Source: Cryomorpha ignava
GTDB taxonomy: Bacteria; Bacteroidota; Bacteroidia; Flavobacteriales_D; Cryomorphaceae
Assembly: GCF_010686655.1 (NCBI RefSeq)
Contig: NZ_JAAGVY010000006.1
Coordinates: 62,001 to 126,000 of the forward strand
Direction: 5' to 3'
DNA: 64,000 bases
Below, piece by piece: positions 1 through 64,000 of the stretch. Every line of letters starts with the position of its first letter. Within the stretch, counting starts at the first letter, position 1. Both the position numbers and the translations under genes were made by a program. The notes under the pieces were generated by a model. That model made no database searches, was not told the DNA's origin, and saw only the letters and a list, made by a program, of their open reading frames with translations.

Positions 1-3000
1 TTCGGTGATATGGGATCTTATGCAGAACCCACATTCGCTTTGCAATATTGGGTTTGGAATTTTGATGATGGCAATATCGACACGCTAACAGCTCCAACTG
101 ATATAACCCATTCTTTTACTGAACCAGGTGAATACCTAGTGACATTATCAGTAATTGACTTTAATGGCTGCCGAAGCTTAAATGTTGACCCGCTTCAAGT
201 TTTGGTAAGTACTATCCCGGTCTTTAATACGGCATTTGAAACACCTGTTTGTGTAGGAGCCGGAGGAACAACAATAGACGGAAGTGCTGTACAAAGCGTA
301 ACCTGGACGGCCCTTCCTCCGCAGGTAGTTTCCGGCACTACCTATTTGGCAGATGGTGCGGGGTTTCAGTATTCCAGTTGCCTGACTTTTGATTTTTTTG
401 AGGCAGGCGCCACTTTGGAAGACTGCAGTGACTTGCTGAATGTTTTTATGAACATAGAACATTCATATTTAGGAGATCTTGGTATTTCTATAACCTGTCC
501 TAATGGAACATCAGTAATGCTGTTGGATCAAGGTCCAAATAGTGGAGGAGCTACTTATTTAGGAGAGGCTGTAGATGAATTTAATTTAGGACCACCACCC
601 GAAGATGACGACGATGTGCCCGGTATTGGATATGATTATGGATGGTCGCCAACAAGCACTAATGGTTTTATTTACGATGATGCCAATGCAACCGACCTGA
701 CTTACGTCAACCAATCTGGAGGGCAGGAGACCAACCATTCTGTGGCTAATCCGGGTCTTTACGAAAGCAATGAGGATATGTGTATTCTCGAAGGTTGCCC
801 GCTCAATGGAGATTGGTGTATTAACGTTACTGACTTTTTAGCATCGGATAATGGAAATATTTTCGCTTGGGGCATCAGCTTTAATCCGGCGCTATTTCCC
901 GATGTTACTACTTTCACGCCTATCGTTGGTCTTGATCAGGACTCTACCTGGTGGGAAGGCCCAAATGTGGGAAATACTTCAGGTGACGGTAATACGATTG
1001 AAACCACTTATACCACTCCCGGAAATTATGACTATACATTTTATGCGACCAATAATTTCGGCTGCACATTTGATACCACTGTTACCGTAGAAGTAATAGT
1101 AGGCCCTGAAATAACAGCAGGACCAAATGTAACTTACTGCAGCGAACCAGTGCTTCTTGAAGCTGGCTTAGCTAACTCTCCGGCTCAATGTAGCGACGCT
1201 GCAGGAACTTATGACCTTTGTTTTGCAAATAATTCGAATTACGAATTCACATATTGCCCTAATAACCCGGGAGATGGCTCTACCTTTATGGAACTGGTTA
1301 TTAACAGTGGTAACGCTGATTGGGGCGATAACTTCACCGTTTATGACGGTGATGATATTACTGCCCCGGAGATTGGGAATCCGAACGGTGACTTGGGTGG
1401 GTTGAGCTATACGGCTACCAATCCCACAGGCTGTCTCACAATTTCAATGGCTACCAATGGTTTTTCGAGTTGCGAAAGCGGTGAATATCCACCTATAAAT
1501 TACACAGTGACTTGCGGAGGCGGTTCCGAACTGGTTTGGTCGTGGTCTCCGACTACGGGCTTATCAAACCCAAACATTCAAAACCCGACTGCTGAAGTAA
1601 CTCAGACTACAGTTTATACGGTTTCAGCCTACCCCGCTGGATTTCCGGGATGTATAATCGTTGACCAGGTAACTGTATCTCCAGATGCACTTGCTAATCC
1701 GGGTATTGATACTGACACAACACTTTGTTACAACTCACCTATCACATTTTTAACAGACTACCTCGATGGCGATCCTGCCCTGAATGGTGACTGGACAGAT
1801 GCCGCAGGAAATACAGTACCGAACCAGTTCAATCCTTCAAACTATGTGGACGGTGGAAATTTTGACTATACTTATTTAGTAACTAACGGAATCTGCGAAG
1901 GAACATCTAACCTGCAGTTAACAATTTTACCTGCAACAAATACCACCTGCTGTCAAACGAACGCAATGGCCGGTACCGATGCTACCGCTTGTGCTTTAAC
2001 ATATCAGTTGGAGGCAGATGATGCACTGGGTCTTGGAACATGGACGGCTGCTGCCGATGTGGAATTTAGCGATATTCACGACCCGCAAGCCATAGTAACC
2101 TGCACGACTGCGGGAGGTGGGGCAAGAACGCTTACATGGACCGACGCAAACGGATTTCAATGTTCGGCATCAGATGATATTGTAATAACCTTCTCTGATT
2201 CTCTGCAGTTAATTATTGTAACAGAAGATGCAAAATGCTTTGAAGAATGCTCAGGTGGTGCTGTTGGTATTGCCGATGGTGGTACTGTAACAGGTGGAAA
2301 TTATATTTATGACTGGTTTGAAAATGGTCGTCCCGGCTTAATTCCACAAACCAGAGATTCACTTTGTGCCGGAGTGTTTAAAGTTAAAGTTCGCGATAAC
2401 CTCGGTTGTGTTGACTCAACGACATTTGAAATTGGTCAACCTGAAGCGCAGCAAATGCAATTGTCTCAAGCCCCTCCGCTCTGTGCAGATTCATGCGATG
2501 GACGCGTGCAAATTATGTCGCCAGGAGCCGTAGATTACAGTTTTGATGGTGGTGACACCTTTATTGGTAAGAACTATTTTGACCTTTGTGAAGGTGAGCA
2601 CGCTGTGATTGCAAGAAATGCAAACGGCTGCGAGATAGTTCAAACTGTAAACCTGGTTGATCCCCCTAAATTTGTAGCGAACTTCAATATTAATCCCTTA
2701 CCAACCACGACTAAGAACACGCTTATAACTTTTCAGGATATTTCTACTCCCGGACCCGTTTGGAAATCGATTTATACCTTCGGAGACGATCCGGTACTTG
2801 GGAAAAGTGAATCGAGAATGGCTTCATTTGAATTTCCTAAAGATTCTGCCGGTGCATATCCCGTTACACTTATTTCAACAAACCTAAATGGCTGTACCGA
2901 TACCCTCACCAAGAGGGTAGTCGTAAAAGATGAAATATTGTGGTATATCCCAAATAGCTTCTCTCCAAATGAGGATGGAATAAACGATGTATGGAAACCG

Positions 3001-3222
3001 GTAGGTGTAACTGTAGATGCTACAAACTATAAGCTCACTATTTTTGACAGATGGGGCGAGCAGGTATTTACTACAACAGATCTCGATCAAGGATGGAATG
3101 GTAGTAAGAGCTCTGGTGGATACTATGTTGACGCAGGTGTTTATACTTATTTGATAAAAGTAACATCAGCTACAACTGAAGAAAAGTTTGAATTTACCGG
3201 ATCTATTACTGTGGTTCGTTAA
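1..3222 (+). CDS. Mosaic secreted adhesin with T9SS type B C-terminal domain (5' end missing)
   Basis: The frame is open from base 1, so the gene starts outside the window; about 1,073 residues are visible. In order there are a PKD-like module (WVWNFDDG...), a proprotein-convertase P-domain-like stretch near residues 115-290, more PKD-like sequence, a CUB-like cysteine-containing stretch near 395-500, two SprB-like repeats near 740-880, a further PKD-like module, and the final ~92 residues typical of a gliding-motility-associated (type B) sorting domain, with NSFSPNEDGIND, FDRWGE and GVYTYLI. Type B domains direct export by the type IX system, and such proteins usually stay on the cell surface as adhesins or gliding filaments. 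The binding target cannot be read from the sequence. A strong terminator follows. Confidence 0.9.
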   Translation, partial: FGDMGSYAEPTFALQYWVWNFDDGNIDTLTAPTDITHSFTEPGEYLVTLSVIDFNGCRSLNVDPLQVLVSTIPVFNTAFETPVCVGAGGTTIDGSAVQSVTWTALPPQVVSGTTYLADGAGFQYSSCLTFDFFEAGATLEDCSDLLNVFMNIEHSYLGDLGISITCPNGTSVMLLDQGPNSGGATYLGEAVDEFNLGPPPEDDDDVPGIGYDYGWSPTSTNGFIYDDANATDLTYVNQSGGQETNHSVANPGLYESNEDMCILEGCPLNGDWCINVTDFLASDNGNIFAWGISFNPALFPDVTTFTPIVGLDQDSTWWEGPNVGNTSGDGNTIETTYTTPGNYDYTFYATNNFGCTFDTTVTVEVIVGPEITAGPNVTYCSEPVLLEAGLANSPAQCSDAAGTYDLCFANNSNYEFTYCPNNPGDGSTFMELVINSGNADWGDNFTVYDGDDITAPEIGNPNGDLGGLSYTATNPTGCLTISMATNGFSSCESGEYPPINYTVTCGGGSELVWSWSPTTGLSNPNIQNPTAEVTQTTVYTVSAYPAGFPGCIIVDQVTVSPDALANPGIDTDTTLCYNSPITFLTDYLDGDPALNGDWTDAAGNTVPNQFNPSNYVDGGNFDYTYLVTNGICEGTSNLQLTILPATNTTCCQTNAMAGTDATACALTYQLEADDALGLGTWTAAADVEFSDIHDPQAIVTCTTAGGGARTLTWTDANGFQCSASDDIVITFSDSLQLIIVTEDAKCFEECSGGAVGIADGGTVTGGNYIYDWFENGRPGLIPQTRDSLCAGVFKVKVRDNLGCVDSTTFEIGQPEAQQMQLSQAPPLCADSCDGRVQIMSPGAVDYSFDGGDTFIGKNYFDLCEGEHAVIARNANGCEIVQTVNLVDPPKFVANFNINPLPTTTKNTLITFQDISTPGPVWKSIYTFGDDPVLGKSESRMASFEFPKDSAGAYPVTLISTNLNGCTDTLTKRVVVKDEILWYIPNSFSPNEDGINDVWKPVGVTVDATNYKLTIFDRWGEQVFTTTDLDQGWNGSKSSGGYYVDAGVYTYLIKVTSATTEEKFEFTGSITVVR

Positions 3223-3245
3223 TACTAAATCATTAAAATTTTGAG

Positions 3246-3287
3246 CCCGTCAGGTGATTTTTTTTCACGTCCTGACGGGTTTTTTTA
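3246..3287 (+). terminator. Rho-independent terminator after the adhesin gene
   Basis: A 9-bp perfect stem, CCCGTCAGG at 3246-3254 with CCTGACGGG at 3271-3279, is followed by eight T residues. It begins 24 bases after the adhesin stop codon and separates that gene from lgt. Confidence 0.9.
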
Positions 3288-3371
3288 TTCTCTTTGAATT
3301 GAATGATTAAATTCGCAAGATATAGATACCCAAATCTAAATAAATTCAGATCGGGTTAGAAATCATATAAA

Positions 3372-4190
3372 TTGAATACACTACTTACAATAATTTGGGA
3401 TGTTGATCCCGAAGCTTTTAGAATACCCTTTATAGATTGGCCCGTTCGCTGGTATGGAATACTATTCGTAATCGGACTATTGGTGAGCCAATACATTTTG
3501 TTTTACATTTTTGAAAAAGATGGTAAGACACGAAAAAATGTAGAGGATTTAACCATTTATGTAGTTATAGGAACCATTATCGGAGCCAGGCTGGGGCATG
3601 TGTTTTTCTATGCTCCTGCTCATTATTTAAGCCATCCCATAGAAATAATACAGATTTGGAAAGGGGGTCTGGCAAGCCATGGTGGCGCCTTAGGAATAAT
3701 TGCCGCCGTTTATCTATATACCAAGAAGTACAAATTTAATTTTCTTTGGGTTTTTGATCGTCTCGTAATTGTGACTTGCTTTACAGGAGCTTGCATCCGC
3801 TTTGGAAACCTAATGAATTCAGAGATTATTGGAACAGTAACTGACGTGCCCTGGGCGGTAAAATTTTTACAGGCTTATCCTGCCGAAATGGCATTAGACT
3901 ATCGGCATCCGGCACAAGTGTATGAAGCTCTCTATTTTCTAGTACTATTGGTTTTTCTGTTTTATGTATGGAAAACACAACGTCATAAAATCAACAATGG
4001 CTACATATTCGGGCTTTTCCTCGTCATTCTTTTTACCCTGCGTTTTATAGATGAGTTTTTTAAAGTAAATCAGGAGTCGTTTGAAGACGGTCTTCCAATC
4101 AACATGGGTCAAATTTTAAGTATTCCGTTTATTCTTGCCGGAGTTTACTTAATTTACAGGGCTAAATCTAAACCTGTTAATCCGACGTGA
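3372..4190 (+). CDS. lgt: Prolipoprotein diacylglyceryl transferase
   Basis: Transfers diacylglycerol from phosphatidylglycerol to the lipobox cysteine of prelipoproteins in the inner membrane. The 272-residue protein is hydrophobic with about seven membrane segments and carries the family motifs: GGLASHGG with His103, the R-x-GN signature at Arg143 (RFGNLMNSEIIG), and RHPAQVYEALY near 178-188. His103 and Arg143 have the same numbers as in the E. coli enzyme. The start must be TTG at 3372: an in-frame TAG lies at 3357 and no ATG or GTG falls between. The next gene overlaps its stop by four bases, suggesting translational coupling. It serves the many lipoproteins seen in this window. Confidence 0.95.
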   Translation: MNTLLTIIWDVDPEAFRIPFIDWPVRWYGILFVIGLLVSQYILFYIFEKDGKTRKNVEDLTIYVVIGTIIGARLGHVFFYAPAHYLSHPIEIIQIWKGGLASHGGALGIIAAVYLYTKKYKFNFLWVFDRLVIVTCFTGACIRFGNLMNSEIIGTVTDVPWAVKFLQAYPAEMALDYRHPAQVYEALYFLVLLVFLFYVWKTQRHKINNGYIFGLFLVILFTLRFIDEFFKVNQESFEDGLPINMGQILSIPFILAGVYLIYRAKSKPVNPT

Positions 4191-5281
4191 AACATCTAAC
4201 CTCTTTAAGCCTCCTATCTCTACTCTTTTTACCACTTACGATAAAAGGTCAGGTTGATGGTTTTCAGAGATATGAAAACGCAATAAAATCCCGATCAAAT
4301 TCTGATTTCAGAATTGGTTTTTACAATGTCGAGAATTTATTTGACCTCGTGGACGACAGCCTGACCCGCGATGAAGCATTTACACCCGAAGGTGAAAATC
4401 GATATACATTTGGCCGTTATAAAAAGAAATCAGTGGGTCTGGCTCGTACACTTTTGGCGATGGGCGTATGGGAGCCACTGGAAATAATAGGTCTGGCCGA
4501 AATAGAAAGCAGGTGGGTTTTAGAAGGTTTTACAAAATTCTCTCCTTTAAAAAATGCCGGTTATGAAATCATACACGAAGACTCTCCTGACAGGCGCGGT
4601 ATTGATGTAGCCTGCCTTTACCGACCCGAAAAATTTAATTTAATTCTCTACAAATATTACCGTGTTAATTTCCCATTCGACCCCGATCGAAAAACGAGAG
4701 ATATGCTCTATGTAAAGGGAATTATGTCAAATAAAGATACTTTGCACGTATTTATCAATCACTGGCCATCGCGCTATGGGGGGCAATTTGTGTCTGAACC
4801 GGGAAGGGCTTTTTTAGCTAATCTGGTTCGCGAAAAGGTAGATAGTTTGAATGCGCGTTTTGATAATCCCTTAATCGTTATAACAGGCGATTTTAATGAC
4901 GAGCCGGATGATATAAGTGTAAAGGATGTTTTGAAAGCTCATGTAAATCCGACAGAAGCTACAGGTAATGATCTGGTAAACCTATCGGCTCCTATTAAAT
5001 ATATCTTTGGAACGCATTCCTTTGGCGGCGAATGGGGCGTGCTTGATCACATTATTGTCAGCAATTCGCTTTTGACCGGACAGTCAACCTACACTCGTTT
5101 AAATTCTTTGGGGATTTTTGATGCACCCTGGCTGCTTACAAAAAATGCTGCAGGTAATGATGTTCCTTTACGAACTTTTCAGGGGCCTGCATACAAGGGT
5201 GGTTATAGCGACCACCTTCCTATTTTTCTCGATTTGTATTTTGATAAACAAGAGTCGGAGTCAAAATTGGACAGTCAATAG
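4187..5281 (+). CDS. Secreted endonuclease/exonuclease/phosphatase-family protein
   Basis: A 364-residue protein with an N-terminal signal peptide (about 1-21, ending KGQ) and the EEP metal-dependent phosphohydrolase fold. Visible motifs are FYNVEN (45-50), AEIES with Glu105, the catalytic INHWP stretch (190-194), GDFND (234-238) and the late DH and SDH motifs near 285 and 341. The family cleaves phosphodiester or phosphomonoester bonds in nucleic acids, inositol phosphates or lipids; substrate cannot be assigned. It starts at GTG inside the lgt stop (GTGA overlap), so it is probably co-translated with lgt. Periplasmic or extracellular location is inferred from the signal peptide. Confidence 0.85.
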   Translation: MKHLTSLSLLSLLFLPLTIKGQVDGFQRYENAIKSRSNSDFRIGFYNVENLFDLVDDSLTRDEAFTPEGENRYTFGRYKKKSVGLARTLLAMGVWEPLEIIGLAEIESRWVLEGFTKFSPLKNAGYEIIHEDSPDRRGIDVACLYRPEKFNLILYKYYRVNFPFDPDRKTRDMLYVKGIMSNKDTLHVFINHWPSRYGGQFVSEPGRAFLANLVREKVDSLNARFDNPLIVITGDFNDEPDDISVKDVLKAHVNPTEATGNDLVNLSAPIKYIFGTHSFGGEWGVLDHIIVSNSLLTGQSTYTRLNSLGIFDAPWLLTKNAAGNDVPLRTFQGPAYKGGYSDHLPIFLDLYFDKQESESKLDSQ

Positions 5282-5317
5282 CTATTGATCCAAGGTTGCG
5301 TGGAAGACCTCATAAGG

Positions 5318-5402
5318 TTTACTTGCTTCGCTGCATTTCGACTGAGCTCAATAACCACGTGAGATCGCTTCGCTACATACGCACTCCCAAGGGGTCGTAA
5401 GT
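5318..5402. repeat. Degenerate dispersed intergenic repeat
   Basis: The spacer after the EEP gene holds two related pieces: GCTTCGCTGCATTTCGACTG and, further on, CGCTTCGCTACATACGCACT, around a short TGAGCTCA core. It codes for nothing convincing in any frame. It resembles the short 'TTTCGACTG' intergenic elements common in flavobacterial genomes (recalled, not searched). Confidence 0.35.
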
Positions 5403-5450
5403 TTGAAAATCTTTGGGGTTCATATTCAATTGATCTTAACGCAGGTTTCA

Positions 5451-5488
5451 AAATAAAAAAAACGGTGCCACTCATTGAGCGGCACCGT
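5451..5488 (-). terminator. Rho-independent terminator of gyrB
   Basis: Reading the minus strand, an 8-bp stem ACGGTGCC/GGCACCGT (5481-5488 with 5462-5469) is followed by a T-rich tract (the complement of 5451-5461). It lies about 30 bases past the gyrB stop. Confidence 0.85.
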
Positions 5489-5519
5489 CATATTTATTTG
5501 AAGGATGTTTTTAATTTAA

Positions 5520-7481
<1,962 letters not shown>

Positions 7482-7511
7482 TTACTAAGTTGTGTAGAAA
7501 TTTTATTCCCA

Positions 7512-7519
7512 CAAAAATA
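7512..7519 (-). promoter_or_regulatory. TAnnTTTG promoter box of gyrB
   Basis: Minus-strand TATTTTTG matches the Bacteroidota -7 consensus TAnnTTTG and sits 34 bases before the gyrB ATG. Confidence 0.55.
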
Positions 7520-7550
7520 CAAAATTTAAACATTAAAATCACCTCAAAAG

Positions 7551-7586
7551 CCGCATAAACACTATAATTGTCAACAATTTATGTGG
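7551..7586. promoter_or_regulatory. Compound inverted repeat upstream of the gyrB promoter
   Basis: Two nested dyads share a centre: AATTGT/ACAATT around CA at 7566-7579, and outer arms CCGCATA (7551-7557) and TATGTGG (7580-7586), which pair with one G-T wobble. It lies about 32 bases upstream of the putative gyrB -7 box. It could be an operator, a cruciform or part of the repeat-rich spacer; no regulator is known from the sequence. Confidence 0.35.
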
Positions 7587-7689
7587 TTTATTAACAGTTG
7601 TGGTGAAAGCATGTTTTTGACGTGTTAAAATTGGGGTTTGACGGGTGGAATTACAACTTGAGGTATGCGAAATTGACGCGAGCAAAATT

Positions 7690-7773
7690 AGGCCGCGCGA
7701 GGTAGGCTGCGTGAGGTGGGCCGTGTGAGGTAGGCCGTGTGAGGTAGGACGCGCGAGGTAGGCCGCGCGATGA
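7690..7773. repeat. GC-rich 14-bp tandem repeat, six units
   Basis: Six consecutive 14-base units of the form AGGCCGCGCGAGGT start at 7690, 7704, 7718, 7732, 7746 and 7760. Most differ by one to three bases, mainly C/T exchanges; the last diverges after base 11. The array is far richer in G+C than its surroundings and codes for no plausible protein. It directly abuts the next array. Confidence 0.85.
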
Positions 7774-7849
7774 ATCGACGCGGATACAATCGACGCGGGT
7801 TCAGTCGACGCGGGTTCAGTCGACGCGGATTCAAATTAACGCAAGCTCA
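7774..7849. repeat. 15-bp tandem repeat, four good units and one decayed unit
   Basis: Units of the form GTCGACGCGGGTTCA begin at 7774, 7789, 7804 and 7819, followed by a decayed 16-base unit from 7834. The core GACGCG also appears just before the first array (near 7675). The array ends four bases from the stop codon of the minus-strand beta-barrel gene. Confidence 0.85.
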
Positions 7850-7853
7850 GTCT

Positions 7854-9617
7854 CTAAAATGCAAATTTCAACCCACCTAATAGAAAAACGCGCTGTACTG
7901 GGAAGCGGTAATACTGGTCGTACTTCGTTCCGGTTAAGTTGTTAGCTTCAATAAAGGCCGAGATTCGATTTGAATAGCGGTACTCTGCTTTCAATGTTAG
8001 GTCAAAATAAGGATCAAGCTCTACCTTATAAAATCCTTCGGGTTCGATTTGAACATCTGAAACCGGACGAAGTGATTTTGCATAACGCTTACCGACCAAA
8101 GCCATTTCTGCTCCTATACTCAGCTTTTCAAAAAGCGTGTAAGATCCCAGTAGCGAGAATCTGTATTTTGGCATATGCCATGCCTCTTGTTCATCATTTG
8201 CACTATAGGTAAATATTTCGCCACGGGCAGTAGCCGACCATTTTTCGCTGTTTTTATATGAAAGCTCACCCATCATAGAAAAGGTTTGAACCTGATCATA
8301 GATAACCAAAAACCGATTCTCTTCACTTACCAGTGTATCGTTAACAAAAAGTGGTGTTTCATCTACTTTTTTGTATCCAATACGGGTATTAAAACTCATT
8401 TTATCGCTTAGCGTTCCGCGAATACCTCCAAAAAGATCATACTTTACAATAGAGTTAATTAATGGTTTATCGTCTGTACCATAGTGCGAAAGATTTGACA
8501 AAATGAAAGGGTTTTCCCGCGAAAGCGTTTTATAACTATTTCGTTCTACGCTTCCCGTTACGCCAGCATAAGGGATAAAAATATCATTAAAAAGCGAATA
8601 AGAAACCTCCAGATCAGGAAAGGCATGAAACCGCGCTTTACTGTCAAATTGCCCATAAACTGCTAACCCGGCCATAGCTCGAAATCCATTTTTAACAAGA
8701 AGGATGCGTGGTGTTGCGTGGAAAATTACGTTGGTATAATCATTCGCCGGGATAAAAATTCCAGACGAATCGCTCATAAAATCAAATGCTTTTAAGTCGC
8801 CGGTATTGTAGCCGACAAAATCTAATCCACCATCGAGGGTATAATATTGATCGCCTCTCCATGAGCGCAATTGTGTGGTGGCCTTTACACCAATTTCATT
8901 GGCATCGTAACTATCAGAATAGTAATAGGAATCTAAACCGATATTGTGATTGATGCGCGAAGAATCGCGGTAGTAGCTCCTATAATCTGCACTAAGCGAA
9001 AAATCATTAAACCGCTGGCGCATATCTTTTTTATCAATTTCGGCATCTTGCGGGTCGAAACCGTAATAGTGATAACCGTTTAACGCATAACCCAAATCTG
9101 TTTGGAGACTGTGTTGCTTAAAGATTTTTTTACCCCATAAGTCCACATTAGTTTCGCTAAAACCGCTAAACGCTACCGGCTGGTTTACTCCATCATGTGA
9201 AGATAAGTGGCGCGCGTGAACTCCATAAGATTTGTCTCTATCACGATTGCTGGTATAAAAAGCCTCCACATAGGGAGTGGCAAATGTTCCGGCTCCAGCC
9301 TTTACAAATCCATGGTACAACTTTTCGAGTGGTTCGCGAATTTTAACGGTTGCCGGCTCAATAGGTTCGGGTGTTATTTCGGTTGCAGGGCGTTTAGGAA
9401 TCATTTCGTAAGTCAAGGTTCCCATTTGTACCGGAATATCTACTACAGTGGGCATTTCAGAAATTTTAAACGCCTTTTGTACTGTTAACGTCCTGTCGCC
9501 CGTAATTATCTGGGTTTGATCAAAGGCATCGCCTTCGCCGCCCTGCGCCGATGCAGCAAAGGAGCTGACAAGAACGACGCTGAATACTAGGAATGATTTT
9601 ATAGTTGCGTATTTCAT
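7854..9617 (-). CDS. Outer-membrane beta-barrel protein (TonB-receptor-like barrel without plug)
   Basis: A 587-residue protein with a signal peptide (about 1-24, ending AASAQ). Most of its length alternates aromatic and polar residues as in transmembrane beta strands, with many Tyr/Phe-ending strands, and it finishes in an aromatic residue (GLKFAF), as outer-membrane barrels do. There is no recognisable plug domain or TonB box, so calling it a TonB-dependent receptor would be too strong. The start lies 11 bases downstream of the TPR gene's stop on the same strand, so the pair is probably an operon whose two products act together at the outer membrane. Substrate unknown. Confidence 0.75.
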   Translation of the reverse strand: MKYATIKSFLVFSVVLVSSFAASAQGGEGDAFDQTQIITGDRTLTVQKAFKISEMPTVVDIPVQMGTLTYEMIPKRPATEITPEPIEPATVKIREPLEKLYHGFVKAGAGTFATPYVEAFYTSNRDRDKSYGVHARHLSSHDGVNQPVAFSGFSETNVDLWGKKIFKQHSLQTDLGYALNGYHYYGFDPQDAEIDKKDMRQRFNDFSLSADYRSYYRDSSRINHNIGLDSYYYSDSYDANEIGVKATTQLRSWRGDQYYTLDGGLDFVGYNTGDLKAFDFMSDSSGIFIPANDYTNVIFHATPRILLVKNGFRAMAGLAVYGQFDSKARFHAFPDLEVSYSLFNDIFIPYAGVTGSVERNSYKTLSRENPFILSNLSHYGTDDKPLINSIVKYDLFGGIRGTLSDKMSFNTRIGYKKVDETPLFVNDTLVSEENRFLVIYDQVQTFSMMGELSYKNSEKWSATARGEIFTYSANDEQEAWHMPKYRFSLLGSYTLFEKLSIGAEMALVGKRYAKSLRPVSDVQIEPEGFYKVELDPYFDLTLKAEYRYSNRISAFIEANNLTGTKYDQYYRFPVQRVFLLGGLKFAF

Positions 9618-9628
9618 TTTTCGGGCTA

Positions 9629-12600
9629 TTATTTTTCTTCAATCAGGTTCTGGTAATCTTCTTCATAATCGAGTGAATCGGGGCCAGATAAGGTGTCGCC
9701 TGCTGCGATCGTTTTCTGCTCGGCAGCATTCAGCGCCTGCAATTTGGCTTTAGCTTCATTCACAAATTTTTCATCTTTCACATTGTCAATAACACTCTGT
9801 AGTGTGGCGCGTGCCTGAAAATAATCTTTCCTGGACACGTAAACATCAGCCAACAAAATAAATCCTTTGACTTTCCAAAAATCAAAACTAGCAAACCCTT
9901 GAGCGAGCTCAAATATTTGTTTTTCAGCTTCATCGAGATCAGATTGCTCAAAAGCAATTTGTGCCAATCTAAACTTTGCTTCTGCGCCTTCTTTTGAATC
10001 GGCCTTCTTGGCTAATTGGCTAAATATCGGCTTGGCCTCGGCATAATTCCCATTGGTAAAGTAAATGCGTCCTTTCAATAAGCGCGATTCGGTAAGGAGT
10101 TCTTCGGATACGTTTGGATCTTTGATCACCCTTTCCGCGGAAGCGACTGCCGCATCGTAAGCGCCCAGCTGGTATTCGGAACGCATGATTCCTACCTCTG
10201 CTTCCAAAATATTGGTAGCAAAAGTGGCGACCTGACTCAATTGTTTATATAGAAGCAGGGCCTTTTGATACTCTTTTCGGTTAAACCGAATAGTGGCAGC
10301 ACCTTGAATGGCTGGCTCTGAAAACTCGCTTGTAGGTCTGGAAGCAACATATTCGAAACCAGTTATTGCCTTATCAAAATCATTTTTGCGGTAAGCACAT
10401 TCAGAGAGGTAATAATTGGCGTTTAGCACGAAAAGTCCGTTTGGATATTCCTTGAGATACTTCTCAAAAGCCGGTATCGCCTTATCGCAATTGCCGTCAG
10501 CTACCAGATTTTCAGCTGCCTGATACGAAAGGCTGTCAATTTCTGATGGCGAAATATCGTAATCGGGAATTTCCTTGAGCCATGCGCTGTAATCATCCAC
10601 TTTCCCTAAATCGAGGTAGATGTTTTTAAGCGTTGCCACCGCTTCATTAGATTCAGAATCAACTCCATAATCTGCCACAACCAGCTTATAACTAGCAATA
10701 GCGCCATCGTAATCGCCTTTGCGGTACTGCACAAGCCCGCGCTTTAGTAGCGCTTTTTTGCGGTAGGGCGATTGTGGATAATCTTTTATTACAGAATCGA
10801 AAGACACGAGCGCCTTGTCCAGATTGTTTTGCATAAAATAAGCGTCGCCCAATTGGAATTTAGCAACTGCGGCAAGCGATGTTTCGGGATGGTCGGCAAA
10901 AAGTTTATTCAAAGTTTCAATTTTCTTGGCGTAATTATCCTGATACCCATAAGCTTCAGCTATTTGAAACAAGGCATAATCTCCATTTGCAACGTTTAAA
11001 TTCATTGCTTTTTGATAACTCTCTACGGCCGGCCCGTACTGTTTTTGTACCAGATTGAGATCGCCAATGCGTAAGTAGGCATCATTTTTCCGCTTCTCAT
11101 CAATATTGCTTCCAGACACATACTTTCTAAATGCCTGAAGCGATGTAGAATAATCGCCATCTTTAAAAGCGCAATATCCAATATTGTAATGAGCTGTATT
11201 GTAGTATTTTGTTTGATAAGCCGACGAATTGGCGAGATAGGCCTGATAAGATTTAATCGCATTTTGATATGAGCCATCACGGTAATGCAGGTCGCCCGCC
11301 CAGTAATCTGCGAGAGCTACGAGTTTTGGATCTTCGGGATACTTCTTAGACAACTTGAAATTCGCAAAAGCCTCATTCGATCTTTTGGCAATTACATCGG
11401 CTATAGCCAAATTATATGCACACTCCTGATACCGGGCGCGATCTACGGCACTCATTGACTTCATTTTATTGAGCGACTCAATGGCGGCAGAATAATTTTT
11501 AGTAGCGAGATGCACTTTGAGCAAAAACTCATAAGCTTCATCTTTTCGGGTGGAGCTGGGATATTTATTCAAATAAGATTCGAATGCCTGAATGGCTTCA
11601 TGAAAAGGGTCATAGCTCAATTCATAAGCGAGCTTGGCATAATTAAAAAGGGCATCTTCGGTTACATCCCGATCAGAATCCATTTGCGAAGCAACTTTAA
11701 AAGCATTTTGCGCATATTTTTTCTCACCCAGCTGCACATATGCATCAGCCATTTGGTAGGTGGCTATCTGCGCCAATTGCTGATCTTCAGCTTTCGTGGT
11801 AGTAGCAAAATAATCAATAGATTTTCTATACTCTGCTGACCGGTAATAAGCATAAGCCAGCTGATAAGCATCTTCCGAGCTTAGATTATATTGGCTTTTA
11901 GCGTACTTTTCCAAAAACGGCAAGGCCAGTGCGTATTGCTCTTTTTGAAAATGTGCATCTCCAACAAGGTGGGCTATTTCTTCTACACGTACAGGTTCCT
12001 CCACATCGAGCAGCGGAGTGGCATAAGCAATAAGCTCATCATATTTTTCCTGAAAATGATAAATCTGGGCTTTGTAATAGGGCACTACCGGCGCAAAATT
12101 AGGGTCATCTGCAGCCTTATCGAGCGATTCGAGAGCGGTTTGATAGTTGCCTTCGGTGTAGGCAATATGCCCATAATAATAATTTGTAGGGCCATAATAG
12201 GCTCCCTGCTTATCTTTTAGCTTGTAAAATTCTGCTTTAGCCTCGTCAAATTTTTCCAACTGAAAAGCCGAAAATCCTTTTTTGAAAACCACTTCTTCCT
12301 TTTGTATGCTGCTCAGGTCGCGCTCGTCGAGACGATTTAACCAATAAAGTGCGTCGTCGTAATCGCGGCGGTTGAAATTGTAATTACCAAGATTTAATAT
12401 CGCAGGATTTTTCCAGTTGCTTTCCGGATGTTTCAGCACAAAATCTTCCATCAGAAACTCGGCATCCTTGTGGAAAAGCTCCATTGTAACAAACGCCTGG
12501 TAGTAAGATGCATTGACGTGGAGTTCGCTATTGTCGTCGGTATTGTATTTCAGATAATCAGTAAAACCTTTCCGTGCAGCTTCAAACTGGTTGTGGCTCA

Positions 12601-12730
12601 TCAACTCCATTGCTTCTAAATAGCCTATATCAGGATTTCGCTTAGCCTCAGTTTGTTGGGCATAGCTATGGCTTACGCCAAATAAGAGGATGAAAATTGG
12701 CAGCAAAACTGCCCTTTGTATTTCTTGCAT
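9629..12730 (-). CDS. Large periplasmic tetratricopeptide-repeat protein
   Basis: A TPR solenoid of 1,033 residues. The open frame extends 56 codons further upstream, but ATG at 12730 is the better start because it puts a clean signal peptide (about 1-24, VSHSYAQ) at the N-terminus; the upstream extension is basic and unlike a protein start. Dozens of TPR units follow, with repeated motifs such as AxFxLGDAYF, YxxALxxFxxxxKxYP and Y..GDYDGAIASY. The C-terminus is acidic. TPR arrays bind proteins; the tight pairing with the downstream barrel gene suggests an outer-membrane assembly or transport partner. The upstream TACTTTTA is a near-match to the -7 box. Confidence 0.85.
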   Translation of the reverse strand: MQEIQRAVLLPIFILLFGVSHSYAQQTEAKRNPDIGYLEAMELMSHNQFEAARKGFTDYLKYNTDDNSELHVNASYYQAFVTMELFHKDAEFLMEDFVLKHPESNWKNPAILNLGNYNFNRRDYDDALYWLNRLDERDLSSIQKEEVVFKKGFSAFQLEKFDEAKAEFYKLKDKQGAYYGPTNYYYGHIAYTEGNYQTALESLDKAADDPNFAPVVPYYKAQIYHFQEKYDELIAYATPLLDVEEPVRVEEIAHLVGDAHFQKEQYALALPFLEKYAKSQYNLSSEDAYQLAYAYYRSAEYRKSIDYFATTTKAEDQQLAQIATYQMADAYVQLGEKKYAQNAFKVASQMDSDRDVTEDALFNYAKLAYELSYDPFHEAIQAFESYLNKYPSSTRKDEAYEFLLKVHLATKNYSAAIESLNKMKSMSAVDRARYQECAYNLAIADVIAKRSNEAFANFKLSKKYPEDPKLVALADYWAGDLHYRDGSYQNAIKSYQAYLANSSAYQTKYYNTAHYNIGYCAFKDGDYSTSLQAFRKYVSGSNIDEKRKNDAYLRIGDLNLVQKQYGPAVESYQKAMNLNVANGDYALFQIAEAYGYQDNYAKKIETLNKLFADHPETSLAAVAKFQLGDAYFMQNNLDKALVSFDSVIKDYPQSPYRKKALLKRGLVQYRKGDYDGAIASYKLVVADYGVDSESNEAVATLKNIYLDLGKVDDYSAWLKEIPDYDISPSEIDSLSYQAAENLVADGNCDKAIPAFEKYLKEYPNGLFVLNANYYLSECAYRKNDFDKAITGFEYVASRPTSEFSEPAIQGAATIRFNRKEYQKALLLYKQLSQVATFATNILEAEVGIMRSEYQLGAYDAAVASAERVIKDPNVSEELLTESRLLKGRIYFTNGNYAEAKPIFSQLAKKADSKEGAEAKFRLAQIAFEQSDLDEAEKQIFELAQGFASFDFWKVKGFILLADVYVSRKDYFQARATLQSVIDNVKDEKFVNEAKAKLQALNAAEQKTIAAGDTLSGPDSLDYEEDYQNLIEEK

Positions 12731-12907
12731 AGAGATGCGCTGTTTTAAACAGATAAAAGTAAGTCGTGAAAGCGGTGCGAAATGATGGGTTGGGGTAAAA
12801 GTTTTAAACGGAAATTTGTGAAGAATAAGCCTGTTTTGTAGGCTTTTCTTAACGATACTGGAACGCTTGAATGTGAAAATTATTTTAGCTTTACGCAAAT
12901 TTCCAAA

Positions 12908-13600
12908 ATGGCACTCGACACCATCGTAGATTTAAAGAATGTTTCTGTTTTTCAAGGCGATCATCTGGTTCTTTCTGATGTGAATATTCATATCAACAAA
13001 GGCGACTTTGTGTATTTAATTGGAAAAACCGGATCGGGGAAAAGCAGTTTATTAAAAACGCTCTACGGCGAATTGCCTGTAAAACAAGGCGAGGGAAATG
13101 TGGGTGAGTTTGATCTTACGAAGCTAAAACGCAAGCAAGTTCCGTTTTTACGCCGCAATCTGGGTATTGTATTTCAAGATTTTGAGCTCTTGACCGATCG
13201 CAATGTCAACGACAATTTGCTTTTCGTTCTCCGCGCTACCGGCTGGAAAAATAAAATCGAAATGGCCGCACGGATGCAGGAAGTACTCGACAAAGTAGGC
13301 TTGGGAACAAAAGGTTATAAAATGCCGCATGAACTGTCGGGTGGTGAGCAGCAGCGTGTTGCTGTGGCAAGAGCCTTGCTTAACGATCCGGATTTAATAT
13401 TGGCCGATGAGCCTACCGGAAATCTGGATCCGAATACGACGGAAGAAATATTGAATTTGCTTTACGAAATCAGTAAAAATGGTCGTGCTGTACTAATGGC
13501 TACGCACGATTACGTGCACATGAAGAAGTTTTCTTCGCATATAATCCGTTGTGCTGACAGCTCTGTACAAACCGAAGAAGTTAGACAAGGAGCGATTTGA
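12908..13600 (+). CDS. ftsE: Cell-division ABC ATPase FtsE
   Basis: ATPase that with FtsX controls peptidoglycan hydrolysis at the division septum. Over 230 residues it has Walker A GKTGSGKS (39-46), the Q-loop Gln90, the signature LSGGEQ (143-148), Walker B LILADEP (163-169) and the switch His in ATHD near 194. It resembles FtsE more than LolD ([23 protein letters not shown]). No ftsX is adjacent, unlike in proteobacteria. The 3' end overlaps the convergent glycosyltransferase gene by 20 bases. It is divergent from the TPR gene with about 177 bases between. Confidence 0.85.
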
Positions 13601-14696
13601 TTTTAAGCGCGTTATCTCGATTCGAGAAATTATTTTGAATGTAACTCAATCTATTTTTCAGCCTTTCTGTATCAAGAGATGATTTGTGATGAGCTGTAAT
13701 CAAATCTGCCATTTCTTGTGGCGTGTTTGCAATTTCACAAAATGATTTCAGATTTGTACCTGCTACCATTTTTTCATTGGCAATAATTACGGGAGCCGTA
13801 AAAAGCGAATACAGCAATTTGAGTTTAAAGCCTGTATTTTGAAAAGTCGGCAAGACGTGAACTGAGGCATTTTTTGCCAAATTAAGCATGGTTTCATTGT
13901 TGGGACTGTCTACAACTTTCAGATTTTTAAGGTTGGGATTCAATGCCCTAACTGCTTTTGTGGCGCCCTTTCCAGCTATTAGAAGCGGCACCTCGGTAAG
14001 TGGAAAAACATCGTTGATTAAAAATGCAACGGCGTTTTTATTTTCGGCTACGGTTAGGTTTCCGTGATAAAAAGCATAGGCTTGTTTTCCGCCTATTTCA
14101 ATGGGTGTATTTGAATGAAATGGATTAATTAAAGTCGAATTTCCATACAGTTTTTCAAAGTGTTTTTGATCCTTTTCGGAAATAGAGAGAACGTAATCAG
14201 CGTTTTTTAGAACAGATTCATACCGTTTAAGCTTTCCGGCTTCTGCGGTAAAAAACAAACGTTTAAATGCGTTTTTCTCACTTTCTGCAAGCTTTTTGTA
14301 ATAATCGTGCTCAATATTATGGGCTCTTACAAGCTTCAATCTCCCTTTTAAAGCCTTGTTCTTTAAATAAGCCGTAGTATGTAATCCCTCAAAAAGGATG
14401 GGATGCGAATCTTTTAAAAGATTCTTGAGAAGCTCTTCACTTCTGCGCGTTTCCACAATAAATGGAAGTTTAGAAGCTATGTGTCGCGGCGATTTTGAAC
14501 GTTTGTAATAATGCACTGTTTCGCAAAGACTCTCTAATTTGTCGGAAGACGAGCGACCGTATTCAAAACAATGCAAATGAACCTTCACTCCTACTTCGCT
14601 CAAAGCCTTTATGCGGTAATACACGTCTATTACTCCGCCATAATCGGCGGGATAGGGAATATCAAACGATACAATATGGAGATGCTTATCAGCCAA
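13581..14696 (-). CDS. Glycosyltransferase, GT-B fold (GT4-like)
   Basis: A 371-residue cytoplasmic protein opening with a typical GT-B strand and loop (HIVSFDIPYPADYGGVID), in which the GG contributes to donor or acceptor binding. The C-terminal half has LLIAGKG, VHVLPTFQNTGFKLKLLYS and a PVIIANEKMV segment, matching the nucleotide-sugar half of GT4 enzymes. It probably adds a sugar to a surface polysaccharide or glycolipid; donor and acceptor are not predictable. Its ATG lies inside the end of the upstream glycosyltransferase gene (8-base overlap), so the two are co-translated. The stop overlaps the end of ftsE on the other strand. Confidence 0.8.
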   Translation of the reverse strand: MADKHLHIVSFDIPYPADYGGVIDVYYRIKALSEVGVKVHLHCFEYGRSSSDKLESLCETVHYYKRSKSPRHIASKLPFIVETRRSEELLKNLLKDSHPILFEGLHTTAYLKNKALKGRLKLVRAHNIEHDYYKKLAESEKNAFKRLFFTAEAGKLKRYESVLKNADYVLSISEKDQKHFEKLYGNSTLINPFHSNTPIEIGGKQAYAFYHGNLTVAENKNAVAFLINDVFPLTEVPLLIAGKGATKAVRALNPNLKNLKVVDSPNNETMLNLAKNASVHVLPTFQNTGFKLKLLYSLFTAPVIIANEKMVAGTNLKSFCEIANTPQEMADLITAHHKSSLDTERLKNRLSYIQNNFSNRDNALKIKSLLV

Positions 14697-15807
14697 GGGT
14701 TTTCATTTTTTCCAATACCGGTTTATACTCCGTTTGCCAGTTTAAAGACTCTATTAATCGCTTCGTATTTTTCTTGTACTCTGCTAATCTAGAACGATCT
14801 GCTTGAAGTTCCATTAGCTTTTGTGCTATCGCTTTTGCGGAATGCTCGGGCAATACCTCACCAATTTTGAATTCTAAAATCAGTTTTTTGACTTCTACCA
14901 AATCACTTGCCAGCACAGGTACTTCGGCCAGGGCGTAGTCGAAAATTTTATTAGGTAAGCTAAATCTATAATTCAGGTTTGTATTTTTATCGAGGCTTAC
15001 ACCCAAATCTGCAGCTGCGGTATGACGCATCATTTCGTCAAATGGCATTTTGGGTTTAAAGATTACCGTTTCTGTCAAACTCATTTCGCCGACCATTTTT
15101 TTGAGAAGAGGCAGGGCGTCGCCGTCACCAATTATTAGCAAAGTTGTATTTTTAACCAATGCCATTGCTTCCACGAGCTCTTCGGCGCCGCGATCTACAT
15201 TTATTCCGGCTCCTTGAAGCACGACCAAAAATTGATTTTGATCAATACCTATTTCTCCTTTTGAATAAGGTTGAATATTTATTTTTTCATAGGGCAAGTT
15301 GCGCACCAGAAACACCTTTTCCAAACCATAAGTTTCTTGCAATAGTTCGGCAATAGAACCGCTTACGGTCATCACAATTGCACACCTGCCTATGCACACC
15401 CGCTCGGCAAATTTCCAAATTGATTTTACAAGGGGCTTGTTTTGGATTTCGGGTACTTCGGTAAAATACTCGTGGCTGTCGTAAATCAAAGGCTTTCGCC
15501 GAAGAAGTGAAGCGAGATAATTTGCCGGGAGGGTATCTAAGTCATTGGCGTAATAGATATCTGTTTTTGCAAAAAGCAGAGTAAAAAAAAGCTTGGTGTT
15601 AAGCGCTGCATAAAAGAGAAAACCCTTATTGAAAAGAAGCTTAAAGCGCTTCATGAAATAAGGTCTGCTTACCGGCTTGCTATTTGGCAAAAGCCTGCCG
15701 TAGAGTGCAATTTCGTAGCCTTCATTCTGCAATGCACGGCATTGCTTCTGCACGCGCTGATCAGTGCTAATGTCGTTGCTTACCGATATCGTTATTCGCT
15801 TTTTCAC
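14689..15807 (-). CDS. Glycosyltransferase family 4-like protein
   Basis: GT-B fold glycosyltransferase. I take GTG at 15807 as the start (372 residues, VKKRITISVSND...), because the TACTTTTGC promoter box lies just upstream; the frame stays open to an ATG at 15867, and starting there would put the box inside the coding region. Family motifs are SNDISTDQRVQK near the N-terminus, DLDTLPA, YDSHEYFTEVPEI, and in the second half LVVLQGAGINVDRGAEEL, LLIIGDGD and the FSLPNKIFDYALAEVPVLAS donor-site stretch. It overlaps the following glycosyltransferase gene by eight bases. The role is presumably envelope polysaccharide assembly. Confidence 0.8.
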   Translation of the reverse strand: MKKRITISVSNDISTDQRVQKQCRALQNEGYEIALYGRLLPNSKPVSRPYFMKRFKLLFNKGFLFYAALNTKLFFTLLFAKTDIYYANDLDTLPANYLASLLRRKPLIYDSHEYFTEVPEIQNKPLVKSIWKFAERVCIGRCAIVMTVSGSIAELLQETYGLEKVFLVRNLPYEKINIQPYSKGEIGIDQNQFLVVLQGAGINVDRGAEELVEAMALVKNTTLLIIGDGDALPLLKKMVGEMSLTETVIFKPKMPFDEMMRHTAAADLGVSLDKNTNLNYRFSLPNKIFDYALAEVPVLASDLVEVKKLILEFKIGEVLPEHSAKAIAQKLMELQADRSRLAEYKKNTKRLIESLNWQTEYKPVLEKMKTLG

Positions 15808-15812
15808 TTCGG

Positions 15813-15821
15813 GCAAAAGTA
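15813..15821 (-). promoter_or_regulatory. TAnnTTTG promoter box of the glycosyltransferase pair
   Basis: Minus-strand TACTTTTGC is a full match to the -7 consensus. It ends five bases before the GTG at 15807, implying a very short leader or none. Confidence 0.5.
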
Positions 15822-15920
15822 AGGAAGTATTGACCAATTTAACTACTCGCATTTCGCGCCACTTCACAATTCATGCAAGTTTGATGAACTAATCACCTAA
15901 GAGATTGCAAATTTTTCGTT

Positions 15921-15929
15921 TAGATTTGC
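15921..15929 (+). promoter_or_regulatory. TAnnTTTG promoter box of murB
   Basis: TAGATTTGC matches the consensus and ends 13 bases before the murB ATG. Confidence 0.6.
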
Positions 15930-15942
15930 CAAAAAACAACTG

Positions 15943-16959
15943 ATGCAAATTGAGCGCAACGCTTCGCTAAAAGCACTAAATACATTTGGAATTGAGGCAA
16001 AGGCTGCATTTTTAGCCACCTTTCACTCTGCAGATGAATTGCGCCTAATCTTAGAAAGCACCGAAATCAAAAATTTTCCAAAAATGATTTTGGGTGGAGG
16101 AAGCAATTTGCTTTTCACGCAAGACTACGACGGATTAATTTTAAAGAATGGCATTTCGGGAATTGAATGCATTCGCGAAGACGAAGACCATTTTTATGTA
16201 AAAGCAGGTGCCGGTGAAAATTGGCATGACTTTGTGCTTACATGTATAAAAAACGGTTATGCTGGAATTGAAAATTTATCACTGATTCCGGGCAATGTAG
16301 GAGCTAGCCCCATGCAAAACATCGGGGCTTACGGGGTAGAAATCAAAGACCGTTTTGATCATCTAGAAGCTTTTAATCTCGAAACTGGCGATGTCGAGAT
16401 TTTCAGTGGTGAAGAATGTGAATTTGGTTATCGGGAGAGTGTTTTTAAGCGAAAGCTAAAAGGCAAATATGTGATCGTTTCGGTTACCTTTCAGCTTTTA
16501 AAAAAACCGGACTTTCAAGTAAAATACGGCGCCATAACTACCGAGCTAGAAGAAATGGGTGTGAAAGAACTTAGTATTGAAGCGATAAGCCAAGCGGTAA
16601 TAAATATTAGAAACAGCAAACTCCCCAACCCGAAAGACCTTGGCAATGCCGGCAGTTTTTTCAAAAATCCGGTTATCTCTGCCGCTCAGTGGAAAAAAAT
16701 TTCAGCCAAGCACCCCGAAATTCCAAATTATCCCGCTCCCGAAAACGAAATTAAACTGGCAGCCGGATGGCTTATTGAACAAGCGGGCTGGAAAGGAAAG
16801 CGCATAGGCAATTGCGGAATGCACGCCAAGCAGGCACTCGTATTGGTAAACTACGGCGGGGCTACCGGACAGGAAATTTACGACCACTCTACTCGTGTGA
16901 AAGAATCTGTTGCAGAGCAGTTTGGGGTGGAGCTTGAACGGGAAGTTAATATTTTATAG
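15943..16959 (+). CDS. murB: UDP-N-acetylenolpyruvoylglucosamine reductase
   Basis: FAD enzyme that reduces the enolpyruvyl group to lactyl with NADPH, giving UDP-MurNAc for peptidoglycan. The 338 residues match type I MurB: FAD site GGGSNLL (51-57), SLIPGNVGASPMQNIGAYG (113-131), YRES with Arg164 (163-166), the proton-donor serine in GSFFKNP (Ser237) and the C-terminal LEREV carrying the conserved Glu. The extra loop after YRES that defines type I is present. It is transcribed alone from its own promoter and is followed by a short tandem repeat. Confidence 0.96.
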   Translation: MQIERNASLKALNTFGIEAKAAFLATFHSADELRLILESTEIKNFPKMILGGGSNLLFTQDYDGLILKNGISGIECIREDEDHFYVKAGAGENWHDFVLTCIKNGYAGIENLSLIPGNVGASPMQNIGAYGVEIKDRFDHLEAFNLETGDVEIFSGEECEFGYRESVFKRKLKGKYVIVSVTFQLLKKPDFQVKYGAITTELEEMGVKELSIEAISQAVINIRNSKLPNPKDLGNAGSFFKNPVISAAQWKKISAKHPEIPNYPAPENEIKLAAGWLIEQAGWKGKRIGNCGMHAKQALVLVNYGGATGQEIYDHSTRVKESVAEQFGVELEREVNIL

Positions 16960-16974
16960 CAGAGTTGTGAAATA

Positions 16975-17004
16975 AGTCGCGCGTCTCGAGTCGCTTGTCT
17001 CGAG
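16975..17004. repeat. 14-bp tandem duplication after murB
   Basis: AGTCGCGCGTCTCG (16975-16988) is followed at once by AGTCGCTTGTCTCG (16989-17002) and the first two bases of a third unit, starting 16 bases after the murB stop. Unit length and CG-rich composition recall the arrays upstream of gyrB, though the sequence differs. The rest of the 197-base spacer shows no gene. Confidence 0.6.
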
Positions 17005-17156
17005 AAGGTTTTCTGGAATGGAAATAAATTGATGTTCCAAGTGAATTACATCGCTGGTTGAGGCTTTACATAAGACTGGTCGCAGCATTGCACCCTGCGA
17101 TAGTGAGAACGCTGGGCTAAATTGAAAATGCAAAGGAGAGCGTATTACTAAAAACT

Positions 17157-17705
17157 CTATTTCCCTTTTTTGGCAGCAGGTTTTTTCTCAGCTGTTTTAT
17201 TCGGTTTTGGCTTAGCCTCAGATTTCTTTGTCGGATTAGCTTCTGCCTTTTTTGCTTTTGGCTTCTCTTCGGTTTCTTCTTTCTCTTTGGCTTCTTCTTC
17301 TTTCTCCTCTTCAGGCACTTCAGTAAAATCGAGGATATCGTTTTTCAAAAGGAGATTATACCACTTCACCATTTTTTTGATATCAGAAGCATATACGCGA
17401 TCTTCATCGTATTCTGGAAGCATCTCACTCATTAAATTGCGTAGCGCATCGTTATCCTTCAAATCGATATCAAGCTCCTTATCTCCATACTTTTCATTGA
17501 TGGTTTTTAGCACATTTACCAATGGTTCGTCACCATCTTCTACATAAATAGAAATATCAGAAAGGGTACTTACGCGTTGGGTTTGTCCTATTGAAATCTT
17601 TTTACCGTCGAGCAGCGATTTGGCGACTACGCCACCACGCGACTGATTAACGATTTGATATAAACCCGGTTTGCCGGCAATTGATAATATTTTTGATAAA
17701 TCCAT
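17157..17705 (-). CDS. DUF5606 domain protein
   Basis: A 182-residue cytoplasmic protein whose first ~125 residues match the Bacteroidota DUF5606 family (MDLSKILSIAGKPGLYQIV, then RGGVVAKSLLDGKK, a YDEDRVYASDIKKMVKWYN motif). The start of the domain looks like an SH3-like or OB-like small barrel, but this is inference. The last ~50 residues are a low-complexity Lys/Glu/Ala/Pro tail, such as is often seen on nucleic-acid-associated proteins. Function is unknown. It is monocistronic with its own promoter box. Confidence 0.8.
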   Translation of the reverse strand: MDLSKILSIAGKPGLYQIVNQSRGGVVAKSLLDGKKISIGQTQRVSTLSDISIYVEDGDEPLVNVLKTINEKYGDKELDIDLKDNDALRNLMSEMLPEYDEDRVYASDIKKMVKWYNLLLKNDILDFTEVPEEEKEEEAKEKEETEEKPKAKKAEANPTKKSEAKPKPNKTAEKKPAAKKGK

Positions 17706-17724
17706 AACAGCTAAAATTGGACGC

Positions 17725-17732
17725 CAAAGCTA
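17725..17732 (-). promoter_or_regulatory. TAnnTTTG promoter box of the DUF5606 gene
   Basis: Minus-strand TAGCTTTG matches the -7 consensus, 19 bases before the ATG at 17705. Confidence 0.55.
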
Positions 17733-17744
17733 AACACTCTATTT

Positions 17745-19916
17745 CTATTTCTCAAGGATTAGTTTTGCTGACGCCAAAACACCACTAATCAATTCTGATT
17801 GAAGGACATAAACCCCAGATTTAAATGGAGTAAGATCGAGCAAATACGCTTCGTCGATTGAAAAATTATCTGACTTTTGCAGAATCAGCCTACCCGCAAT
17901 ATCAAATATGCGAATAGATTTTATAGGATCGTTTTTGCTTTGTATATAAAATTGCCCGCCCGATGGATTGGGATAAATAGCAAGAAATTCACTCGAATAA
18001 TCTGTTAAACCCACCGTACTCTGAAACGGTGTAGTAAGCGTGGCGAAAGCATCAACCTTTCCATAGCCGAATTGATTTCCCGGAAGGATGCCTGTAAACA
18101 TATCTGCCAAGGCATTGTCAATAATTGCATTTTTAACCTCGAGCCAGCTCGCGGCAGAATCGCGCGAAAAATAAAGACCAGCCACTCCTGCTACCACCGG
18201 CGATGCCAGCGATGTTCCTCCATTTATATAGTGCATCCCGTCTTGGGCTACCTTTTCGGGATTGATATTGATCCATGAGTTTAACGTTGCTATTCGGCCG
18301 GCGCTTAAAGTATGATCGCCGCTTGCAGCAATATCCGGTTTTTGCCTGTTATCGCGCGTTGGCCCGCGGCTGCAATTTATTGAAATGGCGCCGGGAGTGC
18401 TGCTTACAACCGTTTCTTCGCCCAAGTAATTAATCCATGAATTGCGGTTTACGTAATTTCCTACTGTGATTACTTTATCAGAACAAACCCATGAGTTTAC
18501 GATTGTCTTTTTGTTATCTGGCAATTTGTAATGCACCATCGCCGGATAAGTTCCGGCATCGGGAAGGTTTGTTTGCACAATTTCGGAAGTACCAAAAGGT
18601 GCATGACTCCAGCAATCAAATTTCCCACCACCTGTAGTTGCAAATCGCCATAAGTATTGATTGCTGAATGGTTGAGTAACCTGCACTTGAATTTGATATT
18701 GTGCTCCACGCAGCCCTATCCAGGTATCAACAATACCCAGCATAGCTTCCTGATAAAAAATTGTATCGGTAATAATTGTATTCACATTTTCGGTGGCCGT
18801 TCTCCATCCTGAATATCCCTTAAAGCTAAATGCCGGCACAGTGAGATCGGCACCAATTGCGAATGAAGTGGAGTTAAAATCAACGGTATCTGCCCACAAT
18901 TCAAAATAGACTGCTTGAGCCGAACTATTGTATTTAAACCAGGTAAAGGTTGTATCAACTTCCGGAATATCGTAAGCGAGGTGGTAATTTCCAAGGTTTC
19001 CACTATTTCCGGCGGCAGCCACAATAGCCCTTCCGGGAGATGCCTCGAGCAATTGATCTGTAAAAAGGGTTGACGCATCAAGCCCGTCATGCGAACCGAA
19101 ATAATCGCCGAGACTTAGATTAACTACTGCAGGTTTGCCTAGAGCTTCCGCTTTCGCGAAAATAAAATCTATCGCATCAGCAACAGTTGCCGACCAATTG
19201 GGATGATTAAAATCTGACGAAATCATAATTATATCGGCATTTGGAGCCACACCGGCAAATTGGCCAGTGGCATTGCCGTTGCCCGCTCCCACGCCTACAA
19301 CAGTTGATCCATGTCCGTAGAAGGAGGCCTGATCATCGTGGCCGGATATTTCCAAATTAATGTCTTCGGAATTCCATTCCTGCCCGTATCCATAGGGTTG
19401 GGGAACTCTGAATGGAATCGTTTCACCCTGCGTTTGATCCCACAGCGCAATTACACGCGTGGTGCCATCTTCATTTTGAAAATCGGGATGCGCCAGCTCA
19501 ATACCGGTATCAATAAAGCCCATTATTACATCGTCGCCAAGGTAGGCTTGTGGCAAAGGTGATGCACCCAGGTGAACCGGTATTACATTGTTATTTGCAA
19601 GCATTACCTCATTGAGTACCTGGGGGATGGAAGCAGAAAATTCAATAAACTCCAAGCCCTCAAGCTCGTTGAGCATAGAAATTTTTGAAGCCGGAAGCGA
19701 ACAAGCCAAAATATTGTTGAGCGTTCCCTTCACTCTGCCTTCATTGGTGCGCACAAAACTCACAAGCGAGCTGATCTCACCGCGCAAGTATAAATCTATA
19801 TGCTGCTCCGGAGCGAAAGTCTTAAGTTCTTTTTGAAGTTCAATAGACATCAATTGTCTTTGCTGGGCAAGAAGCAGTGTGGGAAGAAGCAAAATAGCGA
19901 ATAGCAGTGATTTCAT
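17745..19916 (-). CDS. Secreted S8 (subtilisin-like) peptidase with T9SS type A sorting domain
   Basis: A 723-residue exported serine protease. Signal peptide 1-17 (LLPTLLLAQ). The catalytic triad is Asp136 in FIDTGIELAHPDF, His202 in YGHGSTVVGVGAG and Ser569 in GTSLASPVVAGVAG. The His motif is unusual: the usual second His of HGTHVAG is replaced. A roughly 250-residue segment between His and Ser holds a lectin-like or jelly-roll insertion. From about residue 647 a type A T9SS sorting domain follows (IYPNPSGG, IRIFDIAGRLI, LLDLTPFKSGVYVLQ), cleaved after export. The likely role is extracellular protein degradation. Confidence 0.92.
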   Translation of the reverse strand: MKSLLFAILLLPTLLLAQQRQLMSIELQKELKTFAPEQHIDLYLRGEISSLVSFVRTNEGRVKGTLNNILACSLPASKISMLNELEGLEFIEFSASIPQVLNEVMLANNNVIPVHLGASPLPQAYLGDDVIMGFIDTGIELAHPDFQNEDGTTRVIALWDQTQGETIPFRVPQPYGYGQEWNSEDINLEISGHDDQASFYGHGSTVVGVGAGNGNATGQFAGVAPNADIIMISSDFNHPNWSATVADAIDFIFAKAEALGKPAVVNLSLGDYFGSHDGLDASTLFTDQLLEASPGRAIVAAAGNSGNLGNYHLAYDIPEVDTTFTWFKYNSSAQAVYFELWADTVDFNSTSFAIGADLTVPAFSFKGYSGWRTATENVNTIITDTIFYQEAMLGIVDTWIGLRGAQYQIQVQVTQPFSNQYLWRFATTGGGKFDCWSHAPFGTSEIVQTNLPDAGTYPAMVHYKLPDNKKTIVNSWVCSDKVITVGNYVNRNSWINYLGEETVVSSTPGAISINCSRGPTRDNRQKPDIAASGDHTLSAGRIATLNSWININPEKVAQDGMHYINGGTSLASPVVAGVAGLYFSRDSAASWLEVKNAIIDNALADMFTGILPGNQFGYGKVDAFATLTTPFQSTVGLTDYSSEFLAIYPNPSGGQFYIQSKNDPIKSIRIFDIAGRLILQKSDNFSIDEAYLLDLTPFKSGVYVLQSELISGVLASAKLILEK

Positions 19917-19940
19917 ACGGCGAGAAAATAGTTCATTTGT

Positions 19941-20393
19941 TTATGCAAGGTACTGATAATCGGGTAGATCTTCCAAAAAATTAAGTTTTTTAGCAATCAT
20001 ATCCAGTTTGAGGTAATAATGCTGTAGGCCATTGGTTACTGCAAAATAAGGCACTTCCATTTCAGTATTGTAACGGGCTATTTGATAGAAAGTTTCGCGT
20101 GTAATTACTACTGTGGGGGCTTTGCATTCAATAAGCATAAGCGGAGCTCCATGCCGGTCTGCTACAAGTGCATCATAGCGCCCTTTTCTTTGGTGGTGGG
20201 CGACACCCCCTTCTATTTTAAACAATCCGGGAGGAAAACCCTTTTCTAAAATAAGAAATTGAATAAAATGTTGGCGAACCCATTCTTCGGGAGTTAGAAT
20301 CAAGTATTTTCGCCGTACCGGATCAAAAATCTTATGTTTACCGGATTCTTCTTTGATCTTAAACGGATATGTTGGGAGATTTAATGCTTGCAT
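19941..20393 (-). CDS. HsdR N-terminal-type PD-(D/E)XK nuclease-fold protein
   Basis: A stand-alone 150-residue protein matching the N-terminal domain of type I restriction R subunits. The PD-(D/E)XK core is visible as Asp74 in GRYDALV and Glu89-Cys-Lys91 in LIECKAP, with a downstream QIARYN motif. No helicase, specificity or methylase gene is nearby, so this is not a restriction system; Bacteroidota genomes commonly carry such an orphan near holA (recalled). Nuclease activity and target are unknown. It is divergent from the AMP nucleosidase gene, with a TAATTTTGC box only six bases before the ATG. Confidence 0.8.
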   Translation of the reverse strand: MQALNLPTYPFKIKEESGKHKIFDPVRRKYLILTPEEWVRQHFIQFLILEKGFPPGLFKIEGGVAHHQRKGRYDALVADRHGAPLMLIECKAPTVVITRETFYQIARYNTEMEVPYFAVTNGLQHYYLKLDMIAKKLNFLEDLPDYQYLA

Positions 20394-20398
20394 TTAGC

Positions 20399-20407
20399 GC
20401 AAAATTA
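20399..20407 (-). promoter_or_regulatory. TAnnTTTG promoter box very close to the HsdR_N-type gene
   Basis: Minus-strand TAATTTTGC matches the consensus and ends five bases before the start codon, implying a nearly leaderless mRNA if used. Confidence 0.45.
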
Positions 20408-20489
20408 GTTCATTGCGGGCTAATAAGGAGAGATTGATATAGAAAATCTGATTTTGAAAAGACAATTCTGAAAATTGAAAAAAATATAT

Positions 20490-21260
20490 ATGAAGACAAA
20501 AAAAGATATAGTAGAGAATTGGCTACCGCGATATACAGGGGTTGAGCTTCACGAATTTGGAGATTATATTTTGCTTACCAATTTTGATAATTATGTAGAG
20601 CGATTTGCAGAGCTTCACAAAGTTGAAGTACGTGGCAAGGATAGGCCTATGATGAGTGCCCACACCGGCGACCTAAGCATAATAAACTTTAGTATGGGCA
20701 GTGCTATGGCCGCAACGATTATGGATCTACTCAGCGCTATAAAGCCAAAAGCGGTTTTATTTTTAGGAAAATGTGGCGGTCTAAAAAAGAAAAACAAAGT
20801 AGGCGATTTTATTTTGCCAATTGCTGCAATTCGCGGCGAGGGAACCAGCCATGATTATTTACCTGCAGAAATTCCGGCCTTGCCTTCGTTTATGCTTCAG
20901 CGTGCAGTTTCTACTACTATTCGCGATATGGGAATGGACTATTGGACGGGTACAGTTTACACCACCAACAGGCGGGTATGGGAACACGACGAGAAGTTTA
21001 AAAAATATTTGCGAAAAACGCGATGTATGGCCATTGATATGGAAACAGCTACTATTTTTGTAGTCGGATTTGCAAACAAAATTCCAACAGGTGCCATGCT
21101 TTTGGTTTCAGATCAACCAATGATTCCCGAAGGTGTAAAAACATCGGAAAGTGATAAAAAAGTATCGGGCGCTTATGTAGAAACACACTTAAAACTTGGA
21201 ATCGGCGCTATGAAAGAAATTGCGATGGACGGCCGATCAGTAAAACACTTGAAATTTTAA
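20490..21260 (+). CDS. amn: AMP nucleosidase
   Basis: Hydrolyses AMP to adenine and ribose 5-phosphate, a purine-pool control step. The 256-residue protein is the short form, lacking the N-terminal domain of the E. coli enzyme. It has the phosphorylase-like fold: MSAHTG and INFSMGS, LGKCGGLKKK for phosphate binding, IDMETATIF with the nucleoside-binding Met-Glu, and LLVSDQPM with the catalytic-type Asp. ATG at 20490 (MKTKKDIVENWLPRY) is preferred over an in-frame TTG five codons upstream. The stop is immediately followed by the holA ATG with no gap, so the two are probably co-transcribed. Confidence 0.88.
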   Translation: MKTKKDIVENWLPRYTGVELHEFGDYILLTNFDNYVERFAELHKVEVRGKDRPMMSAHTGDLSIINFSMGSAMAATIMDLLSAIKPKAVLFLGKCGGLKKKNKVGDFILPIAAIRGEGTSHDYLPAEIPALPSFMLQRAVSTTIRDMGMDYWTGTVYTTNRRVWEHDEKFKKYLRKTRCMAIDMETATIFVVGFANKIPTGAMLLVSDQPMIPEGVKTSESDKKVSGAYVETHLKLGIGAMKEIAMDGRSVKHLKF

Positions 21261-22265
21261 ATGTCACACACGAAAATACTCGCTGACCTAAAGCAGAAAA
21301 AATACGCTCCTGTTTATCTTTTTGATGGAGAAGAACCCTATTTTGTTGATCTTCTAAGCGATTATATTTCAAAAAATGTATTGAGCGAAGCCGAACAGGA
21401 ATTCAATCAATCCATTCTATACGGGCAAGATGTGAGCCCCGAAGAAATTGTACCCATCGTTAAGCGCTATCCTATGATGGCCGAATATCAGGTGATAATT
21501 GTCCGTGAAGCTCAGAACTGGAGAAACTTTGAAGCTTTAGAATCGCTGGTTAAGAATCCGGTAAAGACCAGTATCCTGGTAATTAATATCAAAGGAAAAA
21601 AGCTGGATGGGCGAAGCAATTTTTCGAAACTGATAAAAAAACACGGAGTTTATTTTAATAGTCCTTTACTTAAGGACACGATGATTCCATCATGGATAAA
21701 CAGTTACTGCGCCTCGCGAAAAATCGCGATTGAGCCGCAAGCGGTTGCTTTACTAAGTGAAAACATAGGGACCAATCTGAGCAACTTGATCAATGCACTC
21801 GAAAAGCTGGAAATTCTCGTTCCAAGAGGTGAGAATATAACCGCCGATTCTGTTTCAAAACACATTGGTATCAGCAAAGACTTCAATATTTTTGAACTTC
21901 AAAAGGCCATTGGACTGCGCAATGATTATAAGTCGCTTTTTATCGCCAATTATTACGCAAATAATCAAAAAGATCATCACGTAATAATGGTGGCTTCGGG
22001 CTTATACCGTTACTTTACTAAACTCATCACTTACCATTCGTTGGTGAAAGATACCGATAAGCAAAGTCTCGCAAAAGCCATGGGGATACATCCTTACTTT
22101 ATGCCCGATTACCAGCAAGCCGCCCACAATTACAACTCAGGGCATATTGTTGCCATACTTGATATTCTTTACGACATAGACTTAAAGTCAAAAGGTGTAA
22201 AGGCCACAGGAAGTAATTCGGGCGAGCTGGTAAAAGAAATGGTAAGCAGAATATTACGTGCATAG
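21261..22265 (+). CDS. holA: DNA polymerase III delta subunit (clamp loader)
   Basis: The subunit that opens the beta clamp during replication. At 334 residues it matches HolA in length and pattern: YAPVYLFDGEEPYFVD at the N-terminus (the AAA-like P-loop position is degenerate, as expected for delta), QNWRNFEAL, and the C-terminal collar domain with NIFELQKAIG, LYRYFTKL and a late LDIDLKSKG-like motif (YDIDLKSKGVKATG). It directly follows amn. In other Bacteroidota an HsdR_N-type gene is often divergent to this pair, as here. Confidence 0.9.
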   Translation: MSHTKILADLKQKKYAPVYLFDGEEPYFVDLLSDYISKNVLSEAEQEFNQSILYGQDVSPEEIVPIVKRYPMMAEYQVIIVREAQNWRNFEALESLVKNPVKTSILVINIKGKKLDGRSNFSKLIKKHGVYFNSPLLKDTMIPSWINSYCASRKIAIEPQAVALLSENIGTNLSNLINALEKLEILVPRGENITADSVSKHIGISKDFNIFELQKAIGLRNDYKSLFIANYYANNQKDHHVIMVASGLYRYFTKLITYHSLVKDTDKQSLAKAMGIHPYFMPDYQQAAHNYNSGHIVAILDILYDIDLKSKGVKATGSNSGELVKEMVSRILRA

Positions 22266-22381
22266 CCATCATAGATTTACAGGAATTTAAGCTTTAGCGC
22301 TGCCATGTTAAATACAGTTTCCTGAAATAGCAGGTAGATTTTATGTTTACCTTAGCGGCCTTTTGAAATAAAAAGAATTAC

Positions 22382-24736
22382 ATGAAAGGAATTTTATTAG
22401 CCATTACACTTTGTTTATCAGCCCTTTCGGGGATATTTGCTCAGCCGGGAACTATTCGCGGATTTGTTTATGAAGAAGAATCAGGCGAAGCAGTAATTTT
22501 TACCAATGTTTATCTTGCCGGCACCTCGCTTGGCGCTTCTACTGATGTTAATGGCTATTTTTCTATCACCAACATTCCCGAAGGAGCTTATACTCTTGAA
22601 GTAAAATATTTGGGTTACGAAACTTTGCAAAAACAAGTTGACATTTCGGGCGATAGAATTATTACCGAAAAGCTCTTTCTCAAAAAATCGAGCATTCAAA
22701 TGCAAGCGGTTGAAATTTCTGCTGAAAAGCAAGAAAAGCAAACCAATGTTACCATGTCGGTTACCAAAGCCACTCCCAAAGATATTAAAATGATCCCCAC
22801 TATTGGTGGTACTGCCGATTTAGCACAGTACTTACAGGTTGTACCAGGGGTAATTTTTACAGGAGATCAAGGTGGACAGCTATACATTCGCGGAGGCTCT
22901 CCGGTTCAAAACAAAGTACTGCTTGACGGGATGACCATTTACAATCCCTTTCACAGCATTGGGTTGTTTTCCGTTTTTGACACAGAGCTTATCAGGAATG
23001 CCGATATTTATACCGGAGGTTTTGGAGCCGAGTACGGCGGCAGAATTTCTTCTGTTATGGACATTACCATGCGCGATGGCAACAAGCGTCGCTTTTCCGG
23101 AAAAGTAGGCGCCAGCACTTTTGGAGCAAATGTACTTTTAGAAGGCCCCATTAAGCGTCAAACAAATGAAGGGAAAAGTTCATCATCATTCGTTTTTTCA
23201 GCAAAGCATTCTTATCTTGATCAAAGTTCAAAGCTTCTTTACGACTATGTAGATGAAGACGGGCTTCCATTCAGCTTTACCGACCTTTATGGAAAAGTTT
23301 CCTTTAATGCCTCGACCGGTAGTAAATTCAGCCTTTTTGGCTTTAACTATACTGATGCTACAACATTTCAGGAAACCAGCAGCCTGGATTGGAACTCTAC
23401 AGGTGGAGGGCTCAACTTTGTTCTTGTTCCCGAAGGCAGCCCCGTACTTGTAGAAGGACAATTTAATATAAGCGACTATAAGATAACGCTTTTAGAGCAA
23501 AATACCGCATCAAACGCCAACGATGCCAATGCAACACCAACCTTTCTAAGGCCGAGAACATCAGGCATAAACAGCTTTAACTTTGGAATTAACTTCAAAT
23601 ATTTTAGTGGTGACAACGAATTTAAATACGGAGTTGACATAACCGGATTTGGAACCGATCTTTCATTCTATACTGGGCTTGGTGAGCTCATTCAACAAGA
23701 AAAGAACAGTACAGAACTTGCGGGATTTGCAACCTATAAATTCAAGGTCAATAATCTGATTTTAGACTTGGGTTTCAGAGCGCAGTACTATTCTTCACTC
23801 CGCGTTTTCAAACCGGAACCTCGTATTGGAGTAAAGTATAATATCACCAAAGATTTCAGATTAAAAGCTGCTGGTGGGCTCTATTCTCAAAACCTGATTA
23901 GCACAACCTCCGACCGCGATATTGTAAGTCTCTTTTACGGATTTTTAGTAGCTCCCGAAGATATACAGAATGAGTTTTTGAAGGAAGACGGTACTGTGCG
24001 CGACGTTAATAATCCCTTGCAAACAGCGTATCACGTTATAGCAGGTGCAGAGTACGATTTAACAGATCGCATTAGTGTAAACTTAGAAGGGTATTACAAA
24101 AACTTCAATCAAATTACCAATATAAACAGGAATAAAATTTACAGCAAAAACGACCCTACTGCACCAGATATTCTGAAAAACGACTTTATAATTGAAAGCG
24201 GAGAGGCACGCGGTGTGGATTTCACCTTTAAATACGAAGATAAAAAGTATTATCTCTGGGCCGTGTACTCACTTGCCGATGTGGATAGGTGGGATGGCGT
24301 AAAATCTTACAATCCTATCTTTGACCGCCGACACAATATAAACCTACTGGCATCGCGTCGTTTTGGAAAACGACTTGACTGGGAGGTGAATTTCAGATGG
24401 AATTACGGAAGTGGTTTTCCATTTACTCAAAATCAGGGATTCTATCTGCGGGAAACGCTACAAGACGATATCAATACCGACATTACTGAATCAAATTCAA
24501 ACAATGTAGAAATTCAATATGCCGGATTAAATCAGGGCAAACTTCCTGACTATAGCCGTCTTGACTTCACCGTTAAAAAGACCTTTGAATTTTCGGAGTA
24601 CTCAAAGATCGAAGCGAGTATAAGCGTTACAAATGTTTACAACCGCGAAAATATTTTTTATGTTGATCGCGTAACGTCAGAGCGGATTAATCAACTGCCA
24701 ATTCTACCGAGTTTCGGGTTTTTGTATAGTTTTTAA
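22382..24736 (+). CDS. TonB-dependent receptor with CarboxypepD_reg-like domain
   Basis: A 784-residue outer-membrane active transporter. Signal peptide 1-20 (LSGIFAQ). Residues about 23-105 form a carboxypeptidase-D regulatory-like beta-sandwich (GTIRGFVYEEESGEA...TDVNGYFSITNIPEGAYTLEVKYLGY). The plug follows, with IRGGSPVQNKVLLDGMTIYN, GLFSVFD and GGFGAEYGGRISSVMDI. The rest is the 22-strand barrel, ending in an aromatic residue (GFLYSF). No SusD-like gene follows, so it is not a polysaccharide-utilisation pair; the ligand cannot be told. It is transcribed alone. Confidence 0.92.
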   Translation: MKGILLAITLCLSALSGIFAQPGTIRGFVYEEESGEAVIFTNVYLAGTSLGASTDVNGYFSITNIPEGAYTLEVKYLGYETLQKQVDISGDRIITEKLFLKKSSIQMQAVEISAEKQEKQTNVTMSVTKATPKDIKMIPTIGGTADLAQYLQVVPGVIFTGDQGGQLYIRGGSPVQNKVLLDGMTIYNPFHSIGLFSVFDTELIRNADIYTGGFGAEYGGRISSVMDITMRDGNKRRFSGKVGASTFGANVLLEGPIKRQTNEGKSSSSFVFSAKHSYLDQSSKLLYDYVDEDGLPFSFTDLYGKVSFNASTGSKFSLFGFNYTDATTFQETSSLDWNSTGGGLNFVLVPEGSPVLVEGQFNISDYKITLLEQNTASNANDANATPTFLRPRTSGINSFNFGINFKYFSGDNEFKYGVDITGFGTDLSFYTGLGELIQQEKNSTELAGFATYKFKVNNLILDLGFRAQYYSSLRVFKPEPRIGVKYNITKDFRLKAAGGLYSQNLISTTSDRDIVSLFYGFLVAPEDIQNEFLKEDGTVRDVNNPLQTAYHVIAGAEYDLTDRISVNLEGYYKNFNQITNINRNKIYSKNDPTAPDILKNDFIIESGEARGVDFTFKYEDKKYYLWAVYSLADVDRWDGVKSYNPIFDRRHNINLLASRRFGKRLDWEVNFRWNYGSGFPFTQNQGFYLRETLQDDINTDITESNSNNVEIQYAGLNQGKLPDYSRLDFTVKKTFEFSEYSKIEASISVTNVYNRENIFYVDRVTSERINQLPILPSFGFLYSF

Positions 24737-24799
24737 TCGGTTTGATCGAAAAAAGCACTACTATTTTCACACTACGTTTCGGCGGATAGTGATTATTGC

Positions 24800-24807
24800 T
24801 AACTTTG
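24800..24807 (+). promoter_or_regulatory. TAnnTTTG promoter box of pyrG
   Basis: TAACTTTG matches the consensus and lies 34 bases before the pyrG ATG. Confidence 0.6.
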
Positions 24808-24817
24808 TTCCCCGTAG

Positions 24818-26467
<1,650 letters not shown>

Positions 26468-26518
26468 AATCATTTTAGCCGTTTATCCAATAAACTTTGT
26501 CTGCTGCCGTCAAGCGGT

Positions 26519-26526
26519 TATCTTTG
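26519..26526 (+). promoter_or_regulatory. TAnnTTTG promoter box of yidC
   Basis: TATCTTTG matches the consensus and ends 19 bases before the yidC ATG. Confidence 0.6.
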
Positions 26527-26545
26527 TCGCCTTAAATAATCAAGA

Positions 26546-28426
26546 ATGGATAAGAATTCCGTCATAGGCCTGGTGCTTATAGGCTTGCTACTTGTAGCAT
26601 ACACCATATATCAGCGCCCTAGTGATGTCGAAATTGCAGAACAAAAGCGACTTCAAGACAGCATAACAGCAGTACAGACTCAAATAGAAGCAGATAAAAC
26701 TGTTAATTCTTTCGAAAATACGCAAACGGAAGCTCCGGGTTTAGTTGACACTACAGAGGGTGATAGCCTAGGTGTGGCGGTTAAAAATGAGGCGCTTAAA
26801 TTAAAGTACGGAGTGCTTGCCGGCTCATCTGAAGGAACTGCCAGCGATGTGGAAATAACCACCGAGCTTCTGAAAATAAAATTTAGCAATAAAGGTGGAG
26901 TACCTGTTCGCGCAGAGCTAAAGGATTTTACCTCTTATGACTCTCTTCCGCTTATCCTTTTTGACGAGACAACGGCCAATCTCGGCATGGAGTTTACCTA
27001 TCCGTCTCTTGGTAATTTTAATACCCGCGATTTTTATTTTAAGTCAAATGCGGAAGATGAAAAGCTTAGCGGCGACGATGTTAAAGTACTGGTTTATGAG
27101 CTCACCCTCGGCGATGGCCGTAAAGTTGAAAACAGGTACACGATAAAAGGAAACAGCTACGACATTGGTTTCGAAACCAATTTGTACGATGCTGGTGGCG
27201 TTGTAACCTCTCCCAAAATAATTTGGGAAATGAGCTCCCTTCAAAATGAAAAAGGCATTGACATGGAGCGCAACAACTCCACCATTTTCTATAAAGAGCT
27301 TGATAATGGACGAGATTACCTAAGCGAAACCAGCGATGATACTGAAGAGATAGACGAAGAAAAATTGCAATGGCTTGCCTTTAAACAAGATTTCTTTTCG
27401 ACAATATTAATTGGTAATGCTCCTTTCGGGAAAGGTAGCAAGCTTGAAAGCTACCCCTATCCTGAAGAAAATGACAGCCTGTCGCAATATTTTAAAGCCA
27501 TTATTCCGCTTGAATCTAATGGATCTGGAACAGTGTTTAGTGCACAACTCTATATGGGGCCTAACGACTACAAGATTCTGAAAGAATACGGAATGGAGCT
27601 CGATAAGATTATAAACCTGGGCTGGGGAATCTTTGGTTGGGTTAACAAATACCTGGTTATTCCTATTTTCGACTGGCTAGGTTCCACCGGCTTATCTTAT
27701 GGAATCATTATTTTGATACTCACCCTTATCATTAAAATGATTTTGATGCCACTTACGTGGAAAAACTATTTGAGCAGTGCCAAGATGCGCGTTCTAAAAC
27801 CTGAAATTGAGGAGCTGAACGAAAAGCACAAGGATGCCGAGCCAATGAAAAAACAGCAGGCTACCATGGAGCTTTACCGCAAAACGGGTGTAAGCCCTTT
27901 TGCGGGTTGTATTCCAATGATTATTCAAATGCCGATTTTGTATGCCATGTTCCGGTTTTTTCCATCAAGCATTCAGCTACGCCACGAGCCTTTTCTCTGG
28001 GCAGATGACCTTTCGGCATACGATAGCATTGCCACCCTGCCTTTCAATATCCCAGCTTATGGCGATCATGTAAGTTTGTTTACGATTTTGATGTGTATCA
28101 GTACACTTATTTATACGGTGTACAACAGCAGTAATATGCCAACGCAGTCGCAGCCGGGAATGCCAAACATGAAAGTGATTATGTATATTTTCCCTTTCAT
28201 GATGTTGTTTTTCTTCAACGGGTTTGCATCAGGATTGAGTTATTACTATTTCCTTGCTAACGTAATTTCAATCTTCCAGATGATTGCAATAAAGAAGTTC
28301 TTTATTGATGAAGACAAGATTAAATTGCAAATAGCAGAGAATAAGAAAAAGAAAGGCAAAAAAGGTAAGTCTAAATTTCAGCGAAAGCTGGAAGATATGG
28401 CTAAACAACGTGGGATGAACACTTAA
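26546..28426 (+). CDS. yidC: Membrane protein insertase YidC
   Basis: Inserts and folds inner-membrane proteins alone or with Sec. The 626-residue protein is of Gram-negative form: N-terminal anchor (about 6-22), a long periplasmic beta-super-sandwich domain, then the conserved insertase core from about residue 365 (WGIFGWVNKYLVIPIFDWL, LTWKNYLSSAKMRVLKPEI, ATMELYRKTGVSPFAGCIPM, FFNGFASGLSYYYF). The C-terminal tail is strongly basic (KKKKGKKGKSK), as in family members that contact ribosomes. A lipoprotein gene starts two bases after the stop. Confidence 0.97.
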   Translation: MDKNSVIGLVLIGLLLVAYTIYQRPSDVEIAEQKRLQDSITAVQTQIEADKTVNSFENTQTEAPGLVDTTEGDSLGVAVKNEALKLKYGVLAGSSEGTASDVEITTELLKIKFSNKGGVPVRAELKDFTSYDSLPLILFDETTANLGMEFTYPSLGNFNTRDFYFKSNAEDEKLSGDDVKVLVYELTLGDGRKVENRYTIKGNSYDIGFETNLYDAGGVVTSPKIIWEMSSLQNEKGIDMERNNSTIFYKELDNGRDYLSETSDDTEEIDEEKLQWLAFKQDFFSTILIGNAPFGKGSKLESYPYPEENDSLSQYFKAIIPLESNGSGTVFSAQLYMGPNDYKILKEYGMELDKIINLGWGIFGWVNKYLVIPIFDWLGSTGLSYGIIILILTLIIKMILMPLTWKNYLSSAKMRVLKPEIEELNEKHKDAEPMKKQQATMELYRKTGVSPFAGCIPMIIQMPILYAMFRFFPSSIQLRHEPFLWADDLSAYDSIATLPFNIPAYGDHVSLFTILMCISTLIYTVYNSSNMPTQSQPGMPNMKVIMYIFPFMMLFFFNGFASGLSYYYFLANVISIFQMIAIKKFFIDEDKIKLQIAENKKKKGKKGKSKFQRKLEDMAKQRGMNT

Positions 28427-28428
28427 TT

Positions 28429-28956
28429 ATGAGATTTATACTTTTTCTCGCGGTACTGGCAACGACCATTAGCTGCAAAAATCATAAAAACACCGGAACA
28501 GAAGTTTCCGAAACGGATAGCTCAACGACCGACACAGTGGTGGTTTTGGTTGAGACACCGGTAGAACCAAAAGATAGTCTGGTTATAGCATTTGATAAAA
28601 CGCCTTGCTTTGGTCGATGTCCAACATATAAAGTTAAGGTATATGCAAGTGGATTTGCCATTTACGAAGGCATCAACTTTGCCGAAAAGATGGGTATGTA
28701 TTCAACCCGATTTAAGCCTTCTCAAATCGAGAATATTTATCAATCTGCACTTGAAATAGGTTATTTTGATTTGAAGAATGAATACAATGATCCATTAATC
28801 TCGGATTTGCCATCTACCATTTCGCGGATAAATTACAAAGCAAATGACCACCGTATAATGGCACGATACAATGTGCCCGAGAAGCTTAAAATCTTTCACG
28901 ACAACCTGGCGGTAACCTTGCTTGAAAAAGACTGGCAACCTTACAGCATCCGTTAA
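28429..28956 (+). CDS. DUF6438 lipoprotein
   Basis: A 175-residue predicted lipoprotein: signal MRFILFLAVLATTISC puts the lipobox Cys at residue 16. After a Ser/Thr-rich linker it carries the DUF6438 pattern IAFDKTPCFGRCPTYKVKVY followed by GFAIYEG. The paired cysteines of CFGRC could form a disulphide or bind metal; this is inference. Function is unknown. It starts two bases after yidC and is very probably co-transcribed, but a functional link is not shown. Confidence 0.78.
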   Translation: MRFILFLAVLATTISCKNHKNTGTEVSETDSSTTDTVVVLVETPVEPKDSLVIAFDKTPCFGRCPTYKVKVYASGFAIYEGINFAEKMGMYSTRFKPSQIENIYQSALEIGYFDLKNEYNDPLISDLPSTISRINYKANDHRIMARYNVPEKLKIFHDNLAVTLLEKDWQPYSIR

Positions 28957-29013
28957 AACAGCTTCTGCTTGATATCAGATGAGTGCTCTGTCTGTCCCGA
29001 AGTACTCCTGTTT

Positions 29014-29490
29014 TTAGAAGATTGCCTTAAAAAAATAAAAAGCAGTAAAGCCACCGTAAATCAGCTTTAGCCCTGTGCTTAGTAAAAAGCCAATAAACGA
29101 ACCTGTTGCGCTTTTCATGGCTCCCTTAAACTCTGTTTTGTTCACGAGCATTTCGCCCAGAAAAGCACCAATAAACGGGCCCAGAATAATGCCTACCGGT
29201 CCAAAAAACAAACCCACGATTAATCCAATCGTTGAGCCCATAACTCCCGCTTTTGAACCACCAAATCGTTTCGTTCCCCAAACGGGAATTAAGTAATCGA
29301 GCACCGAAACGACGATCATTACAGAAGCCATGACAACTAAAAAAGTGGTGGTATAGTTTGCATATTTCGAAAAGTGCAAAACCAGCAAACCCAGCCAGCA
29401 CAATGGCGTTCCGGGCAAAACCGGGAGTACAGATCCAATGATTCCGATAAGAATAAGCAAACCGCTCAAGATGGCAAGTGTAATGTCCAA
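29014..29490 (-). CDS. DUF456 family membrane protein
   Basis: A 158-residue, very hydrophobic protein with about four membrane segments, rich in Gly. Family motifs are GIIGSVLPVLPGTPLCWLGL near the N-terminus, DYLIPVWGTKRFGGSKAG in the middle and GPVGIILGPFIGAFLGEM. DUF456 members are widespread small inner-membrane proteins with no established function. It is divergent from purB and stands alone. Confidence 0.85.
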   Translation of the reverse strand: MDITLAILSGLLILIGIIGSVLPVLPGTPLCWLGLLVLHFSKYANYTTTFLVVMASVMIVVSVLDYLIPVWGTKRFGGSKAGVMGSTIGLIVGLFFGPVGIILGPFIGAFLGEMLVNKTEFKGAMKSATGSFIGFLLSTGLKLIYGGFTAFYFFKAIF

Positions 29491-29691
29491 AAGTAGATCT
29501 TTAATTTTGGTAAATTTACTTTATTCAGCTAACTCTACAATTTATTATGATTTTCATAAACTCCCTACCCGCGTTCTCAATTCATTCCTTCCTATCGCAT
29601 CTCGACCTGTTTTAGCAATACCCAGCCGGTTTGTTCATTTTAATAATCCATAAAAATTGATGACTTTTGCAGCTTATTCAGAATTAAAAAA

Positions 29692-31041
29692 ATGAGCATT
29701 AATGCCATTACACCGATCGACGGTCGGTACGCTTCCAAAACAAGTAAACTCGTAGCTTACTTTTCAGAATACGCTCTGATAAAATTCAGAGTACAGGTTG
29801 AAATAGAATATTTTATCGCGCTTTCTGAAATTCCTTTAAAACAATTAAGCGGAATATCTAACAGCCAGAAAGAACAGCTTCGCGAGGTTTACCAGAATTT
29901 TTCGGAAGTTGACGCAGATCAGGTAAAGAAGTTTGAAAGCCAAACCAACCACGATGTAAAAGCTGTAGAATATCTGGTAAAAGAAAAAATCGCCGCTATG
30001 GGTCTTGAAAAATATTCGGAGTTTATTCACTTCGGACTTACTTCGCAAGACATTAATAACACTGCCGTACCACTTTCGATAAAATCATGCTTTGATGCCA
30101 TTTATTTACCTGAACTGGAAAGTTTAACAAGTGAAATTGGCCGCTTGACAACCGAATGGCGCGACGTTCCGATGTTGGCCCGAACACATGGTCAGCCCGC
30201 CTCTCCTACTCGTCTGGGTAAAGAAATGCTTGTTTTTTACGAACGCCTTACAACTCAAATCAATCGACTAAAAGAAGTTCCGATTTCGGGAAAATTTGGG
30301 GGTGCAACCGGAAATTTTAACGCCCATTTTGTAGCCTTTCCCGAGATTGACTGGGTGGCTTTTGGCAACTCATTCTTGAGTGAAAAGCTGGGCATTGTGC
30401 GACAGCAAACCACCACACAAATAGAACATTACGACGAACTGGCTGCGAAATTTGATGCTATGCGTCGCATTAATACCATTCTGATAGATTTTGCAAGAGA
30501 TATCTGGGCATATGTTTCCATGAATTATTTCAAGCAGTCCATCAAGGTGGGCGAAGTGGGTTCATCGGCTATGCCACACAAAGTAAACCCAATAGATTTT
30601 GAAAACGCAGAAGGAAATTTCGGATTGGCAAATGCGGTATTGAGCTTTCTTTCGGAAAAACTCCCTGTTTCGCGGTTACAACGCGACCTTACCGACAGTA
30701 CCGTATTGCGAAACGTAGGTCTTCCTTTTGGATACGGACTTATTGCGCTCAAATCGCTTCAAAAAGGGATTGGCAAATTGCTACTAAATGAAGAAGCAAT
30801 CCATCAAGATTTGGAAGATAACTGGAGCGTAGTTGCAGAAGCCATTCAAACTGTTTTGCGTCGCGAGGGCTATCCAAAACCATACGAAGCATTAAGAGAT
30901 TTGACACGCACAAATGCTGTAATCAACAAAGATTCACTTCACAGTTTTATTGATACTTTAAAAGTAGACGAAAATGTGAAAACCGAATTGAAGAAAATAA
31001 GCCCGTACAACTACACAGGCATCCAATTGGTTAGCGAATGA
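29692..31041 (+). CDS. purB: Adenylosuccinate lyase
   Basis: Catalyses two fumarate-releasing steps of purine synthesis (SAICAR to AICAR and adenylosuccinate to AMP). The 449 residues carry the superfamily signature SSAMPHKVNP (291-300) with the catalytic serine, TSQD (117-120) and the general-acid His166 in ARTHGQPA. The upstream GACTTTTGC is a near-match to the -7 box, 22 bases before the ATG. The stop overlaps the next gene by four bases (ATGA), coupling it to an ABC transporter. Confidence 0.97.
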   Translation: MSINAITPIDGRYASKTSKLVAYFSEYALIKFRVQVEIEYFIALSEIPLKQLSGISNSQKEQLREVYQNFSEVDADQVKKFESQTNHDVKAVEYLVKEKIAAMGLEKYSEFIHFGLTSQDINNTAVPLSIKSCFDAIYLPELESLTSEIGRLTTEWRDVPMLARTHGQPASPTRLGKEMLVFYERLTTQINRLKEVPISGKFGGATGNFNAHFVAFPEIDWVAFGNSFLSEKLGIVRQQTTTQIEHYDELAAKFDAMRRINTILIDFARDIWAYVSMNYFKQSIKVGEVGSSAMPHKVNPIDFENAEGNFGLANAVLSFLSEKLPVSRLQRDLTDSTVLRNVGLPFGYGLIALKSLQKGIGKLLLNEEAIHQDLEDNWSVVAEAIQTVLRREGYPKPYEALRDLTRTNAVINKDSLHSFIDTLKVDENVKTELKKISPYNYTGIQLVSE

Positions 31042-32867
31042 AGAGTTTCGTTCAAATATTAAAACTCCTCAAAAACTACAAACCCCAGATCGCCGGGAAT
31101 GTGTTTTTCAATATTCTCTCCACTATTTTCTCTATTTTTTCGCTTACCGCCGTTGCACCGTTTCTGACAATTCTCTTTGCTCCTGACGATATAGCACTTC
31201 CGGCAACAGTTCCCGAATTTAGTCTGGACAGCACAGATGTACTCGGGTTTATGAATTACCAATTCGCCTCATTCATTCATACTTATGGAAAGGAGCAAGC
31301 GCTGATTTACTTCTGTATATTTATTGTGATCATATTTTTCCTCAAAAATATAACAAGCTATTTTACGCTGTATTTTATTGCTCCGGTTCGCGTTGGTGTG
31401 GTGCGCGATTTGCGGGAATCAATGCATAGAAAATTGCTTTTCCTCCATTTGGGATATTACAGCGACGAACGAAAAGGCGATTTGATTTCACGCGCTACCA
31501 GCGATGTTAACGAAGTTGAAAACTCAATTATCTCGTCGCTTGAAATGGTTTTTCGAGATCCCATTTTAATCATTGCCTATTTATCGACAATGATTTTTAT
31601 GAACTGGAAGCTCACCATTTTTGTTTTGGTGCTTTTGCCTTTAAGCGGAATCTTCATCTCGAAAATCGGGAAAAGCTTAAAGGGGGCTTCCAATCAAGGG
31701 CAATCTAAGCTTGGCGAAGTGCTTTCCGTGTTTGAAGAATCGCTAAGCGGAATGCGCATTATACAGGCTTTTAATGCTCAAGATAATACTCAAAAGCGAT
31801 TTGATACGACCAATAATGCATATCATCGCTTAATGGTAAAGCTATACCGCAAGCAATATCTGGCGAGTCCGCTTACAGAAATATTGAGTTCTATTACCCT
31901 TGCAGTTCTAATTTACTACGGTGGTTTGCTGGTATTTGAGGCGAGTAAGGAAGGATTTACAGGAGCTTTCTTTGTAACGTTTATCGTCATTTTCTCGCAG
32001 ATTATAGCTCCGGCCAAATCTTTTAGCCAGGCTTACTTTAAAATTCAAAAAGGGATAGCATCTGTAGAGCGGATCAATAAAGTTCTTCATGCCGAGGAAC
32101 TTATTCGGGAACCAAAAAACCCTATTCACCTGAAGGAGTTTAAAGATGATTTGCGCTTTGAGAACATCCGTTTTAAATACGGAAACAACGAAGTGATTTC
32201 GGGTATAAACCTCAACATAAAAAAGGGTGAAAAAATTGCTTTGGTTGGGCCTTCCGGAGGTGGGAAAAGTACCATTGCCAATCTGGTACCGCGTTTTTAT
32301 GATGTATCAGCAGGGCGCATAGCCATTGACGGTGTAGACATAAAAGAGATACCGCTAAAAGAACTCCGCGATTTGTTTGGAGTGGTTACTCAAGAGTCGA
32401 TTTTGTTTAACGATACCATTGCCAACAACATTCGCCTGTCGCGACCAGAGGCTACTGATGCACAGGTTTATGAAGCGGCAAAAATTGCCAATGCCTACGA
32501 TTTTATTTCTGCATTTGAATTGGGATTTGAAACCAATGTAGGCGACAGCGGAAATAAACTAAGTGGCGGACAAAAGCAACGCATAAGTATCGCGCGTGCC
32601 GTCCTAAAAAATCCTCCATTTTTAATTTTAGATGAGGCTACTTCTGCACTTGACACTGAATCTGAAAGGCTTGTGCAGGATGCGATTAACAAGCTAATGG
32701 AAAACCGTACTTCTCTGGTTATCGCGCATAGATTATCAACCATTCAGCACGCCGATAAAATTGTGGTTTTGGAAGGTGGCAAAATAAGCGAAATGGGCAG
32801 GCACGAAGAATTATTGCAGCGCGGAGGTACCTATAAAAAGCTATTCGACTTGCAATCTTTTCAATGA
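31038..32867 (+). CDS. MsbA-like ABC exporter (fused permease and ATPase)
   Basis: A 609-residue half-transporter. About six membrane helices in residues 15-335 form the type I exporter domain, followed by an ATPase domain with Walker A GPSGGGKS (404-411), signature LSGGQKQR near 508, Walker B FLILDEATSALD near 529 and the switch His in IAHRLST. It resembles MsbA-type lipid or lipid A flippases and multidrug exporters; the substrate is not certain. It is translationally coupled to purB, a link with no obvious metabolic reason. The last seven bases overlap the convergent DUF983 gene. Confidence 0.9.
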   Translation: MKSFVQILKLLKNYKPQIAGNVFFNILSTIFSIFSLTAVAPFLTILFAPDDIALPATVPEFSLDSTDVLGFMNYQFASFIHTYGKEQALIYFCIFIVIIFFLKNITSYFTLYFIAPVRVGVVRDLRESMHRKLLFLHLGYYSDERKGDLISRATSDVNEVENSIISSLEMVFRDPILIIAYLSTMIFMNWKLTIFVLVLLPLSGIFISKIGKSLKGASNQGQSKLGEVLSVFEESLSGMRIIQAFNAQDNTQKRFDTTNNAYHRLMVKLYRKQYLASPLTEILSSITLAVLIYYGGLLVFEASKEGFTGAFFVTFIVIFSQIIAPAKSFSQAYFKIQKGIASVERINKVLHAEELIREPKNPIHLKEFKDDLRFENIRFKYGNNEVISGINLNIKKGEKIALVGPSGGGKSTIANLVPRFYDVSAGRIAIDGVDIKEIPLKELRDLFGVVTQESILFNDTIANNIRLSRPEATDAQVYEAAKIANAYDFISAFELGFETNVGDSGNKLSGGQKQRISIARAVLKNPPFLILDEATSALDTESERLVQDAINKLMENRTSLVIAHRLSTIQHADKIVVLEGGKISEMGRHEELLQRGGTYKKLFDLQSFQ

Positions 32868-33331
32868 ATGGCCTCTTGAGTTTTTTCGTTGCGACGTTCT
32901 TCCCGGGCACGTCTCTTTCCATCATTAAACGCAACAGCGTCTGCACGATATTTCACAAACATGTGAATCCACATGGAGCGCGATAAACGATAAAGCACCG
33001 GCATAAGGATCAACAATACTGAAATGCCAACTACCAAAAACAGCACGGCATCGTCGAAAAATGAGAAGGAAATAATACCCAGAGCATCAAACGTCACCAA
33101 AGCCACAAAAACAGCGACCCAAAGAGCAACCGTAAGCCCGTAGCTAACATAAGCTGCACCGTAATAGTAGCCAGGCTCGCGACCAAAATCCTCTCCGCAA
33201 TGGGTGCACCTTGGGTTCATATCGGCCATGCCTTTTTTGTAAGCCGATTTGGTTTTGAAAAGATCTCCTTCATGGCAGCGCGGACAAGTCATTGCCACCA
33301 TGGAGTAAAATTTTGAGTTTTTAAATCCCAT
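32861..33331 (-). CDS. DUF983 zinc-ribbon membrane protein
   Basis: A 156-residue protein. ATG at 33331 (MGFKNSKFYSMVAMTCPRC) is chosen over an upstream ATG because a TACTTTTGC promoter box lies between. CPRC and CTHC, about 26 residues apart, form a zinc ribbon, followed by GREPGYYYGAAY, a DUF983 hallmark, and two membrane helices. The C-terminal tail is charged (RRAREERRNEK). The family's function is unknown. The gene end overlaps the ABC exporter gene by seven bases. Confidence 0.85.
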   Translation of the reverse strand: MGFKNSKFYSMVAMTCPRCHEGDLFKTKSAYKKGMADMNPRCTHCGEDFGREPGYYYGAAYVSYGLTVALWVAVFVALVTFDALGIISFSFFDDAVLFLVVGISVLLILMPVLYRLSRSMWIHMFVKYRADAVAFNDGKRRAREERRNEKTQEAIH

Positions 33332-33346
33332 CGCTATTATTGATTT

Positions 33347-33355
33347 GCAAAAGTA
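33347..33355 (-). promoter_or_regulatory. TAnnTTTG promoter box of the DUF983 gene
   Basis: Minus-strand TACTTTTGC ends 15 bases before the ATG at 33331 and decides that start. Confidence 0.6.
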
Positions 33356-33468
33356 CGGATTCTTTAGGAGCATATTGGGAATAAGCGCTCATTCACCTGT
33401 CAGGTTCCGTTGAAAACTTTGTTGAAAATCATTTGCCTAACGCCCCCAATCACTCCGTAAAAATCCTT

Positions 33469-33476
33469 TAATTTTG
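33469..33476 (+). promoter_or_regulatory. TAnnTTTG promoter box of the gene at 33510
   Basis: TAATTTTG matches the consensus, 33 bases before the ATG. Confidence 0.5.
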
Positions 33477-33509
33477 TCTATTAATCTGCACTAAAAAATC
33501 CACAACGAT

Positions 33510-34058
33510 ATGGTTACACTATTCGGAAAGAAAAAGCTTACCGAAGATCGCGTTGCAAATGTATTTGTGAATGGAATCCAGGCACTTATAGATTCCGGAT
33601 TTGAAGATGTGGTAGGATTGATCAACGACAGCCCGGAGTTTATACAAAGTCCGGAGTTGAAAAGCGAAGACATTGGGCCGTTTACAATGATTGTACTTGC
33701 CGGCAATCTGCAAATGATTCCCGCCCATTTTCCGGCAGGCCAAGATAAGCGGATTACTGAGCATGTCCTCGAAAAATTTGCCACGCTTTACGAATTGGAA
33801 AAAATGGATCTCGCTCAAATGGTTAGCGATACCCGAAAGTTTATGGCGCGCAAGAATCACCCAAGCAAAAACACCGTAAATGGAATGGCTAAAGGTTTGT
33901 TTTGCCGCTATGAGCTCAACAATTTTCAGGAAGAATACTTTAGAAATCTGCAGTCGCCCAACCCTATTTTTATTCAGCGCTTAAAAGATGCTTTAGAAAA
34001 TTTTATGTGGAACTGGGCTGCCATCACTGAAAAGTACAAAGTGGTTCAACACGATTAA
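33510..34058 (+). CDS. Uncharacterised cytoplasmic protein
   Basis: I do not recognise the family. The 182-residue protein has no signal peptide or membrane segment and looks largely alpha-helical. It opens MVTLFGKKKLTEDRVANVFVN, has a LAGNLQMIPAHFP stretch near residues 69-81 and ends in a tryptophan-containing helix (ENFMWNWAAITEKYK). Codon use resembles its neighbours, a promoter box precedes it and it fills its own transcription unit, so it is a real gene. It lies between a convergent DUF983 gene start region and lhgO, neither of which suggests a role. Confidence 0.8.
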   Translation: MVTLFGKKKLTEDRVANVFVNGIQALIDSGFEDVVGLINDSPEFIQSPELKSEDIGPFTMIVLAGNLQMIPAHFPAGQDKRITEHVLEKFATLYELEKMDLAQMVSDTRKFMARKNHPSKNTVNGMAKGLFCRYELNNFQEEYFRNLQSPNPIFIQRLKDALENFMWNWAAITEKYKVVQHD

Positions 34059-34100
34059 AGCATTCTTCTAAAAAAACTTCACGCTTATTTACAAGTGGCT

Positions 34101-35321
34101 TTACAAGCCAAATGCTTTTTCTGCCATTTCGCACACCTGACCACCAATAGCAAGCGAAGCTGTAGCAGCCGGCGACGGGGCATTGAGCACGTGGATGCTT
34201 GTATCTTTAGTTTCTATTCTAAAATCGTCGCGGGTATCGCCGTCAGTGCGCAACAGTAGTGCACGCACTCCCGAACGACCCGGTTTTAAATCATTCATGG
34301 TAAGAGAAGGAACCAAGCGCTGAAGTGTTTTGAGAAACAGCTTTTTTGAGAATGCACGGCGGTATTCGTTGATTCCAAATTTCATATTTTTGAAAAACAA
34401 CTTCCACGTACCCCCGTAGGAAAGCGCATCAAGCGAATCGCGCAAATTAAAATCAGTTTTACCATAACCCTCACGCTTAAAAGTGAAAACGGCATTAGGC
34501 CCACATTCTATTTCGCCATTCGTCATGCGCGTAAAGTGGACTCCTAAAAACGGAAAGTCGGGGTTTGGAACCGGATAGATCAGGTTTTTTACTTTGTGGT
34601 GTCCGGATTCTGTAAGCTCGTAATAATCTCCTCTGAAGCCAACAACTTTTTCCTTGAGCTGCACCCCATCTTTTCGCGCCATTCTATCGGCCTGCAAACC
34701 AGCGCAAAATACCTGATAGCGTGAGTTATAAGCGCCTTTATTCGTCTTCAACTCCTTGTATCCGTCTTTGGGAACAATGTCTATTACCTCTTCCTGAAGC
34801 GCCAGGCTACTCTCGGAATTTTCGGCAAGAGCCAATTCTACCATTTTTGCCGTAGCACTTCTAAAATCTATTATTCCAGTTACCGGCACATAGATACCGG
34901 CAATTCCTTCACAAAACGGCTCGTGCTTCTTAATTCCCTCGGCATCAATCTTTTCTATTCCTTCAATTCCGTTTTCTATTCCTATTTGGTAAATTTTATC
35001 GAGCATAGGCAATTCCGATTTATCAACTGCCACAACAACTTTTCCGCATACATCGCAATCTATACCATGCTTTTCGGCGAAAGCCACTAATTCTTTGCGC
35101 CCTTGCACACAGTTTAAAGCCTTTAGCGAACCGGGTTTGTAATAGAGACCCGAATGTAATACCCCACTATTATGCCCGGTTTGGTGGTCGGCCAGCATGT
35201 TTTCTTTTTCAATCAAGACAATCTTTAAGTGGGGATGTTTTATTTGGAGCTTATAAAATGTAGCGGCTCCTACGATTCCACCGCCAATTATGGCAATGTC
35301 AAAAATTTCGCTTTCGGGCAT
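34101..35321 (-). CDS. lhgO: L-2-hydroxyglutarate oxidase
   Basis: FAD enzyme of the DAO family that oxidises L-2-hydroxyglutarate to 2-oxoglutarate, a metabolite-repair reaction linked to the membrane quinone pool in E. coli. The 406 residues begin with the Rossmann motif IAIIGGGIVGAATFYKL and have the family stretch QTGHNSGVLHSGLYY near 50-60, with VPVTGIIDFRSAT, RGDYYEL and a late VLNAPSPAATASLAIG. Substrate assignment rests on close resemblance to LhgO rather than on a unique residue. It has its own promoter box. Confidence 0.88.
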   Translation of the reverse strand: MPESEIFDIAIIGGGIVGAATFYKLQIKHPHLKIVLIEKENMLADHQTGHNSGVLHSGLYYKPGSLKALNCVQGRKELVAFAEKHGIDCDVCGKVVVAVDKSELPMLDKIYQIGIENGIEGIEKIDAEGIKKHEPFCEGIAGIYVPVTGIIDFRSATAKMVELALAENSESSLALQEEVIDIVPKDGYKELKTNKGAYNSRYQVFCAGLQADRMARKDGVQLKEKVVGFRGDYYELTESGHHKVKNLIYPVPNPDFPFLGVHFTRMTNGEIECGPNAVFTFKREGYGKTDFNLRDSLDALSYGGTWKLFFKNMKFGINEYRRAFSKKLFLKTLQRLVPSLTMNDLKPGRSGVRALLLRTDGDTRDDFRIETKDTSIHVLNAPSPAATASLAIGGQVCEMAEKAFGL

Positions 35322-35336
35322 ATGTGCAATTTGATT

Positions 35337-35345
35337 GCAAAAGTA
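35337..35345 (-). promoter_or_regulatory. TAnnTTTG promoter box of lhgO
   Basis: Minus-strand TACTTTTGC ends 15 bases before the lhgO ATG; a TTG lies about 17 bases further upstream as a possible -33 element. Confidence 0.6.
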
Positions 35346-35402
35346 AGGTTTTGCTTCTATTCCAATAATTAAATAAAGAGGTTGCTGCTCTATTCAGCAA
35401 CG

Positions 35403-35434
35403 AAAAAGGGGCGATCTCTACGAGACTGCCCCTT
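35403..35434 (-). terminator. Rho-independent terminator of the spondin-like lipoprotein gene
   Basis: On the minus strand AAGGGGC (35428-35434) pairs with GCCCCTT (35406-35412), followed by a short T run. It lies 23 bases after the stop codon at 35457. Confidence 0.75.
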
Positions 35435-35456
35435 CTAAAATTAATCAAGCAATATT

Positions 35457-36878
35457 TTATTGCGGTGTGATCGTTACTTTGATAATTGAACTCGGATTAA
35501 CAGGCACTATACTAGGTGCATTCTCAACCAATCGCACAGTATTATCGGCATCTGCCGCTCCGGTATTCGGATTTTCCTGACGAATAACCTGATCAGGCCC
35601 AGAGCCTGGATATTGGTCTACCTCTGTTCCCGCATCGTAGAGCAGAATAGATTCGGTTACATTTCCCGAAACGGGGGTATTCCCATTAAACAAGGTAATT
35701 CCACCATCAGGAAAAGCATAGAACCAGTCGTTGCTCTGTACAAACATCGTTGCAATTGAGAATCGATCGCCAGGTTCTGCGTCAAAAGAAAAAGTAAAGC
35801 TTTGCCCCGGGCCTATTGCTCCAGGATCAGATGCGCCTACAGGTGTAGTAAACGCTCCACTTACAATCACTCCACTTTTTTCTGATAGTGCTGCTGCAAG
35901 ATCATCTGGAGCACCATCTTCTGCGATGGCTTCTAATCCTTCTCCAAAATCAGCTATATTATTTTCAAACATCGGCTTAACACCTGTTTCGTGTACTGCC
36001 CATGCACCTGGTGATAGGGGTACTATTACACCGATCTCGTCGGCGATTCTTGCGGATTCCACGCTTGCATCTCCGTCTTCAGCAATATTTTCAATTCCCT
36101 CACTTGCAGTAATTCCTGTGCTAAAAAAAGGATCGTCGCTTGTATGAATACCCCAAACGAAAGGCGACATAGGCACCGGCCCTGTAGCATTAGGATCTGT
36201 GTAAGGAATGGCGATGGTACCTGAATTAGATACGTTCTCAAATCTCACTTTAAAAACATTATCGCCCAAATATTCTACCTCAACGTATATTACATCTTCC
36301 ACATTTGGTAAATCATTTACACCATCGGTATTATTGTTAATTAAGGTAATAACTCCATTTTCATCTTCGCCAACATCTGAAGCATTCTCTTCACCTGCAG
36401 TGGCATCTTGCTGGGGCTTTTGGTTCGGCCCCCCTGTTACTTCATTTACTTCGGTGCCGGCATCCCAAAGCAAAACCTGGCTTGTAACATTCGCAGGAGC
36501 ACCTGATCCTATTGGGTTATCAGAATCGTCATATAAAGCAATTCCATTCCCGTTGGGAGAAAGAAACAAATCGTTTGATTGTACAAACATTGTTACAAAA
36601 GATAATTTTGGCCCATCATCACCGGGCAAAATATGAGGGCCTGCCTGAAATGTAATTTCGTAGCTGTCGTCCGGAAAAAGTGGTCCCGGAGCACTTGCGT
36701 TAACTGGCGTATTTACCACGCCACCTTCAAAAAATGCATGTGGCATATCCACATTTTCTATAGTGACCTGAAAGGTGGAAGGCCCTGTTGGAACCGGCAC
36801 AACTACTTCTTCATCGTCGCTATTACACGATGATAAAATGAGCGCAAAAGCGCAGCCTAATATTATTAATTTTTTCAT
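35457..36878 (-). CDS. Lipoprotein with tandem spondin-N-like domains
   Basis: A 473-residue predicted lipoprotein: signal MKKLIILGCAFALILSSC, lipid-carrying Cys at residue 18, then a short acidic linker. The body contains a duplicated unit: TMFVQSNDLFLSPNGNGIALYD and TMFVQSNDWFYAFPDGGITLF, each followed by LLWDAGTEVNE or LLYDAGTEVDQ. A second repeated segment, around FFSTGITASEGIENIAEDG and MFENNIADFGEGLEAIAEDG, lies between. The pattern fits the spondin N-terminal domain (calcium-binding adhesion module in animals). Placement on the cell surface is inferred. The gene stands alone with its own terminator. Confidence 0.8.
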   Translation of the reverse strand: MKKLIILGCAFALILSSCNSDDEEVVVPVPTGPSTFQVTIENVDMPHAFFEGGVVNTPVNASAPGPLFPDDSYEITFQAGPHILPGDDGPKLSFVTMFVQSNDLFLSPNGNGIALYDDSDNPIGSGAPANVTSQVLLWDAGTEVNEVTGGPNQKPQQDATAGEENASDVGEDENGVITLINNNTDGVNDLPNVEDVIYVEVEYLGDNVFKVRFENVSNSGTIAIPYTDPNATGPVPMSPFVWGIHTSDDPFFSTGITASEGIENIAEDGDASVESARIADEIGVIVPLSPGAWAVHETGVKPMFENNIADFGEGLEAIAEDGAPDDLAAALSEKSGVIVSGAFTTPVGASDPGAIGPGQSFTFSFDAEPGDRFSIATMFVQSNDWFYAFPDGGITLFNGNTPVSGNVTESILLYDAGTEVDQYPGSGPDQVIRQENPNTGAADADNTVRLVENAPSIVPVNPSSIIKVTITPQ

Positions 36879-37236
36879 TGTTTTAGTGATTAATGGTGTT
36901 TAAATTGGAGCACACCAAATTAGATTTTGGAGAACTCGATTTGTGATAGAAATTACTTCTCTCAAAAAACAAACAATCGTAAGTTTTTAATGTTCAATAA
37001 TATCCGTAAACAGAGACAATTGAAAATCGAACTATTGCAATCCCAAAAAGCAAATTGTATTATAAAGAAGTCGAAATAGTTGAGTTTGTTGACCCACGAA
37101 TGCATGGCTTGGTATTAAATGAACGAAATTAAGGTTATTAGAAAATGTCTAGAAAAGTTCATCATCGGATTTTTTAATTATAAGATTCTTAATTTGTGGT
37201 GGATCTTACAAATAGCCAGCATTAAAACCGTCTCGT
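36879..37236. other. Spacer without a recognised gene
   Basis: These 358 AT-rich bases lie between the divergent-side start of the spondin-like gene and the end of the transporter gene, both on the minus strand. No open frame with coding character, RNA gene, terminator-like hairpin or clear repeat is seen. The minus-strand leader of the lipoprotein gene must lie at its left end. Confidence 0.6.
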
Positions 37237-38556
37237 CTATTCGGGAATAGTCTCGTACTTTTCAACCTTGGGCACAAAAAAAAGGAGTAGTAAACCGATT
37301 ACAAAAAACAATCCGAGTGCAAGCACCGAATTGCGCAAACTTCCGGTGAGCTCAAAAATAAGCCCAAAAGTAAGTGTACCGAGTACAATGCCCACCTTAT
37401 CGCATACGTCGTAAAAACTAAAATAAGAAGCGTGATCTTTTGTATCGGGTAGCAACTTAGAGTAAGTACTGCGGCTCAATGCCTGAATTCCTCCCATTAC
37501 ACCACCCACCAGCGCAGCAAGCACATAAAACTCGTAAGGCGTATATACGGAATAGGCTAAATAACAAACTGCTATCCAAACAATTACAGCAGAGCCTAGT
37601 GCTTTGATATTTCCAATTAAGCTGCTTAACCACGAAAAGAAATATGCGCCGGCTATAGCTATTACCTGAATAATCAATATACTTACTATCAATCCACTGT
37701 CAGGCATTCCTGCAATTTCATTTTTTGCAAAACTCACCGCCATATACATAACAGTTTGTACACCCATATTGAAAACAAAAAATGCCATCAAAAAACGCTT
37801 TAGCTTTTTGGTTTTTCGCAAATCGAAAAATACTTTTCGCAATTCTAGGTAGCCCTTGTACAAATACTCACCTTTTACTTTTTTGCCATGTACATTTCCC
37901 GGAAGGCGCACAAAGCTAATTTGGGCAAAACCGATCCACCATAATCCAACCATCACAAACGATATTCTGGCGGCAGTTCCATCCGGTTTCAATCCAAAAA
38001 GTTCGGGTTTCATAATCATTACTAAGTTAATAACGAGCAAGATAACACTACCGATATAGCCCAGAGAATATCCTTTTGCACTTACACGATCCTGGTTTTC
38101 AAAGCTGGCAATCTCTGGCAAATACGCATTGTAAAACACTTGGCTCCCGGAGAAACCAATGGCCGCAAGAACAGATATAATTAAGCCAACAAGTAGAAAG
38201 TCTGAATTGAAAAAGTAAAGACCAATACATGAAATACCACCTAAGTAGCAAAAAAACTTCATAAACGTTTTTTTGCGACCTGCATAATCGGCAATACCCG
38301 AAAGCAGTGGAGTAATGAGCGCTACCAATAGAAAAGCAAATGAAAGGCTATAAGAGAAAAGTGCTGTGTTGCGAAAGGTTCTGCCAAAGATTTCTACAAA
38401 ATCAGGGGTTGAATTTTCGTAAAAAATAGGAAAGATAGACGATGAGATAACCAGCGAGTAAACCGAATTTGCCCAGTCGTACATAGCCCAACCATTAATC
38501 GTTTTGGGATTATCTTTTTGTACGGCTTCTGGGGGCGCATGAGTGGCTATTTCCAT
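37237..38556 (-). CDS. UMF1-family MFS transporter
   Basis: A 439-residue inner-membrane protein with about 12 helices. The N-terminal INGWAMYDWANSVYSLVI is the hallmark of the UMF1 (Atg22-like) branch of the major facilitator superfamily, and GGIQALSRSTYSKLLP occurs in the second half. Atg22 exports amino acids from yeast vacuoles; bacterial substrates are not established. It lies about 45 bases downstream of the first OmpA-family gene on the same strand, so it may be read with it. Confidence 0.87.
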   Translation of the reverse strand: MEIATHAPPEAVQKDNPKTINGWAMYDWANSVYSLVISSSIFPIFYENSTPDFVEIFGRTFRNTALFSYSLSFAFLLVALITPLLSGIADYAGRKKTFMKFFCYLGGISCIGLYFFNSDFLLVGLIISVLAAIGFSGSQVFYNAYLPEIASFENQDRVSAKGYSLGYIGSVILLVINLVMIMKPELFGLKPDGTAARISFVMVGLWWIGFAQISFVRLPGNVHGKKVKGEYLYKGYLELRKVFFDLRKTKKLKRFLMAFFVFNMGVQTVMYMAVSFAKNEIAGMPDSGLIVSILIIQVIAIAGAYFFSWLSSLIGNIKALGSAVIVWIAVCYLAYSVYTPYEFYVLAALVGGVMGGIQALSRSTYSKLLPDTKDHASYFSFYDVCDKVGIVLGTLTFGLIFELTGSLRNSVLALGLFFVIGLLLLFFVPKVEKYETIPE

Positions 38557-38602
38557 TGCCGAAAAATAGAAAATTATCGACTACCAAAAAGATTCCGCTC
38601 AT

Positions 38603-39868
38603 TTACATTTCAATAATGTAAAAAGTAACTCTTCTATTTCTGGTTCTGCCGGCTTCGGTATCATTCGTTTCTATGGGTTCGCTTTCGCCAAAACCCTTAT
38701 AAACCAGGCGTTCTTTCACAACTCCTTTTGATATTAACCAAAGCGAAACCGCTTCGGCACGGCGGCTGCTTAAATCGAGATTGTAGTCATCGTCGCCAAC
38801 ATTGTCGGTATATCCGCGTATTTCTATTCTCATTTCCGAATATTCACTTAGTAGCCTCTGTAAAGCTTCTAACTGAAAAGTAGATTCGGGTCTCAAAGTG
38901 GCAGAATCTGTCTGAAAAAAAACATTGCGCAAATTAATCACCTTTCCTGTGGCAATAACTTCCGGCAGGTTTTCAGGTCGGCAAGTGGCTTCTACATCGG
39001 CAATTGGGATTTTGGCCAGACAGAGATCATCGAAGTAGTACCTTACGGCGAATAATTGTGGTAAATTGCCAAATGGTTGAGTATAATCCGGTCCTGATTT
39101 TGGTCGTCCATAATTACTTGAAGAAGTTTTTTTCTCTACAACAATTCCTTTTTTCTTGTTTTTCTTTTTCTGCTTTTTTTGTTCTTTCAAGTAGGCTTGC
39201 TGATCTTTGGGCGACATATAGAGCCAGGCTTTCTCCTCTCCCATTTCTTTTTTGCGCTGCTCCATTTTATGGCGAAACTCAATATCTGAAAGAAATTCTT
39301 CCTGTTGTTTCTCTCTGTGCTCCAGCCATTGCGTTTTCGGGAAATATCCCATTGTAAAATGGGTTTCGCCACCCTTTGCTGTAAATGTATCAACCATTTG
39401 AAACCACTCAAATTTCTCACCGTCGGGCAATCTCAAATTTACTTGCGGATCAAAAAACAGATCGCCGGGTACGTGGGTTGATAATTGTTCTGTACCAAAA
39501 TAAACCCCAATATATCGCTGCATATCGGCACCTGAACTTTTAGTCCGCTTCAAGCGGGCATTGACTTCGAGTCTGTACTTCTCTCCCTTTTCTAGAGGCC
39601 TCAAAAGCTTTACATGAAGATATTCATTCGGCTCCATATTGTACATGCAGAGTCCATTTTCATAATTTCCCGAAAGGGGCTGATCTTGCTGATTTGGATT
39701 TGCACTTTCGTAATGGTAATAAGGCCCCTGTGGTTGCACCCACTGATATTCAAGCTGAGTAAAAAGCTCTTCAAAGCCCGGATTCGGAATCAAGTTTTGA
39801 CCATGCGCCATCCGCATCCCGAAAAGGGAAAGAATCGCAGTCAAAAGAATATAGCTCTGAATCTTCAT
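38603..39868 (-). CDS. OmpA-family protein with N-terminal beta-sandwich and lysine-rich insertion
   Basis: A 421-residue exported protein: signal peptide 1-24 (MRMAHGQ), then LIPNPGFEEL opening a galactose-binding-like beta-sandwich. Residues about 180-270 are a highly charged, helix-prone insertion (KEQKKQKKKNKKKG near 228-241), after which the sandwich resumes (VRYYFDDLCLAKI). The OmpA peptidoglycan-binding domain covers about 305-421 with RGYTDN (Asp355) and the NLDLSSRRAEAV motif at 363-374. It anchors the outer membrane or a surface structure to the wall. It is a paralogue of the next protein; the insertion is absent there. Confidence 0.88.
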   Translation of the reverse strand: MKIQSYILLTAILSLFGMRMAHGQNLIPNPGFEELFTQLEYQWVQPQGPYYHYESANPNQQDQPLSGNYENGLCMYNMEPNEYLHVKLLRPLEKGEKYRLEVNARLKRTKSSGADMQRYIGVYFGTEQLSTHVPGDLFFDPQVNLRLPDGEKFEWFQMVDTFTAKGGETHFTMGYFPKTQWLEHREKQQEEFLSDIEFRHKMEQRKKEMGEEKAWLYMSPKDQQAYLKEQKKQKKKNKKKGIVVEKKTSSSNYGRPKSGPDYTQPFGNLPQLFAVRYYFDDLCLAKIPIADVEATCRPENLPEVIATGKVINLRNVFFQTDSATLRPESTFQLEALQRLLSEYSEMRIEIRGYTDNVGDDDYNLDLSSRRAEAVSLWLISKGVVKERLVYKGFGESEPIETNDTEAGRTRNRRVTFYIIEM

Positions 39869-39930
39869 TTCAAAACAACAATCGATGGGCCAAAATCTTG
39901 GAATAGTTTTTCCAAAACGGATAGCTACAT

Positions 39931-39967
39931 AAAAAAAAGAATCCGGTGTTGTTTACGCACCGGATTC
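39931..39967 (-). terminator. Rho-independent terminator of the second OmpA-family gene
   Basis: A perfect 10-bp stem, GAATCCGGTG (39939-39948) with CACCGGATTC (39958-39967), is followed on the minus strand by eight T residues. It separates the two OmpA-family genes. Confidence 0.9.
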
Positions 39968-40010
39968 ACTTCAAGTTTTAAGTTTGAATTTTCGCTTTTA
40001 AAATAGCGTT

Positions 40011-41183
40011 TTAGAAAACAATTTTGAATTCTACCCTTCTGTTTTTAGCAAGCGAAATAGGTGTGGACATTTTTGAAACGGGCTCGGTATTGCTTTTATT
40101 GTCCATTAGCACACGCGTTCTATCAACACCCTGTGCGGCAATGTATTCACGAACATTTTTAGCTCTATCTTCCGCAAGAGTAGCAAGACTCGTTTCCTTT
40201 TTAGCCAAGTCTGCCTCTTCATTGTCTGAGTGGGCAATTACTTGAATTTTCATCATTGGGTTGGCTTTCATCAATTCTACAATCTGATCTATTGTACGCT
40301 CGGCTGCAGAAACCACTTCGGCTTGATACTGATAGAAATAAGCATCAATGGCATCTACTTTTTCTGACATCGTCATATCGTCGCTGAGTTGTGTAGTTGC
40401 AGAGTAAATAACTTTGCTTTCGGGAATTTTGGTGTTGGCGCAACCGCAATTTTCATTTGCTTCAATACGGCGCACTTCTACCTGATCGATATAATAATAA
40501 GCGGCAATTTCGGGACCTTTCTCATAATCTGACGAAACTTCGCGGGTTTCGTTTGCGGTATTGGCATCTGTCGCGAAATTCCCGATGGTTAGATATTGTT
40601 CATTTCCTTTAGCTGCGTATCGTTTGCAAAAATCCCACCATCCATCGGTTTGAGATACAACAGCATTTCTATCGTTCACAATGGCATCAGAATTAACAAT
40701 GGCACCTGTTCCTTTTTCGCTTACTTTCTTCTGAGTAATCAATGCGCCCATATTATTTGATGCGTAACGCGATCTTTCTGCGAGCGAAGCTTTATATTTA
40801 ATACAATACAGATTGTTTTCCTTCATTTTGCTTTTGAGCTGTACAGTTAGGTACGAGCGTGAGCGCTTGCTGCGGTAGCTATAAGCCACTATACCTGCAT
40901 AATTTTCACCATCAGCCGGATCTTCTTTGCCATACATATTCTCGGGAATGGATACGTAGCGGCTTTTAATATTTGTGGCAAATAGATCTGGTATTACGTC
41001 AGTGGCGAAACCCCATTCTTTGGTAAGATCAAATTGTTCGTCACGGCGCAGGCTTCCTTCAAAATTTTCAAAGCTTCCATTTGGAACCATATTGTCAGGA
41101 TCGGGATCTTCGTCTTGTGCGCTAACCGGTAAGAAAGCAATTGCAGCGGCAAAAAAGAATAGCAGTTTTCTAGTTTTTATCAT
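40011..41183 (-). CDS. OmpA-family protein with N-terminal beta-sandwich
   Basis: 390 residues from ATG at 41183, chosen because it gives a signal peptide ([23 protein letters not shown]); the open frame continues 34 codons upstream into hemE without protein-like sequence. After the signal, [13 protein letters not shown] begins a jelly-roll domain of about 230 residues ending [12 protein letters not shown] and a NCGC motif. The OmpA domain follows ([38 protein letters not shown]), binding peptidoglycan. The canonical Asp and Arg of the domain appear conserved. Its start overlaps the hemE stop by 14 bases. It is paralogous to the neighbour downstream. Confidence 0.87.
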
Positions 41184-42210
41184 GTTTATAGGCTTTAATG
41201 GTATCAATAAATAATTTAACTGCCATTGGATCGGTATCTGGATAAACGCCGTGGCCCAGGTTGGCAATATGTTTGTGTGGACCAAAATCGGCCAGCATTT
41301 TTTTTGTTTCCTTTACAATTTCCTTGCCATCGGCGTAAAGCGTTGTGGGATCGAGGTTTCCCTGAAGGGTTTTGCCCGGTCCGGCCATCTGTCGGGCAAG
41401 GTTTACCGGCATATTCCAGTCAAGACCTATGGTATTGCACTCGAGCAAGGCAAGATCTCGAATAGAGAAATGTGCACCTTTTGCGAAAAGGGTAACAGGC
41501 ACCTGAAGATCTATGGCATTACAGATTTTTTCCAGATACGGAATACCAAAAATACGATACTGCTCGGCTGAAAGAATACCCGCCCAAGAATCAAAGATTT
41601 GCAGCAAATGCACTCCCGCATTTATCTGCTGCTGCAAATAATTAATAGTAGAATCGGTAATCATTCCGAGTAATTTATGAGCCAAATCAGGTCTTTGCCA
41701 AAGCATTTTTCGCGCTTTAGAAAAAGTTTTAGAGCCACTGCCTTCTACCATGTAGCAAAATATGGTAAGTGGTGCTCCGGCAAATCCAATCAGCGGCACA
41801 CGGCCATCTAAACCGATAAGCGTATGTTCAATAGCGTCGTAAACGTATTGAAGCTCACCACCTTCGGCAACACGAATTTTGTTTAAATCATATTCTGAAT
41901 CAATAGTTGATGGGAAAAACGGTCCTTTTTTTTCGATCATTTCATAGGTCAATCCCATTGCTTCGGGAATTACCAGAATATCAGAGAAAATTATCGCCGC
42001 ATCAACACCCAAAATGTCTACCGGTTGAATGGTTACTTCAGCGGCAAGGTGTGGGGTTTCTACCAGTTCTTTAAAACCCGAAAGGCTGTTTCGTATAGCG
42101 CGATATTCAGGTAAAATTCTACCTGCCTGACGCATCAGCCACACGGGAGTGCGCTCTATATCTTCTCCTTTGGCAGCGCGCAGCAACAAATCATTCTTTA
42201 ATTCAGTCAC
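41170..42210 (-). CDS. hemE: Uroporphyrinogen decarboxylase
   Basis: Decarboxylates the four acetate side chains of uroporphyrinogen III to give coproporphyrinogen III in haem synthesis. The 346-residue length is usual. The N-terminal signature [16 protein letters not shown] supplies the substrate-binding arginines, and the catalytic Asp lies in [23 protein letters not shown] and the late GHGVYPDTD are also diagnostic. It overlaps the following OmpA-family gene by 14 bases; no other haem genes are in the window. A symmetrical terminator lies just upstream of its leader. Confidence 0.97.
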
Positions 42211-42261
42211 AATTTTTCTTTTCAGGAATGGTAAAAGTAAGTCAATTCATTGGATAGAAAT

Positions 42262-42298
42262 AAAAAACCGCCGAAACGATTTGTTCCGGCGGTTTTTT
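42262..42298 (-). terminator. Symmetrical rho-independent terminator
   Basis: AAAAAACCGCCG (42262-42273) pairs with CGGCGGTTTTTT (42287-42298). On the minus strand it ends the small beta-barrel gene and shields hemE from read-through; the T runs on both strands would let it work in either direction. Confidence 0.9.
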
Positions 42299-42319
42299 GA
42301 ATTCAATTAACAAACAGGA

Positions 42320-42916
42320 TTAGAAACTGTATGCAAGACGCAAACCAAGATAGCTTGCTGCCACACCTTCCACTGTAGTTGTTGATGTTTCTCCGGTGAT
42401 CGGATTTACAAAATCAACATCCTCATCCTTTGCAGTAACAATTTGGTACTTAAGAGAAATGGAGATGTTTTCATTAATGAAATATCCTACTTCCGGCGCG
42501 AAACTAAAATTCACTTGGCTATCAGAATCTCCTTCAATTGTTACACCTGCAACTTCCGTGTCATCAAATGACGCAATACTCATGTGAACACCGGCTAAAA
42601 CACCAAAGAAAAGTGATTCTCTTTGCTCTGTTATATAATAACGTGCACCAACTTGAATTGGAATTTGCATAAAACTGTATTCGTCGAATTCAGTGGCATA
42701 GAAAAGTACACCTACATTCGCCAAAGCAGCAATATTGTCAGTAATTCCGACTTCATATAGACCTGAACCACCAATACCGAAGTTTGCAGCATCTGCAAAG
42801 TCACCCATAGGGATAGCGATTTCCAAACCTGCATTTCCATAATTAAGCTGTGCATTAGCTGTAACAGTAAACATCAGTGCTACCACAGTAGCTACTCCTA
42901 AAATTAATTTTTTCAT
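42320..42916 (-). CDS. Small outer-membrane beta-barrel protein
   Basis: A 198-residue protein with a signal peptide (1-22, MFTVTANAQ) and a body of alternating strands typical of an eight-stranded OmpX or opacity-type barrel: GNAGLEIAIPMGDF, GARYYITEQRESLFFGVLAGVH, FAPEVGYFINENISISLKYQIV, ending LGLRLAYSF with an aromatic last residue. Likely a structural or adhesion barrel of the outer membrane; function is not predictable. It is monocistronic, between the aconitase gene and hemE. Confidence 0.83.
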   Translation of the reverse strand: MKKLILGVATVVALMFTVTANAQLNYGNAGLEIAIPMGDFADAANFGIGGSGLYEVGITDNIAALANVGVLFYATEFDEYSFMQIPIQVGARYYITEQRESLFFGVLAGVHMSIASFDDTEVAGVTIEGDSDSQVNFSFAPEVGYFINENISISLKYQIVTAKDEDVDFVNPITGETSTTTVEGVAASYLGLRLAYSF

Positions 42917-43003
42917 GAATTTATGTTTTTATATTTCGTGGCGAAGTTAACAGATTTTTTAAATAAAAAAACTGTTCTTTATCATTCTCGTACTCTTAAC
43001 ATG

Positions 43004-43034
43004 AAAAATCACGCCGTAACATTGGCGTGATTTT
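43004..43034 (-). terminator. Rho-independent terminator of the aconitase gene
   Basis: AAAATCACGCC (43005-43015) pairs over 11 bases with GGCGTGATTTT (43024-43034) around an eight-base loop. The minus-strand T run comes from 43004-43008. It lies about 40 bases after the aconitase stop. Confidence 0.88.
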
Positions 43035-43071
43035 AAAATTTTGACAATCTTTCAGTGTACTGACTGCAAGA

Positions 43072-45348
43072 TTATAAAAGCGTATTTGCGTGTATTTCTT
43101 TAATCAGATTTAGAGCAGAACCTGCTTTATACCAAGCGATTTGCCCATCATTATAAGTATGGTTTGTTTTTATCACATCTTCAGTCCCATCGTCATGCTT
43201 AAAGCGAATATGAATTGGTTTACCTTCTGCAAACTGATCTAAATCAACTGTTTCGATAGTGTCGTTTTCACGAATCTTGTCGTAATCTTCTTCATTTGCA
43301 AAAGTAAGACCCAGCAAACCTTGCTTTTTGAGATTGGTTTCGTGAATACGCGCAAAAGATTTAACCAAAACCATTTTAACACCAAGATGACGTGGCTGCA
43401 TGGCAGCGTGCTCACGCGAAGATCCCTCACCGTAGTTGTGGTCGCCTACAACAATACCTGGAGTATTTACTGCCTTGTATGCACGCTGTACATCTGGTAC
43501 GGTGCCATACTCTCCGGTCAATTGGTTTTTTACCTTATCAGTTTCTTGATTGAAAGCATTCATCGCACCTGTTAAAGTGTTGTTTGAAATATTATCAAGA
43601 TGTCCGCGGTAGCGCAACCAAGGCCCGGCCATAGAAATATGATCAGTCGTGCATTTGCCAAAAGCCTTAATTAGCAATTTCATACCTGTGATATTCTTAC
43701 CATCCCAGGGCTTAAAAGGCTCAAGTAATTGTAAGCGGTTTGAATCCGGGTTTACCACAACTTCTACTTCGCTCGAATCATTGGCCGGAGCCTTATAACC
43801 AGGATCTTTTACATCAAATCCTTTTGGCGGAAGCTCAAAACCTGTTGGTTCGGCCAGTTTTACCGCTTCTCCCTTGTCATTAATTAGGGTATCGGTAATA
43901 GGGTTAAAAGTAAGATCGCCTGCTATTGCAATTGCGGCAACCATTTCGGGCGATGTAACGAAAGCGTGTGTATTTGGATTCCCATCAGCACGTTTTGAAA
44001 AATTTCTGTTGAAGGAGTGGATTATTGAGTTCTTCTCCTGCTTGTCAGCTCCGGCTCTCGCCCACTGACCAATACATGGCCCGCAGGCGTTTGTAAATAT
44101 TTTAGCTCCAAGTCTTTCAAAAGTATTAATGTAACCATCGCGCTCAATGGTGTATCTTACTTGTTCAGAGCCTGGATTAATTCCAAACTCTGCCTTTGGA
44201 CGCAAACCTTTTGCCAAGGCATCTTCGGCAATTGAGCTGGCTCTTGAAATATCTTCGTATGATGAATTGGTACATGAACCAATTAGTCCCCATTCTATTT
44301 TTGTAGGCCAATCGCTTTTTCCAGCCACCTCTTTCATATCATGCACTGCCGTTGCCAAATCGGGAGTAAAAGGGCCATTGATATGTGGAGCTAGGGTATT
44401 GAGATCAATTTTTATTACCTGATCGAAATATTTTTCAGGGTTTTCATATACTTCAGCATCACCGGTAAGGTGTTCGCCTATTCCATTTGCAAGATCAGCA
44501 ACATCGGCCCGACCGGTAGCACGTAAATAGCGCTCCATAGACTCGTCGTATCCAAAATTAGAAGTAGTGGCTCCAACTTCGGCTCCCATATTACAAATAG
44601 TTCCTTTTCCGGTGCACGAAAGATTTTTAGCTCCTTCGCCAAAATATTCAATAATAGCACCTGTTCCACCTTTTACCGTAAGGATACCCGCCACTTTAAG
44701 AATAATATCTTTTGGTGCAGTCCATCCACTTAGTTTTCCGGTAAGCTTTACGCCAATAAGTTTTGGGAATTTAAGTTCCCACGGCATTCCGGCCATTACG
44801 TCAACAGCATCGGCACCACCTACTCCGATGGCTACCATTCCCAGTCCGCCGGCATTTACTGTGTGCGAGTCTGTTCCGATCATCATTCCACCCGGAAACG
44901 CATAATTTTCAAGTACTACCTGGTGAATAATCCCGGCTCCCGGCTTCCAGAAACCAATACCGTATTTGCTGGAAACAGAATCGAGAAAATTAAATACTTC
45001 AGAACTTTTATTGATAGATTCCTGCAAATCTTTTTCCGCACCATCTTTTGCTTGAATCAGGTGATCGCAATGTACAGTAGTAGGAACAGCAGTTTGTGGC
45101 TTTCCCGCTTGCATAAATTGCAAAAGTGCCATTTGTGCCGTTGCATCTTGCATGGCAATTCTATCTGGCGCAAAATCAACATAAGATTTACCACGCTCAA
45201 AAACCTCTTTGGCAGCACCTTCTGACAGGTGCGTGTAGAGAATTTTTTCTGTAAGCGTAAGTGGTTTATTTAAAATTTTACGTGCAGCGGCTACCCTTTC
45301 CGGATATTTTTCATATACTGCCTTAATCATATCAATATCAAAAGTCAT
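43072..45348 (-). CDS. acn: Aconitate hydratase
   Basis: Citrate-isocitrate isomerase of the TCA cycle. From ATG at 45348 ([19 protein letters not shown]) it is 758 residues, the length of the mitochondrial-type enzymes usual in Bacteroidota; an ATG two codons earlier is possible, and the upstream open frame to 45519 is not protein-like. The [4Fe-4S] cysteines are in [14 protein letters not shown] and [21 protein letters not shown] (here [13 protein letters not shown]), [13 protein letters not shown], and the swivelling domain motif [12 protein letters not shown] are all present. It has a clear terminator and is divergent from the permease gene. Confidence 0.96.
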
Positions 45349-45462
45349 AGTCATTATATTTTTCAGAAGTGGCCGCGAAAATACCAAATTATGATGAGCG
45401 GTTAAAGTCGAAAGCGAGAGATTCGTAGATTTACACAATAATAATCGTCTAAGCTTAGAAAA

Positions 45463-46707
45463 GTGCGCCGGTATAACCTTGAAAATGTAAAAATTGCACT
45501 GCGCTCTATTCGCGGCCAAATGTTGCGTGCCACCCTCACCGCACTCATTATTGCTGTAGGGATTACCGCTTTAGTTGGGATTCTAACTGCTATTGATGCC
45601 CTTCAAAACAAGATTGAAAACGACTTTTCTGCCATGGGATCAAACACATTCAATATCAGAGCCAATGCCGGAAGTTTGCGCGGACAGCGGGATGGTCAAC
45701 GCGAAAAACGAAACGAGCCCATTAGATATAACGATGCTACCGAGTTTCTTGAAAGATACGATTATCCCGCCGTCGCTGCAGTTTCTACCATGGTAAGTTT
45801 CAATGCCCAATTGCGCTATCAATCAGAAAAAACCAACCCAAATGTTCAGGTTTTGGGAACTAGCCGCAATTATCTACAAACTGCAGGATATACTTTTGAA
45901 AAAGGACGCGGATTTTCGGAAGATGAAGCCAATTCGGGATCGCCTGTTATAATTATTGGCAAAGACGTGGCTGATAAGCTCTTTAGTAAAGGTATAATCG
46001 ACCCTATTAGTCAGGGAGTTTTTGTGGGTGGAAAGCGGTTTTCGGTAATAGGTGTTTTGGCTTCGAAAGGGAACAGCATGGGCTTTGGGGGTGATAACCA
46101 AGTCTTAATTCCACTCACCAATGCGAGATTAAATTTTCAGAGTGCCAATAGCGATTACGTAATAAACGTTCAAACCATGCAGGCACAAGATATGGAGGCC
46201 GCGAAAAGCGCCGCGATCGTGCCTTTGCGAAATATCAGAAAAGACAAGCCCGGAGAAGATAGTTCATTTGACATTACCCAAAGCGATAGTCTGGCCAGTA
46301 TGATCATTAGCCAAATATCGCTTATCGTAATTATTGCAACAATTATTGGAGCCATTACCCTTTTAGGCGCTGCAATTGGACTTATGAATATCATGCTGGT
46401 ATCTGTTACCGAGCGCACCAAAGAAATTGGTATTCGAAAATCAATTGGTGCGAGTGCTAAAAAAATTAGAAATCAATTCCTGATGGAAGCCATAATAATT
46501 GGTCAAATAGGTGGTTTTCTGGGCATTATAATGGGAATCGCCTGTGGAAACGCAATCGCTTTGCTAATTGACAGCAGCTTTATCATTCCATGGAAATGGA
46601 TAATTGGCGGAGTGGTTTTGTGTTTTGGTGTGGGGCTTGTTAGTGGGTATTATCCGGCTAAGAAGGCTGCGGCGCTTGACCCTATTGAGGCTTTGAGGTA
46701 TGAATGA
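45463..46707 (+). CDS. MacB/FtsX-type ABC transporter permease
   Basis: A 414-residue inner-membrane protein starting at GTG ([33 protein letters not shown]). An N-terminal helix is followed by a periplasmic MacB-type domain (about 45-270) and three C-terminal helices with the FtsX-domain motif [25 protein letters not shown], ending [19 protein letters not shown]. MacB-type permeases drive mechanotransmission rather than direct membrane transport, for example lipoprotein or efflux pump work. No ATPase or membrane-fusion gene is adjacent, so partners must be elsewhere. The upstream TAGATTTACAC is a weak -7 box. Confidence 0.88.
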
Positions 46708-46708
46708 G

Positions 46709-46745
46709 TTTTTGGTTCTTGGTTTTTAGTTTTTGGATTGATAAG
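46709..46745. repeat. T/G-rich low-complexity repeat after the permease gene
   Basis: Beginning right after the stop codon, pieces of GTTTTTGG, GGTTTTTAG and GTTTTTGG repeat with small variations. It has no coding or hairpin character and resembles decayed intergenic filler seen in other Bacteroidota (recalled). Confidence 0.4.
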
Positions 46746-46758
46746 TCAGTTGATTAAA

Positions 46759-46853
46759 ATATGAGTAGCCCCCATCGATTTATCGCGGGGTTAATTTTCA
46801 GTTATTGGTTCGAGAAGTTCATGGATATGAGTAGCCCCGCGATAAATCGCGGG
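46759..46853. repeat. Two copies of a palindromic ATATGAGTAGCCCC element
   Basis: ATATGAGTAGCCCC occurs at 46759-46772 and 46825-46838 in the same orientation, each followed by a hairpin-forming tail. In the second copy CCCGCGAT (46836-46843) pairs with ATCGCGGG (46846-46853); in the first the same hairpin is degenerate (CCCCC...ATCGATTTATCGCGGGG). There is no T run, so it is not a standard terminator. Confidence 0.7.
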
Positions 46854-46875
46854 TGTACGTCTCATTAACAATTCG

Positions 46876-46884
46876 TATTTTTGC
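46876..46884 (+). promoter_or_regulatory. TAnnTTTG promoter box of the mutase gene
   Basis: TATTTTTGC matches the consensus and ends 18 bases before the ATG at 46903. Confidence 0.6.
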
Positions 46885-46902
46885 AGCAATTATTGAATCG
46901 AC

Positions 46903-49900
46903 ATGGAAAAAATTGCTCCCTATAAACCCAAGAATAAAATCAGAATTGTAACAGCTGCTTCGCTTTTTGACGGACACGATGCCGCCATAAATGTGATGCG
47001 ACGTATCATTCAATCTACAGGATGTGAGGTTATTCATTTGGGTCACGATCGTAGTGTAGATGAAGTGGTAAACACTGCTATTCAAGAAGATGCGCAAGCT
47101 ATTGCGATGACTTCATATCAGGGTGGACATATAGAATATTTCAAGTACATGCATGATTTGCTCAAAGAAAAGGGAGCAGGACATATCAAGATTTTTGGTG
47201 GCGGCGGTGGAACGATTCTTCCCGAAGAGATTAAAGAACTTCAGGATTACGGTATTACGCGCCTGTATCATCCTGACGATGGCCGAAAAATGGGTCTTCA
47301 GGGAATGATAAACGACATGGTAGAACAAAGCGACTACCCTACTGGCGCTGAGCTGAATGGCGAAGTAAAACACTTGAGCAAAGACGATCCGAAAACGGTG
47401 GCTCGCGTGATTTCGGCAGCTGAAAATTACCCCGACTCATTCAAAGAAGAATTGCAAAGCATTCGCGATAAAGCGAAAAAAATCGATACGCCCGTTTTGG
47501 GAATTACCGGAACAGGTGGAGCCGGAAAATCATCGCTTGTTGATGAGCTTATTCGCCGATTTTTAATTGATTTTGAAGATAAAACGTTGGCTATTGTTTC
47601 CGTTGATCCATCGAAGCGGAAAACGGGTGGCGCGCTACTTGGCGACCGTATTCGTATGAATTCGGTGAATAGCCCGCGTGTTTATATGCGCTCCCTCGCT
47701 ACACGCCAAAGCAATATGTCACTTAGCAATCACGTAGCCGATGCGCTTAGCATTCTTAAAACGGCCGGTTACGATATGATTATTCTCGAAACTTCGGGAA
47801 TTGGCCAGAGCGATACCCAAATTACAAACCACAGCGATATTTCGCTTTATGTGATGACGCCGGAATACGGCGCAGCAACACAGCTTGAGAAAATCGATAT
47901 GCTCGATTTTGCCGATATAATCGCTTTGAATAAATTTGATAAGCGCGGTGCCTTAGATGCTGTGCGCGATGTAAAAAAGCAGTACAAGCGCAACCATCAG
48001 CTTTGGGATGCTGAAGACGAAGACCTACCTGTTTTTGGAACCATTGCTTCGCAGTTTAACGATCCCGGAATGAACGCCTTGTATCGTCAAATAATGCATA
48101 CAATCGTTGAAAAAACGGGGGCAAAACTGGACACTACATTTGGCGTTTCTAGCGAAACATCTGAAAAAATATACATCATTCCGCCGGAGCGTACGCGCTA
48201 CCTTTCTGAAATTTCGGAAAATAACCGTGCTTACGATAAGTGGACACTAAAAGAAGGTGAAACTGCTGACAAGCTTTACAGTCTGGCACAAAGCATTAAA
48301 GTTTTGGGTGGCCCAGATAAGTTGGCCGGCGAATCTGTGGACGAGAAAGCAGACGGTTTACTTAAAAAGCTGGACGAACAATTTGAGCAAATCAAAAAAG
48401 ATCTCGATCCGCATAACTGGGATACCATTTCTAACTGGCAAGCATTAAAAGAGCGCTACCAAGCTCCAGAGTTTATCTTCAAAGTTCGCGGAAAGGAAAT
48501 CAAGATTCAAACACATTCCGAATCACTTTCACATCAGCAAATTCCAAAAATATCGCTTCCGAAATACAGAAGTTGGGGAGATATTTTACTGTGGACTTTA
48601 CAGGAAAACGTACCCGGATCTTTCCCATACACAGCCGGAATTTATCCGTTTAAGCGCGTGGGCGAAGACCCTACACGTATGTTTGCCGGCGAAGGTGGGC
48701 CGGAGCGCACAAACCGACGCTTTCACTACGTGAGCCAGGGTATGCCGGCAGCAAGACTTAGCACGGCTTTCGACTCTGTGACCCTTTACGGAAACGATCC
48801 CGATTACAGACCCGATATTTACGGTAAAATCGGAAATTCGGGTGTAAGCATCTGCTGCCTTGATGATGCCAAGAAACTGTATTCCGGCTTTAATCTTTGC
48901 GAGCCAAGCACATCGGTGAGTATGACTATTAATGGCCCTGCTCCTATGCTTTTGGGCTACTTTATGAATGCCGCCATAGATCAGCAATGCGAGCTATTCA
49001 TCAAAGAAAATGGTCTCGAAAAAGACATAGAGAAAAAGATTGACGCGAAGTATAAAGACCTTGGTGCTCCACGTCCGGAGTACCGCGGCGATTTGCCCGT
49101 TGGGAATGACGGCCTTGGGCTTATGCTTCTTGGCCTTACCGGCGATGAAGTGCTTCCCGCAGATGTTTATGCCGATATAAAGGCACGCACATTAAATGTA
49201 GTACGGGGAACGGTTCAAGCCGATATTTTAAAAGAAGATCAGGCACAAAACACTTGCATTTTTAGTACAGAATTTGCCTTGCGCCTAATGGGCGATGTGC
49301 AGCAATATTTTATTGATAAGGCAGTCCGCAACTTTTACTCGGTTTCTATCTCGGGTTATCACATTGCCGAAGCGGGTGCAAATCCGATTACGCAGCTGGC
49401 GTTTACCTTAGCTAATGGGTTCACTTACGTGGAATATTACCTCAGCCGCGGGATGGACATCAACGATTTTGGACCAAACCTGTCGTTTTTCTTTTCGAAT
49501 GGAATTGATCCCGAGTACGCAGTAATTGGCCGCGTAGCTCGCAAAATTTGGGCAAAAGCCATGAAGCAAAAGTATGGAGCCAATGATCGTTCGCAGATGT
49601 TGAAATACCACATCCAAACTTCCGGTCGCTCTCTACACGCACAGGAAATTGACTTTAACGATATCCGAACTACCCTTCAAGCGCTTTATGCCATTTACGA
49701 TAATTGTAACTCTTTGCATACCAATGCTTATGATGAAGCAATTACAACGCCTACCGAAGAGTCAGTGCGTAGAGCAATTGCCATTCAGCTGATTATCAAC
49801 CAAGAACTCGGCCTTGCCAAAAACGAAAACCCAATTCAAGGTGCTTTCATTATTGAAGAACTTACCGAGCTTGTTGAAGCAGCCATTCTTGCTGAATTTG

Positions 49901-50304
49901 ACCGCATAAACGAGCGCGGTGGCGTACTTGGCGCAATGGAAACGATGTACCAACGTAGCCAGATTCAAGAAGAAAGCATGTATTACGAAACGCTGAAACA
50001 TACGGGTGAGCTTCCGCTAATAGGTGTAAACACGTTCTTAAGCAGCAAAGGTTCGCCAACCGTAACGCCGGGAGAAGTAATTCGCGCCACTACCCAAGAA
50101 AAAGAAGATCAGATTGAAACGCGAAATGCATTACAAGAACGAAACAAGAAGCGTACAGAAGCTACTTTGAAAAAAGTTCAGGAAGCCGCGCTGCGCAATG
50201 AAAATATGTTTGAAGCATTGATGGAAGCTACTAAGATTTGTACGCTTGGGCAGATTACCAATGCGCTTTTTGCGGTTGGTGGGCAGTACAGGAGAAATAT
50301 GTAG
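46903..50304 (+). CDS. icmF: Fused B12-dependent acyl-CoA mutase with G-protein chaperone (IcmF type)
   Basis: A 1,133-residue fusion that interconverts acyl-CoA isomers, probably isobutyryl-CoA and n-butyryl-CoA, with adenosylcobalamin. Order: B12-binding domain (about 12-145) with the cobalt-ligand His25 in FDGHDAA; MeaB-like GTPase domain with P-loop GTGGAGKS (203-210), [18 protein letters not shown] and NKFDKRG; then the mutase TIM barrel from about 560 ([45 protein letters not shown]). This order is that of IcmF rather than of methylmalonyl-CoA mutase. The normal DxHxxG has Ala in the last place, as I recall for IcmF. Substrate preference is inferred from architecture only. Confidence 0.92.
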
Positions 50305-50447
50305 TTTCGGTTGCACACGATTAATGATGTTGATCGTTGCCTTCATCTTTTTTATACCACAAGAAAAGGTGTTGTTTGTGATAGATAAAATAATTTCAGT
50401 GCGAAGTATCTGATCCCGTGTTTCATGTAAAATAGCTGATCACGTGC

Positions 50448-50648
50448 GACCCTGTCCATACGGATTCCCTTCGGTCTTAAGGGTCGTATGTTTGTAGTAG
50501 AAGTTGTTATTTTAGACGCGAAACGCGACACTGTAAGGCGTCGTACCTTTTAGTTCTTGAAATTGAGAAAATCTAGTGCGACTCCTTACAGGGTCGTCGG
50601 ACGCTATCAAAACTTTAACGCTACAAACATTTGACGCCTTACAGGGTC
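50448..50648. repeat. Cluster of GACGCCTTACAGGGTC motifs in both orientations
   Basis: GACGCCTTACAGGGTC stands at 50633-50648, a variant (GACTCCTTACAGGGTC) at 50580-50595, an inverted variant (GACACTGTAAGGCGTC) at 50527-50542 and a half motif GACCCTGT at 50448-50455. Spacings of 53 bases separate the three full copies, start to start. Confidence 0.7.
50457..50490. repeat. Two-storey hairpin
   Basis: CATACG (50457-50462) pairs with CGTATG (50485-50490), and inside it CCCTT (50467-50471) pairs with AAGGG (50479-50483). No T run follows. It may end the mutase transcript or belong to the repeat cluster. Confidence 0.5.
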
Positions 50649-50958
50649 AAATGTTTACCAATTTTTGTCCTTTTGAACAATACTTTTCGAAGGCATTGAA
50701 AGAAGGCACGAAAATTTTCAAGCATTAATTTACCAGCAAATTAGTCGAATTGAGAATTAAAGATGCAGCCAATTTATATCGTTCTCATCATGATATTTGC
50801 TAACCTGTAGATGCAGCAACTATCAAGTTAGAGCGAAAAAAGCCAAGGTGGCAAAATCCTATTTTAATAAGATTCGAAAATTGGTTGCATAAGACCTAGA
50901 TTAATTTTGTTATAAAACTGAAAATGAGATTTTTGTACGTTCCTGCATCGCCAGTTCG

Positions 50959-51016
50959 GCCATCGAGCCGGTGGTCGAGCTGGTCATCGAGCTAAGTCGA
51001 GATGGGAGCCGAGATG
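50959..51016. repeat. Degenerate 12-bp TCGAGC tandem array
   Basis: Successive units CATCGAGCCGGT, GGTCGAGCTGGT and CATCGAGCTAAG, then TCGAGATGGG and GCCGAGATGA, stop five bases from the stop codon of the minus-strand transporter gene. It resembles the array near gyrB in position and composition, not in exact sequence. Confidence 0.6.
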
Positions 51017-51021
51017 AGATG

Positions 51022-52569
51022 TTAATGCACCCCAGCCATCCATCTTTTAATAATTGGCGAAAGCAATATGGCCACAACGCCTATAGCAAGCGTTATCGCT
51101 CCAAAGCCAGCATATACCGATGCATAAGAATACAACTGCTGAAAGGCATCACCTTTTTCAAAAGTTGTAGTAGGATCAAGTCCTGAAATTAGGTGAGTCA
51201 AATCTCCAAAGTAGCCCTGGGCAAAATAATTGGCATCGCCTTTTACGGCTGTGAGCTTGGCGATTTTTCCTGCAAAAAAATGTCCGTAAAAGGAAGATGA
51301 GAAGAATACACCCATTATAAACGCCAGGTATTTTGGCGGTGAAAGCTCTGTCATTTTTGAGAGCCCTATTGGCGAGATAAGCAACTCGCCAACGGTGAGA
51401 ATAAAGTAACCAAGAATGAGATAAAACATAGGCGTTTTAGCAAATTCATCGGCTTGATGACCACCAAGAGCGAAGACCAAAAAACCAACACCGAGTAAAA
51501 CAAGACCCAGACCAGCTTTAATGGCCGAGTTTGGATTCATTTTCTTGACCGATAGCTTTGTCCACATCCATGAAAAGGGAATAGCCAAAGCAATAATGAA
51601 GAAGGAGTTGATGCTATTGGTTTGTGCTGCATTCATGCCAACGAGCGCCACATTTCTATCTGCAAAAAGTGTTAGCGAACTTCCAGCTTGCTCAAAAATA
51701 GCCCAGAAAAGCGACATGAGAATAGTGAAATAAGCGGTAACAAGGAGTTGTGTTTTTGCCTTTCCGGAAACGGAGCGGTAGATGTAAATCATAGCACCGA
51801 TAATAAAAAAGGTAGCTACCCAAACGATGTAATGCTCTATCTCATTGTATTTTATAACGAGAGCAAAAAGTGGAATCGACGCGAATGAAGCCAGATAAAT
51901 TATTTTTTCTCGGCTTATCCCAGCAAATTTTAGTGCTAGCCCTGCATTTTTTGGCGGAAGCCCTTCTTCGCCAAAAGTATCGGTTTTAAGTCCGCGGGTA
52001 AAGGTGAAAAGTCCGGCAAGCATCCCTATTCCCGCAAGGGTAAAGCCATAATGCCAGCCGTAAAGCTCTGCTATCCATGCACAAACGAGCGGCGCGAGAA
52101 AACCGCCAATATTAATTCCCATATAGAAAATGGTAAATCCGGCGTCGCGGCGTTTGTCATCTTGATCGTACAGCGTTCCCACGAAAGTGGAAATATTGGG
52201 TTTGAAAAATCCATTACCGACTATTAGCAATGCAAGCGAACCGTAGAAGAAAATAGGGTGTTCGATGGCCAGAAAAAAGTGGCCCATTGCCATAAGAATT
52301 CCGCCGAGCACAATAGATTTTCGATAACCCAAATAATGATCGGCAACGAGCCCGCCAATAAGTGGAGTAAAATAGACCAAGGACATATAAGCGGCAAAAA
52401 TTCCAAACGACATTTCGTCAGAATAAATGAGTTGCTTGGTCATGTACAGCACAAGCAAGGCACGCATTCCGTAGAACGAAAAGCGCTCCCACATTTCTGC
52501 GAAAAACAAGTAAAAAAGTCCTTTGGGGTGGCCGAATAGTTGGGGGCGATCTATGTGGTTTGGCATCAT
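51022..52569 (-). CDS. Proton-coupled oligopeptide transporter (POT/PTR2 family)
   Basis: A 515-residue inner-membrane MFS protein with 12 to 14 helices that imports di- and tripeptides with protons. Family motifs: GHPKGLFYLFFAEMWERFSFYGMRALL with the ExxERFxYYG proton-coupling motif in the form EMWERFSFYG, GGLVADHYLGYRKSIVLGG, and FYMGINIGGFLAPL. In the second half there is FWAIFEQAGSSLTLFAD. Bacteroidota members may also take amino acids. It stands alone on the minus strand; a tandem array follows its stop. Confidence 0.93.
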   Translation of the reverse strand: MMPNHIDRPQLFGHPKGLFYLFFAEMWERFSFYGMRALLVLYMTKQLIYSDEMSFGIFAAYMSLVYFTPLIGGLVADHYLGYRKSIVLGGILMAMGHFFLAIEHPIFFYGSLALLIVGNGFFKPNISTFVGTLYDQDDKRRDAGFTIFYMGINIGGFLAPLVCAWIAELYGWHYGFTLAGIGMLAGLFTFTRGLKTDTFGEEGLPPKNAGLALKFAGISREKIIYLASFASIPLFALVIKYNEIEHYIVWVATFFIIGAMIYIYRSVSGKAKTQLLVTAYFTILMSLFWAIFEQAGSSLTLFADRNVALVGMNAAQTNSINSFFIIALAIPFSWMWTKLSVKKMNPNSAIKAGLGLVLLGVGFLVFALGGHQADEFAKTPMFYLILGYFILTVGELLISPIGLSKMTELSPPKYLAFIMGVFFSSSFYGHFFAGKIAKLTAVKGDANYFAQGYFGDLTHLISGLDPTTTFEKGDAFQQLYSYASVYAGFGAITLAIGVVAILLSPIIKRWMAGVH

Positions 52570-52644
52570 CGAGTTTTATATTTTGCTCAATGATATTGGA
52601 TCACCAATTAGTTAGCACACGGAATAATAAAGTAAAACAAATTT

Positions 52645-53811
52645 TTATCCTTTGTGAGGTTCTGTTGTTGAGTTACAATTACTCACAATGGTTTTATAGC
52701 TTTGATTTTCAGACATCTTCAAAAATTCTTGCAGCAATCCTTTTTCAATATCGATTGTATCTGGAAGAAGGCGCAAGCGGTATTTACCCTCGCCAAGAAA
52801 GGTAAAAAGGTCTTTACGGTCCAGACGATCATCGCCCTGCAATTTTAAAATCTCATTGATATTGTCCGGAATTCTTGTCACGTAAGCCTGACTTTTAATT
52901 TCACCTCCACTACTCACGTCGAGGCATTGATTATCGCCTTCGCCAAACTTGCGTCTGATAGAAAATTTCAGCAAGTTTTTGAACTGTGTGGTTTTAGATC
53001 CGAAATCGATTTCGACGCCTTGAATATTCTTAGATGGAATGCTCAAAACAATCCTTGACCAGTCAGTGAAATGCAGTCTTATTTCGGCGGGCTTTGGTGT
53101 GTTGGCAAGTTCTATAACCCAGCTTGCAGCCAAAACTAAAAACAAGGCAATGAGCGATGTTTTTGAAATTAGCTTTATGAGATAAGATTCAAAATTATTG
53201 TTCCAATTTACCACTACTTGTGGAAATTGAGATAAGAACATGGATGCGATAATAAGAAGAGAAAGCACCGCGACGACCTGAAGTCGACGGTGATTAAACG
53301 TTCTGTAAAGGGTATATCCTAATATTCCCGAAAGGAAAAAAGAGAAAATCAAATCGGGTATGGCATTTACTTGAATAAGCAAGTTTCCCATAGTAATGGG
53401 ATCTTCGGTCAAAAGAATAGATAGCAATGCCACCACGAGAACCAGAATTGTGAGGATAGAACGACTTCTTTTATTACGATAAATAAACTCTGGAGCGTGA
53501 TCGAAATAATAGAGCGCGAGCAGAAAGAAGATATTATTGAGAAGCGAAAAAGCTATTTGAAACGCAAAATCGACCTCGCGGTTAATTTGAGATAACGAGA
53601 ATGCATAGCCCCAAATACCTGCGGCCACCCAAGTGAATAATGCGAAACTTAGAAAGATCAATCCCTTATCAACTCGCAGAAAATTTTCTTCATCTTCGAT
53701 CTGGGCGCTAAATCTGCGCCGAATATTGTAGTAAATCGCAAAGAGTAGAATGGCTCCTATTAGAGATATTCCGCTGTGGGCGAGAAAGTGGAATTGGGCT
53801 ACCGGCTGCAT
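52645..53811 (-). CDS. Uncharacterised membrane protein with 7 or more helices and a soluble C-terminal domain
   Basis: I do not recognise the family. The 388-residue protein has roughly seven or eight hydrophobic helices in its first ~235 residues, beginning FHFLAHSGISLIGAILLFAIYY, then a hydrophilic domain of about 150 residues (IRLHFTDWSRIVLSIPSKNIQGVEIDF ... KSQAYVTRIPDNINEILK ... LFTFLGEGKYRLRLLPDTI). The layout resembles a 7TM sensor or receptor with a cytoplasmic output domain, but no His-kinase, cyclase or LytTR motif is visible. It lies 75 bases upstream of the POT gene on the same strand and may share its transcript. Confidence 0.75.
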   Translation of the reverse strand: MQPVAQFHFLAHSGISLIGAILLFAIYYNIRRRFSAQIEDEENFLRVDKGLIFLSFALFTWVAAGIWGYAFSLSQINREVDFAFQIAFSLLNNIFFLLALYYFDHAPEFIYRNKRSRSILTILVLVVALLSILLTEDPITMGNLLIQVNAIPDLIFSFFLSGILGYTLYRTFNHRRLQVVAVLSLLIIASMFLSQFPQVVVNWNNNFESYLIKLISKTSLIALFLVLAASWVIELANTPKPAEIRLHFTDWSRIVLSIPSKNIQGVEIDFGSKTTQFKNLLKFSIRRKFGEGDNQCLDVSSGGEIKSQAYVTRIPDNINEILKLQGDDRLDRKDLFTFLGEGKYRLRLLPDTIDIEKGLLQEFLKMSENQSYKTIVSNCNSTTEPHKG

Positions 53812-53894
53812 GTGCCGAATATAGTTGAAATTAGCTTATTCCTGGTTTTGTAGAGATCTTTTGGTTTTAAGCAAGAGATTTGCTTTGTGATGTA

Positions 53895-54130
53895 GTTAAT
53901 TACGAATGTCGAATTACGGATTACGGAGCCGGATTCTGGCTTTGGTTAGATACTTTGACTTATCCGAGATCATCATTTTGAGAAAGATTCAGAGGTAATT
54001 ACGAATTACGAATTTCAAATTACTTGGCAAGCCTTCTACTCTGCAAAGATGTTTGGGCTGTGGCTTGCTCATTCTATAACCAAGGAATGATGCTAACCGA
54101 ATTCGTAATTACTAATTCGCAATTAATACT
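53895..54130. repeat. AATTACGAATT repeats in opposed orientations
   Basis: The 344-base spacer before hicA holds GTTAATTACGAATGTCGAATTACGG near 53895, GGTAATTACGAATTACGAATTT near 53994, and the opposite orientation AATTCGTAATTACTAATTCG near 54100. The opposed copies could pair into a long stem. Such AATTACGAATT elements are frequent intergenic filler in several phyla (recalled). No open frame of note is present. Confidence 0.6.
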
Positions 54131-54159
54131 AGAAGCTTGAATTAAAGTAACTGATTTGC

Positions 54160-54167
54160 TACCTTTG
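54160..54167 (+). promoter_or_regulatory. TAnnTTTG promoter box of hicAB
   Basis: TACCTTTG matches the consensus, with a TTG about 20 bases upstream (54137-54139). It ends three bases before the chosen GTG start, so a transcript from it would be leaderless or begin inside the gene; it may be coincidental. Confidence 0.4.
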
Positions 54168-54170
54168 GGT

Positions 54171-54359
54171 GTGAATTCAAAAGAACTTGAAAAACGAGTA
54201 ATAGCTATAGATTGGTTTTTTGATCGTCAAAAGGGAAGCCACAAGATATTCAAACATCCCACAATTGAGGGCTTTCTTGTGATACCTTTTCATGGATCAA
54301 AAGATATACCGATTGGTACATTAAATAGCATTCTAAAAAAAGCAGGATTAAAAAAGTAA
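54171..54359 (+). CDS. hicA: HicA-family mRNA interferase toxin
   Basis: A 62-residue toxin of a type II toxin-antitoxin pair; HicA cleaves mRNA. The double-stranded-RNA-binding-like fold motif RQKGSHKIFKHP carries the catalytic His24, followed by FLVIPFHGSKDIPIGTLNSILKKAGLKK, the family C-terminus. GTG at 54171 (MNSKELEKRV) is chosen because it aligns with HicA N-termini; the frame is open to a TTG five codons upstream. The antitoxin gene begins two bases after the stop. The pair lies in a repeat-rich spacer among unrelated genes, a usual sign of mobility. Confidence 0.85.
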   Translation: MNSKELEKRVIAIDWFFDRQKGSHKIFKHPTIEGFLVIPFHGSKDIPIGTLNSILKKAGLKK

Positions 54360-54361
54360 AT

Positions 54362-54760
54362 ATGAAAACATTGAATGTAATAATAGAAAGGAATGCGGAC
54401 GGGTTTTTTGCTTACACAGACGAAATAGACGGATGTGTGGCTGGCGGCAATACATATATTGAAGTGAAAACAAATTTTGAAGAAATTCTGGACATGTTCT
54501 TGCAAGAAGATACTTTCTTAGCCAATGAATTTGCCAATGGATATAAACTGAAATTTAACGTAAGTTTAGAATCTGTTTTCGAGTTGATACCCGAAGTCAA
54601 TATAAGTCAATTGGCAAAGTCCGGAGGACTCAACGCTAGTTTGTTAAGACAGTATGTTTCTGGTTCTAAGAAAGCATCGGAAAAACAAGCCCAAAAAATT
54701 ATGTCGGCTTTAAACAAGCTTTCAGAAAAGATCGAGACTATTTCTTTGAATACCATTTAG
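54362..54760 (+). CDS. hicB: HicB-family antitoxin
   Basis: A 132-residue antitoxin. The N-terminal half is the degenerate RNase H-like HicB fold (LNVIIERNADGFFAYTDEIDGCVAGGNTYIE), which binds and blocks HicA. The C-terminal half (about 75-130) is a helix-turn-helix of XRE type (NISQLAKSGGLNASLLRQYVSGSKKASEKQ), so the protein should also repress its own operon. It directly follows hicA, so the toxin-first order is the usual one. Confidence 0.87.
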   Translation: MKTLNVIIERNADGFFAYTDEIDGCVAGGNTYIEVKTNFEEILDMFLQEDTFLANEFANGYKLKFNVSLESVFELIPEVNISQLAKSGGLNASLLRQYVSGSKKASEKQAQKIMSALNKLSEKIETISLNTI

Positions 54761-54868
54761 TCAAATTTATACTCAAAATCTTTTTTCGCCTTGGATAAAT
54801 GGCAAAAGAGGTCACCCATTGCCTTTGATTTTTTGCAAACATATAATACGCCAACTCAAAAAAACAAA

Positions 54869-55744
54869 TCACTCCAAAACCCCAAATTTCCCAGAGTTAA
54901 AATCATTCATTGCATCAACAATTTCCTGGCGGGTATTCATCACAAATGGCCCGTGTGCCGCAATAGGTTCGTGCAATGGCTCACCGCTCAAAACAAGAAT
55001 CACCGCATCTTCGAGCGCTTCAATCGTAAAGGTTTCCCCTTCGTTTTCGAATAGTGCAAAATGATCTGTTTCAATTGTTTCTTCATCATTTATCTTTGCA
55101 CTTCCCTCTATTACCAGTAAAGCTGTATTGTAATCGGCTGGAAATGAGAATTCCACTTTTCCACCTTTGCTGAGGCGGGCATTCTGCATATTAACCGGCG
55201 AAAATGTAGTAGCCGGGCCGGTCGAATCTTTAAATTTTCCGGCGATTATTTCCACAGAACCTGCATTATCAGGAAGCTCATATTTGGTCATTTTATCTTT
55301 AGAGATCGCCTGATATTTTGGTTTTGACATTTTATCTTTTGCGGGAAGGTTAACCCAAAGCTGCACCATTTGAAAATCGCCACCTTCTTTGCTGAAATTT
55401 TCTTCATGATATTCTTTGTGCAGCACACCCGAAGCGGCAGTCATCCACTGCACGTCGCCTTTGCCAATTATTCCACCGCCACCGCTGCTATCGTGATGGG
55501 CTACTTTGCCTTCGTAGGCAATGGTCACGGTTTCAAATCCGCGGTGCGGGTGCACTCCCACTCCTCGTGGCGTATCAATAGGCGGAAAATAAAACTTTGA
55601 ATTATAATCGAGCATAATGAATGGATCCATACGCTGCATATCTAAGCGGTAAGCACTTGGAATAAAGTTGTGTACTCTAAATCCATCGCCTACATAATGT
55701 GGCTCGGGTGGTGGCACAATCACTTCTACTTTTCGCTTTTTCAT
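54869..55744 (-). CDS. Pirin-family protein
   Basis: A 291-residue bicupin protein. The N-terminal cupin has the metal ligands His65 and His67 in GVHPHRGFET and His109 and Glu111 in GVLHKEY, all four conserved, with HHDSSGGGGIIGKGDVQWMTA between. The C-terminal cupin ends with LVLSGEPLHEPIAAHGPFVMNT. Pirins bind iron or other metals; some act as quercetin 2,3-dioxygenases, others as regulators. It has a TATTTTTGC promoter box. Confidence 0.92.
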   Translation of the reverse strand: MKKRKVEVIVPPPEPHYVGDGFRVHNFIPSAYRLDMQRMDPFIMLDYNSKFYFPPIDTPRGVGVHPHRGFETVTIAYEGKVAHHDSSGGGGIIGKGDVQWMTAASGVLHKEYHEENFSKEGGDFQMVQLWVNLPAKDKMSKPKYQAISKDKMTKYELPDNAGSVEIIAGKFKDSTGPATTFSPVNMQNARLSKGGKVEFSFPADYNTALLVIEGSAKINDEETIETDHFALFENEGETFTIEALEDAVILVLSGEPLHEPIAAHGPFVMNTRQEIVDAMNDFNSGKFGVLE

Positions 55745-55767
55745 TTCTGAATGATTTTAATTTTGAT

Positions 55768-55776
55768 GCAAAAATA
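55768..55776 (-). promoter_or_regulatory. TAnnTTTG promoter box of the pirin gene
   Basis: Minus-strand TATTTTTGC ends 23 bases before the ATG at 55744. Confidence 0.6.
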
Positions 55777-55930
55777 CAACCGTAGATTATTATAAATTGT
55801 TCGGGTTGAGGTGCGACTGTCATAGAGACAATTATATTAGGAACTTATGATGATGGATTTCATATTTGGTAAATTAAAATCCCTCCTTCCCTACCAATCA
55901 GACCTGCTTGTCTAAAGAAAAGGAGTTTTT

Positions 55931-55948
55931 TGTTTATAATGATAAACA
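55931..55948. promoter_or_regulatory. Perfect inverted repeat before the DUF4143-type ATPase gene
   Basis: TGTTTAT (55931-55937) and ATAAACA (55942-55948) form a 7-bp perfect dyad around AATG, ten bases upstream of the -7 box. Its position would allow it to act as an operator overlapping the promoter. Confidence 0.45.
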
Positions 55949-55957
55949 TATTTGATC

Positions 55958-55965
55958 TATATTTG
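55958..55965 (+). promoter_or_regulatory. TAnnTTTG promoter box of the ATPase gene
   Basis: TATATTTG matches the consensus and ends 18 bases before the ATG at 55984. Confidence 0.6.
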
Positions 55966-55983
55966 TAAATAACAATAAACAAA

Positions 55984-57174
55984 ATGCAAGATTTAATACA
56001 GCGTTACATTCAAAAACTGCAAAAACAAAGATCAAGTTTTCAGCGTTCGGCTTACCATTTTCTGGAAGAAAATCACAGGCTAATTGGGATAAAAGGTGCC
56101 AGAGGTACCGGTAAGACTACCTTGCTACTTCAGTTTGCAATGAACCAAACGAATTATGAATCAGATGTTCTATATGCCAGTTTAGATAATTTTTATTTTT
56201 CCAATCACCGGCTATATGCATTGGCTGAAGAGTTTTCAAAAAGAGGAGGACGGATATTGCTTTTAGATGAGGTTCACAAATACGAAGGATGGGCAAGAGA
56301 ACTAAAGAATATTTATGATGATTTTGACGAGCTCAAAGTAATTTTTACCGGCTCTTCATTATTAGAAATTCTCGATGCAAAAGCTGACCTAAGTCGACGT
56401 GCTATTGTGTTTGAAATCCAAGGTTTATCGTTTAGAGAATTTCTGGCCATAGAGCACGGAATCCAGCTTTCTCATTATAGCCTCGATGAACTAATTAATA
56501 ATCATGCAGAAATATCACAAACCATTGTCACTGATATAAGGCCATTTCAGTTTTTCAAAGACTACCTTGAATATGGATATTATCCTTTTTTTAAAGAATC
56601 TAAAGAACTGTATCCGCAGAAACTGGAAGCAGTTGTAAACTTAATATTACAAATAGAATTGCCACAACTACGCAAGTTTGATATTTCGAACTTGTCTAAA
56701 ATGAAAAAATTACTTGTTGTTTTGGCAGAATCAGCACCCTTCAAACCAAATATCTCCAAATTAAGTGAAAGGACTAAAATCAATAGAGTCTCTTTACTTC
56801 AGTATGTGTATTATCTTCAGGAAGCGGGCCTCACACGCAACCTTTTTAAGAACGCAAAAGGCATTACTGTTTTTCAAAAACCGGAAAAATTGTATTTAGA
56901 TAATACCAACCTTAGTTATTTATTTAGTCGCAATCTGGATATGGGTGCAGCGCGGGAAACGTTTTTTGTAAACCAGCTAAGCCACTTCCATCAAATTGAA
57001 TATGCCGAAAAGGGCGATTTCTTAGTGGATGGAAAATTTACCTTCGAAGTGGGAGGACGCAACAAATCACGAAAGCAAATTATCAATGTACCATCGTCAT
57101 ACAGAGCTCTCGACGATATTGAATATGGAACAGGAGAAGCAATTCCTCTTTGGCTTTTTGGTTTTCTCTATTGA
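55984..57174 (+). CDS. AAA ATPase of the DUF4143 type
   Basis: A 396-residue ATPase with Walker A GARGTGKT (38-45), Walker B ILLLDEVHKY (91-100; Asp95, Glu96) and sensor VIFTGSS. The motif GLSFREFL follows, and the C-terminal DUF4143 domain has the PD-(D/E)XK-like features DFLVDGKFTFEVGGRNKSRKQ. The family is very common in Bacteroidota and mobile in distribution; function unproven, with suggestions of nuclease or nucleic-acid-handling roles. The base composition is more AT-rich than in neighbouring genes, so recent acquisition is possible. It stands alone. Confidence 0.87.
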   Translation: MQDLIQRYIQKLQKQRSSFQRSAYHFLEENHRLIGIKGARGTGKTTLLLQFAMNQTNYESDVLYASLDNFYFSNHRLYALAEEFSKRGGRILLLDEVHKYEGWARELKNIYDDFDELKVIFTGSSLLEILDAKADLSRRAIVFEIQGLSFREFLAIEHGIQLSHYSLDELINNHAEISQTIVTDIRPFQFFKDYLEYGYYPFFKESKELYPQKLEAVVNLILQIELPQLRKFDISNLSKMKKLLVVLAESAPFKPNISKLSERTKINRVSLLQYVYYLQEAGLTRNLFKNAKGITVFQKPEKLYLDNTNLSYLFSRNLDMGAARETFFVNQLSHFHQIEYAEKGDFLVDGKFTFEVGGRNKSRKQIINVPSSYRALDDIEYGTGEAIPLWLFGFLY

Positions 57175-57222
57175 TATTTACAAATAGTAAATTATCTTTT
57201 ACATCCAGAAAAATTCCCAAAA

Positions 57223-57247
57223 GAAAAAGCCCTTCACAAGAAGGGCT
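57223..57247 (-). terminator. Rho-independent terminator of the HMA lipoprotein gene
   Basis: AGCCCTT (57228-57234) pairs with AAGGGCT (57241-57247) around a six-base loop; on the minus strand T residues follow. It lies about 22 bases past the stop codon at 57270. Confidence 0.8.
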
Positions 57248-57269
57248 CGAAATAAAAATATCAATTGAA

Positions 57270-57782
57270 TCAGAACAGCCTTACCAGCACACTAAATACA
57301 TTTGGTAATTTGTAGCGCACTACCGGCTTGTAAGAAACCTCATTGATGCCTTCTTTAACTTTGGCATCTTTTGCAGCCAATTTATAATGCGTAACCTTAA
57401 CTGCTTTCACTTTATAAATTCCATCTGCAATAGCATTTACGGCAGCGATCATCTCTTTTTCAGAAATTACTTTTGAATCGTACTCTACATTGGCAAAGCT
57501 TTCTTGATCTATTTCGGTAAATTCAATTTCAACATCCTTTACGCCATTTAATTCTTTGAGCGTTTTAGCAATTTTTCCTCCGCACATCATTTCGCACGAC
57601 ATTCCGTCTATGGCAAGGCTGGCGACCAATCTTTCATCTCCATCGGCAACTGCATCGGCATACGTAATCTCGGTATTATCAGAGGTTTCAGTCGTTGCAG
57701 TACCATTATTTTCGCAAGAAGAAGCAAAATTTAATATTCCGAATACAAGAAATAGATTGAGTAAACTTTTCATATTTTTCAT
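57270..57782 (-). CDS. Lipoprotein with heavy-metal-associated (HMA) domain
   Basis: A 170-residue predicted lipoprotein, lipobox Cys at residue 23 (ILNFASSC). An HMA ferredoxin-like fold covers about residues 52-122 with metal-site motif GMSCEMMC, in which the two cysteines (63, 67) are spaced by three residues, unlike the usual CxxC of copper chaperones. The known relatives with this spacing are typically annotated as heavy-metal-associated proteins of Bacteroidota. Residues after 130 lack similarity I recognise. ATG at codon 4 is also possible. Role is probably periplasmic copper or other metal handling. Confidence 0.8.
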   Translation of the reverse strand: MKNMKSLLNLFLVFGILNFASSCENNGTATTETSDNTEITYADAVADGDERLVASLAIDGMSCEMMCGGKIAKTLKELNGVKDVEIEFTEIDQESFANVEYDSKVISEKEMIAAVNAIADGIYKVKAVKVTHYKLAAKDAKVKEGINEVSYKPVVRYKLPNVFSVLVRLF

Positions 57783-57894
57783 AAGGCTGCTCGTTTGGGT
57801 GCAGGAATAACACTATTCAATTCAGGTCAAAAATACAAAAATACGACATACACGGGCAAGAATATTCTTAGCTTCGCAGCCTATTTTCGAAATT

Positions 57895-58782
57895 TTGGCA
57901 TCAACCAAGCAGTGGATCTTTTTGGTATTACTCGCTCTAACCTGGGGCAGCTCGTTCATTTTAATGAAGCGCGGCCTGTTCGCACCAGACGGTTCAGAAC
58001 TTTTTTCGGGCATTCAGGTTGGTGCCATGCGCATTGTTTTTGCCGGCTTATTTCTATCTCCGCTGGCACTAAAAAACATTAAACTACTGCGCAATGGAAA
58101 GGTGTGGTTTCTCCTGATTGTTGGCATTTGCGGAAACGCACTTCCAGCTTTCTTATTCGCTACAGCGCAAACCCATATACCCAGTGCACTGGCAGGAATG
58201 CTAAATGCCACAGTGCCCCTTTTCAGCCTCATTATTGCCTATTTCATCTTTAAAGTAAAAGTAAACAAATGGCAGATCACAGGTCTTTTTATCGGACTTT
58301 TTGCGGCTGTAGGTTTACTTATAAGCAGCGGTGGCACTGCAAATCAACCGGTAAGCTTAGGCTATGCACTGCTTATTTTGGTTGCAACCTTATGCTATGC
58401 AATTAGCCTCAACACCATCAAGCAATTTTTAAAAGTAGAATCGGCCATTGCAATTACATCTCTCGCCTTGCTTTTGGTAAGTCCGGCCGGGTTGATTATA
58501 CTTTTAAGTACAGATTTTATTCCTCGCCTTTCGGCAAATGAATTTGCATTACAAGGCATCGGGGCAGTAGCCATCTTGGGAATTGTAGGCACAGCTCTGG
58601 CGCTTATTTTATTCAATCAGCTTGTAAAAGATACAAACACGATATTTGCATCATCAGTTACCTACCTCATTCCATTGGTTGCAATTGCATGGGGACTGCT
58701 TGACGGTGAACTCGTTAAACCATCACAAATAACCTTTGCACTTATCATGCTTGGAGGTGTATTATTAATAAATCGCAAATAG
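57895..58782 (+). CDS. EamA/DMT-family transporter
   Basis: A 295-residue inner-membrane protein with ten predicted helices in two EamA repeats: WIFLVLLALTWGSSFILMKRGL at the start, AGMLNATVPLFSLIIAYFIFK closing the first repeat and TIFASSVTYLIPLVAIAWGLLDGE in the second. The family exports amino acids or metabolites, substrate unknown. The only start near the first helix is TTG at 57895. It is convergent-free and precedes rplU by 83 bases, which hold the rplU promoter. Confidence 0.85.
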   Translation: MASTKQWIFLVLLALTWGSSFILMKRGLFAPDGSELFSGIQVGAMRIVFAGLFLSPLALKNIKLLRNGKVWFLLIVGICGNALPAFLFATAQTHIPSALAGMLNATVPLFSLIIAYFIFKVKVNKWQITGLFIGLFAAVGLLISSGGTANQPVSLGYALLILVATLCYAISLNTIKQFLKVESAIAITSLALLLVSPAGLIILLSTDFIPRLSANEFALQGIGAVAILGIVGTALALILFNQLVKDTNTIFASSVTYLIPLVAIAWGLLDGELVKPSQITFALIMLGGVLLINRK

Positions 58783-58815
58783 TTAGAAAGTATTTGCGCT
58801 ACAAAGATTAATACG

Positions 58816-58824
58816 TATATTTGC
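58816..58824 (+). promoter_or_regulatory. TAnnTTTG promoter box of rplU-rpmA
   Basis: TATATTTGC matches the consensus, 42 bases before the rplU ATG. The leader is long enough to allow translational control. Confidence 0.6.
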
Positions 58825-58865
58825 CGCCCTTTTAGAATCATATATTATAAACACGCCAAAGAGCT

Positions 58866-59576
58866 ATGTACGCAATTATCAACATCGCGGGGCAGCAATT
58901 TAAAGTAGAAAAAGACCAACAGATCTTTGTTCACCGTCTTCAAAATAAAGAAGGCGATAAGTTAACATTCGATCAAGTTTTGTTCGTTATTAACGGAGAC
59001 AAAATGGAAGTTGGCGCCCCCGCTGTATCAGGTGCATCAGTTACTGCAAAAGTAATTGAGCACGTAAAGGGCGATAAAGTTATCGTCTTCAAAAAGAAAC
59101 GCCGTAAAGGTTATCAAACCCGAAACGGGCATCGTCAACAATTTACTAAAATTGCTATTGACGGCATTTCGCTAAACGGAAAAAAAGTAGAAAAAGCGGA
59201 GACGCCAAAACCTGCTGAAGAAACCGAAGCTAAGAAAGCTGCTCCTTCTAAAAAAGAAGTAGAAGTAAGCGAAAATTTGGTAACACGTGCAGAGCATCGT
59301 GCAGACGAAGCTCACGTTGAGATCGACATCGATAAAGTGCTTCACAGTATTGGCACTGCATTGAAAGCTGACGCAGATGATCTTAAATTGATCAACGGAA
59401 TTGGGCCGGTTTACGAAGAAAAATTGAACGAACTTGGTATTTATACCTTCGAGCAAATCAGTAAACTTAAGGCTGCAGACCGCGAAGAGCTTTCAGCTAT
59501 TGACGGCATTACCCGCGACAAGATTGAAGATGACGAATGGGTGAAGCAAGCCAAAGAGTTGTTGAAAAACAAATAA
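58866..59576 (+). CDS. rplU: Ribosomal protein L21 with long C-terminal extension
   Basis: Residues 1-103 are a normal L21 (MYAIINIAGQQFKVEKDQQIFV, VIVFKKKRRKGYQTRNGHRQQFTKI), which binds 23S rRNA domain I. The protein continues to 236 residues. The extension has a Lys/Glu/Ala linker (about 104-150), a helix, and from about residue 172 a helix-hairpin-helix-like domain (DDLKLINGIGPVYEEKLNELGIYTFEQISKL) of the type found at the end of some ribosomal and repair proteins. Extended L21 proteins occur in several Bacteroidota (recalled). Function of the extra part is unknown. rpmA follows after 31 bases. Confidence 0.93.
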   Translation: MYAIINIAGQQFKVEKDQQIFVHRLQNKEGDKLTFDQVLFVINGDKMEVGAPAVSGASVTAKVIEHVKGDKVIVFKKKRRKGYQTRNGHRQQFTKIAIDGISLNGKKVEKAETPKPAEETEAKKAAPSKKEVEVSENLVTRAEHRADEAHVEIDIDKVLHSIGTALKADADDLKLINGIGPVYEEKLNELGIYTFEQISKLKAADREELSAIDGITRDKIEDDEWVKQAKELLKNK

Positions 59577-59607
59577 ACCGAAATTATTAATTAAAAAATT
59601 ATAAGCC

Positions 59608-59874
59608 ATGGCTCACAAAAAAGGAGTAGGTAGTTCGAAAAACGGTAGAGAGTCGCACAGTAAGCGACTTGGAGTTAAAATATTTGGTGGGCAAGAAGCC
59701 ATAGCCGGAAATATTATAGTTCGCCAACGCGGAACACCTCACAAACCGGGTGACAATGTAGGAGTGGGTAAAGACCACACACTTTTTGCATTAGCAGATG
59801 GAGTTGTTGAGTTCAGAAAGAAACAAGGTAATAAATCCTTTGTTTCAGTAGTTCCACATGAGAGCGTGAACTAA
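59608..59874 (+). CDS. rpmA: Ribosomal protein L27
   Basis: An 88-residue basic protein of the large subunit near the peptidyl-transferase centre. [24 protein letters not shown] is the conserved N-terminus, followed by [19 protein letters not shown] and [14 protein letters not shown]. No N-terminal cleavable extension is seen. Co-transcribed with rplU and closed by a strong terminator. Confidence 0.98.
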
Positions 59875-59890
59875 GTGATAAAATCATTTT

Positions 59891-59925
59891 AAAAAAACTC
59901 CTGGCGCTGTCAGGAGTTTTTTTTT
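59891..59925 (+). terminator. Rho-independent terminator of rplU-rpmA
   Basis: CTCCTG (59898-59903) pairs with CAGGAG (59911-59916), extended by the flanking A and T runs, and is followed by nine T residues. It lies 16 bases after the rpmA stop. Confidence 0.9.
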
Positions 59926-59978
59926 GACCTTTAATTAGGTCAAATTTTGCTATTTTCGACCTTTGAAAAATAATACAA

Positions 59979-61256
59979 ATGCTTGAATTAAATTACCTGC
60001 GCGAAAACCGCGACGAAGCCGTAGAAAGGCTATCAAAACGCTGCAATGACAGCTATCCGAAACTTGTAGATAAGGCCATTGACCTAGACAGCAAACGCCG
60101 ATCGCTTCAGGTTGAGCTCGATTCTCTGCTCGCCGAGCAGAATCTCGCATCAAAAGAGATTGGTAATTTAATGCAAAGTGGAAATCGTGATGCCGCCGAA
60201 GGTTTAAAGAGCCGGGTGGCAACACTAAAAACAAAATCGCAGGACTTAAAACAGACCCAAAACGATCTGGAAAAAGAGCTTTCAGATACGCTTTACCAAA
60301 TTCCCAACGCACCCAATCAAGCAGTACCAAAAGGAAAATCTGAAACCGATAACGAAGAGATTTTTACCTATGGCGAACTACCGAAGCTACATGCAAATGC
60401 AGTACCTCATTGGGAATTGGCGTCGAAATACAATTTGATTGATTTTGAACTCGGCGTTAAAATTACGGGTGCCGGATTTCCGGTATATCGCGGCAAAGGT
60501 GCCCGATTGCAAAGGGCTTTGATCACCTTCTTCCTCGATGAAGCAAATAAAGCGGGATACGAAGAAGTAATTCCTCCGCTGGTTGTTAATGAGGCTTCAG
60601 GTTATGGCACAGGTCAGCTTCCCGATAAGGAAGGACAGATGTATTACATAAAGGAAGATGATTTTTATTTGATTCCAACTTCTGAAGTTCCACTTACAAA
60701 TATTTATCGCGACGTAATCTTGAAAGAAGATGAAATGCCGATTAAACACACCGCCTACACCCCATGTTTTAGACGTGAGGCGGGTTCTTACGGTAAGGAT
60801 GTTCGTGGCCTGAATAGATTGCATCAGTTTGACAAAGTAGAAATTGTTCAAATTGCACATCCGGATCAGAGCTATCAGATACTCGATAAAATGATAGATC
60901 ACATTAAAGACCTGCTCGAAAAACTTGAATTGCCTTATAGAATTCTAAGGCTTTGTGGAGGTGATCTTGGCTTTGCATCAGCTATTACTTACGATTTTGA
61001 AGTATATTCTGCCGCACAGGATAAATGGCTGGAAGTAAGCTCGGTATCAAATTTTGAAACCTACCAAAGCAACAGGCTGAAATGCAGATTTAAAAACGAC
61101 GAGATGAAAAAAACCCAGCTCGTGCATACCCTAAATGGTTCTGCCCTTGCGCTTCCGCGAATATTGGCTGCGATATTAGAAAATCATCAAACAGAAGACG
61201 GGATTCAATTGCCCAAAATTCTTCATGATTATACAGGATTTAAAACGATAGATTAA
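59979..61256 (+). CDS. serS: Seryl-tRNA synthetase
   Basis: Charges tRNA-Ser in the cytoplasm. The 425-residue class II synthetase has the N-terminal antiparallel coiled coil (about 27-105), motif 2 TPCFRREAGSYGKDVRGLNRLHQF, and motif 3 LNGSALALPRILAAILEN with the ATP-binding arginine. TSEVPLTN (serine-binding loop) is near 232. Two further genes follow at once: a lipoprotein gene one base after the stop, then a TPR gene. Confidence 0.97.
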   Translation: MLELNYLRENRDEAVERLSKRCNDSYPKLVDKAIDLDSKRRSLQVELDSLLAEQNLASKEIGNLMQSGNRDAAEGLKSRVATLKTKSQDLKQTQNDLEKELSDTLYQIPNAPNQAVPKGKSETDNEEIFTYGELPKLHANAVPHWELASKYNLIDFELGVKITGAGFPVYRGKGARLQRALITFFLDEANKAGYEEVIPPLVVNEASGYGTGQLPDKEGQMYYIKEDDFYLIPTSEVPLTNIYRDVILKEDEMPIKHTAYTPCFRREAGSYGKDVRGLNRLHQFDKVEIVQIAHPDQSYQILDKMIDHIKDLLEKLELPYRILRLCGGDLGFASAITYDFEVYSAAQDKWLEVSSVSNFETYQSNRLKCRFKNDEMKKTQLVHTLNGSALALPRILAAILENHQTEDGIQLPKILHDYTGFKTID

Positions 61257-61257
61257 A

Positions 61258-61812
61258 ATGAGAATTGTTAAAGCTTTTGGCTTTATAGCCATTCTGGTAT
61301 TAGTTAGTGCTTGCAATGAGACCAAATACCCAAACGAAATTCAGACTGTAGATCGTTTGATTGCGCAAATAGACTCGGCTCAGAAAATTCACGCTGGAAT
61401 TGATACTACAGGAATAAAAGAGGGAAATCGAATTTTTTCTCAAAAGTTCAATTTTGTAAAAGCCAATTATACCCAAACTGCCGACACGCTTCATCGCAAA
61501 GAAGCGCTATTAATTTCAAATTACCGTGACCTTAAAAAGCCGTACGACAGGTTTAACGATCAATATTCAGTCAACGCGAAAGAGCTGGAATTTTCGAAAG
61601 GCCAACTGCTTGATTTGCGCCACGATTTGGAACACAATCTTTTAGACACTAACTTCGTTAAAAGAATGGTGGAATCTGAAATAGAAGCAACCGAAACCGT
61701 TGTGGCTGAAACCAAAAGATTAGAAAATGGTCGAAAAACCATGATTGAAAAAAATAACGAGTTAGAACCCAGAATAGACAGCCTAATAAATTATATAAAA
61801 ACCAATCCTTGA
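61258..61812 (+). CDS. Uncharacterised coiled-coil lipoprotein
   Basis: A 184-residue predicted lipoprotein: signal MRIVKAFGFIAILVLVSAC, lipid Cys at residue 19. The rest is highly helical and charged, consistent with a coiled coil (residues about 110-175, AKELEFSKGQLLDLRHDLEHN ...). No family recognised. It starts one base after serS and its stop overlaps the next gene (TTGA), so the three genes read as one operon. A periplasmic partner of the TPR protein is a reasonable guess only. Confidence 0.75.
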   Translation: MRIVKAFGFIAILVLVSACNETKYPNEIQTVDRLIAQIDSAQKIHAGIDTTGIKEGNRIFSQKFNFVKANYTQTADTLHRKEALLISNYRDLKKPYDRFNDQYSVNAKELEFSKGQLLDLRHDLEHNLLDTNFVKRMVESEIEATETVVAETKRLENGRKTMIEKNNELEPRIDSLINYIKTNP

Positions 61813-63671
61813 TACGTTTTGCCTTCATATTTTCTTTTTTTATTCTGTGTGGACAGGTTGATGTGCAAGCGCAGCAGGGCACTACTGATGAGCAGCTTGC
61901 AGGCTACTATCTGGATACAGGAGAATACCAAAAGGCTCTGCTTTATTATGAAAAGCTCTATGGAGAGAATCCCAAGGCGAGCAATTATGAAGGGCTGCTA
62001 ACTTGCTATACCAAGCTTGAAAATTACAAAGAAGCTGAAAAACTGGTCAAAAAACAGCTTAAAAAATTCAGTTCCAACACCTATTATATTGATTTGGGTA
62101 CTATTTATGAGGCCCAGGGAAAAGAATCGGATGCCAACAGCGCTTATAGAGATGCCATAACCAATCTTCCTGAAAGCCAAGGACTGGTAATAAGAACTGC
62201 CAATGAATTTATAAGAAGAAACAAACTTGATCTTGCTTTAGAAACTTATCAATACGGTAAAAAAATCCTTGCCGGCAGGTATCCGTTTAGCTACGAAATA
62301 GCCGGCTTATACGGAAGCATGGGCGACACCCAGAAAATGATAAGCGAGTATCTTGATCTGATAGAATTTAATGAGGCCTATCTTCAAACGGTTCAAAATG
62401 CCCTGGGTAGAAGTATTGATTTTGAGAGCAGCACAGAAAATGTAGACCTTCTGCGCAATGAATTGCTAAGAAGGGTTCAAAAAGATCCGGCATCGACCAC
62501 TTATGGCGAAATGCTGACGTGGCTATTTCTCCAACAGCGCGATTTCAATTCGGCTTTTGTACAGCTTAAAGCTATTGATAAAAGGCTGAATGAAGACGGA
62601 GCAAGAATTTTGAATCTGGCAAATTTATGTACCAACAATCAGGAGTACAATGTAGCCGAGAAATGCTATAATTATTTGATTGAAAAAGGGGCTGCAAATA
62701 AATATTACAATTACGCCAGAGCCGGTGTGCTTAAATCGAGATTTGAGAAACTGCGCACTGTATATCCACCCGATACAATGGCGCTAAAAACATTGCGAAA
62801 AGATTACACTTCTACTCTCAATGAGTTGGGCAGCGTTTACGAAACGGTAGGTATGCTTCGTCAGAAAGCCCAACTTGAAGCGTATTATCTTGATAATTTG
62901 GAAGGTGCTAATGTTACGCTTAATGAAGCTTTAGACACTCCAGCGCTATACCCTGAAGTTGCAGCAGAGATTAAACTCGAACTGGCGCGGATACTTATAG
63001 CCCGCGATTATATTTGGGATGCATCACTTCTAAGCTCACAGGTTGATAAAGATTTCAAAAACGACATGCTGGGCTATGAAGCCAAATTATTGAATGCAAA
63101 GATTAGCTACTACACCGGCGATTTTGACTGGGCGCAGGCGCAGTTGGACATTCTTAAAGGCTCCACTTCAAAATTGATAAGCAACGATGCCATGGAGCTC
63201 TCACTGCTCATTACTGACAATATGAACATGGATACGATTTACGAACCCATGATACTGTTTGCCAATGCAGATCTTCTCACTGTTCAACATAAGTTTCCGG
63301 AGGCAATTGTCATTTTAGACAGCATTTTAACAACTTGGCCGGGTCATGCACTTACCGACGAAATATTGCTCCAACGCGCAAAAATAGCTGAAGAAAAATA
63401 CGATTACGAAGAGGCTATCACCTTCTACCAAAGGATTATAATTGAATATTATTTTGGAATAAGTGCCGACAATGCCTTATTCAGAATGGCCGATCTTTAT
63501 GAAAACAAACTCAAAGACCCCGAAAAAGCACAGGAATATTACAAGCAGCTCATGGTCGATTTTCCCGGCAGTCTTTATGTTGTAGAAGCCCGAAAACGAT
63601 TTAGAGCCATTCGCGGCGACGCGCCCAATCAGGAAATCCGTGAAATAACGCCGGATAGTAAGGTTAATTAG
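61809..63671 (+). CDS. Exported tetratricopeptide-repeat protein
   Basis: A 620-residue protein starting at TTG, which overlaps the preceding stop as TTGA. Signal peptide about 1-21 (CGQVDVQAQ). TPR units follow, such as AGYYLDTGEYQKALLYYEKLY at 30-50 and PEKAQEYYKQLMVDFPGSLYVVEARKRF near the C-terminus, with helical-repeat spacing throughout. Similar exported TPR proteins in Bacteroidota scaffold envelope assemblies; the exact role is unknown. Translational coupling with the lipoprotein gene suggests that the two products work together. Confidence 0.83.
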   Translation: MIRFAFIFSFFILCGQVDVQAQQGTTDEQLAGYYLDTGEYQKALLYYEKLYGENPKASNYEGLLTCYTKLENYKEAEKLVKKQLKKFSSNTYYIDLGTIYEAQGKESDANSAYRDAITNLPESQGLVIRTANEFIRRNKLDLALETYQYGKKILAGRYPFSYEIAGLYGSMGDTQKMISEYLDLIEFNEAYLQTVQNALGRSIDFESSTENVDLLRNELLRRVQKDPASTTYGEMLTWLFLQQRDFNSAFVQLKAIDKRLNEDGARILNLANLCTNNQEYNVAEKCYNYLIEKGAANKYYNYARAGVLKSRFEKLRTVYPPDTMALKTLRKDYTSTLNELGSVYETVGMLRQKAQLEAYYLDNLEGANVTLNEALDTPALYPEVAAEIKLELARILIARDYIWDASLLSSQVDKDFKNDMLGYEAKLLNAKISYYTGDFDWAQAQLDILKGSTSKLISNDAMELSLLITDNMNMDTIYEPMILFANADLLTVQHKFPEAIVILDSILTTWPGHALTDEILLQRAKIAEEKYDYEEAITFYQRIIIEYYFGISADNALFRMADLYENKLKDPEKAQEYYKQLMVDFPGSLYVVEARKRFRAIRGDAPNQEIREITPDSKVN

Positions 63672-63708
63672 CTGCAAGTTATAAAGGAATAATTGGGGTA
63701 CGTTTTAA

Positions 63709-63745
63709 CCGCAAAGACGCCAAGTAAGCGCGAAGAGCGCAGAGA
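63709..63745. repeat. CGCAAAGACGC-type intergenic repeat
   Basis: CCGCAAAGACGCCAAG continues into TAAGCGCGAAGAGCGCAG, degenerate repeats of a CGCAAAG-like unit, about 37 bases after the TPR gene stop. Elements with this sequence recur between genes in many environmental bacteria (recalled). The rest of the spacer to about 63905 shows no gene or terminator. Confidence 0.45.
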
Positions 63746-63905
63746 GAATACTAACCTTGCAGCTTCCCAATTTAAACTCCCTATGCATTCTGCGCGATAT
63801 TTGTGTAATATTTTTGCTTAATTTTTCACGATTGGTAATTTTTAAATGTGTTTAAGAGATCGTTACACTACACTCGCGGTTTAAAATATGTACAACCTCA
63901 CTAAC

Positions 63906-64000
63906 CTACTTATGCAGATGCACCTGCTCTACCTGCCTAACCGCTCCCAGCATAATGAGCAGCTGCGCCAACCCATAAGTCGCCATAATCAAGACATGAT
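63906..64000 (-). CDS. C-terminal end of a gene entering from the right edge (partial)
   Basis: Read on the minus strand, the last frame before the edge is open and reads MATYGLAQLLIMLGAVRQVEQ-like sequence ending HLHK and a TAG at 63906-63908. The hydrophobic stretch looks like a final membrane helix followed by a short basic-to-polar tail. Only about 31 codons are visible, so the call is tentative and no product can be named; 5' end lies outside the window. Confidence 0.35.
   Translation of the reverse strand, partial: HVLIMATYGLAQLLIMLGAVRQVEQVHLHK

Follow-up and report, generated by a model that had tools for sequence, protein, structure and literature searches.

The GC-rich repeats between gyrB and its upstream neighbor in Cryomorpha ignava stem from both arms of a single REP palindrome, each arm being iterated on its own side of one hairpin core. 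We consider it very likely that one lineage-specific, RAYT-associated REP of the GTAG type landed between a conserved gene and gyrB, after which each of its halves was multiplied separately. The element lies in a stretch of 64,000 nucleotides that was analyzed as a whole (positions 62,001 to 126,000 of contig NZ_JAAGVY010000006.1; here, the window).

The array sits between two minus-strand genes, one at 7854-9617 and gyrB at 5520-7478, the identity of the latter having been confirmed. The original prediction of two abutting tandem arrays at this place was borne out by TRF, which found one of period 14 at 7689-7767 (5.6 copies, score 109) and, abutting it, one of period 15 at 7773-7834 (4.1 copies, score 89), against a best score of 76 in 40 shuffled windows. 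Also as predicted, the arrays are richer in GC (71% for the 14-base and 58% for the 15-base array) than their flanks (32% and 42%) or the window (41%), no ORF of at least 60 aa runs across them in the ORF list of the window, and only a few bases separate the end of the decayed 15-mer unit from the stop codon of the gene at 7854-9617. Variation among the left units is mainly C to T on the plus strand, all at CpG, and among the right units mainly A/G. The predicted count of six 14-mers and four 15-mers stands for the unit types, but a single hairpin is formed by the sixth 14-mer (7760-7772) together with the first 15-mer (7773-7787), one half each; likewise, the repeats do abut, but as the arms of one REP palindrome that belongs to a dispersed, RAYT-linked family. 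Read on the minus strand, the array runs (GAATCCGCGTCGACT)(GAACCCGCGTCGACT)(GAACCCGCGTCGATT)(GTATCCGCGTCGATT)-(CATCGCGCGGC CTA)(CCTCGCGCGTC CTA)(CCTCACACGGC CTA) and continues in this manner; the 15-mers copy the 5' half of the REP and the 14-mers its 3' half (Table 1). A CRISPR array was ruled out, the units standing head to tail with no unique spacers. Elsewhere in the window, a 14-bp repeat, AGTCGCGCGTCTCG, occurs 2.1 times at 16975-17004.

Table 1. REP-derived features of the window, with the evidence for each
Feature	Position	Strand	Evidence
REP hairpin core: foot GTAT, 5' arm with bulged T CCGCGTCGATT, 3' arm CATCGCGCGG	7763..7787	-	0-mismatch match to GTAKCCNCGTCGATTYATCGCGNGG
Three extra REP 5'-half copies (foot + 5' arm, 15 bp: GAACCCGCGTCGATT, GAACCCGCGTCGACT, GAATCCGCGTCGACT)	7788..7832	-	TRF; match to REP p=0.007 vs shuffles
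Decayed extra 5'-half copy GAGCTTGCGTTAATTT	7833..7848	-	sequence inspection
Five REP 3'-half copies (CTCGCGCGGC + CTAC, 14 bp) besides the REP's own	7690..7759	-	TRF; match to REP p=0.010 vs shuffles
Possible decayed remnant CTCGCGTCAATTTCGC, weak	7663..7689	-	sequence inspection
Second member of the REP family within the window, GTAGCCCCCATCGATTTATCGCGGGG	46765..46790	+	pattern census and sequence
Neighboring REP GTAGCCCCGCGATAAATCGCGGGT, without bulge	46831..46854	+	pattern census and sequence

The junction of the two arrays (7763-7787, minus strand, 25 nt) reads GTATCCGCGTCGATTCATCGCGCGG and matches without a mismatch a degenerate REP pattern, GTAKCCNCGTCGATTYATCGCGNGG, which comprises hairpin and foot and was used for a census at up to 3 mismatches, with a control pattern run alongside. 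The pattern has 30 matches in this genome, the control pattern 0, and the seven other genomes of the family hold no match to the REP pattern. Its core hairpin is CCGCG(T)CGAT..ATCG CGCGG, with the T bulged, and the foot is GTAG in 12 and GTAT in 5 of 20 distinct aligned copies. Most copies thus resemble GTAG-tagged REPs, whereas the window copy has GTAT, a point against the main reading. Across these 20 copies 90.6% of the stem cells are paired, with 9 double-change cells and a covariation of 0.166 against 0.076 when shuffled; none of 500 shuffles reached either the covariation or the double-change count, and sliding the partners abolished the signal. Covariation resides mainly in the third pair (7/23), which is U-A in 9 copies, C-G in 6 and G-C in 2. 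The family is multicopy, dispersed and mostly extragenic: 20 of the 22 loci sampled lie outside ORFs, and the intergenic copies with both neighbors resolved all adjoin the 3' end of at least one gene. At 46765-46854 of the window, an intergenic pair of REPs shares one orientation, with a spacing of about 40 bp. The feature beside gyrB holds a single core (7763-7787) and is therefore not a REPIN or BIME, in which two inverted REPs form the unit (an inverted pair does occur at C2:231022/231053), nor is it a tandem of whole REPs, each of its units being one half only. The window copy carries the rare G-C version of pair 7/23, and both arrays carry the same version, which indicates that they grew in place from this REP rather than through insertion of other copies. 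The predicted scenario of local expansion in tandem and subsequent point decay is supported.

Half-REP arrays are not confined to the window. A genome-wide scan for the arrays, which the original prediction had suggested, returned partial matches at two other loci. The same two-sided layout as in the window occurs at C29:40245 (L003/L198), where (AGTATCCCCGTCGAT)x3 is followed by (CATCGCGGGGCTGAA)x3. One-sided arrays are present twice on contig C4, on C65 and, with a second REP family, on C13: at C4:127601 three 15-bp 5' halves lie in frame inside a DnaE-like ORF (L002:1175-3049), at C4:126908 a REP is followed by 3' halves (18 bp x10.8), and at C65:15149 3' halves of 19 bp run off the contig end. 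The DnaE-like ORF also contains an 18-bp x3 repeat, GAGACGCAAAGCATTGCG, that is itself REP-like. Around 24 REP loci, free 5' halves number 12, whereas shuffles average 1.3 and never exceed 5; free 3' halves number 20, with a shuffled average of 5.6 and a maximum of 12. These are concentrated in a handful of the loci, most family copies having no array; since half-copies occur at 9 of the 24 loci, and shuffles give 5.0 such loci on average and up to 10, the excess lies in the copies per locus and not in the number of loci. The clearest 5'-half loci (the window, C29 and C4:127601, plus a single extra copy at C5) have GTAT feet instead of GTAG. Whole-REP tandems are also present, at C34 (38 bp x6) and C72 (101 bp x3). 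An exact scan of the contigs of other genomes for the 15-mer array gave 117 stretches, mostly in GC-rich genomes, which we take as chance; no REP core was present in the four that were inspected or, by the core pattern, in the rest.

The window's REP family flanks a cognate RAYT gene on C4: four copies, including two that have the bulged T, are found on both sides of the gene at distances of up to about 0.8 kb, and the 10.8-copy 3'-half array stands directly 5' of it. The encoded protein matches the REP_Tyr_transpos model at 2e-9 (score 37.5, curated cut-off 80) and Y1_Tnp with a score of 17.6 (cut-off 23), and sequence inspection finds an HUH motif, DHMH, and a YIRDNP motif; because both scores fall below the curated cut-offs, it appears to be a divergent member. 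Its paralogue on C13, 36% identical, is accompanied by a different REP stem, GTAGAGACGTTGCATGCAACGTCT, and by a 3'-half array (23 bp x7.3) in the same position and orientation relative to the RAYT as on C4, and the layout therefore recurs with unrelated sequence. Another candidate RAYT locus, L034 (G000 C11:31538-31879), was rejected as an IS200-type transposase gene; it sits among tandem units of about 400 bp, each with the hairpins GTAGCCACGGG(T/C)TTTA(A/G)CCCGTGG and GTAGCCTTGGGCTTTAGCCCAAGG.

Association of REPs with tandem arrays extends to RAYT loci of other genomes. Two sets of RAYT homologues were gathered, the first from the order (including the loci of this genome) and the second from the phylum, and a REP was scored as touching an array when the two lay within 10 nt, by criteria fixed before the second set was collected. 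Arrays are touched by 20 of 31 RAYT-locus REPs in the first set (1.3 expected at random positions) and by 10 of 34 in the second (0.75 expected), while control loci around the neighbor of gyrB gave one weak REP-like match and zero array adjacency. By nominal per-array p-values, 7 of the 20 arrays of the first set share REP-arm sequence, as do, again by nominal p, 6 of the 10 of the second, where 3 of the 6 are whole-REP repeats at one locus. In the other 13 of 20 first-set arrays the similarity test detected no REP-arm sequence, and we rejected the notion that every array near a RAYT-locus REP is a half-REP array. Clear half arrays outside this genome are those at L252, L254, L257, L259, L282 and L288. 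Many arrays of the first set are contained in the RAYT ORF and have periods that are multiples of three, consistent with the in-frame REP insertions and the short repeats of subclass 2.4 described in PMC6006769. At L239, L244, L245, L246, L255 and L261, the REP palindrome reaches 7-12 bp past its GTAG feet and into the adjoining array units, which looks like an inverted copying of one arm of the array.

The history of the site bears on whether the array serves gyrB. The gene at 7854-9617 neighbors gyrB in each of the seven other family genomes compared, none of the same genus, at spacings of 146-214 bp (584 bp in one); here the gap is 375 bp. The array is absent from this conserved junction in all seven, which is what the suggested comparison of unit number in relatives came to. 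A block near gyrB (window ~7480-7600) is kept in all of them and includes CAAAnnTA, or TAnnTTTG on the gene strand, which we take to be the -7 box of Bacteroidota promoters. The same block contains the words TAAACACT, TCAACA and TTAACA, as well as TTNTCAACA/TTATTAACA-like words that resemble weak DnaA boxes. Because the relatives keep the junction and the promoter block without the array, the REP most likely arrived after the lineages split, outside the gyrB promoter.

An alternative, which we regard as unlikely, is a functional RNA, a 3'-end stabilizer or attenuator between the upstream gene and gyrB that was selected for its stacked hairpin. The array lies just past a stop codon, is GC-rich and folds to -55 (sense) or -71 kcal/mol, and the adjacency of intergenic family copies to gene 3' ends would suit such a role. 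Yet this folding is not above that of dinucleotide shuffles (z -1.38 and -0.68), the C-to-T decay on the plus strand would weaken the sense-strand helix, and the seven relatives lack the array. With the folds of both strands and of the DNA no better than shuffles, we rejected an evolved RNA structure; no Rfam match was found within the window. The predicted mRNA 3'-end structure or tuning role accordingly did not hold up: neither the folding, nor the seven-relative comparison, nor the intact gyrB promoter region gave evidence of tuning, and a dedicated gyrB switch is unlikely, since the relatives keep junction and promoter without the array and the folding equals that of shuffles. The array may have a mild effect on the upstream mRNA at its 3' end, because intergenic copies adjoin gene 3' ends, as has been reported for REPs in general.

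Protein binding by the arrays is plausible by analogy, because REPs are RAYT substrates. A platform selected for this purpose, with half-sites that bind RAYT, or gyrase, IHF or Pol I as proposed for REPs and BIMEs of E. coli, seems quite improbable to us. It would agree with the binding of single-stranded REP hairpins by TnpA-REP in vitro (PMC8266576) and with the half arrays directly 5' of two RAYT genes, but half-sites alone form no hairpin unless they pair across the arms, and the majority of family copies have no array.

Two ordinary minisatellites of separate slippage origin that abut by accident are very improbable. The genome is rich in unrelated arrays, such as those of the heptamer TATTGRG, which has 212 matches and forms many dispersed arrays, and the unit variation resembles ordinary decay. 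Against this, the junction fits a dispersed REP family without a mismatch (30 matches versus 0 for the control), the units are the two halves of its hairpin and share its covarying pair, and the same two-sided layout is found at C29; we therefore rejected independent minisatellites. Arrays of (TATTGRG)n lie, among other places, at G000 C3:187097-187394, C54:20661-20875, C65:15031-15133 and C81:5157-5329, and short TATTGRG stretches stand directly 5' of several REP feet (C65, C12, C13, C34, C72). An assembly artifact can be practically dismissed: though the assembly is a draft of 149 contigs, of which C65 and C72 end inside REP arrays, a collapse is unlikely at the window array because it is short (145 bp), has divergent units and lies well inside a 158-kb contig.

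We propose that the single REP beside gyrB was amplified as follows. A RAYT of the C4 type would have spread the REP by acting on single-stranded hairpin DNA; RAYTs are thought to spread REPs by cleaving and joining single-stranded REP DNA at CT sites 5' or 3' of the hairpin, and the GTAG foot takes part in site choice (PMC8266576). The 5' half (15 bp, foot and arm) would then have grown outward from one side of the core and the 3' half (14 bp, arm and complementary foot) from the opposite side, yielding a quasi-palindromic mirror array that now appears to be decaying by point mutation. The halves may have multiplied by strand slippage at the hairpin, perhaps aided by RAYT nicking: the half-unit boundaries coincide with the foot and the hairpin apex, as expected of slippage or template switching at a hairpin, and RAYT cleavage would agree with these positions as well. 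The abundance of TATTGRG arrays shows that tandem expansion is not restricted to REPs; it favors plain slippage, and a RAYT need not act. A bolder version, to which we give little credence, is that half-REP amplification is active, RAYT-driven REP multiplication, in which cleavage at the foot and near the loop with repeated rejoining of one arm would produce mirror arrays around one core and feed variable linker repeats into RAYT genes. The element in the window is probably selfish and close to neutral in its 3'-UTR position.

REPs, RAYTs, double-foot REPs inside RAYT genes and tandem whole REPs are already known. The GTAG families (Di Nocera 2013, PMC3733652; Nunvar 2010, PMC2817692) resemble the present one in their tetranucleotide foot, palindrome of about 20 nt and covarying stem, and in being dispersed, mostly downstream of genes, and adjoining RAYT genes. 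In contrast, the portion of PMC3733652 concerned lists them for Proteobacteria, Cyanobacteria, Chloroflexi and PVC, and its clusters consist of whole REPs or dimers in tandem rather than of single halves. TnpA-REP/RAYT subclasses 2.4 and 2.7 likewise have long or double-foot GT[AG]G/C[TC]AC REPs flanking or inside tnpA-REP genes, and subclass 2.4 occurs in Bacteroidetes, with short repeats in the variable domain of its genes; however, the sections of that paper used here (PMC6006769) do not identify these repeats as REP halves or describe half arrays outside the gene. Tandem clusters near RAYT genes in P. fluorescens SBW25, interpreted as a second route of cluster formation (Bertels and Rainey 2011, PMC3116915), have as their unit a whole REPIN or a REP with flanks, whereas here the units are 14-23 bp with one arm, even if tandems of the SBW25 type occur in this genome too (C34, C72). 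Bacterial minisatellites and VNTRs share the short head-to-tail units with point decay, but here the unit derives from a palindromic mobile-type element and is mirrored around its core. Iterated REP halves were not described in the main texts covered by the literature search, and arrays of one REP half mirrored around the core are apparently new. They connect REP elements, and the domesticated transposases that go with them, to a puzzling group of GC-rich minisatellites in bacteria, and caution that a pair of arrays taken for two minisatellites may represent both arms of a single mobile-type hairpin. A REP core with counted half-copies is also a recurring natural substrate on which to ask what builds REP clusters, RAYTs or plain slippage, a point that earlier work left open.
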